DNA from: Streptococcus merionis DSM 19192
GTDB lineage: Bacteria > Bacillota > Bacilli > Lactobacillales > Streptococcaceae
Reading direction: 5' to 3'
Length of the DNA: 64,000 nt
Assembly: GCF_000380085.1 (NCBI RefSeq)
Contig: NZ_KB904540.1
Coordinates: forward strand, 23,686-87,685
Shown: positions 1-64,000 of the stretch, in pieces
How the letters are laid out: the number at the start of each line of letters is the position of its first letter
Numbering within the stretch: the stretch's first letter is position 1
The notes under the pieces: model-generated
Database searches by the model: none
The model's input: the letters and a program-made list of their open reading frames with translations, nothing else
Told to the model about the DNA's origin: nothing
Made by a program: the position numbers and the translations under genes

Positions 1-1625
1 AATAGCGATTCTTTGTTCGCTCTCTCCGAATATTCAATGTAAAAATAGTTCGGTGAGAAGAAAGACTCGAATAAAGTGGCTAAATTTTCTCCCGTTGTTC
101 GCTGTTCATGCGATTGGTTTGCTTGCCGTGTTTTTTCAAACTGCTCAATTTTGTGTCTTATGTGGATCAGTTCATCTTCTTTCAGAAAGACTGACGTGGT
201 AAAGACTGGAATGTTGAAAATAAGATTAGAAAGATCGATTGATGAGATGATAAAATCAATGCCTTTGAGTTTTTCATCTGTAATCTCATAGTAACCAATC
301 ACATCACTGATGGTCACGTATTGCCGCAGTTCATTTTCGATCCGACTTCTTAGCATTTGCGCCGAACCATAACCTGTCGCACAAATGACTAAAACGTTAA
401 ATTTGAGCTGCTCCTTGAAGCGTTCTTGTGCAGCCATAAAGTGAAGCGCCACATAGGCGATTTCATCTTCTGATAGCGTGAAATCAACAAAAGATGGCAT
501 CGCATTTAGGGTCTTTTCAGCCAATTCAAAGGCTTGAGGATAATTAGCCTTTATATCTTCTAGTAACGGATTATCCAAGGTAATGCCACTGCTACTTCTT
601 AGATAAAGGGTCGCAAGATGGGTCAAAAGCCCTTCCATCAACTGAAAATCCTGTTGAACACTCAAGGCTTGGTCAGCAAAGATAAGCTCTAACGCTTGAC
701 TCAGTTCCTGCCGAATAGGTGACACCTGATCAGTATCATAGCTGTCACTTTCTAGCTTTCCTTTGGAAATCAGGTGAAGAGCGATGTAGGCTACTTCCTC
801 TTCTGGAAAGTCTAGTTTTGTGGCCAGACTAATGCGATCCATGATCCTCCTTGCGACACGAATTTCTGTATCGTGCTCTGGACCAACGACGTCATCGATA
901 GACGAGATGCGAAATCCTTCCGCCAAGCGTCGAATAGCAAGCGCTAAATGAACGACGAGATTTTGAATCACAAAATCTGATAGTTGTAAGCCTGCTTCTC
1001 GACACTCGTCCAAGACGATCACTGTCAAGGCTTCAAAATTGATTTTCCCATAAACCAGCTCTTCATCTACATAATGGTAAAGTGTCTGAAAAAAACCATT
1101 GCTGAAGAAATAATCCATGATAAAGCGCCGAATTTGTTGTTCTTCGCCTTTGACGTAGACGCCTTTATTGGCTTTGCTTTCGATTGTTAGCTGGTAAGGT
1201 TCAAGCACTTTTCTGATCCTTTTAAAATCACTAGAAAGTGTTGAGCGACTGACAAACAGCTCTTCTGCCAAATCATCAAAGTAGAGATTTTTTTGTTCCA
1301 ATAAGAGTTTATTGAGAATGTAACTATGGCGATCGTTGATATCAGTCGTGTCCTGAGAGGCAAAGAGTGCATCTGCTGAGCTAAATTGCTTGGCCAGTTT
1401 TTTGATCGATTCCTCATCTTCAAACTGCAACTGATACCCTTGCCCCTGCTTAGACACTAATGTAACACCTGAAAAGTCCTCTAGTTCCTGAGAGATGTTG
1501 CGCATATAGGTTCTGATGGTCCGATCAGAACATCCTAAAAGCTCTGCTAGTTCTAGACTTGTCGTAAAATCTTCCTTGTGTTTCAGCAAATGCTGAACAA
1601 GTATTTTTTCCTTGTTTGTAAGCAT
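1..1625 (-). CDS. PRD-domain PTS transcription regulator (LicR/MtlR/BglG type), 3' end outside window
   Basis: This reading frame is open from an ATG at 1625 to the window edge, so about 541 residues of a longer protein are seen. The N-terminus is a helix-turn-helix region, followed by a second HTH and two PRD modules with conserved His residues. Near the edge is an EIIB(Gat)-like domain with a phosphorylatable Cys at about residue 415 (ICATGYG). The family usually ends in an EIIA domain, which would lie beyond base 1. Such proteins activate PTS operons when phosphorylated by HPr or EII proteins. It follows the EIIB gene by 57 bp, with GGAGG before the start. I infer that it controls the adjacent beta-glucoside PTS and may bind the two TTTTCC/GGAAAA palindromes at 2068 and 3970. 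Confidence 0.88.
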   Translation of the reverse strand, partial: MLTNKEKILVQHLLKHKEDFTTSLELAELLGCSDRTIRTYMRNISQELEDFSGVTLVSKQGQGYQLQFEDEESIKKLAKQFSSADALFASQDTTDINDRHSYILNKLLLEQKNLYFDDLAEELFVSRSTLSSDFKRIRKVLEPYQLTIESKANKGVYVKGEEQQIRRFIMDYFFSNGFFQTLYHYVDEELVYGKINFEALTVIVLDECREAGLQLSDFVIQNLVVHLALAIRRLAEGFRISSIDDVVGPEHDTEIRVARRIMDRISLATKLDFPEEEVAYIALHLISKGKLESDSYDTDQVSPIRQELSQALELIFADQALSVQQDFQLMEGLLTHLATLYLRSSSGITLDNPLLEDIKANYPQAFELAEKTLNAMPSFVDFTLSEDEIAYVALHFMAAQERFKEQLKFNVLVICATGYGSAQMLRSRIENELRQYVTISDVIGYYEITDEKLKGIDFIISSIDLSNLIFNIPVFTTSVFLKEDELIHIRHKIEQFEKTRQANQSHEQRTTGENLATLFESFFSPNYFYIEYSERANKESL

Positions 1626-1682
1626 ATGATCTGCCTCCACTTCATTCAGTCAGATTTACAATACTATTTGTCAGGTCAAAAC

Positions 1683-1997
1683 TTAAATGTTTTCCAAAAT
1701 CAGATTAGCCATTTTTTCAATTCCCATTGGAATTGGGATATAGGCTTGCGGTGGAATTTGTGCAATTTTACGCCCCGCGCGCTCTGCCGCTTCTGAGAAT
1801 TGTTTGTAGTACATTTTTGTCTGTGGGCTGACAAGGTAGAGGTCAAAATCTCCTTTTTCAATCGCCTTGCCACCCTCATTTGCGTTAATCGCATCGACTT
1901 CAATATCATGACCTTTTGTCTTGAAATACTCCGTTGTTTTTTTCGCCATAAGAGATGAAGACATGCCTGCTGCACAGATAATTAATGCTTTTGCCAT
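1683..1997 (-). CDS. PTS lactose/cellobiose-family EIIB subunit
   Basis: A 104-residue cytoplasmic EIIB of the lactose/cellobiose/chitobiose PTS family. It receives phosphate from EIIA and passes it to the sugar bound by EIIC. The signature phosphocysteine loop is at the N-terminus (Cys8, in IICAAGMSSS). Length is normal for a free-standing EIIB. It lies between the broken 6-phospho-beta-glucosidase gene and the PRD regulator on the same strand. The matching EIIC and EIIA genes are not in this window and presumably lie beyond base 1. A promoter with a catabolite-repression site sits directly upstream (2031-2059). A second EIIB of the same family is at 39670-39981, in a complete operon. Confidence 0.9.
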   Translation of the reverse strand: MAKALIICAAGMSSSLMAKKTTEYFKTKGHDIEVDAINANEGGKAIEKGDFDLYLVSPQTKMYYKQFSEAAERAGRKIAQIPPQAYIPIPMGIEKMANLILENI

Positions 1998-2030
1998 AGT
2001 GATAGCTCCTTTTATTTATTTACTGATTCC

Positions 2031-2089
2031 AGTATAGGATAAAACGTTTTCATTGTGAAGTTAGCTTTTTTCCGTATTGATGCGGAAAA
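2031..2089 (-). promoter_or_regulatory. Promoter with cre site and candidate activator palindrome for the EIIB-regulator unit
   Basis: On the minus strand TTCACA (2054-2059) and TATACT (2031-2036) are separated by 17 bp. A 14-base cre-like sequence (2039-2052, TGAAAACGTTTTAT on the minus strand) lies in the spacer and differs from the CcpA consensus at one position. Immediately upstream of the -35 is a 22-bp dyad, TTTTCCG-N8-CGGAAAA (2068-2089). The same dyad pattern occurs before the 6-phospho-beta-glucosidase promoter at 3970-3991, which suggests an activator site. Sequence reading only. Confidence 0.6.
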
Positions 2090-2275
2090 GTTTCCTTATT
2101 GATTTTTAGAAGCAAGTCAGTCACCGCTCTAATTCGCACATAAGCTGGTGCTAAAACCTGTAAAATTGTTTTTTCTACTAAGGCTAATTCTCAATCGTTT
2201 CAATACAGCCTAAATCGGCCTAATTATACTCAACTTCAAATGGTGAGACAAACATCTCTCCCTTAACAAGACAAA

Positions 2276-3931
<1,656 letters not shown>

Positions 3932-3932
3932 T

Positions 3933-3991
3933 ATTATATCTCTTTGAAAGCGCAAACAACATGGACACTTTTTCCACAGCGATACGGAAAA
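3933..3991 (-). promoter_or_regulatory. Promoter, cre site and candidate activator palindrome for the 6-phospho-beta-glucosidase gene
   Basis: A minus-strand TATAAT is at 3933-3938 with no good -35 at 17 bp, as expected for an activated promoter. A cre-like sequence, TGAAAGCGCAAACA (3945-3958 on the plus strand), overlaps the spacer and matches the consensus at 13 of 14 positions. Just upstream is TTTTCCA-N8-CGGAAAA (3970-3991). The arrangement copies that at 2031-2089. Confidence 0.6.
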
Positions 3992-4027
3992 AAAGAGGAG
4001 CGAGACTCTCTTGTCCGCTCCCATTTA

Positions 4028-4345
4028 TCAAAAATTGAAAAACTTACGTGCTGACGACACGGAAAAATCTGCTGGTGCCAAACCGTAAACCTCTGTCATC
4101 AACTCTTTAATCCGTTTATCAGAAACCTGACTTTCAACGACTACTGTATTATCAACGCCTCCTGTCTTTTTGAAGGCTTCCTTGATCCGCGAGTCTTCAA
4201 AATCTGGAATACTCTGCCTATCTTTAAAAGAGATAACATAATCCCAAACACCTCCCACTGGGCGTGTTGAAAATAAATTCTTAAAAATCATATAGCCGAA
4301 AAAAGCAACAACAGCAACTACTAATAAACCAAACATGGCATCCAT
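4028..4345 (-). CDS. Small protein with one N-terminal membrane segment, function unknown
   Basis: I do not recognise this 105-residue protein. Residues about 4-22 form one hydrophobic segment, followed by a soluble region with mixed charge that ends in Phe-rich KFFNF. The ATG at 4345 is preferred because GAGAGGAG lies 9 bases upstream; an ATG nine bases earlier directly abuts that Shine-Dalgarno sequence. It has its own promoter (TTGACA/TAAGAT at 4492-4520) and a leader of about 140 bases, so it need not belong to the ABC operon upstream. The soluble part could face the cytoplasm or the outside; nothing in the sequence decides this. Confidence 0.7.
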   Translation of the reverse strand: MDAMFGLLVVAVVAFFGYMIFKNLFSTRPVGGVWDYVISFKDRQSIPDFEDSRIKEAFKKTGGVDNTVVVESQVSDKRIKELMTEVYGLAPADFSVSSARKFFNF

Positions 4346-4520
4346 CTTAAACATCTCCTCTCAATCATATAACAGTTACACCATTTGTAAAAAAATCGGC
4401 GGATCCGTAAAGCAAGGATAGCCCGGTTGGAGACAAACGGATAAAACCATTTCACACCTCAACACAGTCTAACAAACTAATATATAAGAGTATCTTAACA
4501 AACTTATCAGCCATTGTCAA
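4346..4520 (-). promoter_or_regulatory. Promoter and structured leader of the small membrane protein gene
   Basis: Minus-strand TTGACA (4515-4520) and TAAGAT (4492-4497) are 17 bp apart. The leader RNA contains ATCCGT and ACGGAT segments that can pair, closing a loop of about 28 bases, followed by CCGCCGA and a run of seven U. That looks like an attenuator-type arrangement, but I cannot match it to a named RNA family. Confidence 0.5.
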
Positions 4521-4565
4521 TCGCAAAATTTTCCGCATCTCTTGACGCGGCAAGCCCTTCCTTTC

Positions 4566-5324
4566 TTACTCAAAAAACTGATAGTAATCCGCCAAGGTCA
4601 TGCTGGCCTTCTCAGCAGTATTAAGGTCTTTGATAATCTGGCCGTCTTTCATCACAATCAGGCGATTACCATACTTGAGGGCATCTTCCATATGATGGGT
4701 TATCATCAGAGCTGTCAGCTGATCTTCTGTGACGAAATTTTCCGTCAATGCCATGAGGGACTGACTAGTCTTAGGGTCAAGGGCTGCGGTATGTTCATCC
4801 AGCAGCAAAAGCTCTGGTCGTTTGATAGTGGCCATCAGTAAGCTCAGGGCCTGTCGTTGTCCGCCAGACAAAAGCCCTGTCGGCGTTTCCAAATGCTTTT
4901 CCAGTCCATTGCCAGTCCTTGCAAGTAGAGCAAGAAAGGTATCGCTGTGAGCTGCTAATTGGCGGGAAATCAAGCCGCGTCTCTCGCCACGATATTTGGC
5001 AATCAGCAAGTTTTCGCCTACCGTCATCCGAGGGGCAGTCCCCATTTTAGGGTCTTGAAAGACGCGGGCCAGATGTTTAGCCCGTTTTTCCGCTGACCAA
5101 TTGGTCACATTTTCACCCAAGATGCGGACCTGACCACTGGTTAAGCGCAGAGTCCCTGCAATGGCGTTAAAGAGGGTGGATTTTCCAGCACCATTGCCAC
5201 CTAAAATAGTGATAAAATCATGCTCACGAATGGTCAAATTGACACCGTCAAGTATCACTTTTTGTTCATTAAAGCCATTCTGGACAATCTTAGTGGCATC
5301 TATTAATTCGATTACTGCTGTCAT
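4566..5324 (-). CDS. ABC transporter ATP-binding protein of the TrpX-type importer
   Basis: A 252-residue ABC ATPase. It shows Walker A GGNGAGKST (residues about 43-51), the signature LSGGQRQAL, Walker B LLLLDEHTA and the switch His in ITHHMED. The substitution of H for P after the Walker B Glu (DEHTAALD) is typical of the ATPases paired with CD1989/TrpX-type transporters. It overlaps the permease stop by 4 bases (ATGA) and is the last gene of the three-gene operon. It energises import of the substrate captured by the 6291-7298 protein; the Trp-type T-box upstream suggests an aromatic amino acid. Confidence 0.9.
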   Translation of the reverse strand: MTAVIELIDATKIVQNGFNEQKVILDGVNLTIREHDFITILGGNGAGKSTLFNAIAGTLRLTSGQVRILGENVTNWSAEKRAKHLARVFQDPKMGTAPRMTVGENLLIAKYRGERRGLISRQLAAHSDTFLALLARTGNGLEKHLETPTGLLSGGQRQALSLLMATIKRPELLLLDEHTAALDPKTSQSLMALTENFVTEDQLTALMITHHMEDALKYGNRLIVMKDGQIIKDLNTAEKASMTLADYYQFFE

Positions 5325-6184
5325 TTGCTCAAACTCACCCCCTTAAAGAATTTAGACTTCAACTCCGGAATCATAAGGCAAACAGCCAAGATCAAGGCTG
5401 AATAAATACGGAGGTAGCTCGTGTTAAAGCCGAGACTGATAACAGCCAAGATCAGAAACTGATAGGCAATCGCCCCTACCGCAATCGTTATCAAACGCTC
5501 CAGCATGGTCAAGTTGGAAAACATCACCTCACCGATGATAAGACTAGCTAGACCAATAACAATAACCCCAATTCCCCGAGACACGTCCGCATACCCCTCC
5601 TGCTGAGCAACAAGAGCGCCTGCCAAGGCTACGATACCATTTGATAAAACCAAACCCATCAGCTCCATCTTATCTGTATTGATCCCAAACGATTGAGCCA
5701 TATCACGGTTATCACCTGTTGCAATGTAAGCTTGCCCTAGGCGAGTGCCTAAAAAAGTAATCATAAGCCCAATAACCAAAACAACAGCGATCAAACCGAG
5801 GACGAGTTCGTTAGTATCGGGTGCAAAGGGCAGATAATCCTGCGCTACCTTGTGGTTAAGCAGTCCAAGATTCGCCCGCCCCATCACCATGAGAATAATG
5901 GAGTGACATGAGGTCATAACTAAAATTCCTGAAAGGAGCGTGGGAATTTTTCCTTTGGTGTAAAGAAGCCCTGACACAAAGCCTGCCAAACAGCCTGCCA
6001 AAATAGCCACCAAAGTTGCTAGAAAAGGATTGACTCCTCTGGTAATTAAAGTTACAGCCACTGCACCCCCCAGAGGAAAGGAACCCTCGGTCGTCATATC
6101 TGGAAAATTCAAAATCCGAAAGGTCATAAAGATTCCCAGACCTAAAATAGTCCAGAGAAGACCTTGTGAAATAGTTGAGATCAT
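5321..6184 (-). CDS. ABC transporter permease of the TrpX-type importer
   Basis: A 287-residue polytopic membrane protein with about eight hydrophobic segments. It is of the branched-chain-permease-like fold (LivH/BPD_transp_2) that serves TrpX/vanX-type substrate-binding proteins. The N-terminus ISTISQGLLWTILGLGIF and the segment MTTEGSFPLGGAVAVTLI are characteristic of this subgroup. It lies between the ATPase and the substrate-binding protein, 106 bp downstream of the latter, and forms the membrane channel of the importer. There is only one permease gene, so it probably acts as a homodimer. Confidence 0.88.
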   Translation of the reverse strand: MISTISQGLLWTILGLGIFMTFRILNFPDMTTEGSFPLGGAVAVTLITRGVNPFLATLVAILAGCLAGFVSGLLYTKGKIPTLLSGILVMTSCHSIILMVMGRANLGLLNHKVAQDYLPFAPDTNELVLGLIAVVLVIGLMITFLGTRLGQAYIATGDNRDMAQSFGINTDKMELMGLVLSNGIVALAGALVAQQEGYADVSRGIGVIVIGLASLIIGEVMFSNLTMLERLITIAVGAIAYQFLILAVISLGFNTSYLRIYSALILAVCLMIPELKSKFFKGVSLSK

Positions 6185-6290
6185 GTCTTACTCCTCTTTA
6201 TAGTGATTCCGTCTAAAAATGATGTAAGTCCTCAATATTGGTTAAACACTGTGACAAGTCAAAATACTGTTTATAAACTGAACCGCTATG

Positions 6291-7298
6291 CTATTCAATA
6301 ATTGTCGTTGCTTTTTCCAGCAAGCTAGCTGGAATCGTCAAGCCAAGCTCTTCGGCTACTTTTTTGTTAACCACAATGGTTCCTTCGCTGAAGATTTCCA
6401 CTGGTGTTTTCGCTGGGTCAGCTCCATTTAGAACTGCTGCGACCATTTTGCCAGTTGCCACCCCCAAATCAAATTGGCTGAGGGTGACAGAGGCGATCCC
6501 CCCTTCTTCTACCATGGTTTCAACACTGGTGTAGACTGGTTTTTTAGCCTCTTTGGCAGCTGATATTACCGTCGGAAAGGCTGATGCAATGGTGTTGTCC
6601 GTTGGTGTCCATACAGCATCTACTTTTGGCAACATAGCTGTGACCGTGGTCGCAATTTCATTGGTTGATGGCACAGCATAAGGGACTACAGTATAGTCAG
6701 CACGTTCTGCTGCTTCTGTGAAAGCCTCTACCTGAGACAGAGAATTATCTTCGCTGCTAGAGTAGAGCACACCGATTGTTTTGGCGTCTGGTGTGATGGC
6801 CTGAATGAGCTCTACCGTGTCCGCAACAGGTGTCGCGTCCGATACACCTGTGATATTGCCACCAGGTTTTTTCAAGTCAGTCACAAGGTTAGCACCGACT
6901 GGATCGGTTACCGCTCCCATGATAACTGGAATATCCTTGGTCGCATTGGCCAAACCTTGAGCTGCTGGCGTTGCAATTCCGATGAGAGCTGCATTTTTGT
7001 CAGCGACCAGTTTCTCGCTCATCTTTTGAATCTGGCTTTGGTCCGCTTCAGCGTTCATAAAGTTGATGGTTAAATTATCACCTTTTTGATACCCCTCATC
7101 TGCCAAACCCTGCTCAATACCACGGTAAATTTCATCTAAAGATTCGTGAGTGACAAATTGTAAAACACCGATAGTCTTGTGTTCTGAATTCGTCGCTTGG
7201 CTATTTCCCTTTGTTCCTGAAAGACTTGTAAAACCAAGATAGGCTACGACAAAAACCGCAAGTGCTGCTAGGACTGCCAATAATTTCTTGTTTTTCAT
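6291..7298 (-). CDS. trpX: ABC transporter substrate-binding protein, TrpX family (probable tryptophan/aromatic importer)
   Basis: A 335-residue binding protein of the ABC_sub_bind family. An ATG at 7298 is chosen because GGAGG stands 8 bases before it. Residues 1-23 form a hydrophobic export or anchor segment. No lipobox Cys is visible, so it is probably held by this uncleaved segment, unlike most Gram-positive binding proteins. The mature part has typical family blocks: KTIGVLQFVTHESLDEI, PVIMGAVTDPVGANLV and WTPTDNTI. The gene heads the operon with the permease and ATPase and sits behind a T-box leader, which ties expression to uncharged tRNA. Tryptophan is the likely substrate by family and by a TGG in the leader, but this is inference. 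Confidence 0.85.
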   Translation of the reverse strand: MKNKKLLAVLAALAVFVVAYLGFTSLSGTKGNSQATNSEHKTIGVLQFVTHESLDEIYRGIEQGLADEGYQKGDNLTINFMNAEADQSQIQKMSEKLVADKNAALIGIATPAAQGLANATKDIPVIMGAVTDPVGANLVTDLKKPGGNITGVSDATPVADTVELIQAITPDAKTIGVLYSSSEDNSLSQVEAFTEAAERADYTVVPYAVPSTNEIATTVTAMLPKVDAVWTPTDNTIASAFPTVISAAKEAKKPVYTSVETMVEEGGIASVTLSQFDLGVATGKMVAAVLNGADPAKTPVEIFSEGTIVVNKKVAEELGLTIPASLLEKATTIIE

Positions 7299-7380
7299 AA
7301 GATTTTCCTCCAAATATGACTTGTTTTTTGAATTTTAACACCAGAAACATCGTTCTCACATACGTTCGAACTGCATTCAC

Positions 7381-7604
7381 ACGCTTAGCTTGACCATTTC
7401 TGGTCAAACTCGCAAGTCTTGATTGGACTTGCTAAGCGTCTGACTAACTCCCTTGAAAAATAATATCGATTTTTCAAGATCACGTCGCAATGCCTAAGCT
7501 CTACGACGTTACCAAGTAACGTGTAATCACTAAGCTAGTTTGGATCATAGGCTTTGCTTAGGCAAACCTATGTCAATGTTTCTAAGCTCCGCTCTAACGA
7601 GCTT
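7381..7604 (-). promoter_or_regulatory. Chain of hairpins in the trpX mRNA between the T-box terminator and the start codon
   Basis: Six or seven short inverted repeats follow one another. They include AAGCTC/GAGCTT (7584-7604), CATAGG...CCTATG (7546-7572), CGTTAC-caa-GTAACG (7507-7521), ACGTCG/CGACGT (7482-7509) and CTTGAAAAAT.../...ATTTTTCAAG (7452-7478). A three-way junction spans 7381-7439: the outer arms ACGCTTA/TAAGCGT enclose GCAAGTC/GACTTGC and TTGACCA-GAAA-TGGTCAA (minus-strand reading). No coding frame fits. This lies downstream of the T-box terminator and so is present only in read-through mRNA. Confidence 0.6.
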
Positions 7605-7620
7605 ATTTCGCTAAAAACCA

Positions 7621-7907
7621 TAGAAAAAACCCTCACTTTCCTTAAGGAAAGTGAGGGCGATAGGACCGCGGTGCCACCTCATTTGATGGCTATATCTAGA
7701 ATCAGCCATCATCTCAATCTTGTCAAACAACAAGTTGCACGGTAAGGGGTGCGCACCGAATTCCTATGTGTTAGAATTCATTATAAGTATCAGCCCAATT
7801 TTCATACACAAACGCTACTTGTTCACAATCACCACAAGCTCCCTGAAAACATTTCTGTATTACTTTTCTGATAGGGCTATTATAGGTTAGATTTTTATCT
7901 TTGTCAA
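7621..7907 (-). promoter_or_regulatory. T-box riboswitch with promoter, upstream of the trpX operon
   Basis: A minus-strand promoter TTGACA (7902-7907), 17 bp, TATAAT (7879-7884) starts a leader. The leader contains the T-box sequence GAGGTGGCACCGCGG (7666-7680) and, directly after it, a perfect intrinsic terminator (CCCTCACTTTCC-ttaa-GGAAAGTGAGGG, 7630-7657, followed by T6). T-boxes read the charging state of a tRNA through a specifier codon in stem I. A TGG followed by G lies in the stem I region (near 7800), consistent with tRNA(Trp) and with the TrpX transporter downstream. The specifier assignment is less certain than the T-box itself. Confidence 0.88.
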
Positions 7908-7956
7908 TCATTTTCTATTTATTTTTTTAAAAATAATCACTTTTTGCGAACGATGG

Positions 7957-9918
7957 CTAGAAGGAACCGCCACCACCGCCTCCTCCACCTCCAGAAAAGC
8001 CGCCTGATGAGAAACCACCACCACTTCCTCCACTGCCGCCAGAGGAAACATTGAAATTGCTAGCTGCACGTGCACTACTGATATCCTGTGTAAAGCCACC
8101 AGTTCGCGCACTTAGATGCGGCATATAGCCCCGATAGACATAGGCGTTGAGATCAGGATTTGGAATTTGAATGTTGTATTTCTTAAGAACGCGGCTAACT
8201 TCCTTGGCATAGCCAAACAAAGTAGCATAGACTAAAATACGATTCCACAGCACGATCGCTCCCAACTCTGTCTTGTCAAATCGGCCAATGTCGCGCAGCA
8301 TGTTTTTAAAGGATTCCCAAAGTTGGTACTGTTCGAGACCTGCTTCCGTCAAGATGCCGTCGTGGATTAATTGGCTCTTACTACTGTAGAGACCAACTAG
8401 CACAACAAAGGACACCGCTAAAATCAGCACTAGCATCCAGACATGGGTTTCAAAGAAAAATAGGAGACCGAAATAGGCGAGTAAGGTTAGCATAAAGACA
8501 ATCGCAGTGAATCTACCGATTGCTCCCATGTCCTTCTTCTTATTGGCCGTTAGATTGCGATAATAGGGTTTGAGCCCGAGTTCATTTTTCTCATTTTCCA
8601 CGACTTGTCGCAATTTCTTAAAGGCTGTGTTATAGGTTTTGACCAGCTGACGCCCACTTTCACGAATAGCTTTTTCCTGACTCTTTCGTTTCGTTTGAAT
8701 GACATTTTGCTCTGCAGAGAAATCTTTGAAAAGATGTTCCATTGGAAGGGTTCTTTCTTTTCCAAAAGCCATATCCAAAAAGACACGCTCGGATGGGCTG
8801 ATGCCCCTGTCTGTTTTATAGGTCAATGTTGCTGAATTACCTTGCTCAGAAATACCGAGGTTTCCTCGGTCAATCAAATCAAGAATAGTTGCTTGCGAGA
8901 TGTGGTCAAAATCAATCTTTGCCTTGTTAGATGATGCGGGGTTGACATCGCGTATATCAACATTATAAATGATTCTAGCGACTAACATTGGTCGCAAATC
9001 ACTTGGAGCCTCATAGAGGCGCGTATCTTTGAGCATCTTCGTCCGAAGGTCGATCTTATTTCGAAACCTTATCCAGCGACTGCTATCAATGCCACAGGCA
9101 ATCAGAGCAACCATAGGTAAAACTCCATAGACCGTGATTTTTACAAGATTCGAATAGCGTTTAATATTAGCTTCTGTTTGCTGGTAGCTGGCCAGATTAT
9201 TTTCCGAATAAAAGGCTCCCGAATCTAGTCCAGATAAAATACCACTGTCCCAATACCCATGGAGTTCTAACCTTTTCTCGCTCCCCAATCGGTTAAGGGT
9301 GATCTGATAATCTTGACCGTATTTAGTGACAGCCGCTGCTTCCTTCAGATAACCTGTATGAACAGCCATTTGACTGTCTTGATAGTCTGGCGCTGTAATG
9401 CGGATGCTGATATTGTTTAAGGGCACTTCCCAATCACTGATAGGCACCCAGTTAAGCTCAGCAATGTCCTGATAAGGAAAGAGCATATTTTGAATCGGCC
9501 AGCTCACTTGAATTTTGACAACGTCACCATCTTTTACACGATTATAGATCTTCAGGCGGTAGCCATCACCTATATTTTCAAAAGTGACCTTTCCAGACTC
9601 TTCCAACTCATCTGGATAACTTGTGCTAACTAATTGACCGTTCTTATAGACCCGATACTGGAGCTGACCTTCTATACCAAATCCATCAGGCATGTTACCT
9701 GCGGTTCCCAAACTCACATACTGGCCGTTATAGGTGTCCTCATACTTATAAACCAGCTCTTGCTCAAAAGTTGCTGAGTTATCTTCCTTGATTGTCAAAT
9801 GTCCCTTGTACTGAGTGACCTCATAGGCTCTCGCTGATTGGACACCGCAAAAAAGCAGCAAAAACGAGAAAGTCATAGCTAGTATCATCGGAAAGATGGT
9901 TTTGTTGTGAGAAGTCAT
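7957..9918 (-). CDS. DUF2207-family membrane protein with glycine-rich C-terminal tail
   Basis: A 653-residue protein with a Sec-type signal peptide (residues about 1-31, ending ARA). A large extracytoplasmic domain follows (residues about 32-255, predicted beta-rich, containing ISDWEVPLNNISI). Then come a membrane segment (about 262-280), a soluble region (about 285-470), two further membrane segments (about 475-525) and a second soluble region. The tail after residue 620 is Gly/Ser-rich and ends in a run of nine Gly before SF, as is usual in this family. The function of DUF2207 proteins is not established. It stands alone between the T-box promoter and atpC. Confidence 0.82.
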   Translation of the reverse strand: MTSHNKTIFPMILAMTFSFLLLFCGVQSARAYEVTQYKGHLTIKEDNSATFEQELVYKYEDTYNGQYVSLGTAGNMPDGFGIEGQLQYRVYKNGQLVSTSYPDELEESGKVTFENIGDGYRLKIYNRVKDGDVVKIQVSWPIQNMLFPYQDIAELNWVPISDWEVPLNNISIRITAPDYQDSQMAVHTGYLKEAAAVTKYGQDYQITLNRLGSEKRLELHGYWDSGILSGLDSGAFYSENNLASYQQTEANIKRYSNLVKITVYGVLPMVALIACGIDSSRWIRFRNKIDLRTKMLKDTRLYEAPSDLRPMLVARIIYNVDIRDVNPASSNKAKIDFDHISQATILDLIDRGNLGISEQGNSATLTYKTDRGISPSERVFLDMAFGKERTLPMEHLFKDFSAEQNVIQTKRKSQEKAIRESGRQLVKTYNTAFKKLRQVVENEKNELGLKPYYRNLTANKKKDMGAIGRFTAIVFMLTLLAYFGLLFFFETHVWMLVLILAVSFVVLVGLYSSKSQLIHDGILTEAGLEQYQLWESFKNMLRDIGRFDKTELGAIVLWNRILVYATLFGYAKEVSRVLKKYNIQIPNPDLNAYVYRGYMPHLSARTGGFTQDISSARAASNFNVSSGGSGGSGGGFSSGGFSGGGGGGGGGSF

Positions 9919-10002
9919 TTAACACTTCCTCCGTCGGTCAAAAATATAGACTAATATAGCGGGACAGACAAGCATGATGGCTCACTTCATTTTTGGTTTA
10001 TT

Positions 10003-10419
10003 CTAATGCTTGCTGACATGAATCCGATTGATGGCGCGTTGTAAAGCTACACGGGCACGACGGGCTTGGTCTGCTGAATGGGTTTCTTCAGCCTCCTGCA
10101 ATTCCTGCTCAGCCACCATCTTAGCACGCTCAGCACGGCTAACATCAATGTCACGTTCGCGCTCAGCAGCATCCGACACAATGGTAATCAGATCATTAGA
10201 TACTTCCATAACACCGCCATTAACTGCAATCCAGTCCACATGGTTGACGTCATCAATCCGACGGACCTTGATCTCAGCAATATCCAGCGGTGCAATGAGA
10301 TTTGAATGCCCAGGGAAAATTCCCATCTCACCAACAGTTGTCTTACACTGGACATAGGTCGCATGGTGATCGTATCTGATGCCATCAGGAGTAACGATTT
10401 GAACGTTCATCTGCTTCAT
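10003..10419 (-). CDS. atpC: F0F1 ATP synthase subunit epsilon
   Basis: A 138-residue epsilon subunit of the F1 central stalk. It couples rotation to the beta subunits and can inhibit hydrolysis. It has the N-terminal beta-sandwich ([23 protein letters not shown]) and the C-terminal helical hairpin rich in Ala, Glu and Arg ([16 protein letters not shown]). The ATG at 10419 has GAGGTG just upstream. It is the last gene of the atp operon and begins 11 bp after atpD. I see no strong terminator before the next gene. Confidence 0.96.
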
Positions 10420-10429
10420 AGGTCACCTC

Positions 10430-12731
<2,302 letters not shown>

Positions 12732-12768
12732 CACTCACACTCCTTTCTCGTTTCATAACTATTTCTAC

Positions 12769-14274
12769 TTAGTTGTAGGAAGATTCTTCCTTAAAGGTAC
12801 GAATGGCCGCATCCAAAAGCGCTTCGTCTGGCAAATCCTTAGTCTGACGAATATGACTCAAAAGATCATCGTGACGCAGGTCAAAGTAGTCGTACAAGGC
12901 GCGCTCAAATTCTGCAATATCTTGTACCGGTACAGTGTCTAAGAAACCATGAGTCAAGCAATAGAGGATCAACACCTGCTTTTCTACAGGAATTGGCGCA
13001 TGTAACGGCTGTTTGAGGACCTCGATCGTGCGGCGACCACGATTAAGCTTAGCCTGAGTTGCTGCGTCTAAGTCAGATCCGAACTGCGTAAAGGCTTCGA
13101 GTTCACGATAAGAAGCCAAGTCAATCCGCAAGGTCCCAGCAACTTTTTTCATGGCCTTAATCTGAGCCGATCCCCCAACACGAGACACCGAAGACCCTGC
13201 ATCCACCGCAGGGCGTATACCAGAATTAAAGAGGTTGTCTTTAAGGAAAATTTGACCATCTGTAATGGATATCACATTGGTTGCGATATAGGCAGAGATG
13301 TCACCAGCCTGCGTTTCAATAAATGGCAAGGCCGTAATCGAGCCTCCGCCCAGTTCGTCTGAAACTTTGGCTGAACGCTCCAATAGACGACTATGAAGGT
13401 AAAAGACATCTCCGGGATAAGCCTCGCGTCCTGGTGGACGACGTAGCAAGAGAGACAACTCACGGTAGGCGACTGCCTGTTTGGATAAGTCATCATAAAC
13501 GATGAGGACATGCTTGCCTTGATACATAAATTCCTCTGCCATAGCTACACCAGAATATGGAGCAAGGAAAAGCAAGGGCGAGGGTTGTGAAGCTGAAGCG
13601 GTCACAACAATCGTGTAATCCAAGGCTCCATAACGGCGCAAGGTTTCCACCTGAGTTCGAACAGTAGACTCTTTCTGACCGATCGCCACATAAATACAGA
13701 TCATATTCTGATCTTTTTGGTTGAGAATCGCATCAATAGCAATAGAGGTCTTCCCAGTCTGGCGATCTCCAATAACCAACTCCCGCTGGCCACGACCAAT
13801 CGGAACTAGAGCATCAATAGCCTTGATCCCTGTTTGAAGAGGCTCTTTAACAGACTTACGCTGCATAACACCAGGAGCCGGTGCTTCAATCGGACGCGTC
13901 CTCTTAGCCTTAATAGGCCCCAAACCATCAACTGGCTGGCCAAGAGGATTCACAACGCGGCCCACAAGGGCTTCACCGACAGGGACTTCCATGATTTTAC
14001 CAGTTCTGGAAACAACATCCCCCTCACGAATACCAGCAAAATCACCGAGAATGATAATCCCGACATCATTACTTTCCAAGTTTTGAGCCATCCCAAAAGA
14101 GCCATTACTAAAACGCAAAAGCTCTCCACTCATAGCATTGTCAAGCCCCTGCGCACGCGCAATCCCGTCACCAACATAAGTAACGATACCTGTTTCAGTG
14201 ACATTAAAACTTGGTGTAAATTGATCCAATTGCTGCTTGATCAAAGCAGAAATTTCTTGTGTGTTAATAGACAA
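12769..14274 (-). CDS. atpA: F0F1 ATP synthase subunit alpha (TTG start)
   Basis: The regulatory nucleotide-binding subunit of F1, 501 residues. Walker A GDRQTGKT is at residues 169-176. The conserved blocks [18 protein letters not shown] (here [14 protein letters not shown]) and [15 protein letters not shown] are present. Translation appears to begin at a TTG (14272-14274), with AGGAAG about 10 bases upstream; no ATG or GTG fits the family N-terminus ([15 protein letters not shown]). It begins 14 bp after atpH. The TTG may lower initiation, although F1 needs three alpha copies. Confidence 0.96.
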
Positions 14275-14288
14275 AACGACACCACTTC

Positions 14289-14825
14289 CTATTTCATCTC
14301 ATTTTGGACATTTTGCAATTGATGGCGAACGCTAGCATCAATCACCTTGTGATTGACCTCAACGATAAAACCACCCAAAATCTCCGGCTTGATCTCTTCA
14401 ATCACACGGCGAACTTTCAAGCCTAAAAGCCCTTCCGTCTTAGCAATCAACTGCAACTTTTGACTAGAAGTCAAAGGAACGACTGTTGATACTTTCATGT
14501 CATATTGCCCCATCGCAGCCTGCGAATGGTGAACCACCTCAGCGAGACTGACATAGACCAAATCGTACTCCTTTTTTAAAATAATTTGGTCAAAAAAGGT
14601 TGCCAGGATTGGCGACACTTCCTGTTGAAACAGGTGCAAGATGTTTTCCTTATCCTTCTCAGGAATCGTGTTGTTGGCAAAGAATTTTTCCAGGTGTTGC
14701 TGATCAAAAACGCTTAAAACCTGACCAACCTCTTTGAAAAAGCTTGCCAGGTTCCCTGAAGTTCTTGCTTCGCGGACCAAACGTTGAGAATAGGACAAGG
14801 CCTGCTCATATCGGTTTGCTTCCAT
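14289..14825 (-). CDS. atpH: F0F1 ATP synthase subunit delta
   Basis: A 178-residue delta subunit (OSCP-like) that links the peripheral stalk to the top of F1. It has an N-terminal six-helix domain ([16 protein letters not shown]) and a C-terminal domain containing [20 protein letters not shown] and [14 protein letters not shown], both typical. The start lies 1 bp after the atpF stop (TAAGATGG), so the two are probably translationally coupled. It is 14 bp before atpA. Confidence 0.95.
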
Positions 14826-14826
14826 C

Positions 14827-15327
14827 TTATTCTCCTAATTTCGCAATGTAGCGGTCAATCAATTCGCTCTGACCAGCTGGGTCTAGCTCTTTCATCAAGA
14901 TCTGCTGAGCCAACTCCAGTGACATTTCTGACACTTCGTCGCGCATAGAAGCCATTGCTTCTGCGCGGTTTCTGGCAGTATCACGTTCAGCTTTTGCTTT
15001 CATCTCATCAATCTGCTTTTCAGCATCAGAAACCATACGGTTTTTCATCGACTCGCCCGTTTGTTTAGCTTCTAGCAAAATCCCATCTGCTACTTTGCGG
15101 ACTTCTGTTAGTGCTTCCTGACGCTGCTTGACCAAGTCTGTTGCTTCTGCCTTGGCTTTCTCAGCCCGTTCTATCTCACCAGTGATATAGGCTGCACGCT
15201 TTTCAAAAATACCTGTGATTTTTGACCAAGCAAAAAGGCGCAAAAGCACAAAAAGCAAGATGAAAGCCCCTGTCACAATGATAAAATGACCAAGCATATT
15301 ACTCAATGCGGTTGCTCCAATAGTCAT
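14827..15327 (-). CDS. atpF: F0F1 ATP synthase subunit b
   Basis: A 166-residue b subunit. One N-terminal membrane helix (residues about 8-30, LGHFIIVTGAFILLFVLLRLF) is followed by a long charged helix (GEIERAEKAKAEATDLVKQR) that forms the peripheral stalk. The ATG at 15327 (MTIGATA) is preferred to an in-frame start 9 codons upstream because AAAGGAA lies 8 bases before it. It is separated from atpB by 294 bp. This is unusually wide for this operon and is largely a repeat element. Confidence 0.95.
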   Translation of the reverse strand: MTIGATALSNMLGHFIIVTGAFILLFVLLRLFAWSKITGIFEKRAAYITGEIERAEKAKAEATDLVKQRQEALTEVRKVADGILLEAKQTGESMKNRMVSDAEKQIDEMKAKAERDTARNRAEAMASMRDEVSEMSLELAQQILMKELDPAGQSELIDRYIAKLGE

Positions 15328-15456
15328 AGTTCTATTTCCTTTCAATTCAATCACATACGCTTCTCAAAAATCTGACCTTGAGAAGCTCTATTTACATCTC
15401 AACACCTTCATTCAAGACATTTTCGCTACTCATCTTCGTCTTTTAAAAATCCCCTC

Positions 15457-15563
15457 AGTATTCAAAGAAAATCAAAAATAGACTAGGCGACGATATGCAG
15501 ACAGCACTGGCGTACGGCAAGCTGAAATCAACGACGTATAGGTTTGATTTTCAAAGAGTATTC
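15457..15563. repeat. Dispersed repeat inserted between atpB and atpF
   Basis: This 107-bp element has imperfect inverted ends (AGTATTCAAAGAAAATCAAA and TTTGATTTTCAAAGAGTATT). It belongs with the copies at 3717, 16608 and 51361. It occupies the 294-bp gap between atpB and atpF. A separate hairpin, CTTCTCAA/TTGAGAAG (15360-15385), lies nearer atpF. Confidence 0.65.
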
Positions 15564-15621
15564 ATCTCGAAAACGTTCTCTTGAGTCAAGTATCTTATCT
15601 TATAGATGGAGGCTTTGCTTT

Positions 15622-16344
15622 TTAAGACTCTTTTTCTGAATGGTGTTTAATCTTTTTACCTAGATACATAGACGCCAAAAGGACAAAAACATAAGCCTGA
15701 AGGCAGGAGATAAAGACGGAGAAGGCAATCCACAAAAGACTTAGCAAGAAGCTAATCGGACCTGTCAAAACATTAACCTTAGACATCTGGATAATCAGGT
15801 CAATGACAACTTCACCCGCATAGATATTCCCAAATAAACGCAATCCCAATGATAAAAAGTTGGTAAATTCTTCCAGAACATTGAAGAAAGTCATGGCTGG
15901 CGGTGTGATGAATTCTTTAAAATACCCCTTAACCCCATTGATCTTGAGGGATTGGTAGTTGTTATAGAGCGTAATCATCAAGGACAAACCGAGAGCGTAG
16001 TACATATTAGCCGTCGGAGACATCCAGTAACTGAGCTCATGATGTCCTTCAATCTTAGCCACTAACCCTAAGTTATTAGCAACCAGCAAAAAGGTAAAGA
16101 GGGTAAAGTAAAAGAGCGAGTACTGTCTGGCGTAAGTTTGCCCTAAATTTGGTGCTGTGACACCAATGACAAAATCATAAACCCATTCAAGGACATTTTG
16201 TTTGCCTTTGGGTTTGAGTTGCATATCACGACTGGCCCAGAGCACCAAGAAAAACACCAAAAACACTGTCAAGAGTGTCATGGCCAAAATGGTCAGGTCA
16301 AAGGTGATTGGACCAAGTTCGAGCTGGGGAGTGTGTGATTCCAA
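15622..16344 (-). CDS. atpB: F0F1 ATP synthase subunit a
   Basis: A 240-residue integral membrane protein that forms the proton half-channels against the c-ring. About five or six hydrophobic helices are visible. The essential Arg is at residue 169 in SLGLRLFGNIYAGE, with a further conserved region near the C-terminus (SCLQAYVFVLLASMYL). It starts 38 bp after atpE. The e-before-a gene order is the one found in streptococci. Confidence 0.96.
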   Translation of the reverse strand: MESHTPQLELGPITFDLTILAMTLLTVFLVFFLVLWASRDMQLKPKGKQNVLEWVYDFVIGVTAPNLGQTYARQYSLFYFTLFTFLLVANNLGLVAKIEGHHELSYWMSPTANMYYALGLSLMITLYNNYQSLKINGVKGYFKEFITPPAMTFFNVLEEFTNFLSLGLRLFGNIYAGEVVIDLIIQMSKVNVLTGPISFLLSLLWIAFSVFISCLQAYVFVLLASMYLGKKIKHHSEKES

Positions 16345-16382
16345 TGGAGACCTCCTTTTCTTCCAAATTGGGCTTCATCAAC

Positions 16383-16583
16383 CTACTTGAGGACAAAGGC
16401 CATGGCTAAGGTGATAAAGTATGAACCCTCAATAAAGGCAACCCCAACGAAAAGTGTTGTGAAGAGCTTGTCATACATTTCAGGCTGACGTGCTGCTGCC
16501 GTGAAGAATCGACTCACCATGGTACCAACACCGATACCAACACCAAGTGTTGCTAGACCAAGCGCGAGAATTCCTAAGTTCAT
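16383..16583 (-). CDS. atpE: F0F1 ATP synthase subunit c
   Basis: A 66-residue proteolipid of the rotating c-ring with two membrane helices joined by the polar loop ARQPE (residues 31-35). The proton-binding carboxylate is Glu52 (FIEGSY). The ATG at 16583 (MNLGILALGL) fits the family; an in-frame start 5 codons upstream lacks support, and GGAGG precedes the chosen start. It is the first gene of the atp operon, with a leader of over 300 bases that includes a repeat. Confidence 0.96.
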   Translation of the reverse strand: MNLGILALGLATLGVGIGVGTMVSRFFTAAARQPEMYDKLFTTLFVGVAFIEGSYFITLAMAFVLK

Positions 16584-16607
16584 AATGTTTTCCTCCAAGT
16601 TTTAAAG

Positions 16608-16900
16608 TGATACTCAAAGAAGCTCAAAAGCAGACCACAAAATACGGTCTTAAAAGCTAAATTTAGCTTCGTCTGACTAGAACCGTAGACATCTGGGTTT
16701 CCTTCGATCTCATCTGTGAAAACCTAGTCGTCTTGGTTGGGGCGATGAGGCTGGGCCAAGCACACAATCTCATTTTTATGGATTGAATAGTTTGACGCAG
16801 CCATTTTTCATCGCTTTTCTAACGCTCTTAATATCTTGTGGGCTTAAAGTCCATCAAGAGGAGTTGAACGATCTGTCCTTTTGATGTTCAAAGAGTATTA
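16608..16900. repeat. Dispersed repeat in the leader of the atp operon
   Basis: The element runs from TGATACTCAAAGAAGCTCAAAAG to CTTTTGATGTTCAAAGAGTATTA, about 293 bp with inverted ends. It lies entirely between the atp promoter and atpE. The centre contains TTTGACGCAG, a phrase also present at 20529-20538. It is transcribed as part of the atp mRNA, so it forms or disrupts leader structure. Confidence 0.65.
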
Positions 16901-16916
16901 AAGTTTTTACTTCCCT

Positions 16917-16970
16917 AGTGTAGTCCTATTTTTAATCAATGTCAACCAAAATAAAGCAGAAAGCGCTTTA
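16917..16970 (-). promoter_or_regulatory. Promoter of the atp operon with adjacent cre-like palindrome
   Basis: Minus-strand TTGACA (16940-16945), spacer 17, TACACT (16917-16922). AAAGCGCTTT (16960-16969), inside AGAAAGCGCTTTAT, is a perfect 10-bp palindrome that matches the CcpA cre consensus at 12 of 14 positions and lies 12-25 bp upstream of the -35. No other promoter of this quality is seen before atpE. Confidence 0.75.
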
Positions 16971-17125
16971 TAACGGATGAATGACTATTCTGAATTTAGG
17001 AATGGCAAAAAGCAAGGCACTGACAGTAATCGTTTAGTTATGGCCTGCGTTTCATTATGTGTGAAACCTCTATGAGCCGATAGAAATGATCATTTGTCAA
17101 GTGAAGATGCTTAAAAGGCAGACAT

Positions 17126-17156
17126 ATAAAAAGCCCTTTAGCAGCAGCTAAAAGAC
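17126..17156 (-). terminator. Intrinsic terminator after the map / YihY-SerB unit
   Basis: On the minus strand CTTTTAGC-TGCTGC-TAAAGGG forms a short stem followed by CTTTTTATAT. It lies about 100 bases downstream of the fusion gene stop. The rest of 16971-17257 shows no coding frame. Confidence 0.5.
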
Positions 17157-17257
17157 ATGTTTTAAATCGTTTTTTATTTAGTTTCTTTTGAGTTATTTCA
17201 TTCATTTACCAAGGTCAGGTCAGACTTTCATTTAACTGCAAAAGAGAAAATACCTTT

Positions 17258-18841
17258 TCACACATTTGCCTTAGCAGGCTTAATCTCATCCAGAAGTGTT
17301 ATCACCTGATAAAGGTCGTATTCATTGATTTGATAGGGTGCTAGAGCGCGCACAATCGGCTTAGCATTGAAAGCGATTCCGATACCTGCTGCCTCAATCA
17401 TAGGCAGGTCATTGGCCCCGTCACCCATGGCAATCGTCTCTGAAAGCTCAAGCTTATTCTCAGCTGCCCAAGCTTGCAACATGGCCACTTTAGTAGCTTT
17501 GGTCACCACTTCTCCCTCAGTTCGGCCAGTCAAAACACCGTCTCTCACTTCCAAACGGTTCGCCTTAACATAATCAATCCCTAACTCTTTGGCGATAGGG
17601 TCAATATTTTCATGAAAACCACCTGAAACCAAACCAATCTTGTAGCCTCTAGCATGTAACTCATCAATCAACTCCTTGGCCCCTCTAGTTAGGGTCATCT
17701 GCTTGACGACGGTATCAAAAATCGTCTCCGGAAGCCCCTTAAGCAGGGCAACTCGCTCCCTCAAGGCTTCCTCGTAATCCAAATCTCCCTGCATAGCAAG
17801 CTCAGTAATGGCCGCCATCTGCTCACCAACACCAGCTAAATCTCCCAGAATATCGATGGCCTCTTCCATCACCAAGGTACTGTCAACATCCATCACCAAA
17901 AGACCTTGAACACCACGCACTTTATTCCCACGTTTACGCCTAAATTTCTGGAACTTCTCAATGATTCCTGCAATCGTCCCGCGTCTTGGGGTAAATGTCG
18001 GCTCATCTAATTTCTGATAAGAAGCATTCAGAATAGCCCCGATAATCAAAATTTGAGCAATTAAGATAAACCAGACCATGACCAAAAGCAAAACGACATA
18101 AGACACCAGCTGGAAGTTTTCAAACTTATTCATGTACTGGCTCAAATAAAGAGAAACCAAGTTCGTTGTTGCTGTCAAAACAATCACTACAAAGAGCGTT
18201 CCCGGCAAGACATAACGGATTTTTTTGATTCTCACATTTGGCAAAATATAGTACAAAAGGAAGATGACAAAGATAAAACCAAGGTAAATCAGCGGTTGCG
18301 TCCAAGAAAGCATCCGTTGGAAAAAGTCTAAATCAATATCAATGTACCGGTGAATAAAATTGATAATCGTCTCACCAAAAAATCCAACTGAAATCAGTAA
18401 AAAGAGCATGACTTGAAGAACAAGACCAATCAAAATCCCAACTAATCGCCCAACAATCAGATCTCGGTGTTGCTCAACACCGTAAGCTTTGTTAAAGGCT
18501 TTTTGCAGGATAATCATGGACTGCGAAAAGGTCCACAAGGCTGTCGCAATGGAGATTCCCAACCATCCAGATGATGGATTGGTCAGGATACTCTCAACGA
18601 TACCACTGATATTTTCAAAGACTTCTTTAGGTAAGGTTGTCTGTAAAAAACCGAGAACATCATTCACATTGATTTGTAAAAAGGGAAGAGCAGCACTGAG
18701 CAAAAACAACAATGGAAAAGCGGCAACCAAGAAATAGTAGGCGACTGCAATGCTAGACAAGTCAATATCTGCCCCTTGATAAAATCTGATAAAATACTGG
18801 ACAAAGGGATAGTTGGTGATTTTCTGGACAAGTGCTTTCAT
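17258..18841 (-). CDS. YihY-family membrane protein fused to phosphoserine phosphatase SerB
   Basis: One uninterrupted 527-residue frame. Residues 1-about 275 are a YihY/BrkB-type integral membrane protein (six hydrophobic segments; AYYFLVAAFPLLFLL; ALWTFSQSMIILQKAFNKAYG). Residues 282-312 are a basic linker (RGNKVRG). Residues about 313-527 are a full-length SerB of the HAD superfamily: nucleophile motif DVDST (Asp318, Asp320), LVSGGF (402-407) and GDGANDLPMI (473-482). SerB dephosphorylates 3-phosphoserine, the last step of serine synthesis; the function of YihY proteins is unsettled. A GTG at codon 308 (17920) could start a separate SerB. The gene follows map by 9 bp. I know these as separate proteins, so the fusion is unusual. 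Confidence 0.9.
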   Translation of the reverse strand: MKALVQKITNYPFVQYFIRFYQGADIDLSSIAVAYYFLVAAFPLLFLLSAALPFLQINVNDVLGFLQTTLPKEVFENISGIVESILTNPSSGWLGISIATALWTFSQSMIILQKAFNKAYGVEQHRDLIVGRLVGILIGLVLQVMLFLLISVGFFGETIINFIHRYIDIDLDFFQRMLSWTQPLIYLGFIFVIFLLYYILPNVRIKKIRYVLPGTLFVVIVLTATTNLVSLYLSQYMNKFENFQLVSYVVLLLVMVWFILIAQILIIGAILNASYQKLDEPTFTPRRGTIAGIIEKFQKFRRKRGNKVRGVQGLLVMDVDSTLVMEEAIDILGDLAGVGEQMAAITELAMQGDLDYEEALRERVALLKGLPETIFDTVVKQMTLTRGAKELIDELHARGYKIGLVSGGFHENIDPIAKELGIDYVKANRLEVRDGVLTGRTEGEVVTKATKVAMLQAWAAENKLELSETIAMGDGANDLPMIEAAGIGIAFNAKPIVRALAPYQINEYDLYQVITLLDEIKPAKANV

Positions 18842-18850
18842 GACAATCTC

Positions 18851-19711
18851 CTAGTAAGTACCTTCTTCTCCTTGGCTAGTCAAAATAATTGGGCCACCTT
18901 TAGTGATGACAAATTGGTGTTCATACTGGCAAGATAGGCCACCGTCAATGGTTTTATGAGCCCAGCCCGTTTCCATATCCGTATCAATTTCCCAAGTTCC
19001 TGTATTGATCATCGGCTCGATGGTCAAGACCATGCCCTCACGTAAACGCAGACCACGGCCTGCTTTGCCATAATGAGGTACCATCGGCTCCTCATGCATG
19101 GTTGGACCAACCCCGTGACCAACTAGATCACGAACGACACCGTAACCTTGTTTTTCTGCATGTTCCTGAATCGCTGCACCGATGTCCCCAATACGATTGC
19201 CAACAACGGCCTTTTCAATCCCGATATAGAGGCATTCTTTGGTCACCTGCATGAGGTTTTTTACCTCGTCAGAGACTTGACCAACCTCATAAGCCCAGCA
19301 AGAATCCGCTAAGCCGCCACTGTATGATTGGGTGTGTTGCTTCATGGCACTCACATTGTCAAAGTCAAGTTTAGAAACATCAAGAACAGCCTTATCTAAA
19401 GGTTCTGATAAGACCATATCCACCTTGAGCAAGTCACCATCTTGGAGAATGTAGTGACGCGGAAAGGCATGGGCGACCTCGTCATTAAGGCCACAACAAG
19501 TCGCATAAGGATAGTCCATCACTTGACCGTCTACACCGATTTGCAAAGGCAGAACATTTTCTTCCTTACAACGGCGACGAACGTACTCTTCTACCTCCCA
19601 CAGGTCAAGCCCCGGTTTAATGAGGTCACGCAGACCAATATGAATGCTAGCAAGAAAGTCGCCAGCTCGGTCCATGGCTTCAATTTCACGCGCTGATTTA
19701 ATGGTAATCAT
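18851..19711 (-). CDS. map: Methionine aminopeptidase, type I
   Basis: A 286-residue metalloprotease that removes the initiator Met from nascent proteins in the cytoplasm. The pita-bread fold signature blocks are present: NDEVAHAFP, KVDMVLSEPLDK, GHGVGPTMHEEPMVPHYG and TIEPMINTG, which carry the metal ligands. A streptococcal insertion (KLDFDNVSAMKQHTQSYSGG) splits the region between the first metal-binding Asp residues. The gene starts 3 bp after the acetyltransferase stop and ends 9 bp before the YihY-SerB gene. Confidence 0.94.
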   Translation of the reverse strand: MITIKSAREIEAMDRAGDFLASIHIGLRDLIKPGLDLWEVEEYVRRRCKEENVLPLQIGVDGQVMDYPYATCCGLNDEVAHAFPRHYILQDGDLLKVDMVLSEPLDKAVLDVSKLDFDNVSAMKQHTQSYSGGLADSCWAYEVGQVSDEVKNLMQVTKECLYIGIEKAVVGNRIGDIGAAIQEHAEKQGYGVVRDLVGHGVGPTMHEEPMVPHYGKAGRGLRLREGMVLTIEPMINTGTWEIDTDMETGWAHKTIDGGLSCQYEHQFVITKGGPIILTSQGEEGTY

Positions 19712-19714
19712 CCC

Positions 19715-20278
19715 TTATCCCTCTTTCTTTTTGATCAAATCGTAATCTGTTTTACTTAACACATAATCGTTAAACGTTCGTACACGGTGGGAATGCCGAT
19801 CACTCCCCTTATACTGCCTGAGCAACTGAAAACCCAATTTTTGAGCTAAGGCCTGACTCGCTTTATTTTCCACATGCGTTTTAATGAAGAGCTGGCGCAG
19901 ACCCAGCTGGTTAAAGGCTAAAAAGACCAAGCCCTCCAAAGCTTCCGTCCCCAGCCCCTGTTGCCAAAACTCACGGTGCAAGAAGTAACCAATCTCTGCT
20001 TGCCCTGATTTGGCCTTAATATTTTCCAAACGGATGGAGCCAATCATGCGCCCACAGTTCTTTTCTTCAATGGCCCAAATGCCAAGAGGCTGGCGCATGA
20101 ACCCCTCAACCATGACCTGTCGGCAGAGTTCTAAGCAATCGATAGCTGGGTGCAAAAAGGTCGTGTTGTCCTCATCTGACATGATGTCAAAAAAATCTTT
20201 TCCATCCTGATAGACAAAGGGCCGTAAAATCAAGCGATTTGTCTCAAATCGGGCCCACTTGGCTAATTGTTCCCACAT
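19715..20278 (-). CDS. GNAT-family N-acetyltransferase (RimJ/RimL type)
   Basis: A 187-residue acetyltransferase of the GNAT fold. It opens with FETNRLILRPFVYQDGKDFFD and has the acetyl-CoA region QAEIGYFLHREFWQQGLGTEALEGLVFLAF followed by a RimJ-like NKASQALAQKLGF block. Such enzymes modify N-terminal amines of proteins or small molecules, and the acceptor cannot be told from sequence. It is the first gene of a tight unit with map and the YihY-SerB fusion; AGGAG precedes the ATG. Confidence 0.85.
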   Translation of the reverse strand: MWEQLAKWARFETNRLILRPFVYQDGKDFFDIMSDEDNTTFLHPAIDCLELCRQVMVEGFMRQPLGIWAIEEKNCGRMIGSIRLENIKAKSGQAEIGYFLHREFWQQGLGTEALEGLVFLAFNQLGLRQLFIKTHVENKASQALAQKLGFQLLRQYKGSDRHSHRVRTFNDYVLSKTDYDLIKKKEG

Positions 20279-20757
20279 ATCAATCTCCTATGATAATCTC
20301 TCACCAGCCTGTTTGACAGGAATGAAATCAGCTCCAACCAGCTAAAAAGCTGTGTTTTTTACTAATGGTTAACGTTGGAAAAGAGTAAAATTTCAGTGCT
20401 AAAGGCTGTCCAATCAGCCATCTGCAAAACGCATTAGCACAACAATTCAGCCTCTAACAAATCTTTCTGCTATAAATACAAGAGAAGAGACTGGGACAAG
20501 AGTCCTGTCTCCTCTTAACTATTTGAGATAGAACCATTTGACGCAGTAGTTAGGAATAAGGCTTGCTGGCTAAGTCGATCGGATTTTTCCCTGCACAGGC
20601 CATTAGGACAGTCTTTCCCACTTTCTCCCTTGTGTAATGGCTAGCATCTTTTAAACAAGTGAGCGAATCTCAACTTTTAAAACCTTATCCTAATTTTTAG
20701 AACCTGTGCTTACAAACAAGATGCTTAGAGCATAAGATTTCTTTTTTTGAACATCAC
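20279..20757. other. Non-coding gap between murA and the acetyltransferase gene, with a hairpin
   Basis: I see no credible gene in these 479 bp. A hairpin with arms AAGAGACtGGGAC / GTCCtGTCTCcTCTT lies at 20485-20516, with GACTGGGACA typical of streptococcal intergenic repeats. TTTGACGCAG (20529-20538) repeats a phrase from the atp leader element. One or both may serve as the murA terminator, but no clear T-run follows. Confidence 0.4.
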
Positions 20758-22020
20758 CTAGTCTTCTTCAATCAACTGAATATCAGCACCCAAGGCGCTT
20801 AGTTTTTCAATGATATTAGAGTAGCCACGAAGGATAAACTCCACATTAGAGATGATAGTCTCTCCCTGAGCCATCAAGCCCGCGATGACAAGCGCTGCTC
20901 CAGCACGGAGATCCGTTGCCTTAACCTCAGCCCCTTCAAGGCGCTTTCCACCTTGATAGGCAATGCGGTCGCCCTTAACCTCAATATCAGCTGACATGCG
21001 AGCTAATTCAGCCACATGGCCAATACGCTTTTCGTAAATGGTATCTTTGATCGTCGCTTGACCGTGTGCCTTTAACAAGAGTGGGGTCAAAGGCTGTTGC
21101 AAATCGGTTGCAAATCCTGGGTAGGGCGAGGTTTGGACATTGACCGCCTTGAGCGTTCCTTGTTCTTCCACAAAGATGCTATCCTCAGAAACGGTCATAC
21201 GAACTCCCATTTCCTCTAATTTAGCAATGAATGATTCCAAATGCTCGTAGAGGACATTCGTCACCCTGACCCCTTGGCCAACTGCCGCTGCCAGGGCAAC
21301 ATAGGTCCCAGCTTCAATGCGGTCTGGAATGACCTGATGGCGTGTTCCTGACAGACTTTCTACCCCTTCAATGGTAATCACATCGGTACCTGCTCCACGG
21401 ATACGAGCTCCCATATTATTGAGCAAAGTCGCGACATCAATGATTTCTGGTTCGCGGGCCGCATTTTCAATAACCGTCCGACCTTTAGCCTTTACTGCCG
21501 CCAAAATCGTATTAATGGTCGCTCCCACAGATACTGTATCCATGTAAATAGTTGCTCCGTACAGTTGACCATCTATAGCCTTCAAAGTCATGGTATCACC
21601 TTCATAGCTGATTTCTGCCCCCATAGCTTCAAAGGCCTTGAGGTGAAGGTCAATCGGACGAGGCCCCAAATCACAGCCGCCAGGTAATCCAACCGTTGCC
21701 GTACCAAAACGTCCTAGCAAGGAACCGTAAAAATAATAGGAGGCGCGCAAACTATTGATTTTACCGTAAGGCATGGGCATAGACTTAAGACCACTCGGAT
21801 CAATGGTCAGCGTCTCACCGTCTCTAGTCACGCTAACACCCATAATCTCAAGAATGGCAATCAAACTATCAACATCAGAAATATTGGGTACACCATCCAA
21901 AGTCACAATACCATCTGCCAAAATTGCCGCTGGCATCAGGGCAACGACCGAATTTTTAGCACCAGAAATGGTAATTTCTCCGCTCAACGGACGATTCCCA
22001 GTTATCTTAATTTTCTTCAT
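20758..22020 (-). CDS. murA: UDP-N-acetylglucosamine 1-carboxyvinyltransferase
   Basis: A 420-residue cytoplasmic enzyme. It transfers enolpyruvate from PEP to UDP-GlcNAc, the first committed step of peptidoglycan synthesis, and is the fosfomycin target. Lys22-Asn23 (SGAKNS) and the catalytic Cys116 ([11 protein letters not shown]) are present, as are RIEAGTY and the late GYSNIIEKL. The Cys implies fosfomycin sensitivity. Streptococci usually carry two MurA paralogues (MurA/MurZ); which this is cannot be decided here. It has an extended -10 (TGGTATAAT at 22069-22077) and a leader of about 40 bases without a clear Shine-Dalgarno sequence. Confidence 0.93.
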
Positions 22021-22132
22021 ACAAAAAACAATTCACTTTCACTACTGGATTAAAATACAGCACCCACTATTATACCATATTTCGTTAAATTATCCAGCAA
22101 CACTTTTTATTTTGAATTTTCGTAACCTTTTT

Positions 22133-22588
22133 CTAATCGTTGACATCTTTTGTCATTTCACCGTCAAAGACCAGCAATCCTCGACATTTCCCGCAACGAT
22201 AATTAGCCGTGTTGATCCGCCGTTTTCTGAAATACTGCATACCACAAGTTTGACAATGGTAGCGCTTATAAATCTGACGATTAGGAAGCGCAGGTGCATA
22301 GCGAAGACCGTCTACTTGAGTTAGCAGCTGTTTGAAATCTTGATCTGTGTGACGATAGCCTTTTTTCTCAAAATAGAGATGGTAATGACAGAGCTCGTGG
22401 CGAACAATCTGGCGAAAGATCGCCAGACCATGCTCCTCATAGATTTTAGGATTAAAGTCCAGATGCCCATCTTTCGGAAAAAAGCGCCCGCCTGTTGAGC
22501 GAAGACGCTTATTCCAATGGGCTGTATGCTTGAAAGCCTTGCCGAAGTCTTCTAAAGAGACCTGCTTCACATAATCAGTCAAGTTCAC
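22133..22588 (-). CDS. SprT-family zinc metalloprotease-like protein
   Basis: A 151-residue SprT-like protein. The metal-binding HExxH-type motif appears as [11 protein letters not shown]-terminal zinc ribbon (CQTCG ... CGKC) follows. Bacterial SprT proteins resemble the DNA-protein crosslink protease SPRTN, but their role in streptococci is not established. The start at 22588 overlaps the tex stop by 14 bases, so the two are co-transcribed and probably coupled. Confidence 0.88.
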
Positions 22589-24734
22589 GAGGCTTCACCA
22601 AACTAAGGCCGATACGACTGCGCTTGATATCGACCTCAGTCACCCAAACCGTTACAATATCCCCAACCGCTAAGATAGTGCTTGGGTGTGGCAATTGAGG
22701 CAGGCGCCCTGTTTTCTTATCACGCTTGCGCTCAACCATGCGAGAGATATGGATAAGTCCATCTTCGTGGACACCGATATCGACAAAAGCTCCAAAATCA
22801 ACAATATTACGGACAACGCCTTCTAGTTCCTGACCGATTTTAAGATCTTTCATATCCAAAACGTCCTGACGCAGGGCTGGCGCTGCAAAATCATCACGCA
22901 GATCACGTCCCGGCTTGAGCAGATCAGCCACAATATCCTTTAACGTAGCCTGACCAAGCCCCAAACTATCAGCTGTCACCGCTAAATCAAGGGCTTGTAG
23001 TTTGGCTTGAGCGGACTCATCTAACTCTGTAATCTCTAGTTGCTCGAGAAGGGCTTGAACAGCTGGGTAAGACTCTGGGTGAACACCTGTATTATCCAAG
23101 AAGTTCTCCGCATTTGGAAGACGAAGAAAGCCAGCTGCCTGCTCAAAGGCCTTATCTCCTAGACGCGGCACTTTTTTCAGCTCCTGACGGCTCCTAATCT
23201 CGCCATTCTCCTCGCGGTAGGCCACGATATTTTCTGAAATGGTCTTGTTAAGCCCAGCCACGTGAGACAAAAGTGCTGGACTTGCAGTATTGACATTGAC
23301 ACCAACTTGGTTAACCACAGTCTCAACGACAAAGTCTAGTTGCTCACTCAATTTCTTCTGGCTAACATCATGCTGGTACTGACCAACACCAATGGATTTA
23401 GGATCGATTTTGACCAACTCAGCCAGCGGGTCTTGGAGACGACGGGCGATTGAAATAGCTGAGCGTTTCTCAACGGTTAATTCTGGAAATTCATGACGAG
23501 CCAGTTCAGAGGCAGAGTAGACTGATGCGCCGCTCTCATTGACAATGACATAAGAGACACCGGGATGATTCGGTAAGACTTCGGCCACAAAGGCTTCACT
23601 TTCACGACTGGCTGTCCCGTTACCAATGGCTATAATTTCCACCGCATATTGGTCAATCAGGAGTGATAACTCTTTCTTAGCTTCCTCAATCTGACTTGCT
23701 GAGGCCGGTTTGACCGGGTGGATAACCTGAGTGGTCAAGAGTTTTCCCGTCGCATCAACAACAGCTAGCTTGGCTCCTGTCCGAAAAGCTGGGTCAAAGC
23801 CAAGCACAGTTTTGCCCTTGAGCGGTGGCACCAGAAGTAGATTGCGCAAGTTTGTTGAAAAAAGCTGAATAGCACCATCTTCAGCAGTTTCCGTCAATTC
23901 AGACCGTACTCGGCGCTCCATGGCAGGGACGATTTTCTTTTTGATAGCATCTGTGACAGCGTCTTCGATATAGTGATTGACCGCTTTGAAGCGAGCAAGG
24001 AAGAATCGCTGCATCTTGTCAAAATTGTGGCTAAAGCTAACTTTCAAGATTCCTAAACTCTCACCACGGTTAATCGCTAGAACGCGATACCCTTGGAGTT
24101 TGCTGACAGGCTCTGAAAAATCATAGTAAAGCTGGAAAACTTCCTTTTCGTCAGCTTTCTGATCTTTAACGCTAGCGTTTAGGCTTGAATTGGTCCAGAT
24201 TTCATTATAAGTCCAAGCACGGAGCTTGGTGTCTTCTGCTAGACTTTCCGCCAAAATATCAACAGCACCTGACAAGGCTTTTTCAACAGTTGGAAAGGCT
24301 TCTGAAATAAACTTTTCCGCTTGAGTTGAAAGGTCAGCCACATTTTGCAGGATCAAACGGGTCAAGTCCAAAAGACCTGCTTCACGCGCAATAGTCGCCT
24401 TAGTGCGGCGTTTTTCCTTATAGGGCAAGTAGAGTTCTTCGACATCAGCTAATTTTTCCGCTGCCTCAATGTTCGCACGGAGCTGGTCGGTCAGTTTCCC
24501 CAAAGATGCGATCTTAGCAAGAACGACTTCCTTTCGCTCTGCTAAAGCCGTCAGGCTCTTGTCCATGTCAATAATAGCCTTGATAGCCACCTCATCGAGA
24601 TCACCAGTCGCTTCCTTACGGTAGCGGGCAATAAAGGGAATGGTGTTTCCCTCAGCAGTCAAAGTCAACACCGTATCAATCTGTTTGAGGCTCAAACCAA
24701 GCGCCTCGGTCATTTGTAAATATTTCTTATCCAT
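22575..24734 (-). CDS. tex: Tex family RNA-binding protein
   Basis: A 719-residue Tex protein. In order it has an N-terminal HTH-like region, a YqgF/RNase H-like domain ([19 protein letters not shown]), helix-hairpin-helix domains ([18 protein letters not shown]) and a C-terminal S1 RNA-binding domain ([19 protein letters not shown]). Tex proteins bind nucleic acid and affect transcription and toxin or virulence gene expression in several bacteria; the mechanism is incompletely known. The promoter TGGTATAAT lies so close to the ATG that the mRNA is probably leaderless. It is followed by sprT. Confidence 0.93.
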
Positions 24735-24741
24735 AAAGTTT

Positions 24742-24750
24742 ATTATACCA
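24742..24750 (-). promoter_or_regulatory. Extended -10 promoter of tex, giving a probable leaderless mRNA
   Basis: TGGTATAAT reads on the minus strand (TATAAT at 24742-24747) with only seven bases between it and the ATG at 24734. Transcription normally starts about 7 bases after the -10, i.e. at or next to the start codon, and no Shine-Dalgarno sequence exists. Confidence 0.6.
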
Positions 24751-25171
24751 TGATTCCGCTCGATATAGTGTGTTTAGTTTATCTTTTATCACGACAAACG
24801 CATGAAGAAATCATTTGTTGAAAAGTTGTGAAAATGATAAGCACCTACTTCATGGCAATCTATGAGAAAACTGATGGAAGTTTATCTGAAATCCTTTAGT
24901 TTCGCATTTTCCAGTAACCGTATGAAGAAATTATTTTCTGCAATTATAGGCTTGAATTTACAGTATTTCAGAAATAATTTAGAAGAATTTTCTTTATGCC
25001 TTTCCTCACCAACGAAAAGTAACAGCTCCCGCTATTTTTCCTCAAATCTGGAGTGACAAAAGACTCCCATCCAAAATTCTTGTCAAGACCTTCTTAGAAC
25101 GTTTATTCGAAAAATTTTAAGCCATTTAAGGTATAATGGACTTAAAATAACAGAAAGTAGGAGAAAAGACG
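24751..25171. other. Non-coding gap between tex and the small conserved ORF
   Basis: This divergent intergenic region is AT-rich. A short frame at 24862-25056 has no ribosome-binding site and no recognisable product. TATAAT at 25132-25137, about 35 bases before the small ORF at 25172, is the likely promoter for the rightward unit, although its -35 is poor. I see nothing else. Confidence 0.4.
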
Positions 25172-25312
25172 ATGCCTGTAACCTATAAAAAACAAGATGA
25201 GTGGGACAAGCTCTTTGAACAATTTGCTTCCTTTGATGACTTAGAAAGCGTTCATTTTCCAGAGCCAGAGCCAAAGTCTAATTCTGATTCAAACTTCAGT
25301 GAGGAAGACTAA
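25172..25312 (+). CDS. 46-residue acidic protein, conserved streptococcal type
   Basis: A short frame starting MPVTYKKQDEWDKLFEQFAS and ending in an acidic Ser/Asp/Glu-rich tail. GTAGGAG lies 8 bases before the ATG, a TATAAT lies about 35 bases upstream, and the stop is 3 bp before the next gene, so it is very probably translated. It resembles a small streptococcal family (SPJ_0845-like) of unknown function; that identification is from memory. It has no membrane segment. Its place at the head of the permease unit suggests co-expression. Confidence 0.7.
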   Translation: MPVTYKKQDEWDKLFEQFASFDDLESVHFPEPEPKSNSDSNFSEED

Positions 25313-25315
25313 GCT

Positions 25316-26212
25316 ATGTTTTCCAATCTCCCTCCCAGCGTTCTTCAGACTGGCGCTATCTTCATGTCCATCATGATTGAAGCGCTCCCCTTTGTCCTTC
25401 TTGGAAGTCTGATTTCTGGTGCCATTGAGGTCTATGTGACTCCCGATCGTGTCCATCACTACCTGCCTAAGAACCGATTTCTGCGCATTCTCTTTGGAAC
25501 CTTTATCGGCTTCTTCTTTCCATCTTGCGAGTGTGGCATCGTACCGATTGTCAACCGCTTTTTGGAGAAAAAAGTCCCTGCCTACACGGCTATCCCTTTC
25601 TTGGCAACAGCACCTGTCATTAACCCTATTGTCCTTTTGGCGACTTTTACAGCCTTCGGCAATAGCTGGCGCTTCACTCTATTGCGAGCCTTGGGAGCAA
25701 TCTTGGTTGCTTTGACATTAGGCCTCCTTCTTGGCTTTGTCAAGCATGACAGCATCATGCGTCCTGACCGAAAAACCGTCCACGAACATGACTTTTCTCA
25801 GTTGCATGGTTGGCGCAAGGTCTTTCAAAGTCTTATCCAAGCCATTGATGAGTTCTTCAATACAGGACGCTACCTCGTCTTTGGCTGTCTCTTTGCCAGT
25901 ATTGTCCAAGTCTACGTACCAACTCGTGTCCTCCTTAGCATCTCCACCAACCCGCTCATGGGGATTCTCCTTATGATGCTTCTAGCTTTCTTGCTGTCCT
26001 TGTGTAGCGAGGCAGATGCCTTTATCGCTGCTTCTTTGCTCTCTAGCTTTGGTATGGCGCCAGTCATGGCATTCTTGGTTATTGGTCCCATCATTGATGT
26101 GAAAAACCTGATTATGATGACCAGCTACTTCAAGACCAAAGCCATTGCGCAGTTTATTGGCATTTCAAGTTTGGTGGTCATTCTTTACACACTCATGATT
26201 GGAGTTCTCTAA
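25316..26212 (+). CDS. Permease of the YraQ/DUF318 family
   Basis: A 298-residue polytopic membrane protein with about eight hydrophobic segments. The family hallmark is FFPSCECGIVPIVNRFLEKK, with the Cys-containing PSCECG, followed by ATAPVINPIVLLATFTAFG. YraQ-type proteins are predicted permeases, sometimes linked to metal or sulfur compound transport; the substrate is unknown. Its stop overlaps the next start (TAATG). The partner downstream is the usual one for this family. Confidence 0.87.
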   Translation: MFSNLPPSVLQTGAIFMSIMIEALPFVLLGSLISGAIEVYVTPDRVHHYLPKNRFLRILFGTFIGFFFPSCECGIVPIVNRFLEKKVPAYTAIPFLATAPVINPIVLLATFTAFGNSWRFTLLRALGAILVALTLGLLLGFVKHDSIMRPDRKTVHEHDFSQLHGWRKVFQSLIQAIDEFFNTGRYLVFGCLFASIVQVYVPTRVLLSISTNPLMGILLMMLLAFLLSLCSEADAFIAASLLSSFGMAPVMAFLVIGPIIDVKNLIMMTSYFKTKAIAQFIGISSLVVILYTLMIGVL

Positions 26213-27027
26213 TGTTACGCTTTTTGATTTTGTTCGGCTATTTCCAGCTCGGCATCTACCTCTACCTGTCTGGCAAATTAGATCAGTATATCAATTTGAA
26301 ATACTCCTACTTGACCTATATTTCCATGGTGATTTCGCTGATTTTAGCTATCGTCCAGCTCATCGTCTGGGTGAAAAAGATGAAGACGCACAGCCATTTA
26401 ACCAAATGGTCCGATAAGGTAGAAAGCTATGGTCTTCTCATCATTCCGCTCATTGTCGGCACCTTATTTCCAACAGTCACTCTAGATGCCAATACCGTGT
26501 CTGCTAAGGGCTACTCCTTCCCACTGGCCGTGGAGAATGACCCTGCCACTCAGGAGCAAGAAGGTACGACCACCCAATACCTGCGCCCAGATACCTCGTC
26601 CTTCTTTACCAAATCCGCCTACACCGAGGAAATGCAAAAGGCCTTGGACAAGTATGTTAGCCAAGACCATATCGAGGTGACTCGTGAAAATTACATGGAA
26701 GTCATGGAGATTATCTACGACTACCCTGATCAATTTGTCGGCAAGACCATCACCTTCACAGGCTTTGCCTATCAGGATCCCGACAACGCCAGTAATCTCT
26801 TTCTGTTTCGCTTTGGGATTATTCACTGTATCGCCGACTCAGGTGTCTTTGGGCTCCTGCTGACCAATGTGCCTAAACAATATGACAATGACACTTGGCT
26901 CTCAGCCACTGGAAAAATCACGATCACTTACCACCAAAAGCTTAACCAATCCTTACCAACAGTAGAGATAGAAACCCTCACACCTATTGAAAAACCTGAT
27001 AACCAATATGTTTATCGAGTGTTTTAA
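26212..27027 (+). CDS. TIGR03943-family putative permease subunit
   Basis: A 271-residue protein with three or so hydrophobic segments in the first 100 residues and a soluble C-terminal domain (ENYMEVMEIIYDYPDQFVGKTITFTGFAY, FGIIHCIADSGVFGLL). This layout matches the TIGR03943 family, which is nearly always encoded beside a YraQ-like permease. It shares one base with that gene and probably forms a complex with it. The soluble domain resembles an OB-fold-like module. Substrate unknown. Confidence 0.85.
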   Translation: MLRFLILFGYFQLGIYLYLSGKLDQYINLKYSYLTYISMVISLILAIVQLIVWVKKMKTHSHLTKWSDKVESYGLLIIPLIVGTLFPTVTLDANTVSAKGYSFPLAVENDPATQEQEGTTTQYLRPDTSSFFTKSAYTEEMQKALDKYVSQDHIEVTRENYMEVMEIIYDYPDQFVGKTITFTGFAYQDPDNASNLFLFRFGIIHCIADSGVFGLLLTNVPKQYDNDTWLSATGKITITYHQKLNQSLPTVEIETLTPIEKPDNQYVYRVF

Positions 27028-27097
27028 AAGCAAAGAGAGTGAATGACACACCTTAAATGATCAAACAACGCTCTCCTTATCTCACTTGTAAATACAA

Positions 27098-27167
27098 CTA
27101 CTAAAAACTGCATGAAAGCAACGTTAGGTAAACGCCGCTTTCTTGCAGTTTTGTTGTTTTTAGAGTT
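27098..27167. repeat. Hairpin repeat, copy A (also serves as a terminator)
   Basis: ACTACTAAAAACTGC begins a 70-bp unit whose arms CTGCATGAAAGC / GCTTTCTTGCAG enclose ACGTT-aggt-AAACG, followed by TTTTGTTGTTTTT. Nearly identical units occur at 32027-32095 and 38207-38276. It lies between two convergent genes and is a good bidirectional terminator. Similarity to copy B resumes further right (AGGTGAGTAAAAGCCAATCA at 27183-27202). Confidence 0.8.
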
Positions 27168-27211
27168 TTTATTGTCTGAAACAGGTGAGTAAAAGCCAAT
27201 CAGCTACCTTT

Positions 27212-28147
27212 TTACTTGTTTACACTAGCCATTCTAAAATAGGTATAGGGCTTTCCTTTTATACTAATGCTCATTTGGTGTATATTTTCAGGTGTTGCGC
27301 ACCCTGAAAAACCTCCGTCTCCAATTGCATGGATATCAGCACCAGTTTCTTTCATCATTAAGCTAATCATTCTAATAGTATCCATATCAGCACCTTCAAC
27401 TGAACTATTCAAAAAAGTCATCGCTAACGTACCTGGTTTGTAACTATGAATATATTGAACTAACTCTTGGATCATTGAAACACTAATACCATGCCTAGAA
27501 CCTGGAGCAGGTAAATCAATACAATCTGCACCTGCATCTATCAATTCTTTTATGATAGCTTTATCATCTCGGTTTGCAATAGGATCTCCTAAAACAGGCT
27601 CTGTAATGCCATCCTCCCATTTACCTGCAAAAACAAATAACCGATCTCCATACTTCTCTTTAATCCACCTAGTTGCATTAATGACATCTCTTAAAGAAGT
27701 ACCACTTCCTGGATTGCCACCAAGTACAATGAAATCCACTCCCATTTCATAGCATAGTTGAACATGTTCAGGAGTGCAGAGCATTCCTTCCCGTCTATAA
27801 ATTTGTTTTTTTCCAACATCTGCCAAGTCATTCGTTAAACAGCCTAAATAGACTCCTATTGGTCTTTTACATCTTTCCTTAAGTTCTTTGTAAGAAAGCC
27901 CCTGCATCCCAATATTATTGTCTAAAACGTCTAAGTCAAAGGTATTGAGCATAACCATATCTGCTCCGAAAGAAAACATCAACTCAGAATTTGTGACTCC
28001 TCTGACGAGTCCCTCACTTGCAAATAACAAATGTTGTCCCATAATGACTCTACCTTCTGACTTTAAAATAGATTCTTTGAGCATCATGGGAGTCATTCCT
28101 TCAAAGTCGCTTGCAGACGCATTAATTAATCGTACCACTTCACTCAT
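27212..28147 (-). CDS. TIM-barrel-like protein of unknown function in the allose/allulose-like PTS operon
   Basis: I do not recognise this 311-residue soluble protein with certainty. It has the repeating strand-loop pattern of a TIM barrel (DFIVLGGNPGSGTS, LFVFAGKWEDGITEP, AGADCIDLPAPGSRHGIS, HAIGDGGFSGCATPEN), with Gly-rich loops that could bind phosphate. Similar proteins occur next to PTS genes and are often mislabelled as haloacid dehalogenase-like. It is the last gene of the operon, 11 bp after the EIIBC gene, so a role in handling a sugar phosphate is likely. An aldolase, epimerase or phosphohydrolase activity are all possible. Confidence 0.6.
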   Translation of the reverse strand: MSEVVRLINASASDFEGMTPMMLKESILKSEGRVIMGQHLLFASEGLVRGVTNSELMFSFGADMVMLNTFDLDVLDNNIGMQGLSYKELKERCKRPIGVYLGCLTNDLADVGKKQIYRREGMLCTPEHVQLCYEMGVDFIVLGGNPGSGTSLRDVINATRWIKEKYGDRLFVFAGKWEDGITEPVLGDPIANRDDKAIIKELIDAGADCIDLPAPGSRHGISVSMIQELVQYIHSYKPGTLAMTFLNSSVEGADMDTIRMISLMMKETGADIHAIGDGGFSGCATPENIHQMSISIKGKPYTYFRMASVNK

Positions 28148-28158
28148 TTAATTTCTCC

Positions 28159-29514
28159 TTAATCTTTATACCCAAATAAGAAGGTCAATATTGCTGAACC
28201 TACAAAAGCTACTACCATAGAGACAATAAATGCTACAAAGCCTTCACCTACAAAAAGTGGAAATGACAATATGCCGACAGGTCCCCCAGCGATTGCGGCT
28301 GCATTAGCAGATCCAGCAATTCCACCTGATAGAGCTCCCATCATTACCGCTATATAAAAAGGTTTTTTGTATTTTAGATTTATACCATAGATTGCTGGCT
28401 CAGTAATTGAGAAAAATCCTGTTACTGCAGCAGAAAATGCAGTCTCTCTAATATCCTTATCTTTTGATCTTAGAGCAACACCTAATGCAGATCCAGCTTG
28501 AGCCCAGTTACTTGGGCCTGTAATTGCATTAATTGTATTTCTCCCATAAAGTGCGAGATTGATTTGCCCCAAGGGAATAATCCCCCAATGAAGCCCAAAA
28601 ACAACCAATACTTGCCAAAGACCCCCTAATACTATTCCAGAGATTAATGGACTTAACTCATATAACCAAGAGTAGGCTTCCCCAAGAATATTTTGAAGTG
28701 TATTGGCAATAGGACCAATAACTATGAACATCAAGGGAACCGTGATAAAAAGTACGAGCAAAGGGGTTAAAATATTTTTCACAACGGGATGGATATATTT
28801 TTCACATATAAATTCCACTTTTGCCATAAAATAAACTGTTAGGATAATAGGTATAACCGAAGAGCCATACCCTTGCGCAGGAAATAGCATTTTTATTCCT
28901 AAAAATTCTAATCCCTCTTCACTTTGAACACTAGATTGAATAACAGGGCTGACCATTGCCACAGCTGCAACGACAGCTATAAAAGGATTACATTTAAATT
29001 TTTTTGCAGATGTATAGGCTAAATAAATCGGAAGGAACGAGTATACCGCATTATAAATCTCATTTAACACGATATAAAAACCATCCGTTGATTTCAATCC
29101 TAAAAAGGTAGTTCCAATCATTAATAGAGCACGTATCATCCCACCTCCAATTAAAATTGGTAGTACCGGAGTAAATATACCTGTTACCAGATCTACAATA
29201 CTATCTATAAATCTTCCTCTAACTTTTAAATCATCTTTTTCGACAGTATCAATTTTTTGACCTGAAATGCCGTAAAGTTCTTGAATGGCATTAAACACAT
29301 TACCGACTTCATTTCCAATGACAACTTGATATTGTCCGCCACTCTCAACAACGTTCAACACCCCTTTGAGATTTAACAAGGATTCCTTATCAGCTTTTTC
29401 TATATCAATCAGACGGAAACGCAAACGTGTAGCGCAATGTGCTAAGGATTTTATATTTCCTTCCCCGCCCACATAACTAACGATTTCTTTTGCTAGAGTA
29501 TTATACTTAGACAT
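28159..29514 (-). CDS. PTS EIIBC component, glucose/sucrose superfamily
   Basis: A 451-residue sugar transporter. The N-terminal EIIB domain (residues 1-about 85) has the phosphocysteine Cys27 in SLAHCATRLRF. The EIIC domain (about 100-451) has about ten membrane segments with GGLWQVLVVFGLHWGIIPL and FFSITEPAIYGINLKYKKPF, typical of the beta-glucoside/sucrose branch. No EIIA domain is attached and none is encoded in the operon, so an EIIA must come from elsewhere. It is co-transcribed with AlsE-like and RpiB-like genes, which suggests a substrate such as allose or a related rare sugar. Confidence 0.9.
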   Translation of the reverse strand: MSKYNTLAKEIVSYVGGEGNIKSLAHCATRLRFRLIDIEKADKESLLNLKGVLNVVESGGQYQVVIGNEVGNVFNAIQELYGISGQKIDTVEKDDLKVRGRFIDSIVDLVTGIFTPVLPILIGGGMIRALLMIGTTFLGLKSTDGFYIVLNEIYNAVYSFLPIYLAYTSAKKFKCNPFIAVVAAVAMVSPVIQSSVQSEEGLEFLGIKMLFPAQGYGSSVIPIILTVYFMAKVEFICEKYIHPVVKNILTPLLVLFITVPLMFIVIGPIANTLQNILGEAYSWLYELSPLISGIVLGGLWQVLVVFGLHWGIIPLGQINLALYGRNTINAITGPSNWAQAGSALGVALRSKDKDIRETAFSAAVTGFFSITEPAIYGINLKYKKPFYIAVMMGALSGGIAGSANAAAIAGGPVGILSFPLFVGEGFVAFIVSMVVAFVGSAILTFLFGYKD

Positions 29515-29534
29515 CTCAGCCTCCTTAAAATTTT

Positions 29535-30005
29535 TTATTTTGCTAATTTCTCAAATACTTCTAAATTTTGCTCTTCAATAGCCTTAATTTCGTTCACTCT
29601 CCGTTCGTGTCTGCCACCTTCAAAGGAAGCGCTAAGCCATTCCTTTACTATCATTTTAGCCAATTCCGAACCGATAACTCTAGAGCCAAATGCTAAAATA
29701 TTCGTATTATTATGTTCTCTAGATAATTTAGCTGAGTATGGTTCACTGCAAACAACTGCACGTATACCTTTTACTTTATTAGCTGCAATAGATATGCCAA
29801 CACCAGTACCACAAATTAAAATCCCAAGATCATTCGAACCGCTTGAAACACTCTGTGCAACAAGCTTCCCATATTTAGGATAGTCAGTCCGCTCAGCAGA
29901 GAATGGTCCAAAATCATCAACTTCATAGCCCAATTCCTTTAGAAACTCAGCTATAGTCAGTTTTAGTTCTAATCCTACATGGTCACTTCCAATTGCAATT
30001 TTCAT
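29535..30005 (-). CDS. RpiB/LacAB-family sugar-phosphate isomerase (ribose-5-P or allose-6-P isomerase)
   Basis: A 156-residue isomerase. The active-site Cys65 lies in LICGTGVGISIAANK, and GSDHVGLELK is the N-terminal signature. RpiB enzymes interconvert ribose-5-P/ribulose-5-P and, in E. coli, allose-6-P/allulose-6-P. Here the gene follows an AlsE-like epimerase by 18 bp and precedes the PTS permease, matching an allose-type pathway. A pentose substrate is the alternative. The C-terminus is a few residues longer than the E. coli enzyme. Confidence 0.88.
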   Translation of the reverse strand: MKIAIGSDHVGLELKLTIAEFLKELGYEVDDFGPFSAERTDYPKYGKLVAQSVSSGSNDLGILICGTGVGISIAANKVKGIRAVVCSEPYSAKLSREHNNTNILAFGSRVIGSELAKMIVKEWLSASFEGGRHERRVNEIKAIEEQNLEVFEKLAK

Positions 30006-30023
30006 TATTAGTTTCCTCCAATG

Positions 30024-30674
30024 CTATAAATTTTTTAAATTATTGTATATTTCCCTATAGCTCCTCTCTTTGCCAAACAGTGCTGAAGTCCCAAGGACAA
30101 AGCCAGTAACCCCCTTTCGACTTAACTTTTCAATTTTCTCAGGAGAGATGGCACCATCAACCATCAACTGATAACCGTATTGGGTGGATAATGTTAGCAA
30201 TTCATCCATTTTCGTATCAACGAAATCGAGATATTTTTGACCAGCAAATCCCGGATTAACCGTCATTACCATAATATAATCCACTAGAGGTAGTAATACT
30301 TTAATAGATTCCACAGAGGTTCCAGGATTGATTGCAATACCAACCTTTTTCCCTTTTTCTCTGATACGACCCAATGTCCGCGTGATTTGTTGGTCTGCTT
30401 CGACATGGACATAAATGATATCTGCTCCTAAATCAGCAAACTGATCAACATATCTTCCAGGATCTTGAATCATCAAATGAACATCAACTAATTTTTTGGT
30501 TGATTTCCTAACCAATTCAAAGTCCTGTAACCCCATTCCAAAATTTGGAACAAAGTGCCCATCCATAATATCCATATGGAAAATTTCAAAACCTGCCTCA
30601 TCAAGATTATGAACCTCTTGTTCTAAATTAGAAAAATCGGCACACATCATAGATGGACAAAGTAATTTTTGCAT
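30024..30674 (-). CDS. Ribulose-phosphate 3-epimerase family, AlsE-like
   Basis: A 216-residue TIM-barrel epimerase. Metal and substrate motifs are visible: CPSMMCADF, FHMDIMDGHFVPNFG, VHLMIQDP, MTVNPGFAGQ and VDGAIS. HMDIMDGHFVPN with SMMC at the N-terminus is closer to allulose-6-phosphate 3-epimerase (AlsE) than to housekeeping Rpe, but a pentulose substrate is not excluded. The ATG at 30674 has AAGGAGG 5 bases upstream; an in-frame start 11 codons earlier would lie inside the operator. It is the first gene of the operon. Confidence 0.85.
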   Translation of the reverse strand: MQKLLCPSMMCADFSNLEQEVHNLDEAGFEIFHMDIMDGHFVPNFGMGLQDFELVRKSTKKLVDVHLMIQDPGRYVDQFADLGADIIYVHVEADQQITRTLGRIREKGKKVGIAINPGTSVESIKVLLPLVDYIMVMTVNPGFAGQKYLDFVDTKMDELLTLSTQYGYQLMVDGAISPEKIEKLSRKGVTGFVLGTSALFGKERSYREIYNNLKNL

Positions 30675-30689
30675 AAAGACCTCCTTGTT

Positions 30690-30705
30690 GAGTAATCGTT
30701 TACTC
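30690..30705. promoter_or_regulatory. Operator 1 of the rare-sugar operon
   Basis: GAGTAATCGTTTACTC, a 16-bp near-palindrome of LacI-family type, just before the Shine-Dalgarno of the epimerase gene. Its centre is 63 bp from operator 2. Confidence 0.75.
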
Positions 30706-30752
30706 ATTCTTGAAAAATTTTTTCGCCTAAAAATTAGGCGATATTTGCGACG

Positions 30753-30768
30753 AGTAATCGTTTACTCA
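30753..30768. promoter_or_regulatory. Operator 2 of the rare-sugar operon
   Basis: The same 16 bases as operator 1, GAGTAATCGTTTACTC. The flanking CATTCTTGAAAAA also repeats after operator 1. Between the two lies the hairpin TCGCCTAAAAATTAGGCGA (30724-30742). Confidence 0.75.
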
Positions 30769-30772
30769 TTCT

Positions 30773-30800
30773 TGAAAAAAATTTGAGGAAACGATATAAT
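30773..30800 (+). promoter_or_regulatory. Promoter of the LacI-family regulator gene
   Basis: TTGAAA (30773-30778), spacer 16, TATAAT (30795-30800). Operator 3 lies just downstream, suggesting autoregulation. Confidence 0.6.
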
Positions 30801-30813
30801 TAAGTATAAACTT

Positions 30814-30829
30814 GGGTAATCGTTTACCT
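30814..30829. promoter_or_regulatory. Operator 3 of the rare-sugar operon, at the divergent start sites
   Basis: GGTAATCGTTTACC is the same operator core with G/C instead of A/T at the outer pair. It lies at about +3 to +18 of the leftward transcript and about +7 to +22 of the rightward lacI transcript, so a bound repressor would block both. Confidence 0.72.
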
Positions 30830-30838
30830 GATGTATCA

Positions 30839-30867
30839 ATGATAACACTTTCATAAAAGATTGTCAA
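30839..30867 (-). promoter_or_regulatory. Promoter of the rare-sugar PTS operon
   Basis: Minus-strand TTGACA (30862-30867), spacer 17, TATCAT (30839-30844). Transcription would start near 30832, immediately before operator 3, leaving a leader of about 155 bases that contains all three operators. Confidence 0.78.
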
Positions 30868-30895
30868 TAAAAAATTTTTTTGAGGGGGATATTTT

Positions 30896-31903
30896 TTGAA
30901 AACGTATTCTATAAAAGATATTGCTAAGATGGCAGGGGTTTCTGTCGCGACCGTTTCAAGAGTGATTAATGACAATGGTCGATTTTCCGAAGAAACCCGC
31001 AAAAAGGTATTAAAAACGATTGAAGAGACTGGTTATCAGGTCGATTCACGTGCTCAAACTCTAAGAACCAATCGGTCTTACACTATCGGAATTATAGTGC
31101 CCGATATTACAAATTATTTTTTCGCGAAATTAATTGAAATCATTGAGGGACTACTCTATGAGCTAAATTATTCAACTATTATTTGTAACACTGCTCGTGA
31201 CTTTCAAAAAGAACAATCTTACTTAAAAACGCTTAGTAGAAAGGGTGTTGATGGTCTAATTATTATTTCAGGTGCTGATAAATTTAATAGTGATATCATT
31301 GAATTAAAGGAAATACCTTATATCTGTATTGATAGAGAACCACAAAATCCGAAAGAAACTGTTTTTATTGGTAGCAATCATTTTCAAGGGGCATACGATG
31401 CTACTTTAAAATTGGTATCAGCTGGTTCTAAACACCCAATATTCTTAACACATACCCATAGCTCTACCTCATCTAGTAGGCGTTTTGAAGGATTTAAAGC
31501 AGCTTTGAGAGACACGGGAATATCCTATCAAAAATACAATCATTATTTTGAATTTAATGATAATCAAAATCATTATGAAAAAAATTTAAAAGACTTTTTA
31601 AGAGCAAATTCTAAAATTGATGCTATTTTTGCGTTAAATGATCATATTGCGGCTCTTACTTATAATGTTATTAAACAATTAAATATTCGGATTCCAGATG
31701 ATATCATGATTATAGGCTTTGATGATATACCAAGTAATATCTTCTTGACTCCTCCACTCGCTTCTGTCGTTCAGGATATTCCCGAAATAGCTAAGATTAG
31801 TGTTGAAAAATTAAAAAGTCTCCTAAACAGCCCTAAGGAATTGGGTAAACATTATAAAATCCAGACGACCCTTGCAATAAGAGAGTCAATAAGAAAAGAT
31901 TAA
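30896..31903 (+). CDS. LacI-family transcription regulator
   Basis: A 335-residue repressor with an N-terminal LacI HTH (SIKDIAKMAGVSVATVSRVI, residues about 5-24), a hinge, and a periplasmic-binding-protein-like sensor domain (GIIVPDITNYFFAKLIE). It begins with TTG at 30896 after GAGGGGG. It is divergent from the rare-sugar operon and shares with it a control region holding three copies of one operator. It probably represses both directions until a sugar phosphate or free sugar binds. The gene is visibly AT-rich compared with the core genes to either side. Confidence 0.92.
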   Translation: MKTYSIKDIAKMAGVSVATVSRVINDNGRFSEETRKKVLKTIEETGYQVDSRAQTLRTNRSYTIGIIVPDITNYFFAKLIEIIEGLLYELNYSTIICNTARDFQKEQSYLKTLSRKGVDGLIIISGADKFNSDIIELKEIPYICIDREPQNPKETVFIGSNHFQGAYDATLKLVSAGSKHPIFLTHTHSSTSSSRRFEGFKAALRDTGISYQKYNHYFEFNDNQNHYEKNLKDFLRANSKIDAIFALNDHIAALTYNVIKQLNIRIPDDIMIIGFDDIPSNIFLTPPLASVVQDIPEIAKISVEKLKSLLNSPKELGKHYKIQTTLAIRESIRKD

Positions 31904-32348
31904 GTTATAGCAAAAACACGTCATACTGAATCTTTTATTCTATTCCTCAAACCCACTTGATAAATCGCTAAGTAGTCTTCAGGCTATTCATCTCGGCAAA
32001 TAAGGTTGAAGTCCCGTGACCCTACCCTACTAAAAACTGCAAGAAAGCAACGTTAGGTAAACGCCGCTTTCATGCAGCTTTGTTGTTTAGAGATTTTGCC
32101 ATCTTATCCGTAAGACTAAAACCTATATAATAGGTAACTAAAAGCCAGTCAGCTACTGTAATTGAAAAGCTTTCGGTTACAAACTCTCTTTAATATTTAC
32201 TTTGCAAGCTGGATTTCTAACTTTTATCCAATCCCTTTTGTAGACGAAAGTGCTCACCTATTCTCTCGGTTGAGAGTTATTGGCCTTGCTAAATGGCAAA
32301 AACAGCCCTAAATCTCTCGAATTGGATCCAAAAGGTTTTCAGGAATAA
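31904..32348. other. Non-coding gap with hairpin repeat B
   Basis: Of these 445 bp, 32027-32095 is hairpin repeat copy B. The sequence after it (AAAGCCAGTCAGCTAC) repeats that after copy A. The remainder (32160-32348) shows short inverted repeats such as CTCTCGGTTGAGAG but no gene. Confidence 0.5.
32027..32095. repeat. Hairpin repeat, copy B
   Basis: CTACTAAAAACTGCAAGAAAGC opens the unit; the arms CTGCAAGAAAGC and GCTTTCATGCAG enclose ACGTT-aggt-AAACG. Same orientation as copies A and C. It sits between the convergent lacI-type gene and the kinase gene and probably terminates both. Confidence 0.8.
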
Positions 32349-32957
32349 TTAGTCAGCTAAGCTTCTAAGAGCCTTCATAAGAGGTGTATAATCAACTTTA
32401 TCATAATCTGTGACGTCCAATGTGTATAGTTTTCCTAGAGAAAAATGATTATACCGCCTGGCTTCGATAATATTATAAAAATCACCTTTACTGATGTGAT
32501 TATCAGCAAGTTCACGATTATCTAAAACATCTCCATAATGGTAGTGTGTCATGATAAAACTCAGGTGCCTATCTTTAGCAAGATCGCGCGCACGACGTCT
32601 GTTCCAAAGCGTTTCAAAATCAGCCGTCAAACGGATCGTAATTATTTCATAATTATGCTGTTCCGCTAATCCCTTTAGTTTTCCTTTTTGTTTAATGGAA
32701 AAGGGATATTCAGTCAAAATGAATTGCTTACCAACTGTCATATAAATATTCAAAGCTTGGTAGTAATAGAACCAGACTTTTTCCTCTAATAAAGCTTTTT
32801 CTTCCAAGCTATTAAAACCCACACTTTCAGCCATGTCTTCCTTAAATTCGTCAGGAGACACGACATACATTTTTGGTAGTACCTCTCTAATGAGATTGAC
32901 TAAATAGGTCTTTCCTGTTGCAGGAGGCCCTGCCAGAAGAATTAGATATTTTTTCAT
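32349..32957 (-). CDS. P-loop ATPase/kinase in a sugar cassette
   Basis: A 202-residue soluble P-loop protein with Walker A GPPATGKT at residues 10-17, resembling small-molecule kinases of the AAA_33/zeta-toxin/gluconokinase group. RRRARDLAKDRH looks like a lid region with Arg residues for phosphate. The stop of the aldolase gene lies 4 bp upstream of its start. Given the PTS and aldolase beside it, I infer that it phosphorylates a sugar phosphate to a bisphosphate before aldol cleavage. A nucleotide- or toxin-type role is the alternative; the exact family is not certain. Confidence 0.65.
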   Translation of the reverse strand: MKKYLILLAGPPATGKTYLVNLIREVLPKMYVVSPDEFKEDMAESVGFNSLEEKALLEEKVWFYYYQALNIYMTVGKQFILTEYPFSIKQKGKLKGLAEQHNYEIITIRLTADFETLWNRRRARDLAKDRHLSFIMTHYHYGDVLDNRELADNHISKGDFYNIIEARRYNHFSLGKLYTLDVTDYDKVDYTPLMKALRSLAD

Positions 32958-32961
32958 AGTT

Positions 32962-33825
32962 TTATTTGTTATTCAAAGACTCTTGTGTATTCATAAAGAG
33001 GCTAATTTTGTTTTTAACAATCTCTTTGACCTTCTGATTAGCTGGGATAACGTTGTATCGTAAGGATTTATTAACAGCTGTTTCAGTAAAAGCATTCTTT
33101 GCTTCTTGTGTCCAGTTGACTAACAATTCCGTACCGACATTAAACTTACGGATACCGTTGTTAATGAGTTCTGGATAATCTTCTTCCTTAACACCTGTAC
33201 CACCGTGGATAACCAACGGGACGTCAACAGCACTATGAATTTCTTTCAATAAAGGTACCTGAACATCTGTTTTCGATTTAAACTGACCGTGATTCGTCCC
33301 GATTCCAACCGCCAAAGCATCTACGCCGGTTTCACGAACAAAGACGATAGCATCTTCTGGGCGCGTGTAGACTTTATCGCCTTCATCTACAGAAATCCCT
33401 TCTTCGGTACCACCGATCGTTCCTAATTCACCTTCAACCGACACCCCACGTGCATGCGCATATTCCACTACTAAGCGTGTTTTTTCAATATTTTCTTTAA
33501 AAGGAAGGTTAGAACCGTCAAACATGATACTGGAGTAGCCTGCTGCAATGGCGTCCTTGATAGCTCCAAAGTCCCTAGCGTGATCCAAGTGAAGTGCTAC
33601 ATCAACCAAACTATTATTGGCCAACTCTTTGACAACAGCCACAACTACAGAGTAGCCGATATACTTAGCGGTATCAATACTGGTCTGAATTATAATGGGA
33701 GCTCCCATCTCCTCAGCTGCTCGAATCATATCTGGCAACATCTCTAAATTGTGCATATTGAAGGCACCAATTGTCATGTTTAATCTTTCTGCAATATCGG
33801 TAACTTCTTTCATGGTTTTATACAT
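32962..33825 (-). CDS. Class II (zinc) fructose/tagatose-bisphosphate aldolase family protein
   Basis: A 287-residue TIM-barrel aldolase. Metal-binding His motifs are visible (VALHLDHARD, VIHGGTGVKEEDY), with GELGTIGGTEEG and VGTELLV as in the FbaA/GatY/KbaY group. These enzymes cleave ketose 1,6-bisphosphates to dihydroxyacetone phosphate and an aldehyde. It lies between the kinase and a small unknown gene in a PTS operon, so its substrate is likely the doubly phosphorylated PTS sugar. This is not the housekeeping Fba context. Confidence 0.88.
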   Translation of the reverse strand: MYKTMKEVTDIAERLNMTIGAFNMHNLEMLPDMIRAAEEMGAPIIIQTSIDTAKYIGYSVVVAVVKELANNSLVDVALHLDHARDFGAIKDAIAAGYSSIMFDGSNLPFKENIEKTRLVVEYAHARGVSVEGELGTIGGTEEGISVDEGDKVYTRPEDAIVFVRETGVDALAVGIGTNHGQFKSKTDVQVPLLKEIHSAVDVPLVIHGGTGVKEEDYPELINNGIRKFNVGTELLVNWTQEAKNAFTETAVNKSLRYNVIPANQKVKEIVKNKISLFMNTQESLNNK

Positions 33826-33837
33826 GGTATTAACTCC

Positions 33838-34233
33838 TTATCTAGACAATGTTAGTTTCTTGGCTATATTACGCATATCATCCATCTTATTCATATAGTG
33901 TTCAATAGCGCTGTTATCTCTATCTTTAGCAGCTTGAGCTCTTTTTTGATTGTAAAGACTCATCAATTTTTTATAACCGTCACCCATACTCAGCTCTTTA
34001 TCTAAACTAGCTTCCAAGGATTTAATAGCTTCATCAATTTCTTCTAGTTCAGCCTGCCAAATACCTACTTTTTCATAGGAGTTAGCAAGGTCATGGTCAG
34101 ACTCAAGAGATGATTGCGCCTCCCTCTCAGCTTCAATCTTAGCGAGTAAATCTTGACGTTCTTCCTCAGTTAACAGAGGCTGAGTTTGCTCAGTCTTATT
34201 TGATTTCTCCTTCTTTTTAAAGAATGAAAACAT
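33838..34233 (-). CDS. Small charged, helical protein of unknown function in the UlaA-type PTS cassette
   Basis: A 131-residue protein, rich in Glu, Lys and Gln, without membrane segments. The start at 34233 (MFSFFKKKEK) follows AAGGAG by 8 bases. Residues about 30-60 and 70-130 look helical, possibly coiled coil (AELEEIDEAIKSLEASL, EHYMNKMDDMRN). I do not recognise a family. It is embedded between the EIIC gene and the aldolase gene with short gaps, so it is part of the operon. An accessory or regulatory role is a guess. Confidence 0.65.
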   Translation of the reverse strand: MFSFFKKKEKSNKTEQTQPLLTEEERQDLLAKIEAEREAQSSLESDHDLANSYEKVGIWQAELEEIDEAIKSLEASLDKELSMGDGYKKLMSLYNQKRAQAAKDRDNSAIEHYMNKMDDMRNIAKKLTLSR

Positions 34234-34257
34234 CTGATTTTCTCCTTTCTGCAAAGA

Positions 34258-35547
34258 TTAGATAGATAATATTTTAAAGATTGGACTTAAAAGCCAAGCA
34301 TAAAGCAATGCTGCTACAACAGTATCAACGTCAGTTGCTGTCGCATTTATGAAACCTAATTGGTTAAAGGCTGCTACGAGAAGAGCTGGTAGTAATGTAA
34401 TGAAGAACCCATGAGCAATGCCTCCAATTATAGCACCTCGGCGACCTCCAACAGCATTACCAAAGATACCCGCTGTACCTCCTGCAAAGAAGTTAGTCAG
34501 CATCCCTGGTAGAATAGTTGCTAGACCAAGCAGTGGAAGCGTCAACATCGCGATAACCGTACCGATAGTTGTAGTAATAAATCCGAGGATAACAGCATTA
34601 GGTGAGTATGGAAAGAATACAGGACAATCCAAAGCTGGAATAGCATCCGGAACCAACTTCATAGCGATACCACGGAAAGCTGGAACAATTTCCGCCAAGA
34701 GCAAACGGACACCCGAAAGCAAGACATAAACACCAACCACAAACTGAATAGACTGCATGAAGGCATACATTACATATTGTTGACTTCCTGTATCAACAGC
34801 ATCAGGTCCAGCAAAAAGAGCTGTGATAATATATAACGGAACCATAACTACCATCACTGATAAATAAGTATCTTGCAAAAAGTCAAAGGCTTTTGGCAGT
34901 TCGATATCTTCAATAGAGCGTTTATTTTCACCCTTTTCTCCAAATATTTTAGCAACACCCGCTTCAAAGAGATAACCAATAGTACAAAAATGACCAAGCG
35001 CAATATCGTTTGAACCTGTTACTTTACGAATAATAGGCTGAGCAATGGCTGGCATGGCAACTGCAAAAGCGCCCCCTACGATACCACCAACAACAATCAA
35101 GACAAACCCTCTAAGGCCAGCAAAATATCCAAAGACAGTTGCCATAGTGGCCATCCAAAGAATCGCTTGACCTGTCAAGAAAATATATTTCCACTGAGTA
35201 AAGCGAGCGAAAATAATATTAAAGATAAAGATAGCTAGGAAGGTTAAGGCAATATCACTTCCCAGACCTAATTCATTCATAGCCTGACCATTAATAGCCT
35301 CAATAGAAGGAACAATCCCTTGCGTATGGAACCCTTTTTGGAAGATTTCACCAAAATATGTTAGACTACCTACGATGATACTAGACCCAGCACTAAGAAC
35401 TTGGAAACCTAGTAAGGTCTTCAGCGTTCCAGAAAGAACCTGACCGAACGATTTTTTCTGCAAGAGCAAACCTAACATAGCGATTAAAGCTATGGTAATA
35501 GCTGCCTGAGTTAAAATGTTATTGATAATAAAATTAACAATGCCCAT
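34258..35547 (-). CDS. PTS EIIC component of the UlaA/SgaT (ascorbate) family
   Basis: A 429-residue transporter with about eleven hydrophobic segments. LGFQVLSAGSSIIVGSLTYFGEIFQKGFHTQGIVPSIEAINGQA and FFAGGTAGIFGNAVGGRRGA are typical of UlaA-like EIIC proteins. UlaA transports L-ascorbate, but this family also serves other sugars. The operon lacks the ascorbate genes ulaD/E/F/G and has a kinase and class II aldolase instead, so a different substrate is likely. It follows the EIIB gene by 15 bp. Confidence 0.9.
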   Translation of the reverse strand: MGIVNFIINNILTQAAITIALIAMLGLLLQKKSFGQVLSGTLKTLLGFQVLSAGSSIIVGSLTYFGEIFQKGFHTQGIVPSIEAINGQAMNELGLGSDIALTFLAIFIFNIIFARFTQWKYIFLTGQAILWMATMATVFGYFAGLRGFVLIVVGGIVGGAFAVAMPAIAQPIIRKVTGSNDIALGHFCTIGYLFEAGVAKIFGEKGENKRSIEDIELPKAFDFLQDTYLSVMVVMVPLYIITALFAGPDAVDTGSQQYVMYAFMQSIQFVVGVYVLLSGVRLLLAEIVPAFRGIAMKLVPDAIPALDCPVFFPYSPNAVILGFITTTIGTVIAMLTLPLLGLATILPGMLTNFFAGGTAGIFGNAVGGRRGAIIGGIAHGFFITLLPALLVAAFNQLGFINATATDVDTVVAALLYAWLLSPIFKILSI

Positions 35548-35562
35548 TTTCTAATCTCCTTT

Positions 35563-35871
35563 TTATATAATATTTTTTTCTTTTAAGACTGGGATTAGTT
35601 TGTCTTCAATCTCTGCTGAAGAGACAATATTTTTCAGATAAATAATAGCTGTTTTGCTTTCATCTATCGAAAAGGTAGCAAATTGTTTTTGGAAGTTTTG
35701 AGCTGTAATAATAATATCTGGCTGGACAGATGCAGCCGTGGAAATATCAACATGGTCTAATTTGGCATCTACTTGATATTTGTTTAGGACATCTTCTGCT
35801 GCCATCTGTGCTGCAAAACTACTTCCAAGCCCAGCACCACAGACAAATAAAATATCTAACCTCTTACCCAT
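35563..35871 (-). CDS. PTS EIIB component of the ascorbate/galactitol type
   Basis: A 102-residue EIIB with the phosphocysteine in DILFVCGAGLGSSFA (Cys11). It is the usual partner of UlaA-type EIIC. Its start overlaps the end of the regulator gene by one base, so regulator, EIIB and EIIC are co-translated in order. No separate EIIA gene is seen in the cassette; the regulator carries an EIIA-like domain. Confidence 0.9.
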   Translation of the reverse strand: MGKRLDILFVCGAGLGSSFAAQMAAEDVLNKYQVDAKLDHVDISTAASVQPDIIITAQNFQKQFATFSIDESKTAIIYLKNIVSSAEIEDKLIPVLKEKNII

Positions 35872-37955
35872 TAGTTTTCCTCCTTTGAATGGAATAAAAT
35901 GTTTTTAACCGTTTCAATATCCCTTGCTTGGGACAATCGCTCAATCTTATCTGTATCTCTCATGAGATTGACAAGACTTTTCATAACATTTAGATGTGAA
36001 AAAGCATCTACTGCCGATAGACAAAAAATAACACAAACCTCTTGATCTTCTTGATCTTCTGATTCAAATAGGACAGGTTCTTCAAAAATAGCCATACTCA
36101 ACCCCAACTGCTTAGCTCCATCATCTGGTCTGGCATGAGCGAGAGCCAATCCTGGAGCAATGACAATATAGGGGCCATACTCTTCAACGCTTTCAATCAT
36201 GGCATCAATATAGGCATCAGTAATAATATCTTGTTCTTTTAAGGGATTGCCGACATATTTGATAGCACCACGCCACTCGGTCTTTTCTTGACAAATCATT
36301 ATCTTATCATCTGTCAAAATATCTTCAATCATAGGTTGAACCTCTCTTTTATTTATCCTTAAATGGTTTTTTTGAAATAATGTTTGAACTTGCTCATAGG
36401 TGATTTTGTTGACTGGCCCCTCTTCTTCCATAATTTTTAAAATATCCATAAATAGCTGCGTAAAATCAGAACTTTTGGCAGTGATAATTTGTTTATCCTT
36501 ATGCAAATTCAAAAATTGTTGGACTCGTACCTTTGTATCCTCTTGAATAATGGAATCTAAAACCAACAAAGGCTTAGCTTGATAGTCAATCTCAATTGTT
36601 GAAAATACAAGATCAACATCTAGTTTTTGAATAATATCAATTTCACGTGAATTTAATATAGCCAAAATTTCTATGTTGAAAAATTCTTTCAAATTTTCTG
36701 CGAGTAGCTTACCAGTAGCAAGTCCTTGATTACAAACAACAACTGCTCGGTAAGTTCCGTAATTAGCTTGGTTTATTTCACTCAAAGCCGTTGAAAAATG
36801 GATCGTTAAAAACGCCACTTCATCATCAATAATCTCAAGCTGAAACAACTGGCTTAATTGCTTCGAAAACTCTTTAACAGCTAGGTAAATAACTCCATAA
36901 CTGTGTTTAATACGATCTGTTAAGGGATTTGTTAACTGTATCCCATTTTTCACTCTAGCTGCCATACCAATCATATGATTGTAAAGGGCTTTCTGAAGCT
37001 GTCTCTCCTTTTGACTGAAAGGGATTTTTGTTTTTTCTTCTACGAAATGAATCAACTGAATGACAAGCATCTGTAGTTGAAGCCAATTGTTAGGATTAGC
37101 AGCTTCCTGCATGTTAAAGGTCTTTAAAATAAAGGCAATATAATTCTTTTCAATCTTAGAAATCGACAACGAAAACTCGCGATTTATCTGTGTTAGATAG
37201 AGTTCTAACCACTCAGATAGCGAAATATCAACTACTTCACCTTGGTCCTCGTTGATATAATGACCAGAGGTCAAGCGTAACATCCAAATAGCTGTAAACA
37301 AATTGAAATAGGTACGGTAGAGACTAGCCTCACGTTTTGAAATCGTAAAATCAAAAATACCATCCAACTTGACCAATATCTTTTCTGGCAGATAACGGTT
37401 TATAATTCGCGACTTTACTCCCTCAAGATGCTCGTGCGATTTTACCAATTCCTGACTGATAATGGTAAAAAGCATAACACGAATAGCTGACTCCTGCCCT
37501 TTAAACAACAGACCATCTTTAGGGTGACTTACTACATCAATCTGATACGGTTTTAAAAGCTGTCTGAACTGGCGCATATCTTCATCCATCGTTGACTTGG
37601 AAATTTGATAAAACCTTTCCTTTTTATAAAGAAAGACCTTCTCCTTTCCAAATGCTAAATCAAGTAGCATATCCAAATGCCGTTCATCCCGATTTAAGAA
37701 ATCAGTAGCGTCATCAATCTCTAGTTCCGTCTTCAACTGACATTCTTGCTCTACTGTTAAATGCAAAGTAATACCTTGCGATCTCACAGAAAAAATTAAG
37801 GGAAAGCCTTTTTCAGCTAAGAACTCATTTATAGCCACAATATCATTTCGAATAGTCCTAGCACTGACGCTAAAGTCTGTCTCGAAGCGTTTTAAAGGAA
37901 TGGGAAATTTAGAAGTCAGTAACTTATTGAGTATTAGAGTTGAACGTTCTTTCAT
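35871..37955 (-). CDS. PRD-domain regulator with EIIB-like and EIIA domains
   Basis: A 694-residue multidomain regulator: N-terminal HTH domains (1-about 165), two PRD modules (about 185-395, PRD2 with IDDEVAFLTIHF), an EIIB-like domain with Cys408 (VVVCNQGLATG) and a C-terminal EIIA of mannitol/ascorbate type (about 545-690) with the active His607 in LALAHARPDD. It heads the cassette. The EIIA domain is complete, so besides sensing it may supply the phosphoryl donor missing from the operon. This is inference; in relatives such domains are mostly regulatory. A cre site and -10 lie before it (37980-38002). Confidence 0.9.
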   Translation of the reverse strand: MKERSTLILNKLLTSKFPIPLKRFETDFSVSARTIRNDIVAINEFLAEKGFPLIFSVRSQGITLHLTVEQECQLKTELEIDDATDFLNRDERHLDMLLDLAFGKEKVFLYKKERFYQISKSTMDEDMRQFRQLLKPYQIDVVSHPKDGLLFKGQESAIRVMLFTIISQELVKSHEHLEGVKSRIINRYLPEKILVKLDGIFDFTISKREASLYRTYFNLFTAIWMLRLTSGHYINEDQGEVVDISLSEWLELYLTQINREFSLSISKIEKNYIAFILKTFNMQEAANPNNWLQLQMLVIQLIHFVEEKTKIPFSQKERQLQKALYNHMIGMAARVKNGIQLTNPLTDRIKHSYGVIYLAVKEFSKQLSQLFQLEIIDDEVAFLTIHFSTALSEINQANYGTYRAVVVCNQGLATGKLLAENLKEFFNIEILAILNSREIDIIQKLDVDLVFSTIEIDYQAKPLLVLDSIIQEDTKVRVQQFLNLHKDKQIITAKSSDFTQLFMDILKIMEEEGPVNKITYEQVQTLFQKNHLRINKREVQPMIEDILTDDKIMICQEKTEWRGAIKYVGNPLKEQDIITDAYIDAMIESVEEYGPYIVIAPGLALAHARPDDGAKQLGLSMAIFEEPVLFESEDQEDQEVCVIFCLSAVDAFSHLNVMKSLVNLMRDTDKIERLSQARDIETVKNILFHSKEEN

Positions 37956-37979
37956 GGAATCTCCTTTCCTTATATGTTT

Positions 37980-38002
37980 AGTATAATATGAAAACGTTTT
38001 TA
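37980..38002 (-). promoter_or_regulatory. Promoter -10 and cre site of the UlaA-type PTS cassette
   Basis: TATACT reads on the minus strand at 37980-37985 with no acceptable -35 at 17 bp. TGAAAACGTTTTTA (37989-38002) is a cre-like site matching the CcpA consensus at 13 of 14 positions and occupying the spacer. This suggests catabolite repression and dependence on an activator, probably the regulator itself. Confidence 0.55.
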
Positions 38003-38206
38003 TAGATAGTAGATATTTTTTCCAAATATGATGGCAAAAAAGTAAGCATGTTAGAAAGACAACTTTAAATTCACCTAAATTATCAAGCTTAAGTAAAACT
38101 GCTTACTATCTCTAAAAAAGACAAAAACACCTCCATTATTGTAGATGCTTGCTCGTATTTTTACAAATCTTTGTTCCTCAAAATCACATAGCTTATCATA
38201 AATACA

Positions 38207-38276
38207 GCTACTAAAAACTGCAAGAAAGCCACGTTAGGTAAACGTCGCTTTCTTGCAGTTTTGTTGTTTAGAGATT
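38207..38276. repeat. Hairpin repeat, copy C
   Basis: CTACTAAAAACTGCAAGAAAGC opens the unit; the arms CTGCAAGAAAGC / GCTTTCTTGCAG are perfect and the loop region is cACGTT-aggta-AACGt. Orientation as copies A and B. It stands between the start of the UlaA-type cassette and the end of the cellobiose-type operon. The rest of the 37956-38322 gap is promoter plus AT-rich sequence. Confidence 0.8.
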
Positions 38277-38322
38277 AATCCTTTTCTTTTGGGATTTTTC
38301 ATGCAAACTATTTCTTAGTTAT

Positions 38323-39225
38323 TTACAAGGATTTTTCCATGAGCATCAACTGATAGATAGCTCCGATTAGGTTAGCTTCGCTACCAAAAGCGCAGACTTG
38401 TATATCAACAGGCGTCACCATGAATTGAAACGGCCCTAAACCGTTTAGAATGGATTGGTATTGTGCCTGAATTTCCTCCAGTACAACCGACTGGGCGCTG
38501 ATGCCACCGCCAATGACCACTCGCTTCATATCTAGCACTGCCTGAACATTATAAATTAAATAGGCGATATTTCGACAGAAATCTTGAAAAATAGGGTAAA
38601 CTCTCTCATCTTTAGCATTGATCGCTTCAAAAACAGCTCTCCCATCCTTACGATTTTCAAGTCCCAATTTCTCGGCGACTCGTCCAATCATTCGCACAGC
38701 TGAGCCATTCATGCCAAGCATGTCCAGAGGTTGGAGAGTCTCGCTCGGTACAGCCATCAAACTCAATTCTCCCGCCTGAAAGTGTTGGCCTAACAGCAAC
38801 TTCCCATCTGAAATAATGCCACCTCCAACACCTGTTCCCAAAATAAGAGCTAGACCATGGTTAACTCCCCTTAGATTTCCTTGCCAAAACTCCGCTAAAG
38901 CAGCAGCTTTTCCATCGTTTACGACCGTTGCAGGAAGACCAAATTTTTCCCAGATATGCTTTGAAAGATTTAACTCGTGTAAATAAGTTAAAGCACCTCC
39001 ATAGTAAATGATACCAGCCTTTGTATCAATCTTGCCCGGACAACTCACCGCCACACCTCTAATTTGCTCAGCAAATGCAGCGATCAGTTGATCAACCACA
39101 ACAAGAAAAGCTTCCAAGTTCTGAGGTGTCTCACAATGGTTCTTTTGTAATAATTTTCCGCTCTTATCAAACAGAGCATACTTGATATGAGTTCCTCCTA
39201 CATCAATGCTTAAGTAATGATTCAT
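38323..39225 (-). CDS. ROK-family sugar kinase (BglK-like)
   Basis: A 300-residue sugar kinase of the ROK family. The N-terminal ATP-binding motif LSIDVGGTHIKYALFD and LALILGTGVGGGIISDG are clear. The Cys-rich zinc motif of classical ROK proteins (CxCGxxGCxE) is absent; the corresponding region reads LQPLDMLGMNGSAVRM. Such enzymes phosphorylate glucose or a beta-glucoside such as cellobiose. It lies downstream of the cellobiose-type PTS genes with a 127-bp gap, so it probably feeds glucose released by the 6-phospho-beta-glucosidase into glycolysis. Confidence 0.85.
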   Translation of the reverse strand: MNHYLSIDVGGTHIKYALFDKSGKLLQKNHCETPQNLEAFLVVVDQLIAAFAEQIRGVAVSCPGKIDTKAGIIYYGGALTYLHELNLSKHIWEKFGLPATVVNDGKAAALAEFWQGNLRGVNHGLALILGTGVGGGIISDGKLLLGQHFQAGELSLMAVPSETLQPLDMLGMNGSAVRMIGRVAEKLGLENRKDGRAVFEAINAKDERVYPIFQDFCRNIAYLIYNVQAVLDMKRVVIGGGISAQSVVLEEIQAQYQSILNGLGPFQFMVTPVDIQVCAFGSEANLIGAIYQLMLMEKSL

Positions 39226-39352
39226 CGTTTTTTCCTCATTTCTTCAACAGCTGATCCATTCGTTCCAAGTCCACCTCGGGATAAAATATTATATCTAACT
39301 TTTTGGGAATACTTCAAGAATGGGGTGAAGTTTTTTTATTTGCTCTTCATAG

Positions 39353-39664
39353 TTATTGTTGCAATTGTTGGTGAATTTCAATGAATTCTTCAGCAATAAT
39401 CTTGAAAGCTTCCGCACTCATTAGTTGGTCTTCAGCATGCATCAAAATGAGACTGAATGGAATATTTTCCTCATTTGCTTCTTTTTGAATTAATTCGGCA
39501 TGAGCATGGTGACCAGTGACATAGTTTTCTTCGCCTTCTTTGATTAAAGAGTGAGCCGTGTCAAAATTGCCATTCTTGGCTTCTTGAATTGCTTCGATAT
39601 AGCATGAGCGAGCAGTCCCTACTGATGAGATAATCTGAAATGCAACTAATTCTAATCCGTCCAT
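39353..39664 (-). CDS. celC: PTS lactose/cellobiose-family EIIA subunit
   Basis: A 103-residue all-helical EIIA. The active His76 lies in LMHAEDQLM, and the N-terminal block VAFQIISSVGTARS is typical. It forms a trimer that passes phosphate from HPr to EIIB (39670-39981). It ends the four-gene transport and hydrolysis unit, 5 bp after EIIB. The substrate is probably cellobiose or a related beta-glucoside. Confidence 0.9.
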   Translation of the reverse strand: MDGLELVAFQIISSVGTARSCYIEAIQEAKNGNFDTAHSLIKEGEENYVTGHHAHAELIQKEANEENIPFSLILMHAEDQLMSAEAFKIIAEEFIEIHQQLQQ

Positions 39665-39669
39665 TAATA

Positions 39670-39981
39670 TTAACCTCTATTCTTTTCTAATAATTCAAGG
39701 GCATGCTTGACAACATTTTTGCCGTTCATCATGCCATAATCTTGGATGTTGATGGCCTCAACAGGCTTGTCGGGAAATGCTTGTTGAACTTTATTCAGAT
39801 TAAAACGAACTTGAGGTCCTAAAAAAACTACGTCAGCATCTTGTCCCTTTTCGTTGACTTCAGCAATTGGATAAGCCACCACATCTAAGTCTAGATGAAT
39901 GGTTTGTGCATATTCCTCCATTTTATTCATTAGTAAACTAGTTGACATTCCTGCTGAACAGACTAATACGATTTTGGTCAT
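39670..39981 (-). CDS. celA: PTS lactose/cellobiose-family EIIB subunit
   Basis: A 103-residue EIIB with phosphocysteine Cys8 in IVLVCSAGMSTSLL. The ATG at 39981 is chosen because AAAGGA lies 9 bases upstream; an in-frame start 6 codons earlier lacks support. It lies 24 bp after EIIC and 5 bp before EIIA. It is a paralogue of the EIIB at 1683-1997. Confidence 0.9.
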   Translation of the reverse strand: MTKIVLVCSAGMSTSLLMNKMEEYAQTIHLDLDVVAYPIAEVNEKGQDADVVFLGPQVRFNLNKVQQAFPDKPVEAINIQDYGMMNGKNVVKHALELLEKNRG

Positions 39982-40005
39982 ATTGGTACATCCTTTCAAT
40001 GTTTT

Positions 40006-41343
40006 CTATGCTTTTTCTTCTTCTAATGCTTTTTTATCAGCAATGGCAAAAAATGGATACCAAATGATCGTACTGATGATAATTACAAATAAAGCGATTA
40101 GAAGTAACTTCCATCCGCCTTGAAGTAGGGCGGTGACGATTCCAGTTGTTGTCCAAGGAAGGCTAATCATTGGATTAAATTCTGTAAAGTTCAATAACTT
40201 AATCAAAAGATAAGCTCCACCACCAATGAACAGCGGACTGATTAACATAGGAATAAAGAAGATGGGATTCATCATAATCGGCATACCAAATACGAGTGGT
40301 TCATTAATGTTGAATAAACTTGGAACAACTGCTAATTTGAATAACTGCTTGTAGCGTTGCGATTGAGCACAAGACATGGAAGCAACTAATCCTAATGTTG
40401 TACCTTGACCACCAAAGCCATTTCCCAAAGTAAATCCAACAACCGCAAAAGTCAAAAATGGTAATGCAGTACCAGATAAAAAGGCATTTTGGTTTTCGAT
40501 ACCATTCGCAAGCATCATAGGCATGATGACTCCATAAACCATATTCGGATGGATGCCAAAAAACCAGAAGACATTGGTAATCGTAGAAATGATGATAAGA
40601 CTAAATGGATTCGAAAGAATTCCTTGTAACGGTGCTTGAACCAGTCCGCCAATAAAAGCAAAGATATTACCGAATTCACTTAAGACTGGAGCAAAGGTAA
40701 AGACGATTCGAATCAAGACGAATCCAACTAAGATAATACCCGAAAGAATAGAAGGACGTAATGATTCGGATACATTTGGTGGGACACTGGCAGGAAGTTT
40801 GATGACAATGTTCTTTTTATTGAGAAAAACATACAAAAGGCCTATTAACCATCCCACGAGAATGGCTACAATGATGCCAGTTGCTCCTGTATAATTGGTA
40901 CCAAAAGCTGTTAAGGTATTGACTTCATTCACAACAACTTGACTTGGAAAACTTTCAGGTACAACTGCCATATCAAAGAGTTGATAATTTTGCGGCATTA
41001 AAATTAAGAAACCCGCCACTGCTAATAGACCAGCTGATAGAGCTTCATAATTAGCTTTTTTTACATAAATATATGCAAAGTTAAAGGTTACAAAAAGAGC
41101 TAGAGCATTCATGGTTGCATTTTGTGCAGCTGTAATGTGAGCTGTAATGCCGATATCACTTAGAAATGAAATCCAAGCAGGAATCGGAAAGTTTCCAATG
41201 AGAAGAACGAGAGCTCCGCCAAGTGTAATGGGCGTTAGTCGCATAAAAGCTTCAGATAATGAGCTAAAAAACAGACTATCATTCATATAGGTAGCGACTG
41301 GACCAATAAATTCATTTAAAAAGTTTTCAATTTTTTCCATCAT
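40006..41343 (-). CDS. celB: PTS cellobiose-family EIIC subunit
   Basis: A 445-residue membrane transporter of the lactose/cellobiose/chitobiose EIIC family with about ten hydrophobic helices. NVFWFFGIHPNMVYGVIMP and FNINEPLVFGMPIMMNP carry the conserved His and Glu of the sugar site. The gene lies 11 bp after the 6-phospho-beta-glucosidase gene and before EIIB. GGAG stands 7 bases before the first of two adjacent ATGs. Confidence 0.93.
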   Translation of the reverse strand: MMEKIENFLNEFIGPVATYMNDSLFFSSLSEAFMRLTPITLGGALVLLIGNFPIPAWISFLSDIGITAHITAAQNATMNALALFVTFNFAYIYVKKANYEALSAGLLAVAGFLILMPQNYQLFDMAVVPESFPSQVVVNEVNTLTAFGTNYTGATGIIVAILVGWLIGLLYVFLNKKNIVIKLPASVPPNVSESLRPSILSGIILVGFVLIRIVFTFAPVLSEFGNIFAFIGGLVQAPLQGILSNPFSLIIISTITNVFWFFGIHPNMVYGVIMPMMLANGIENQNAFLSGTALPFLTFAVVGFTLGNGFGGQGTTLGLVASMSCAQSQRYKQLFKLAVVPSLFNINEPLVFGMPIMMNPIFFIPMLISPLFIGGGAYLLIKLLNFTEFNPMISLPWTTTGIVTALLQGGWKLLLIALFVIIISTIIWYPFFAIADKKALEEEKA

Positions 41344-41354
41344 GATTTTTCTCC

Positions 41355-42812
<1,458 letters not shown>

Positions 42813-42831
42813 TCACCTCTTCTAGTTGATG

Positions 42832-42934
42832 ATTATATTGTAGCAGAAAGTTTTCCATTTGTGTGCGCTTTCTGAAAACCTGTTCATTGTTCCAAACGAA
42901 AAGAAAAAAATCCATTTTCGGAACATAGTGTTCC
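42832..42934 (-). promoter_or_regulatory. Control region of the cellobiose-type operon with candidate RpiR operators
   Basis: A -10 candidate TATAAT (42832-42837, minus) has no good -35. Upstream, GGAACATAGTGTTCC (42920-42934) is a 15-base palindrome and TGTTCATTGTTCC (42882-42894) is a partial second copy. RpiR-family regulators bind such palindromes. The regulator gene lies next door. Confidence 0.5.
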
Positions 42935-42997
42935 AAAAATAGATTTCTAAATTTCTAATCTCGTGTGAATAGCATTCCTCAACAGTCTCTATCGTTT

Positions 42998-43753
42998 TTA
43001 TAAAGTTTGATTTCGATGCCTTTCGAGATAATCACAAAGGGTCTCAATGATGATCATAACCGGCAATTGATTGGAAAGATCCAGATATACTTTTTTACGT
43101 CTTTCATGCATTTTGTAGCTAATTACATAATCGGATTGCTGGGCAGCATTACTTTCTTTATTTTGTGTGATACAGCATTTAAAGAGATGATTGAGTTGAG
43201 AAACTTGAGAGAGCAGTTCAACACACTCCCTTGTGCTTCCTGATACAGTAAAGGTTAACAAAACTGTTTTTTCGTTCTCACGAATAATATTCGGTAATTG
43301 AAAGTTTTTAAGAAAGATACTTGGATAATTCAGATTGCTAATTTTGTAACCAGCATATTCTGCCATAGCACCAGAAGATCCTAGGCCCATAAAGATAATG
43401 AGATCTGCTTGAATCATTTTTTTAGCAAGGAAGGTGATTTGTTGATCAATATCAGGTGAAAAATCATCGATAGATAGCATTCGAATATGATCAGCCACTG
43501 TTGAAGAAGTAATCTCGGTTTTGGAATGCTCAGATTTGAGATATTCTTTGACATAGTATCGAAAATCAATAAAGGATTCAAAGCCAATTTGTTGAATAAA
43601 GCGAAATACAGATGTTGAAGAAACATGTGCTTCTTTGGCAATATCGCGTACACGCATGTATGGAATCTTTTCAACTTGACCAACTATATATGAAAAAATA
43701 TCAAGTTCTGTTGGGGTAAGCTTGTTAAGATTAACTTTTTCTAAAAAAGCCAT
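42998..43753 (-). CDS. RpiR-family transcription regulator (HTH plus SIS domain)
   Basis: A 251-residue regulator. An N-terminal RpiR HTH (residues about 1-75, RVRDIAKEAHVSSTSVFRFI) is followed by a sugar-phosphate-binding SIS domain (residues about 105-240, LIIFMGLGSSGAMAEYAGYK and TVLLTFTVSGSTRE). It lies upstream of the cellobiose-type operon on the same strand with a 191-bp gap that holds a GGAAC palindrome. It probably senses a 6-phospho-sugar and controls that operon. Confidence 0.9.
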   Translation of the reverse strand: MAFLEKVNLNKLTPTELDIFSYIVGQVEKIPYMRVRDIAKEAHVSSTSVFRFIQQIGFESFIDFRYYVKEYLKSEHSKTEITSSTVADHIRMLSIDDFSPDIDQQITFLAKKMIQADLIIFMGLGSSGAMAEYAGYKISNLNYPSIFLKNFQLPNIIRENEKTVLLTFTVSGSTRECVELLSQVSQLNHLFKCCITQNKESNAAQQSDYVISYKMHERRKKVYLDLSNQLPVMIIIETLCDYLERHRNQTL

Positions 43754-43808
43754 GATAGTTCTCCTTTTTATTCGTTGCCATTATTGTAGCATAAACAATC
43801 AAATAAAA

Positions 43809-44179
43809 ATAGTAGACTGTGAAAAAACAAAATTCACTAGAAACGATAAAGGGAGTTTTCGTATGTCCAAAAAAAGTTCAAAATCAGTGGAGGAAAAAGA
43901 AAAGATTGTTCAACTGTATCAGACTCACGAGAGATCACTCCGCCAACTGAGAATAGGATGATGTCGCCTATCTCCTTGAGAGTTTCTTTGGACAGTTCAA
44001 GACAGAATCTTACCATTTTAAGAAATACAAGACCTATGAGGAGCTAGTCGCAGATGTGGAAAGCTACATTGAGTTTTACAACACACAACGTTATCAAACA
44101 AAATTAAACAGCCTAACTCCTTGGGAATTCAGGAATCAGGTTGCCTAACATCTTTTATTATTTGACTGTCTACTTGACA
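43809..44179 (+). mobile_element. Remnant of an IS3-family insertion sequence with a large internal deletion
   Basis: About 370 bp bounded by imperfect inverted ends (AGTAGACTGTGAAA at the left; the right end, read on the minus strand, is AGTAGACAGTCAAA within TGTCAAGTAGAC). Inside are only the first 30 codons of orfA and the last 63 codons of orfB. The left end lacks the outermost bases. The element abuts the truncated AraC-type gene on its right. Confidence 0.8.
43863..44148 (+). pseudogene. IS3-family transposase, joined fragments of orfA and orfB
   Basis: The frame from 43863 gives MSKKSSKSVEEKEKIVQLYQ, the N-terminus of an IS3-type OrfA (HTH protein), and stops at 43961. From 43957 a second frame gives the C-terminal end of the OrfB integrase: LLESFFGQFKTES, with the last catalytic Glu, then YIEFYNTQRYQ and LTPWEFRNQVA before the stop at 44146-44148. 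The DNA between, encoding the rest of OrfA and the DD part of the active site, is gone. It cannot transpose. Confidence 0.85.
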
Positions 44180-44180
44180 G

Positions 44181-44786
44181 GGAGCCGTTCATTCATTTTC
44201 CTCGCTCTTTTTATACAAACTAGAACAAGACAGCAGCCTTTTAGCTAGCTTCCTTGCGGATGCGTTTAATCAGCAAGCCAATCATGACCAATTTATCATT
44301 TTTGATACGTCACACTATCGACAAATCCACACACAATTTCAATTGATGTTAGCAGAATATTGGGGTTACGGACACCATTCTGAGCAATTTGTCGCCCATT
44401 ACCTACAGCTTATTTTAATGGAATCCTTAAGAGTCTATGAAGATAAACAACGAAAAATCCTTAATCGCTACAAATTCAAATACACAGAAGTCCTTGACTA
44501 TATTGATAGCCATTATCAGCAGTTAAAATTAGCTGAATTAGCTAACGTTTTTGGCTACAATAGCAATTACCTCAGTAACATGCTTAAGAAATACACAGGA
44601 AAAAATTTTCAAGAGATTCTCTTAGAAAAACGCCTGCTGCTTGCTAGTGATTTACTGATTCATTCCGATCACACCATTGATCATATCGCAGAGGAATCCG
44701 GTTTTAACTCTGTCAATTACTTTTTTAAACAATTTAAAAAGAGATACCATTGTACCCCTAATCAATATCGTAAACAAAATCGCTAA
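44181..44786 (+). pseudogene. AraC-family regulator, N-terminus lost at the IS remnant
   Basis: From 44181 the frame reads through without a normal start (GAVHSFSSLFLYKLEQ...), then gives a complete C-terminal AraC DNA-binding domain: two HTH motifs (KLAELANVFGYNSNYLSNML and HTIDHIAEESGFNSVNYFFK) and the ending FKKRYHCTPNQYRKQ. The N-terminal part of the sensor domain is missing and the IS end directly precedes it. A TTG at 44343 could start a 147-residue HTH-only protein, but no convincing ribosome-binding site is seen. Confidence 0.78.
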
Positions 44787-45230
44787 CACTCTTACTTCAC
44801 CACAAAAAAAACAACTTTTTCCCTTGTCTAACCAGCTTTTGCGCTCCTTCTCCCACTTCTTCCAAACCACTGCGAGATGAGCTTTTTGGGATAAAACAAG
44901 GGTCTGGGACAGGCCACCATGATGGCTTCGCCCTCACCCCCAAAACATGTAAGCTTTGAAGATTACGTATAAAAAGTGCTTCCAAACTCCTGTATTTTTT
45001 ATTTATTGACAAGACGCAGTGGTTGAGTGGGCTCTAATACGTTGATAAATCAACTTTTAGAACCCTACTCAACTATGCGGAGGTGGGACGACAAAATCGA
45101 ATTTCTGAGAAATTACCGATTTTTGTCCCACTCTCAGAAAACGACAGTAAATAGTGGAAAAGATTGACTAAAAATGTTTTTCTGTAAAGACAGCCTCTAA
45201 AAGACTTTCACCCATCTTCTTTTTTGCTAC
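44787..45230. other. Non-coding gap with two long hairpins of repeat type
   Basis: No gene is credible here. A hairpin at 45016-45078 has arms GTTGAGTGGG / CCCTACTCAAC and an inner GTTGAT/ATCAAC. A second at 45082-45132 has arms GGTGGGACgACAAAATCG / CGATTTTTGTCCCAC. Both sequences look like the intergenic repeats common in S. suis-like genomes and could act as terminators for the convergent units. Confidence 0.5.
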
Positions 45231-45914
45231 TTAATCATTTCTCGATAGAATAGTCAATAAATGAATAAAGAGGTTGATAAAGTCAAGGTAAAGGTTGAGC
45301 GCCAATGATACGATCCAACCAGTTGGCACTTGACCATCAAGCTCAAAGTAAACTTGACGGATGCGCTGATTGTCCCAAGCAATGAGACCTGCAAAAATCA
45401 AAACCGTTATGATAGAGATAATGTAGGCCATAGCGCCATTGCTCATGAAAAGATTAACGATTGACGCAATAATAACACCAACCAAAGCTCCCATCAAAGC
45501 CCTAGCCATCCCAGATAAGTCTTTTTTGACAGTCACACCGATTGTCGCCATGACCGCAAACATAAGCGTCGCACTGAGCAAAGCTTGAAGAACTGTCGTT
45601 TGAGTGTAACGAGCAATAATAAAACTGAGCGTGTAACCATTGACCACGGAGTATATCAGAAAAAGCGGCAAGGCCATTGGGCTATTTTTAGCAGCTGCAC
45701 CCGAGGCAAAGAGAACCAATCCCAGCTCACCAAGAATAATCAAGTAAAGTACCCACGATGGGCCTAAAATGATATTAACCAAATGCTGCTGAAAAACCGT
45801 TAACATGAGACCACTGACCAAACTTGATAGCCCAATTCCCATAGCGACAAAACCGTAGATTTTAGCATAAAAACTGGAAAGTCCAGTCTGTGTCTGAATA
45901 GCAGTATTATTCAT
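45231..45914 (-). CDS. Bax inhibitor-1 / YccA family membrane protein
   Basis: A 227-residue protein with seven hydrophobic segments and the BI-1 family C-terminus (LIAWDNQRIRQVYFEL ... ALNLYLDFINLFIHLL, with the conserved Asp). Bacterial members are predicted pH-sensitive calcium leak channels or inhibitors of FtsH. It lies 24 bp after the HD-domain gene on the same strand, probably co-transcribed. No partner suggests a more specific role. Confidence 0.9.
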   Translation of the reverse strand: MNNTAIQTQTGLSSFYAKIYGFVAMGIGLSSLVSGLMLTVFQQHLVNIILGPSWVLYLIILGELGLVLFASGAAAKNSPMALPLFLIYSVVNGYTLSFIIARYTQTTVLQALLSATLMFAVMATIGVTVKKDLSGMARALMGALVGVIIASIVNLFMSNGAMAYIISIITVLIFAGLIAWDNQRIRQVYFELDGQVPTGWIVSLALNLYLDFINLFIHLLTILSRND

Positions 45915-45938
45915 TATTTTCCTCCCTTTAAGTCAAAA

Positions 45939-46436
45939 TTAGCGTTTTAACATCTTACGATGAAACAGGCGCGGACGACGCTGTTTAAAGGCTTCTGTAT
46001 AGGGCGTAATTGCCTCACGCACCGCCCAATACTTATCCACTGCTGTTACAATGTAGGCTTCTTTATAACGCGGCGGAGCAATGGTTGCTCCCCACATGTG
46101 TTTGAGGATAATATCCTCTTCTAGCTTGTTAACCGTTGTGATTTTGCGAGCATTGCGCAGAGCAATCCGCGGATGTACCCAGGCGTGTCCCTTGTTAAAC
46201 TTGGTCGTCCGCCAATCGTAGTAAAACATATCATGCATAAGTCCACCACGGGCTGTCGACTTAGCATCCCAGCCGAATTTCTTGGCAATCTTATAACTCG
46301 TGTAGGCAACGTTTATAGAGTGTTTCAAGCGCGTTGAATGATGATGGTGGACAATCTTGTCCATCCGTTGCATCCGTGGGTTATCAATTAATTGTCCCAC
46401 ATACCCCATAAATTCTTTATCTTTCGTATAGTGCAT
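45939..46436 (-). CDS. HD-domain phosphohydrolase-like protein
   Basis: A 165-residue protein of the HD superfamily. Metal-binding residues are visible in RLKHSINVAYTSYKIAKKFG and GGLMHDMFYYD. The ATG at 46436 is chosen because GAGG lies 9 bases upstream; a TTG two codons earlier is too close to it. The substrate is unknown; HD proteins hydrolyse nucleotides or other phosphate esters. The promoter TGATATAAT is at 46511-46519. Confidence 0.85.
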   Translation of the reverse strand: MHYTKDKEFMGYVGQLIDNPRMQRMDKIVHHHHSTRLKHSINVAYTSYKIAKKFGWDAKSTARGGLMHDMFYYDWRTTKFNKGHAWVHPRIALRNARKITTVNKLEEDIILKHMWGATIAPPRYKEAYIVTAVDKYWAVREAITPYTEAFKQRRPRLFHRKMLKR

Positions 46437-46599
46437 AGGCAAAATCCTCGCTGATAGCTCGCTCTAGGAGTACCCCAATGGCACTTCCTTCCTAAGAGTG
46501 ACTACACCTTATTATATCATTTTTAAGGCTTTATTTCTAAAAACCTGTATTCACAGCGAAATCCTTGGTTTGAGAAATCTATTTCGATTATCAAGACAG

Positions 46600-46720
46600 T
46601 TTTTTGAAAAAAACTAACTGTATTTTGAAAAAACGACCGATGTCCAGCAAAAAAGCAGCCTTGGATGAAACTTCGGAGCTGTGAAGTCAGGTTCTAAATA
46701 GACACTCCGAGCCTTGCTAG
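46600..46720. repeat. Degenerate intergenic repeat, copy X
   Basis: The stretch with AACTGTATTTTGAAAAAACGAC, AGCAAAAAAGCAGCC and AGCTGTGAAGTCAGGTTCTAA aligns in order with 57576-57680 (GACTGTATTTTGAAAAACC, AGCTGTGAACACAGTTTCTAA). It lies between the trmH-type gene and the HD gene. No coding frame. Confidence 0.45.
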
Positions 46721-46741
46721 TCTAAGAATAACATAGCTAGC

Positions 46742-47482
46742 TTAAAGGACACTAAAGATGACGATTCCAGCCGCCACAGCCACATTGAGACTCTCCGCCC
46801 GGCCTGGCATCGCAATATGAACCAGATAGTCAGCCTGTTCACTGACCAGCTGGCTAATCCCCTGACCTTCATTGCCCATGATCAAAGCCAAATTTTTGCA
46901 TTTTGGCAGTTGGCGATAGTCAACGGATTGCTCCGACAAAGTTGTTGCCACGATCGGGATGGCAGCTTCTTTGAGTTGCTTTAAAGCATTCTCCATAGCA
47001 ACTCGATAGATAGGCAAGTGGAAATGACTCCCCTGCATAGAGCGTAGCGTTTTAAGATTGTAGATATCAGCCGTCCTATCCGAGATGATCACCCCATCAA
47101 ACCCAGCCGCATCTGCAGTACGAATCATCGTTCCGACATTTCCTGGATCCTGAACATCCTCTAAAACCAGAAACCGTCCAGAAAGCTGTTTGGGTAAGGA
47201 TTGCTCTGGCATAGCCAAAACAGCTACAATGCCTTGAGGAGATGGGCTATCTGCCAAATCTTTCAAAATATCTGGCGTCACTTGCACTGCCTGAGGATAC
47301 TGACTGACCCGTTCTGCCATTTCCTCCAAAACAAAAATCTGATGAATGTCTGCATCTGAGGCGACAGCTTCTTCAAAAAGGTGCCAGCCTTCAATCAGAT
47401 AACTTTTTTTCCGATACTTCTTTTGGTGTAATTTTTTAGCATTTTTGATTGCATTATTGGCTTTAGATGTTATAATTTCCAT
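46742..47482 (-). CDS. TrmH-family RNA 2'-O-methyltransferase
   Basis: A 246-residue SpoU/TrmH methyltransferase with a knotted fold. An N-terminal substrate-binding domain (KLHQKKYRKKSYLIEGWHLFEEAV) is followed by the SAM-binding motifs VLEDVQDPGNVGTMIRTADAAG, LALIMGNEGQGIS and ESLNVAVAAGI. It probably methylates a ribose in rRNA (RlmB-like). The ATG at 47482 has no Shine-Dalgarno. An extended -10 ends 7 bases upstream, so the mRNA is probably leaderless. Confidence 0.9.
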   Translation of the reverse strand: MEIITSKANNAIKNAKKLHQKKYRKKSYLIEGWHLFEEAVASDADIHQIFVLEEMAERVSQYPQAVQVTPDILKDLADSPSPQGIVAVLAMPEQSLPKQLSGRFLVLEDVQDPGNVGTMIRTADAAGFDGVIISDRTADIYNLKTLRSMQGSHFHLPIYRVAMENALKQLKEAAIPIVATTLSEQSVDYRQLPKCKNLALIMGNEGQGISQLVSEQADYLVHIAMPGRAESLNVAVAAGIVIFSVL

Positions 47483-47488
47483 AACGAT

Positions 47489-47497
47489 ATTATACCA
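47489..47497 (-). promoter_or_regulatory. Extended -10 promoter of the TrmH-type gene, probable leaderless mRNA
   Basis: TGGTATAAT reads on the minus strand (TATAAT at 47489-47494), followed by ATCGTT and the ATG. The start point expected about 7 bases after the -10 coincides with the start codon. Confidence 0.6.
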
Positions 47498-47514
47498 TAA
47501 AGGAGATTAACCCT

Positions 47515-47799
47515 ATGAAAAAAGTAAAAATGACAGCTTCTGGTCGTGTTCAAGGCGTTGGCTTTCGCTGGGGAGTGCTTTCCTTAGCTGTCGAAATTGG
47601 TGATATCACAGGGCGCGTCTGGAATAATGATGACGGGACTGTGACTATTCTTGCCCAGTCTGACTATCCTGAAAAAATCAGCCAGTTTATCCATGATATC
47701 CGAAAAGGACCAACACCCTTTTCAAACGTATCCTACCTTGATGTAACGATCGCTAATTTTGAGGATTATAAGGACTTTAAAGTTCAACATCCATACTAA
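47515..47799 (+). CDS. acyP: Acylphosphatase
   Basis: A 94-residue enzyme hydrolysing acyl phosphates. The catalytic Arg lies in GRVQGVGFRWGV and the catalytic Asn in GRVWNNDDGTVTI, both in the family positions. AAGGAG stands 10 bases before the ATG. It is divergent from the TrmH-type gene and precedes yidC by 83 bp; the three-gene neighbourhood trmH-acyP-yidC is common in streptococci. Confidence 0.93.
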   Translation: MKKVKMTASGRVQGVGFRWGVLSLAVEIGDITGRVWNNDDGTVTILAQSDYPEKISQFIHDIRKGPTPFSNVSYLDVTIANFEDYKDFKVQHPY

Positions 47800-47817
47800 A
47801 AATCCCAAGGGTAAAAC

Positions 47818-47846
47818 TTGTTTAATTCCCTAAAAAAAGGTAGAAT
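47818..47846 (+). promoter_or_regulatory. Promoter of yidC
   Basis: TTGTTT (47818-47823), spacer 17, TAGAAT (47841-47846), followed by AAGGAAG about 10 bases before the GTG start of yidC. Confidence 0.6.
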
Positions 47847-47882
47847 AGAAAGGTATTACTTTTAAAAAGGAAGTTTAAATTA

Positions 47883-48818
47883 GTGAAAAAGAAACAACTA
47901 TTACGCCTCGCAGGACTTGCCTTAATGGCAATTATTGTTTTAGCAGGCTGTGTCCAAACCAAAAACGGCGTCCCTACTGGTGAAGGGTGGGTATATAATT
48001 TCTTGGTGGCGCCTATGGGACAACTCATCACCTTCTTTGCCAAAGACCAAGGCTTTGGCTACGGGACAGGCATCATCTTGACAACCTTGATTGTCCGCGC
48101 GATTATTTTCCCCTTGGGACTTTACCAAGCATGGAAGGCTAGCTATCAAGCTGTTCGCCGCGAACACCTCAAACCCGTTCTTGATCCGATTCAAGAACGC
48201 CTGAAAAACGCTAAAGACCAGCAAGAGCAGTTGCTCATCCAGCAAGAAATGATGGCCGTTCAAAAAGAAAACGGTGTTTCTATGTTTGGCGGCATGGGCT
48301 GCCTACCGCTCTTGATTCAAATGCCTTTCTTTACAGCCATCTTCTATGCAGCTCGTTATACTCCTGGTGTGACCGAAGCGACTTTCCTAGGCATGGATCT
48401 CGGAAAACCATCTCTTATTTTAACAGCTGTTGTCGGTATCCTCTACTTCATCCAGTCCTACATTTCTATGCAAGCAGTTGATCCCATGCAACGCGAACAA
48501 ATGAAAACCATGATGTATGTGAGCCCTCTCATGATTGTTGTCATGTCCTTTACATCGCCAGCTGGCGTGACCCTCTATTGGTTGGTAGGTGGTATCATTC
48601 AAATTATCCAACAGTTGATTGTCAACTACCTGGTGCGTCCATACCACAAACGTATCGTTGCAGAAGAATTTGAAAAAAACCCTCCAAAAGCACGCCCTGC
48701 AACGACTTCAACTTATAAAAAAGATGTAACCCCTGCTTCTATGAATCAGGCCATTATGCCAAACAACATTAAAAAATCCAATAAAAAACGTAATGCCGGA
48801 AAGCAACGTTCAAGATAG
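47883..48818 (+). CDS. yidC: Membrane protein insertase YidC, lipoprotein type (GTG start)
   Basis: A 311-residue YidC/Oxa1/SpoIIIJ homologue that inserts proteins into the cytoplasmic membrane. The signal peptide ends in a lipobox (LAGC, Cys23). Five hydrophobic segments follow, with the conserved amphipathic loop (LKPVLDPIQERLKNAKDQQEQ) and GCLPLLIQMPFFTAIFYA. The C-terminal tail is basic (KKSNKKRNAGKQRSR), suited to ribosome contact. Streptococci carry two paralogues; which one this is cannot be settled here. Confidence 0.92.
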   Translation: MKKKQLLRLAGLALMAIIVLAGCVQTKNGVPTGEGWVYNFLVAPMGQLITFFAKDQGFGYGTGIILTTLIVRAIIFPLGLYQAWKASYQAVRREHLKPVLDPIQERLKNAKDQQEQLLIQQEMMAVQKENGVSMFGGMGCLPLLIQMPFFTAIFYAARYTPGVTEATFLGMDLGKPSLILTAVVGILYFIQSYISMQAVDPMQREQMKTMMYVSPLMIVVMSFTSPAGVTLYWLVGGIIQIIQQLIVNYLVRPYHKRIVAEEFEKNPPKARPATTSTYKKDVTPASMNQAIMPNNIKKSNKKRNAGKQRSR

Positions 48819-48843
48819 ACTAACAAAAAGTCGCAGATAAATG

Positions 48844-48908
48844 GAAAAACACAGACAGATTTTACTTGATACCATTCAAGTAAAGCCTATCTGTGTTTTT
48901 CGTTTTTT
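48844..48908. terminator. Bidirectional terminator between yidC and greA
   Basis: Arms AAAAACACAGAcAG...TTTACTTGA and TCAAGTAAA...ATCTGTGTTTTT form a long stem with T-rich tracts on both sides (TTTTTCGTTTTTT to the right, A-rich to the left). It lies between two convergent genes. Confidence 0.85.
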
Positions 48909-48929
48909 CCTGCCCATTAGGAAGATGAT

Positions 48930-49412
48930 TTAGCTTGCTTTTTCAACTTTTACAATAGTGACATCATAGCTACCAGCTGGAGTTGGAATAGTGACCGTAT
49001 CACCAACTTTATTGCCAATCAAAGCATGTCCCATTGGGCTTTCGTTTGAGATTTTACCTGCAAAAACATCTGCAGAAGCTGCACCAACGATAGTGTAGAC
49101 TTCTGTATCTTTCTCTCCAATTTCTTGAATGGTGACAGACTTGCCAATCGCCACTTCATCTGCTGCGACAGCGTCACTATCAACAATTTCAGCATTACGG
49201 ATTTGATTTTCAATCGTTGAGATTTGCCCTTCTACAAAAGCCTGTTCGTCTTTTGCAGCTTCATATTCACTGTTTTCAGAGAGATCACCGTATGAACGCG
49301 CGATTTTGATTCGTTCAACAATTTCTGGACGACGAACCAATTTTAATTCTTCAAGTTCTTTTTCCAATTGCTCTTTTTCAGCAAGGGTCATAGGGAAAGT
49401 TTTTTCAGCCAT
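48930..49412 (-). CDS. greA: Transcription elongation factor GreA
   Basis: A 160-residue factor that rescues backtracked RNA polymerase by stimulating transcript cleavage. The N-terminal coiled coil carries the tip acidic residues ([20 protein letters not shown]). The C-terminal domain has [16 protein letters not shown]. The ATG at 49412 (MAEKTFPMT) fits the family; upstream in-frame codons are A-rich leader. It follows mltG by 78 bp on the same strand. Confidence 0.95.
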
Positions 49413-49490
49413 TTTTCTTTTTCTCTTTTCTTTTTCTATTTTTAGCAAAACAAAATAATGTGACGTCGCACATCATTTTGCTTTTTATTT

Positions 49491-51158
49491 TTATTGTCCT
49501 GTAGAAGATTGAATCTTTTCGTTTACATAGGTTTGAACATTGGTATTATGCTCTTCTATCGTATTGGCAAAGTAGACTTGACCTGTCGTCACATCAGCTA
49601 CGAAGTAGAAGTACTCTGTCGTACTTGGTTCAATCGTTGCTTTGATGGCAGATAGACTTGGACTGTCTACTGGACCAGGCATGTAACCAAGATGGGTGTA
49701 TACGTTATAAGGCGATTCAATTTGCGTGTTAATCGTCGCATCTTCAGCTAGGGTAATCTTTTCGCCCAATTTGCCTTCTGCATAAAGGATGGCAATATTA
49801 GATTGAAGAGGCATGCCAAATTGCATACGATTATAGAATACGCTGGCAATGTTTTTACGGTCCTGATCAGAGGAGCCTTCCTTCTCAACAAGTGAAGCTA
49901 GGGTCAAAATCTGATTAACTGTCTGCTCTTTAGCAGAAATAGTCTCATAATACGGACGTAGATTAGCATCCATAGCACCTAGCATCTGATCAACAAGATC
50001 ACGGATGGTTGTTCCTTCCTGATACTCGTAAGTCGCTGGGAAGAGATAGCCTTCCAGACGATAGATCACTCCTGTATCTGCTGTTGGCAAACCGCCTAAA
50101 AGATCAGGATACTTGGCTTGCATCTCAGCAATGAACGTCTCATCTGTCACAAGAGACATAAATTCCTCAGCTGTGAATGGCGATGACGCTTTGGTAGATG
50201 AAGCTGCATTAACAGCTACTGCTTCTGAAATCTGCTTAAGCGTGTATCCTTCTGGAATAGTCACCTTGCCTTTTGCTGGAACGACCTCTTCAGCAGTGCC
50301 TTCTTGTTGAAGAACAGCGATAATTTCATCTACATTCATGCTTTTTTGCAGTTGATGATAACCACTTTGGAAGCCAGATAAATTCTTCACCTTAGCATAG
50401 AGATCAAACACCGTCGCATTCTTGATCACTCCCTCTTTCTCAAGGGTTTGTGCAATGGCTTTAACAGAAGAGCCCTCTGCAATCTGAACTTGGACATACT
50501 CTGTCGACTTCGCGTCAACAGGTCCTAGGCTATCCTTAACAAAGAAATAACCAGCTACGCTCGTAGCAACTAAAACAAGTAGCAAGGTTGTAAAAATCCA
50601 TACAGTCAATTTTCTTGCCTTGCTCTTCTTTTTCTTCACCTTTTTATTCTTCTTCGGTGCTCTATCTGGATAAGCAGAGCGGCTGCGCCTTGTTGGTGCC
50701 ATTTCATTTCCTGACTGACTGCTAGCGTCTACTGGAGCTACAGATGAAGCTTCTGCTTTTTCTGTCTCCATAAACTCTTCATTTGGATCAACTTCGGGAT
50801 TAAAGGTCAAATCAACCTTATAAGGAACAGCTTCTGGTTCAGGTATGACTGACTGGCGAAGAGGTGGCTCAAGCGACTGCTCAGAGAGTTTCCTAGCTTG
50901 TTCGGCAACAAAATCAGGAACTTCTTCAGCTTTGACAGGTTGACCTTCTTCACTTGGCCCAGATAATTTCGACTCTAAATCAGCCTTTAAACGTTCAATT
51001 TCGGCTACTGCAACCCCTTGTGTCTCTTCATCAGATTTTACTTGATTAAAGGCTGTCTCATCAGCCTCTTCAACTTGAGATTTTAGAATTTCTAAATCTC
51101 TCAAAATTCGCTCTTTAAAAGTTAACTCTTGGTCATTTGGATTTAATTTATCAGACAA
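49491..51158 (-). CDS. mltG: Endolytic transglycosylase MltG with long cytoplasmic N-terminus (TTG start)
   Basis: A 555-residue membrane enzyme that cleaves nascent peptidoglycan strands. Residues 1-about 183 are a charged, low-complexity cytoplasmic region ending in a very basic stretch (KKNKKVKKKKSKARK). A membrane helix spans about 185-207. A LysM-like module and the YceG catalytic domain follow, with the catalytic Glu425 in ASLVEKEGSS. The long N-terminus is usual in streptococci. Translation starts at TTG, with AAGGAG 7 bases upstream. The promoter TTGCTT/TATAAT is at 51189-51217. Confidence 0.93.
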   Translation of the reverse strand: MSDKLNPNDQELTFKERILRDLEILKSQVEEADETAFNQVKSDEETQGVAVAEIERLKADLESKLSGPSEEGQPVKAEEVPDFVAEQARKLSEQSLEPPLRQSVIPEPEAVPYKVDLTFNPEVDPNEEFMETEKAEASSVAPVDASSQSGNEMAPTRRSRSAYPDRAPKKNKKVKKKKSKARKLTVWIFTTLLLVLVATSVAGYFFVKDSLGPVDAKSTEYVQVQIAEGSSVKAIAQTLEKEGVIKNATVFDLYAKVKNLSGFQSGYHQLQKSMNVDEIIAVLQQEGTAEEVVPAKGKVTIPEGYTLKQISEAVAVNAASSTKASSPFTAEEFMSLVTDETFIAEMQAKYPDLLGGLPTADTGVIYRLEGYLFPATYEYQEGTTIRDLVDQMLGAMDANLRPYYETISAKEQTVNQILTLASLVEKEGSSDQDRKNIASVFYNRMQFGMPLQSNIAILYAEGKLGEKITLAEDATINTQIESPYNVYTHLGYMPGPVDSPSLSAIKATIEPSTTEYFYFVADVTTGQVYFANTIEEHNTNVQTYVNEKIQSSTGQ

Positions 51159-51188
51159 TGGCTAACTCCTTTCACACAATTACTAGTC

Positions 51189-51217
51189 ATTATATCCTAA
51201 AAAGGCCATAAAAGCAA
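51189..51217 (-). promoter_or_regulatory. Promoter of mltG
   Basis: Minus-strand TTGCTT (51212-51217), spacer 17, TATAAT (51189-51194), about 30 bases before the TTG start. The remaining gap to 51547 holds a dispersed repeat (51361-51470) and nothing else I can name. Confidence 0.65.
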
Positions 51218-51360
51218 GCCTTTTCACCCACATCACGCGCCAAATGCATGAAAAATAGTGATCTACTAGCTAAATGCAATTCTATAGGAAAACGAGTTAA
51301 GATAGCATATTTTCCAGCAAATGACAGCCATTAAAATTCAAAAAATGGCAGTTCTCATCT

Positions 51361-51470
51361 AATACTCAAATAAAATCAAAAGCAGAGGCCTACTAGAAAA
51401 TGAAGTTTCAGGTAGAACTACATCATCAAGACAAGTTGACGATGTAATCTTTTGATGGTCAAAGAGTATT
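51361..51470. repeat. Dispersed repeat with inverted ends between the acetyltransferase gene and mltG
   Basis: AATACTCAAATAAAATCAAA at the left and CTTTTGATGGTCAAAGAGTATT at the right are inverted relative to each other; total 110 bp. It is the most regular member of the family seen at 3717, 15457 and 16608. Confidence 0.7.
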
Positions 51471-51547
51471 AAAAGATTTCCTATGTACGATGTGGACATC
51501 CTAACCTTGTTTTAAAAGATTTAAGGTTTTTGCCATATCTGAAAACT

Positions 51548-52048
51548 TTATGATGGTCTTTCTGAGTTGTACCATGACATGTTAAACCAAATGCCACCAC
51601 CGTGAACCGATTCAGACAAGCCTTGGTCACTAAATCCATTCATCTCATAGTAGGAAATCAAGTAATCATGACAAGTTAAGGTAATTCCTAGACGATTTTG
51701 AGAGACCGCCACATCCTTTAAGGCAGCAATAAGCGCCGTACCAACTCCCTGCCCCTGAAATTCTTTTGAAATGGCTAAGCCAGTCACAGCAATTGTTCCA
51801 CCACTTGTGGGATTGGGCTTAGATCCATGAAAAAGATCATCTGTCAAAAACGACGTTTCAATAACAGGCCCTTCGATATAGCCAGCGATCTCTCCTGCTA
51901 TTTCAGCAACCAAAAAGGTGTCGCTATTATGGCGAATATGGGTCAGAAGTGCTTCAGCAGAGGAAGCCTCCTCTGCTGAAAAATTGGTCTGTTCGATAGT
52001 AACAATGGCTTCTAAATCTGCCAATTGTGCATTTCTTATTATCATCAT
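51548..52048 (-). CDS. GNAT-family N-acetyltransferase
   Basis: A 166-residue acetyltransferase with the acetyl-CoA motif ISKEFQGQGVGTALIAALKD and the N-terminal block IRNAQLADLEAIVTIEQTNF. The acceptor is unknown. It starts 4 bp after the murC stop at two adjacent ATGs without a clear Shine-Dalgarno sequence, so translation is probably coupled to murC. Position between murC and mltG is a standing arrangement in streptococci. Confidence 0.87.
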   Translation of the reverse strand: MMIIRNAQLADLEAIVTIEQTNFSAEEASSAEALLTHIRHNSDTFLVAEIAGEIAGYIEGPVIETSFLTDDLFHGSKPNPTSGGTIAVTGLAISKEFQGQGVGTALIAALKDVAVSQNRLGITLTCHDYLISYYEMNGFSDQGLSESVHGGGIWFNMSWYNSERPS

Positions 52049-52051
52049 GAT

Positions 52052-53383
52052 TTATTGGACATTTTGAGTGAGTTGGGAGAGTAAGCGCTCAAAAGAATAT
52101 TCGTAGGATTGAATATCGCCAGCCCCCATAAAGACATAGACAGCATTGTCATGATCAAGCAATGGTGATACATTTTCTACAGTTACCACAGAGCCTGGCT
52201 TACTGATTTTAGCAGCCAAGTCTTCAACCTTCACTTCACCATTGTCAACTTCTCGTGCTGAGCCATAAATCTGCGCTAAATAAACCGCATCTGCTAATTC
52301 CAGAGCTTCTGCAAACTCATCCAAAAGCGCAATTGTTCTGGTAAACGTATGCGGTTGGAAAATAGCAACGATTTCTTTACTTGGGTATTTCTGACGTGCA
52401 GCGTCAATAGTCGCCATAATCTCTGTGGGATGGTGCGCAAAATCATCAATAATCACTGTGTCATTTACTTTTTTCTCAGTAAAACGACGTTTAACACCAC
52501 CAAAGGTAATCAGATGTTCACGGGCCAAGTCCAAATCGAACCCTGCTTGATGGAGATTAGCAATAACAGCTGTTGCATTCATGACATTGTGCTGACCAAA
52601 GGTTGGAATGCTAAATAAGCCAAGTTCGTCCTGTCCATATCGAACTTTAAAAGTTGATCCAGCAGTGGAACGTTTGATGTCATAGGCAATGTAATCGTTG
52701 TTTTCTGAAAAACCGTAGTAGTATATTGGAGCATTTGCAGTGATCTGACGAAGATGCTGGTCTTCCCCGTAAATAAATAGCCCCTTTGTAACTTGCTTAG
52801 CATATTCATCAAAAGCGTTGCAAACATCTTCAAGACTGGTAAAGTAGTCTGGATGGTCAAAGTCAACATTTGTAATGATGGAATACTCTGGATGATAAGG
52901 TAGGAAATGTCGTTCATACTCATCCGATTCAAAAACAAAATACTTAGCCGTCGCTGAACCACGCCCAGTACCATCTCCAATCAAGAAACTGGTATCGGTG
53001 ATATGACGCATGACGTGCGCTAACAAACCAGTCGTAGATGTCTTACCATGAGCCCCTGCTACACCAAGGCTGGTAAAGCTCTTCATAAAGTCCCCAAGGA
53101 ATTCATGATAGCGACGATAAGGAATACCATTAGATTCGGCATAGGCAACTTCAACATTATTTCCTACCTTAAAGGCATTCCCTACAATAATCTCAACATC
53201 AGCTGAGAGATTTTCTTCTGAAAAAGGCAAAATCGTTATCCCAGCTTGTTCAAGACCACGCTGAGTGAAATAATATTTTTCCTCGTCTGACCCTTGAACC
53301 TTGTGACCCATTTGATGGAGCATAAGCGCTAAAGCTGACATTCCTGAGCCTTTAATCCCGATAAAATGATAAGTTTTTGTCAT
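52052..53383 (-). CDS. murC: UDP-N-acetylmuramate--L-alanine ligase
   Basis: A 443-residue Mur ligase that adds L-Ala to UDP-MurNAc in peptidoglycan synthesis. The N-terminal Rossmann motif is [15 protein letters not shown]. The ATP-binding P-loop is [10 protein letters not shown] (residues about 109-118). The C-terminal domain has FQPHTFTRT. The start codon shares one base with the stop of the preceding unknown gene (TAATG), indicating coupling. Length and motif order are normal. Confidence 0.96.
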
Positions 53384-54078
53384 TATTTTTTCCATTGTTC
53401 AAAACGCGTCAAATTTAACTCTTGCGCGACTTTCTTTTCTTTCTTTTGGCGGTTTTCTTGATAGTTATAGACTTGACTCGTCTTTAGAAAATCATAAGTA
53501 TTTTTCTTAGAACGCTCGATTTCAAGAGGCAATTCTAGCTGAACTTCTGGATTAATGTCAGCTAAAATATAGGACGATTGGTGTAAGCGACTAGCTGCTC
53601 GCATTAAATCATCCATCTGTTCCTTATCCAGCTCTCTCTGGGTCGGTTTTGGTTTGGGCAATTCCTTACTCTTAAATCCTGGTTTATCAAAATTCAAATA
53701 AGGAGCTGACCGTTTCTGCCTTAAATCTGCTCTAGCTTGCTCTCTAGCAGCCTGTGTGTAAGAGATTTGTTCTCGTCTAATCCCTTTAGCAAAGTTTTCT
53801 GGCTTAACCGACTTCGCAGTTGTTTGAGATACCGTAGAACTTTTGAGATTATCATAAGGAGAATCTTGATTTGAAACTTTGGTAGGTATCGTCAAAGAAG
53901 TTTTGTCATAATCTGACAACTGAACTTTCTCTGCTTCTCCCACAAAGACTGGCTCCTCATACGGCCCTTGAATATTTGAAATCAAGTCCCTGTCATCATA
54001 AAGTTCCATGATAGGCGGCTGAGCAATAATCGTCTCATCATCACCTACAAGAGGAAATTGTTCTCGCATCTCAAACAT
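53383..54078 (-). CDS. Charged protein of unknown function upstream of murC
   Basis: I do not recognise a family. The 231-residue protein has no membrane segment and is rich in Gln, Lys, Asp and Pro with low sequence complexity ([33 protein letters not shown]). Its C-terminal third, with [11 protein letters not shown] and a basic Gln/Lys-rich end, may be helical. It is translationally coupled to murC and lies downstream of the SNF2 helicase gene. A role linked to cell-wall synthesis is suggested only by context. Confidence 0.7.
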
Positions 54079-54156
54079 CCTTTCTGCTCTCTTTTTTCAA
54101 GCAAACCATTTGCTCGCAACTTCCATTATAGCTTATTTCTGGCTCGCATGCAAAGA

Positions 54157-57100
54157 CTACTGTATCGGCAAACTCAAAATTTCTCGGATATCATCTGCAG
54201 ACAGACTGGCTCGCATGTCCTGACCATCTAAGACTGTCGTAATAAGCTGACGTTTATTGTCTTGCAGGGCTTGAATTTTTTCCTCAATTGTGCCACGCGT
54301 GATAAGACGGTAAAATTCCACATTTTTTTGTTGTCCCATACGATAGGCACGTGCGACCGCTTGATCTTCTACAGCTGGATTCCACCAAAGATCGACTAGA
54401 ATAACCGTATCGGCACCAGTCAAGTTGATCCCGACACCTCCTGCCTTAAGAGAGATGAGAACAGCATCTCGACTACCCGCATTAAAGGCTCTGGTAATCT
54501 CCTGACGCTCATCAGATTTGGTAGCCCCCGTAATGGTGTAAGAGCTTATTTCAAGAGTTTCCAGTTCTTTCTGGATAATCTCTAACATGCCACGAAATTG
54601 TGAAAAAATGAGAACACGGTGGTTACCTTCCTTGACTTGACGTAAAAGCTGACGCAGACTTTCCAGCTTACCGCTGTCACCTGTGTAATCAGGCATGAAA
54701 AGCTGCGGCGTATTACAGATTTGACGGAGGCGTGTAATCGCAGATAAAATCTCAATTTTCTTACGATTAATCTCGCTGTCGCTAGCACCACTGAGACTGT
54801 CTCGTAACTGCTGAATCTGAGCCAGATAAATGGCTTTCTGATCATCAGTCAATTCATTGATTTGATTAATTTCCAGCAAGTCCGGCAACTCGGCCAAGAC
54901 CTCTTCCTTCCGACGTCTGAGGACGAAAGGCTGAATCACACGGGCGACTTCTTTGGCTGAGAGTTTGTTAAAAGCGCGCTTGGCTGGTAAAAGATCCGGC
55001 AGAACAATCTGGAAAATAGACCAAATTTCTGTCAAACGATTCTCAATTGGGGTACCAGACAAGGCAAAGCATGACTTGACTTCAAATTGACGTAGGTGAT
55101 GCGCAATCTTTGTCTGGTCATTTTTCATGACCTGAGCCTCATCTAAAATCAGCAAATCAAAAGTCTTTTCTTGGAATTCCTCAAAATCTTGACGGAAAGA
55201 AGCGTAAGAAGTCACGATAACTTGATGATCTCCAGCTAGCAATTCCACGCGCTGAGCCTTGGAGCCATAAGAGACGACCACATCAATATGTGGTGTAAAT
55301 TTGGCAAACTCATCCTGCCAATTGTAAATCAAGCTAGACGGTGCCAAAATCAAGGCTTTCTGCCCTGCTTTTAAACCATACGATAGAAAAGCAATCGCTT
55401 GCAAAGTCTTTCCAAGTCCCATATCATCTGCCAAAATCCCACCTAGACCATAATGAGCTAGCATGGACAGCCACTTGACTCCCAAAAGCTGGTAATCGCG
55501 CAATTTGGCATTTAGCTTAAAGGCACCAAGCTCAAACTGTTCTGGAAAGCGCAAATCATCTAGCAAACTCTGAAAAGACTGCGAAAGACTGATTTGATCA
55601 TTTCCTTGAAAATCACTCGCCAACTGCATGGCAGATAAGGTCGAAAGTTTGACATGTCCGTTTGGCAATAGCTGCGCTCGCAACTCTTGCAAGGTATGAT
55701 TGACCCTTTTCGTCTCCTCATCAAAAATAATCATCTTGCCAGACTCAGTCACATAGTATGACTGTTCCGACTGCAAAGCTTCATAAGCTGCTGAGATCTC
55801 GTCTGCCGTGACATCTTGGAAGTCAAAGGACACATCCAAAAAATCATCCGTCAAGTCTAAATGCAACTTAGGCTGAGAGGAACTATAGGTTTCGCTCAGC
55901 GACTCTGATAGGACAACATCACCCATTTCCTCAAAAGCTGGTAAGATGACCGTGTAGAAATCATAGAAATCCTGACTATGAATCAGAGGTTTTTCACTGG
56001 TAAATCCTGCCTTAAACCCATATTTTTCCATCAACTGATAGATTTGCTCTAAATGAGGATAATGAATAGCAAACGGCAGACGCCATAGACTCTCTTGGTC
56101 AGGGATCCATACTTTATTAAAATCCAGAGCCATTTGCAGTCGGACGACATCATTATCCAAGCGTGTGAATTCAAAAAAAGCGTCAAAATCATGGATTTTA
56201 AGGTTCTTAGGTGCCTTAAGACTTCCCATTTCTTGCAAGTCAAGTAAGAGCAAGGCTAGACGGTCTTTGTCCTCTAAATCCACCTGCAAAATGCGCAGAC
56301 CATTGTCCGTTTCAGGCAAGGTCTTAAAAGCCTGCAAAAGGGTTTGTTGACGGTTGGTCAATCGATAAAAAGTCCCACCATAAAACAAATAGCGTCCTTG
56401 AAAGAAAAAATAGTAGGCTGCTTCTGCAAGACTTAACTCAATAAACGTTTGTTCCACCTTGACATCAAAGCGAAACAGCGGTGCGTCAACTGTTAAATCC
56501 TCAAACCGTAACCCATCAAAAACCTGCTCATCCAAAACAAGCTGAAAATGAGCAAGTCCCTGCAAAACTGTAATTCCCTCTTCAAGAAAGCCTTCAGAGA
56601 GACGCAGGTTTCGTCCAAAATTAGGCAGGTAAAAACTCGTATCAAAATCAACCGCATCAGGCAAAAGCTTATTCAAAAATGAAATCACTTGCTGACTTGG
56701 CTTGTCAAACTGTCTTAGACTAATCGATTCAAAATAATTCTTCCCAATCTGGTACTCTTTTCCAGACTTGAGTGTCTTTAAAAAGGCCTTAATATCTCTA
56801 ATAATATAGGACCGTGTATCTGGCAAACGCAGAATTTTCAAAGTCCAGACCAGTTGGCGATCAAGGCTGCTGTACTGTCCTTCAGCTTCTAGTTGGTACT
56901 GCGGCAAATGCTGCCTATGATCTGTTGAAACCCGATCCAAAAATTCCGATCCAACTGATTTTTGACGAGCTTCTTCTTGGATTTGCTGGCTACTAGATTG
57001 AACCGCATCAGCCAGTTCTTGTCCCTGCTCGTCATTTTTCAAAAAATATTCCATGGCAGCCAAATGCTGACAGAAACCTTTTTTTCCAAAAAGGTCACAA

Positions 57101-57258
57101 TCACAGTGGATAAGAGAATCCTCAAAACTGAAGGTCATCTGGTGACCTTCAATCTCAGCGATTATCACTTCATCCTCAATAACTATGTTTTTTAAGGCTT
57201 GGTTTTCATAGAGCTCAATCCCCTGATTGCGAACATAACCTGGCATCAATCTACTCAT
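54157..57258 (-). CDS. SNF2-family DEAD/DEAH helicase with SWIM zinc finger
   Basis: A 1033-residue helicase-like ATPase. The N-terminus has a SWIM zinc finger (Cys52, Cys54, Cys63, His65 in CDC...GFCQHL). The middle region (about 200-560) is the SNF2_assoc-type domain. The ATPase core begins around residue 590: DDMGLGKTLQ (motif I), ILDEAQVMKN (motif II), LSGTPIENR and, in the second lobe, FSQFRGMLEII and DLWWNPAVEDQAVARAYRMGQ. Such proteins remodel DNA-protein complexes. The ATG at 57258 has AGGAGA upstream; the extended -10 is at 57467-57475. It precedes murC's operon by 79 bp. Confidence 0.94.
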   Translation of the reverse strand: MSRLMPGYVRNQGIELYENQALKNIVIEDEVIIAEIEGHQMTFSFEDSLIHCDCDLFGKKGFCQHLAAMEYFLKNDEQGQELADAVQSSSQQIQEEARQKSVGSEFLDRVSTDHRQHLPQYQLEAEGQYSSLDRQLVWTLKILRLPDTRSYIIRDIKAFLKTLKSGKEYQIGKNYFESISLRQFDKPSQQVISFLNKLLPDAVDFDTSFYLPNFGRNLRLSEGFLEEGITVLQGLAHFQLVLDEQVFDGLRFEDLTVDAPLFRFDVKVEQTFIELSLAEAAYYFFFQGRYLFYGGTFYRLTNRQQTLLQAFKTLPETDNGLRILQVDLEDKDRLALLLLDLQEMGSLKAPKNLKIHDFDAFFEFTRLDNDVVRLQMALDFNKVWIPDQESLWRLPFAIHYPHLEQIYQLMEKYGFKAGFTSEKPLIHSQDFYDFYTVILPAFEEMGDVVLSESLSETYSSSQPKLHLDLTDDFLDVSFDFQDVTADEISAAYEALQSEQSYYVTESGKMIIFDEETKRVNHTLQELRAQLLPNGHVKLSTLSAMQLASDFQGNDQISLSQSFQSLLDDLRFPEQFELGAFKLNAKLRDYQLLGVKWLSMLAHYGLGGILADDMGLGKTLQAIAFLSYGLKAGQKALILAPSSLIYNWQDEFAKFTPHIDVVVSYGSKAQRVELLAGDHQVIVTSYASFRQDFEEFQEKTFDLLILDEAQVMKNDQTKIAHHLRQFEVKSCFALSGTPIENRLTEIWSIFQIVLPDLLPAKRAFNKLSAKEVARVIQPFVLRRRKEEVLAELPDLLEINQINELTDDQKAIYLAQIQQLRDSLSGASDSEINRKKIEILSAITRLRQICNTPQLFMPDYTGDSGKLESLRQLLRQVKEGNHRVLIFSQFRGMLEIIQKELETLEISSYTITGATKSDERQEITRAFNAGSRDAVLISLKAGGVGINLTGADTVILVDLWWNPAVEDQAVARAYRMGQQKNVEFYRLITRGTIEEKIQALQDNKRQLITTVLDGQDMRASLSADDIREILSLPIQ

Positions 57259-57710
57259 AATCTCTCCTAAGTTAGATATAAAGAACCATTCATAAAAGGG
57301 CATGAAAATGGTGACAACTCAGCCATCTTCGATTCCTTAGACTGTTGAACCCCAGTCAGGGCAGCTAAAACTTCATAGATAAAATCGTAGAACCTTCAGA
57401 AACCTATAGCTGACACACTAAAACAACTCTGACCTTTTAAGGTGTATTCAATGAAAACATCTCCCTATTATACCATAGTTCAAAAGAGCAAGCCAGTTTT
57501 AAACCTAAAAATAGAGTGAAACCAAAATCATGATTTCACCCAATCGATTTTGTCTACAAAAGAGAGACCGTTTTTGAGGGAATATTGACTGTATTTTGAA
57601 AAACCTAACTATAAGCAGTGGAAAACTAGCCTCAAACAAAGTAATTAAGCTGTGAACACAGTTTCTAAGTGATACTTTTCTTAAGATCTCCTAGAGGTAA
57701 GTCGATAAAG
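57259..57710. other. Non-coding gap with SNF2 promoter and degenerate repeat copy Y
   Basis: An extended -10 TGGTATAAT (TATAAT at 57467-57472, minus strand) points to the SNF2 gene, leaving a leader of about 200 bases. GAGTGAAACCAAAATCATGATTTCACCC-type inverted sequence (57513-57541) looks like a decayed form of the GTGGGAC hairpin at 45082. The stretch 57576-57680 matches repeat copy X at 46600-46720. Confidence 0.45.
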
Positions 57711-58052
57711 CTAGATAGTTGCAACAATTGGAAAGATAACGAAAGGCACACCAATCGCATAGCTCCAACTCTGTACTTCTAAGCCATAAAACAACCACCA
57801 AGCCATTGACAAAAAAAGACAAACTAAAGATAATAACCAGATGACCCGATTAGCTGATTTATAGGCAAAAAAAGCGAACAGCCAAGCTAACAAGATAAAA
57901 GGCAAATGCGGCACTGTTAGCCAAAGAACCACGAAAAGCCCCCAGCCTCGCTCAAATGCCAAAAGAATGGCTATTAAAAGGAGAAGCAAGATAATATAAG
58001 TTTTAAAATACGCTGTTACACCACGGTACAGTTGCTGATAGTCTTTAAACAT
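57711..58052 (-). CDS. Small polytopic membrane protein, function unknown
   Basis: A 113-residue protein with three or four hydrophobic segments covering most of its length (IILLLLLIAILLAF, LPFILLAWLFAFFAY, WLLSLVCLFLSMAWWLFYG). The ATG at 58052 is preferred because AAGGAG lies 6 bases upstream, while an ATG two codons earlier abuts it. An extended -10 (TGGTATAAT, TATAAT at 58102-58107) provides its own promoter after der. No family is recognised. Confidence 0.7.
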   Translation of the reverse strand: MFKDYQQLYRGVTAYFKTYIILLLLLIAILLAFERGWGLFVVLWLTVPHLPFILLAWLFAFFAYKSANRVIWLLSLVCLFLSMAWWLFYGLEVQSWSYAIGVPFVIFPIVATI

Positions 58053-58127
58053 AAACATCTCCTTTCTGCAAAATAACAGGACTGTAAACCCTTACAATCC
58101 TATTATACCATATTATAGATCTGCGGT

Positions 58128-59438
58128 CTACTTCCTCTTCCGTGCAATCAAATGAATCGGTGTCCCTTCAAAGACAAAGGCTTTACGGATTTGGTTTTCC
58201 AAGAAACGCAGGTAGGAAAAATGCATAAGCTCTTCTTCGTTGACAAAGACCACAAAAGTCGGCGGCTTGGTTGCCACTTGGGTTGCGTAAAAAATCTTGA
58301 GACGTTTCCCCTTATCGGTCGGCGTTGGGTTGATGGCAATAGCATCCATAATGACATCATTAAGCACTGCAGACGGAATCCGTGTATTCTGACTCTGGCT
58401 GATGCGCTTAATCATCTCAGGCAACTTATGAAGCCGTTGCTTGGTAAGGGCAGACACAAAGATAATCGGTGCATAGGACAGGTATTGGAAATTGTCACGA
58501 ATGTCATCTTCCCACTGTTTCATAGTATGATTATCTTTGTCAATAGTATCCCACTTGTTAACCACAATGATCATACCTTTACCAGCCTCATGAGCAAAGC
58601 CCGCAATCCGCTTATCGTACTCGCGAATGCCTTCTTCTGCGTTAATGACCATGAGAACGACGTCCGAACGGTCAATGGCACGCATGGCACGCATAACAGA
58701 GTACTTCTCAGTATTTTCATAAACCTTGCCCGACTTGCGCATTCCAGCCGTGTCAATCATGGTAAACTCTTGCCCGTCACTATCTACAAAATCCGTGTCA
58801 ATGGCATCACGCGTTGTTCCAGCTATAGGTGATGCAATCACTCTATCCTCACCTAAAATAGCATTGATCAAACTTGATTTTCCAACATTGGGGCGACCAA
58901 TCAGACTAAACTTAATAATGTCTGGATTTTCAGGTTCAACCTCTTGGGGCAGGTTTTCCACAATAGCATCAAGAACATCACCAGTTCCGATACCGTGAAC
59001 CGATGATACCGGATAAGGATCACCCAATCCTAGCGCATAAAAATCGTAGATGTCGCTACGCATCTCTGGATTATCGACCTTATTGACAACCAAAAGGACT
59101 GGTTTATTGGTCTTATACAAAATTCGAGACACATACTCATCCGCATCCGTCAAGCCTTCCTTGCCAGATACAACAAAGACAATAACATCAGCCTCTGACA
59201 TAGCAATCTCCGCCTGATGCTTAATTTGCGTCATAAAGGGCGCATCAACATCGTCAATTCCACCTGTATCAATAATGGAAAATTTGCGGTTAAGCCACTC
59301 AGCTGTCGCATAAATACGGTCGCGCGTCACGCCCTCCACATCCTCGACAATGGAAATCCGCTCGCCTGCAATCCGATTAAATAAAGTCGACTTGCCGACA
59401 TTAGGGCGTCCGACAATCGCAATCGTTGGTAAAGCCAT
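58128..59438 (-). CDS. der: Ribosome biogenesis GTPase Der (EngA)
   Basis: A 436-residue double GTPase required for 50S ribosome assembly. Two GTP-binding domains are in tandem: the first P-loop GRPNVGKST at residues 10-18 and a second GRPNVGKSS at about 181-189, each followed by DTGG/DTAG and NKVD/NKWD motifs. A C-terminal KH-like domain ([18 protein letters not shown]) follows. It lies downstream of the nitroreductase gene by 67 bp. Confidence 0.96.
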
Positions 59439-59505
59439 GAGGCCTCCCTCCTTATTCTAATCCTCTTTTTTGAAGTTTTGGCCAATGGCAGAGCTACATG
59501 CTTGC

Positions 59506-60231
59506 CTAATCTTCACTTCTGAGTAATTTCTGTTTTTTAAGATAGTGCTCTGTCACAGGACTCTCTGGCTGACCAAATTGTTGGACAATCCGTTCCGACC
59601 AAAGTTCTGTTTGACGGGCACCAGCATAGGCCGTTTGTACAGCATCAAAGTCATGAATGACCTGACTATCAGCCACTCGGTATTTTTCGTCAAAAACGAC
59701 AGTTTCTAATGGCAAACGCGGTTTTATAGGATTGTGCTTCTTGGGCACACCAAGAGCAATCCCAAAAATCGGATAGGTATATTCTGGCAGATTGAGTAGC
59801 TCAGCCAAACCTTCTGAAGACTGGCGTACCATGCCAATCATAACCCCACCGTAACCCAGACTTTCAGCCGCTAGCAAGATATTTTGACCAACTAAAGCCG
59901 CATCAACAGATGAAATCAGCAAATTTTCAACACCTTCTGGGTAGAAAGAAGCGTTGCGCAAATCTACCGCCACCTTGGCACGGTTCAAATCCCCAACCAT
60001 GAGTAAAAACGTATCACAAGTCTTAATCCAATGCTGTGATTCAAGATCATAGATCGCCTGCTTCGTTTCCTGAGAACGAACCTTAATAATACTGTAAGAC
60101 TGGAAATTTTTCCAACTTGAAGCCGCCTGACCCGCTTCTAAGATTTCTTTGAGATGCTCCTCAGGAATAACCTCATCCGTAAAAGACCTTACAGAAACAT
60201 GGCTTTTCATCAGTTTAATCATATCACTCAT
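59506..60231 (-). CDS. Nitroreductase-family NADPH-dependent oxidoreductase (NfsA-like)
   Basis: A 241-residue FMN oxidoreductase. The N-terminal SHVSVRSFTDEVIPEEHLKEIL with Arg-Ser-Phe for FMN phosphate and the central ESLGYGGVMIGMVRQ are typical of the NfsA/FRP group. Physiological substrates are unknown; such enzymes reduce nitroaromatics and quinones. Its start overlaps the dnaI stop by 4 bases (ATGA), a constant association in streptococci. Confidence 0.9.
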   Translation of the reverse strand: MSDMIKLMKSHVSVRSFTDEVIPEEHLKEILEAGQAASSWKNFQSYSIIKVRSQETKQAIYDLESQHWIKTCDTFLLMVGDLNRAKVAVDLRNASFYPEGVENLLISSVDAALVGQNILLAAESLGYGGVMIGMVRQSSEGLAELLNLPEYTYPIFGIALGVPKKHNPIKPRLPLETVVFDEKYRVADSQVIHDFDAVQTAYAGARQTELWSERIVQQFGQPESPVTEHYLKKQKLLRSED

Positions 60232-61130
60232 CGACGATTATCTCCTTTCAAGTGCAAGGGCTTGGCCAAAAATTTAATCCGCTCCATGAGACGTTTGGCC
60301 TGCCAAGTCTCGTCCCCAGATCGTCCATTAGCAAAATGGCGTTCCAAATCCTCAAAACTAAAGTTTGAGGTAAAGAAAGTCGGCAACTCCTCCTGCATAC
60401 GGTATTGCAAAATAACCTGTAAGACATCATCGCGAATCCAGGCACTGAATTGTTCCGCCCCGATGTCGTCTAAAACAAGTACAGAAGAGGTTTTTATCTC
60501 ATCCAACATAGCCTTAACTGAATTGCTACTGATTGCATTTTTAACATCTACAGCAAAACTTGGAAAATGTAAGAGCGTTGTTCCCGCATGGCACTTTTCA
60601 GACAATTCCCGCGCCAAATAAGCCATGATATAAGTCTTACCAACACCAAAAGAGCCATAGAGATATAGCCCCTGTTGGTAGTGTTTATGAAAATTCTCCA
60701 CGAAATCGGCTAGATAAGCATAAACCTGCATACGGTTGGGATCACTAAAATCCATATCCCTTGCTGAAATCTGTCGTAAACTTTTAGGAAGATTGACCAG
60801 CTTAATCCGTTGATTGATTGTTTTCTGAGAAAGGACTTTGACTAGCTCAGCTGTCTCAGCATAACTGACATCAGCGTAGCCCTTATTCTTTATCAGAATT
60901 GGACGATAGCCTTTCATAATATAATCTTCAGACTGGCTCTTAAATTTGTCCCGCTCCTTGATGTATTCAAAAAACTTAGAAATAGATCGAGCAATCTCGT
61001 CCTCACTCAGTTTATGGTCTAAAATGAAAGCCTGAACATCCCCATCTGCTAAAGTCTCAGCCCGTAATTCCGTGTAGGACTTTTGTCCCTTATTAAGACG
61101 GTTTGATAGTTGTTCTCCAATATTTAACAT
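60228..61130 (-). CDS. dnaI: Primosomal protein DnaI, helicase loader
   Basis: A 300-residue AAA+ protein that loads the replicative helicase DnaC at the origin and at restart sites. The N-terminal helicase-binding domain (about 1-130) is followed by Walker A GSFGVGKT (residues 159-166) and Walker B VLVLDDIGAE (about 212-221). The gene starts 1 bp after dnaB's stop and is coupled to the nitroreductase gene. Confidence 0.95.
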   Translation of the reverse strand: MLNIGEQLSNRLNKGQKSYTELRAETLADGDVQAFILDHKLSEDEIARSISKFFEYIKERDKFKSQSEDYIMKGYRPILIKNKGYADVSYAETAELVKVLSQKTINQRIKLVNLPKSLRQISARDMDFSDPNRMQVYAYLADFVENFHKHYQQGLYLYGSFGVGKTYIMAYLARELSEKCHAGTTLLHFPSFAVDVKNAISSNSVKAMLDEIKTSSVLVLDDIGAEQFSAWIRDDVLQVILQYRMQEELPTFFTSNFSFEDLERHFANGRSGDETWQAKRLMERIKFLAKPLHLKGDNRR

Positions 61131-61131
61131 G

Positions 61132-62298
61132 TCAGACCTCCTTATCTCCTAGCATTCGACGACGAAGCGCCTCAAGTTCTTCTAATTCTTCAGCAGTAGC
61201 TTCTGTCCGGTAGCTTTCCTTGCTCCACTCAGGCACATTGGTTTTCGTGTTTGTCCCTTGCTTTTTAGCACGCCCCACTTCTTCCTTATTTCTAGGTTCT
61301 CGCAGGAAGATGACTGCTGCTTCAGCACTATTAACTCCCTTATAGGACAGGTCATTGCCCAATTTAAGAGCATATTTCTCATTTAGGTTAGCACTGTCCG
61401 TCTTTGTTAAGGTAAAATGAACCAAAACATTGATAACCGAATCTAGCAAGCCAAGTTGGGCTAATTCTTTTAACACTTGACGTTCCGAGTTTGTAATAGA
61501 GGCTTGTCGAAATTGCTTTTGATCCCTTAAAAATTCCAAGGGCTTTCGCGACTTTGCCCAACGAATTAGAGACTGCTCCCCCTGTGTAAATTCAGTCAAA
61601 TCAGACGAAGCACTCTCCAGAGTTTTCATCATGCGCTTGGTCGAAATGACTTGACCAACAGCTGTTTCCTTAGCAACCTGATAGGTCTCAAACCAAGTCT
61701 TCTTACCCAATTCCGCATAATTAAACAAAGCCAAAATATCAGATTGCTCATCTTCAAACCGTAATTGGTCTCGAGCCATCAACTGCTTGAAGTGCAACAA
61801 ATCAAAATCATCATCATTGACTATTCGCGAATCTTCTTTTAAATCTGGTATATCTTGAAAGAATTCAGATAACCCTTTATCCAAGGAACGCATCGCTGAT
61901 GACGACTCTGGCTCCAAACTTAAACGTTTAAAAGCATGTTCACCAATTTTTCTCTCCAACAACTTTGAAAGAACCTGATGCTTCAGAAAAGCTTCCTTCG
62001 TTAAAGGTGAGTGCAACTCAATCATGTAAGAGTCATCCTCTTTTTGAGAGAGAGAGACTAGCTTAACAGCAGTCAATATTGCAAGATTTTTCTCAAACTC
62101 TTCAATACCAAAGTTAAGGTGATTTAAAATATCACTAAAAAGATGTTCTTCAAGCCCTAGATCATAAAAGGATTGGAAATAAATATACAAAGAAAGACCA
62201 GAAGACCCTATTAAAGGGACATAGAAGCGCCCTAAACAAAATAGATCAGGCTGGATTTGATTATGCTCCATAAATGAAAAAGTCTCGTTAGGTTTCAT
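61132..62298 (-). CDS. dnaB: Replication initiation / membrane attachment protein DnaB
   Basis: A 388-residue Gram-positive DnaB-type initiation protein (not the E. coli helicase), which works with DnaD and DnaI in helicase loading. The ATG at 62298 ([14 protein letters not shown]) lies 11 bases inside the end of nrdR and fits the family start better than an in-frame start 8 codons upstream. The middle region is helical; the C-terminal third (about 225-388) corresponds to the DnaB_2/DnaD-like domain ([21 protein letters not shown]). Confidence 0.92.
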
Positions 62299-62767
62299 TA
62301 GCTTCCTTTTTCTTATTTCCATAAATAACTTCCTTGAGCAATGACTCTAGTTCAGCAACATCTTTAAAGCTCCTATAAACACTGGCGAAACGAACGTAAG
62401 TAATCTCATCCAGCTCTGAAAGCTCGTCCATGACTAGACTACCAATAAAATCACTCGCTACTTCACCATCATGTTGACTACGTATCTTTTGCTCAATGCG
62501 ATTGACAATCTGGTCAATATCATCACTTGAAACAGGACGTTTCTGAGCCGAACGTATAATCCCATTAAAAATTTTATCACGAGAAAACTGTTCTCTATTA
62601 CCGTCTTTTTTAACCACCACTAACGTTTTTTCTTCGACACGCTCATAGGTCGTGAACCGGTAATGGCACTCCTCACATTCCCTTCTTCGACGAATAGTAT
62701 GACCATCTTCGGCCTGACGACTATCTACAACACTTGACTTAAGACCAGTACATTTAGGACACCGCAT
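62288..62767 (-). CDS. nrdR: Transcription repressor NrdR
   Basis: A 159-residue repressor of ribonucleotide reductase genes. The N-terminal zinc ribbon has Cys3, Cys6, Cys31 and Cys34 (MRCPKC ... CEEC), with RRRREC between. An ATP-cone domain follows ([20 protein letters not shown]). The ATG at 62767 is chosen because the zinc ribbon begins there. It overlaps dnaB by 11 bases. A TGGTAAAAT extended -10 lies about 45 bases upstream. Confidence 0.95.
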
Positions 62768-62872
62768 AAAAAACCTCACTCACAACTAATATCATCTTAT
62801 TTTACCATAAAATAAGCTATAAAAAAAGCAAGCCGAAACCTTGACTCACCACTTCAAGACAAAACAAAAAAA

Positions 62873-62946
62873 TCGGGAAGACAGGATTCGAACCTGCGAC
62901 CCCTTGGTCCCAAACCAAGTACTCTACCAAGCTGAGCTACTTCCCG
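62873..62946 (-). tRNA. tRNA-Pro (anticodon TGG)
   Basis: Cloverleaf on the minus strand with acceptor CGGGAAG/CTTCCCG and loop TTTGGGA between CTTGG and CCAAG. Last gene of the tRNA cluster. CCA is not encoded, and a T7 tract follows directly. Confidence 0.97.
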
Positions 62947-62969
62947 AACTATAAAACTTCCGTCCTATA

Positions 62970-63043
62970 TGCACCCTAGAGGAGTCGAACCTCTAACCGC
63001 CTGATTCGTAGTCAGGTACTCTATCCAATTGAGCTAAGGGTGC
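62970..63043 (-). tRNA. tRNA-Arg (anticodon ACG)
   Basis: Minus-strand cloverleaf; acceptor GCACCCT/AGGGTGC, anticodon loop CTACGAA between CCTGA and TCAGG. ACG is expected to be edited to ICG. Confidence 0.97.
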
Positions 63044-63054
63044 TCTATCATATA

Positions 63055-63138
63055 TGCCGAGAACCGGAATCGAACCGGTACGATGTTGCCATCGCAGGAT
63101 TTTAAGTCCTGTGCGTCTGCCAGTTCCGCCACCCCGGC
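63055..63138 (-). tRNA. tRNA-Leu (anticodon TAA)
   Basis: Minus-strand, 84 nt with long variable arm; acceptor GCCGGGG paired with the 3' strand TTCTCGGC, anticodon loop CTTAAAA. Confidence 0.96.
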
Positions 63139-63147
63139 GTCGCCTCA

Positions 63148-63219
63148 AGCGAACGACGGGATTCGAACCCGCGACCCCCACCTTGGCAAGGTGATGTTCT
63201 ACCACTGAACTACGTTCGC
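63148..63219 (-). tRNA. tRNA-Gly (anticodon GCC)
   Basis: Minus-strand cloverleaf; acceptor GCGAACG/CGTTCGC, anticodon GCC in TTGCCAA between CACC and GGTG. Confidence 0.97.
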
Positions 63220-63239
63220 ATCTACTTATTTCTTCTCTA

Positions 63240-63312
63240 TGCCGGCTACATGACTTGAACACGCGACCCTCTGATTACAAATCAGATGCTCTACCAACTG
63301 AGCTAAGCCGGC
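63240..63312 (-). tRNA. tRNA-Thr (anticodon TGT)
   Basis: Minus-strand cloverleaf; acceptor GCCGGCT/AGCCGGC, anticodon loop TTTGTAA between TCTGA and TCAGA. Confidence 0.97.
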
Positions 63313-63323
63313 CTATCTTTCTA

Positions 63324-63405
63324 TGCGAGTTAAGGGACTTGAACCCCCACGCCTATCGGCGCCAGATCCTAAATCTGGTGCGTCTGCCAATTCCGCCAAA
63401 CTCGC
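63324..63405 (-). tRNA. tRNA-Leu (anticodon TAG)
   Basis: Minus-strand, 82 nt with long variable arm; acceptor GCGAGTT/AACTCGC, anticodon loop TTTAGGA between CCAGA and TCTGG. Confidence 0.96.
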
Positions 63406-63410
63406 ATCTA

Positions 63411-63483
63411 TGACCCGTACTGGACTCGAACCAGTGACCCACTGATTAAAAGTCAGTTGCTCTACCAACTGAGCTAACGAGTC
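63411..63483 (-). tRNA. tRNA-Lys (anticodon TTT)
   Basis: Minus-strand cloverleaf; acceptor GACTCGT/ACGGGTC with one G-T pair, anticodon loop CTTTTAA between ACTGA and TCAGT. Confidence 0.97.
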
Positions 63484-63523
63484 ATCTTCTTATCCTATTG
63501 TTCTATCCAACCTTAGCTGAATA

Positions 63524-63596
63524 CGGTCCCGACGGGAATCGAACCCGCGATCTTCGCCGTGACAGGGCGACGTGATAACCGCTACACTACGGGACC
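63524..63596 (-). tRNA. tRNA-Asp (anticodon GTC)
   Basis: Minus-strand cloverleaf; acceptor GGTCCCG/CGGGACC, anticodon GTC in TGTCACG. It is preceded in the transcript by a 134-nt spacer. Confidence 0.97.
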
Positions 63597-63730
63597 TTCT
63601 AACCACTGTACAAAATTGTACTCAGGCTAAAAAGCTGTGATTTAGATAAATCCGCTTGAAGTCCTTATGACTTCTACGCTGATTTCCTAAAATCAGTCGC
63701 TTTTCTTAACGCCTTTAGTTACTTAGTTTA
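63597..63730 (-). other. 134-nt spacer between tRNA-Val and tRNA-Asp with three hairpins
   Basis: Short inverted repeats follow each other: GTACaaaattGTAC (63609 region), GAAGTCcttatGACTTC (63658-63674) and CTGATTTcctAAAATCAG (63679-63696). The other tRNA spacers here are 5-40 nt. No promoter or gene is evident. Confidence 0.5.
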
Positions 63731-63803
63731 TGGGAGTTAACGGGATCGAACCGCTGACCCTCTGCTTGTAAGGCAGATGCTCTCCCAGCTGAGCTAAACT
63801 CCC
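63731..63803 (-). tRNA. tRNA-Val (anticodon TAC)
   Basis: Minus-strand cloverleaf; acceptor GGGAGTT/AACTCCC, anticodon loop CTTACAA between TCTGC and GCAGA. First tRNA after the 5S gene. Its 5' end is partly copied in the spacer upstream. Confidence 0.97.
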
Positions 63804-63913
63804 ATAAATGGCAGTTTAACTCTAGCTGGGAAAAGGTAGAAAGCTTCGCTTCCCCTATCTCCCGATTGAAAGCTCAAATTCCTCTCGCTTTCAACTGAGC
63901 TAAACTCCCTCTC
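63804..63913 (-). repeat. 5S-tRNA(Val) spacer with sense and antisense copies of the tRNA(Val) 5' end
   Basis: CAACTGAGCTAAACTCCC (63892-63909) matches the tRNA(Val) 5' end (63786-63803) at 17 of 18 bases in the same orientation. AGTTTAACTCTAGCTGGGAA (63813-63832) is an inverted copy with 17 of 19 matches and one extra base. The inverted copy lies 10 bases upstream of the mature 5' end and could pair with its acceptor and D-arm. A further hairpin GAAAGC/GCTTTC spans 63868-63892. Confidence 0.7.
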
Positions 63914-64000
63914 GCTAAGCAACTCCCTTATCTCACAGGGGGAACCCCCCAACTACTTCAGGCGTGCTAGGACTTAACTGCTGTGTTCGGCATGGAAACA
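63914..64000 (-). rRNA. rrf: 5S ribosomal RNA, 3' part (5' part beyond window)
   Basis: The minus strand reads CCATGCCGAACACAGCAG, then GTTAAG, CGCCTGAAGTAGTTGGGGG and CCCCTGTGAGATA, the conserved loops and helices of bacterial 5S rRNA. The 3' end is placed near 63914 (GTTGCTTAGC). An rRNA operon must continue to the right of the window. Confidence 0.92.

Follow-up and report, generated by a model that had tools for sequence, protein, structure and literature searches.

Can a membrane protein of the YihY/BrkB family and the phosphoserine phosphatase SerB be encoded as one protein in Streptococcus merionis, and, if so, what would such a protein do? The question is raised by a single open reading frame on the minus strand of the window, that is, of the whole 64,000-nucleotide stretch of DNA analyzed here, to which positions refer unless another sequence is named. 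We consider it probable, from the comparisons described below, that this frame is one gene common to several streptococci and that it encodes a single membrane-anchored protein, whose likely phosphoserine phosphatase half is predicted to face the cytoplasm. The SerB domain would hydrolyze phosphoserine at the membrane surface and the YihY half would keep a separate job of its own; there is little evidence that the two share one function. The likely steps of relocation, operon formation, and fusion are still visible in living relatives, and the fusion is a natural construct with which to test a link of YihY with serine or phosphoserine.

One frame with two domains

The fusion gene (17258..18841, minus strand) starts with ATG and stays open for 527 codons without an internal stop, as originally predicted, and both of its domains score above curated cut-offs. 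The YihY/BrkB membrane domain (residues 24-277; 18011..18772, minus strand; PF03631) has six predicted membrane segments and reaches 147.1 bits with the Pfam model Virul_fac_BrkB (cut-off 33.7); with the tighter NCBIfam model TIGR00765 (yihY_not_rbn) the fusion gene falls below the cut-off (49.9 vs 73.15 bits). The SerB domain (residues 306-517; 17291..17926, minus strand) scores 244.1 bits with NCBIfam model TIGR00338 against an equivalog cut-off of 144.15, and the Pfam HAD model matches residues 316-482 with 100.1 bits (cut-off 27). A second serB was sought in the S. merionis genome, and none was found above the family cut-off besides the fusion itself (1 of 12 matches); BrkB has a single match.

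A ribosome-binding-site-like AGGAG (18848..18852, minus strand) lies 6 nt 5' of the ATG and overlaps the stop codon of map (18851..19711, minus strand), an open reading frame 9 bp upstream whose product we take to be methionine aminopeptidase; map and the fusion gene are likely co-transcribed. The same strand carries, upstream of map, what are presumably genes for a GNAT acetyltransferase and murA. Downstream, past a weak terminator-like hairpin 3' of the fusion gene (17133..17156, minus strand), lie what we take to be ATP synthase genes. Hairpins of this kind occur at chance level in the region, with 5 found against 5.0 expected in shuffles.

The fusion is shared by several streptococci

YihY and SerB had been described as separate proteins in other genomes. 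That description stands for nearly the whole genus, as the whole match lies in one frame without a stop in only 3 of the 284 genomes of our genus scan, but not for public records, in which the fusion is already present, named only "phosphoserine phosphatase SerB" (P0002, P0006). In a profile search of a protein database, both domains were found in 6 of the best 120 proteins (7999 candidates scored), the named ones being streptococcal and including S. moroccensis and S. rupicaprae. Used as a query against longer proteins, the SerB part brought up the same six two-domain proteins. Fusion carriers also include S. ovuberis.

Checking the junction against streptococcal sequences yielded seven further fusion sequences, 71% to 98% identical, and in all eight aligned rows, our own included, the junction is gapless, as is the alignment as far as column 519. 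A scan of genome contigs identified the fusion in S. moroccensis and S. ovuberis, whose genes are exactly those in genomes G109 and G136. The chance that an assembly or sequencing error merged two genes is practically nil: this explanation is refuted because independent copies exist, the eight rows coming from several species and assemblies and two of the genes recurring exactly in separately scanned genomes. On sequence grounds, the fusion is real and clade-wide, and it shows SerB in an arrangement of domains that is new.

Rows that cross the junction with internal stops (e.g., in G043, G037, and G248) were not counted as fusions. A candidate SerB fusion in G188 was an artefact, since a stop separates serB from the next gene; that gene, once taken to encode an EzrA-like C-terminus, which was wrong, reads as what is presumably a glycerate kinase.

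No description of the fusion was found in the open-licence PMC literature. No paper there joined YihY, phosphoserine phosphatase, and Streptococcus, none came up with Streptococcus moroccensis, and titles and abstract starts retrieved for YihY with BrkB, gene fusion, or YhjD held nothing on a fusion.

Linker, predicted topology, and candidate internal starts

The domains are joined by a linker (residues 278-311; 17909..18010, minus strand) that retains the YihY C-terminal tail and has no indels in the eight rows. Its basic character, already pointed out in the original prediction, is borne out by a count of 11 K/R against 3 D/E in loop 268-312. Since this loop is basic, the SerB half should, by the established positive-inside rule, face the cytoplasm. 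Hydropathy analysis resolves six distinct segments in the YihY half, with two overlapping windows merged, and the AlphaFold2 model has six long helices there. The model also places a basic helix in the linker (residues 290-305; 17927..17974, minus strand; H289-304 in the numbering of the model, which begins at residue 2), with a pLDDT of about 68-76 around it. The domain models have a mean pLDDT of 90, and at a pTM of 0.63 the mutual orientation of the domains is not settled. The linker sequence is not tightly kept, because it changes faster than the domains (dN between S. merionis and S. moroccensis of 0.19 vs 0.09 in each domain).

A GTG at codon 308 (17918..17920, minus strand) had been proposed as an internal start from which a second product, a free SerB, could arise. 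The GTG is indeed present in S. merionis, but the two relatives compared at the DNA level have GTA (S. moroccensis) and GTC (S. ovuberis) as this codon. A conserved internal start is unlikely on this comparison, because GTG308 is not shared and a start at ATG317 would leave the fold without its first strand. We likewise regard as rather improbable the broader possibility that the locus makes two products, the full fusion and a free SerB, whether through a start at GTG308 or ATG317 or through cleavage of the basic linker. GTG308, not conserved in the relatives, is preceded 5 nt upstream by a weak GGA. ATG317 has an AAGG 10-11 nt upstream in all three DNAs compared, but this AAGG stems from conserved coding (K/Q-G), and the strand that a start there would cut is the first of SerB (E312-316 in model numbering). 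ATG299 of S. moroccensis has AAGGA 10 nt upstream but is not shared. Basic linkers can be targets of proteases, which also counts for two products.

The SerB half resembles known phosphoserine phosphatases

Preserved as originally read, the HAD motifs DVDST (residues 318-322; 17876..17890), LVSGGF (residues 404-409; 17615..17632), and GDGAND (residues 473-478; 17408..17425), all on the minus strand, are invariant in the eight fusion rows. Active-site positions were mapped by gapless offset from the phosphoserine phosphatase (PSP) of M. jannaschii, using what we take to be its phosphoserine-binding residues; 10 of the 11 are identical in all eight rows, and the eleventh, position 356, is Y in S. 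merionis and P0001 and F in the other six. AlphaFold2 modelled the SerB half with high confidence, and Foldseek matched it to the M. jannaschii enzyme (1f5s) with an rmsd of 1.8-1.9 and 45% identity. The half is likely an active phosphoserine phosphatase.

The fusion has the same SerB domain, motifs, and active-site positions as TIGR00338 members, 1f5s, and the free streptococcal SerBs of ~215 aa, and the free streptococcal proteins compared are about 60% to 72% identical to its SerB half. Unlike free SerB, the fused domain is attached to a membrane domain and lacks a separate start that is conserved. SerB2 of M. avium (3p96/5is2; about 40% identity in the Foldseek comparison), a SerB with ACT domains, likewise carries an N-terminal addition, which consists of the soluble ACT domains in that protein and of a six-helix membrane protein in the fusion.

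Among other SerB sequences, P0007 (296 aa) has an unusual C-terminal extension of ~80 residues, perhaps through a lost stop codon. The SerB matches in G074, G099, G128, G139, and G228 are weaker than usual (E values of 9e-33 to 6e-46), and the one in G099 is split in two, as would be expected of a broken gene.

The serine pathway in S. merionis and in the genus

The fusion had been proposed to tether the last step of serine synthesis to the membrane. In S. merionis, this role is unlikely and SerB appears to be an orphan, because no SerA or SerC was detected. SerC was not found in the genome by a search whose scope left PF00266 types (PMC9026213) outside. The SerA of S. moroccensis, used as a query, gave no match in the S. 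merionis genome, a search that had no positive control and shows nothing alone. A scan with PF02826, which matched in 14 of 14 control genomes and is the better evidence on SerA, returned six weak places in S. merionis, four of them above the cut-off and the best at 34.2 bits. That best place (L170), the one of the six that was read, was rejected as SerA; its frame reads as what is presumably alanine dehydrogenase.

In S. moroccensis, serC, serA, and four further frames lie between genes that we take to encode an XRE-like regulator and a GNAT protein. In S. merionis, the same flanks adjoin in the middle of a 63.6-kb contig, and the serC-serA segment is missing (G000:C7:31790-31953, corresponding to L190 about 2291-2454, compared with L180 5637-7919). 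Given this gap in an otherwise syntenic position, S. merionis is probably unable to synthesize serine through the phosphorylated pathway. S. ovuberis keeps both genes. For S. moroccensis and S. ovuberis, serC was detected with TIGR01364 in G109 and G136, and serC and serA frames are present in L180 and L181, the serA of S. moroccensis and of S. ovuberis being named on our assumption from sequence and position. The proposed last step could thus hold in these two species, which have serA and serC and in which the SerB half would complete the synthesis of serine. The SerB half of S. merionis would instead use phosphoserine of a different origin, perhaps released in the breakdown of phosphoproteins or phosphopeptides.

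Across the genus, a SerB match (E <= 1e-30) was found in 258 of 284 genomes and SerC in 134 of 284, so that at least 124 of the 284 Streptococcus genomes have SerB without SerC. Because so many genomes keep SerB without SerC, the enzyme may be used outside serine synthesis in Streptococcus. A published study describes many Streptococcus strains as predicted serine auxotrophs and reports other types of SerC and SerB, including a PF00266 SerC in gut bacteria (PMC9026213).

Little ties the function of YihY to that of SerB

The fusion had also been expected to give YihY-like proteins a functional clue. This expectation was not supported, as 26 of the 284 genomes have YihY (E <= 1e-20) without a SerB match (E <= 1e-30) and, by eye, yihY and serB stand side by side as separate genes only in G218 among the rows listed. 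YihY itself was detected in 283 of 284 genomes; G196, the only one without it, has SerB. Ordinary streptococcal YihY proteins are about 34% to 52% identical to the YihY domain of the fusion, and in the unfused YihY/BrkB members read the domain is followed by no more than a short tail, which is often basic, whereas the fusion continues into SerB. Comparison of the YihY model with known structures gave no trustworthy transporter match, a result that excludes nothing. As judged from these data, the fusion tells only weakly of what YihY does.

The two halves could nevertheless form a coupled unit, in which YihY would transport a cargo through the membrane, be it serine, phosphoserine, or another phospho-compound, for SerB to dephosphorylate at the exit. 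The fusion itself and the adjacent genes of G218 favor such a unit, as does the need of an orphan SerB in S. merionis for another source of phosphoserine, whereas the occurrence of YihY without SerB in 26 genomes and of SerB without YihY in one argues against it. Apart from the fusion and G218 the genes lie, by eye among the rows listed, kilobases apart or on other contigs, and the structure comparison, though excluding nothing, brought no trustworthy transporter match to its aid. Since co-occurrence, adjacency, and structure give so little, we hold the coupled unit to be improbable. We give hardly more than slight credence to the specific version in which phosphoserine, or a compound containing it, is brought to the membrane or through it by the YihY half and loses its phosphate to the fused SerB on the cytoplasmic side, as a form of serine salvage. 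If true, such a salvage device could let streptococci that lack serA and serC live on outside phosphoserine, and a first substrate would then be known for the YihY/BrkB family. As regards that family, one paper states that YihY was formerly mislabelled as RNase BN (PMC2330054), and another gives YihY/BrkB as a family name only (PMC10745319).

A plausible route from separate genes to one protein

We return to the preferred reading, a single membrane-anchored protein whose halves keep separate jobs. Its gene would have arisen in three steps: serB moved next to yihY, the relocated gene formed an operon with yihY, and the stop and start between them were then lost, leaving one gene. This order is plausible from what is seen in living relatives. 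In many of the loci fetched, map lies directly upstream of yihY, which does not apply to most S. mitis-like and S. oralis-like loci. In the three other streptococci checked, SerB is encoded elsewhere, directly after gyrB-ezrA in G043 and G188 and with one small gene between in G187; within ~1.4 kb after ezrA, no serB was seen in S. merionis, S. moroccensis, S. ovuberis, or G218, the stretch of G218 being partly masked (L191 and L192 in this comparison being G043 and G187, and L193-L196 being G109, G218, G000, and G136).

G218 has the gene order of the fusion locus, murA-GNAT-map-yihY-serB, but with yihY and serB as separate genes. Its yihY stops at L120:2963-2965 and its serB begins with an ATG at 2979, 13 bases further on and in a different frame, preceded by its own SD-like GGAG. 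In G218, YihY ends in a tail (FSPRRGNVSALVKKYKLSRR...) similar to the linker found in the fusion (FTPRRGTIAGIIEKFQKFRR...), and because of this likeness the linker is most likely the former YihY tail. Matching points in yihY and serB are 112 nt apart in G218 and 81 nt apart in the fusion; the passage from two frames to one requires a difference that three does not divide, and the 31 nt found here agree with this.

Phylogenies place G218 near the fusions. In the SerB tree (49 rows), all fusion SerBs group in a single clade (95/87) that G218 adjoins (99/96), the place of G218 being unsure, as the tree program flagged the G218 SerB as a long branch. In the YihY tree (36 rows), the fusions cluster (100/99) together with the unfused P0121 and P0122, which are the closest unfused YihYs, with 63% to 69% identity to the fusion, and which sit inside the cluster in branching that is unresolved. 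Two more unfused proteins, P0123 and P0124, lie between this cluster and G218 and are nearer to the fusions than G218 is (89/86). The placement of P0121-P0124 leaves it unproven that the fusion arose once, cleanly, and was never split again; these four may represent pre-fusion lineages, may have serB at another locus, or may be later splits of the fusion.

The main competitor of the preferred reading, and one that we rate as fairly unlikely, is that the fusion is a neutral accident of a short-spaced operon, with independent halves and, in S. merionis, a SerB half on its way out. The apparent loss of SerA and SerC from S. merionis fits this account, as does one of four outgroup counts, in which SerB is faster here than in S. 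moroccensis, but the catalytic positions have been kept, the frame has been maintained across 71% to 98% identity, and the at least 124 genomes with SerB but not SerC point to some use for the enzyme. Only 2 of 24 relative-rate counts exceed the chi-square value of 3.84. In one, the SerB half of S. merionis is faster than that of S. moroccensis (outgroup P0004, 16 vs 6, chi-square 4.55); in the other, it is the S. moroccensis linker that is faster than that of S. merionis (0 vs 5, 5.0). Relaxed selection on the SerB half following the loss of serA and serC, significant with one of four outgroups against S. moroccensis and with none of four against P0003, is not claimed, and dN/dS is uninformative, with dS saturated in eight of nine comparisons.

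Among the fetched loci, L053 (4147-4940) and L073 (3954-4954) each matched map in two stretches apart from one another, as a frameshift or an interruption of the gene would produce.
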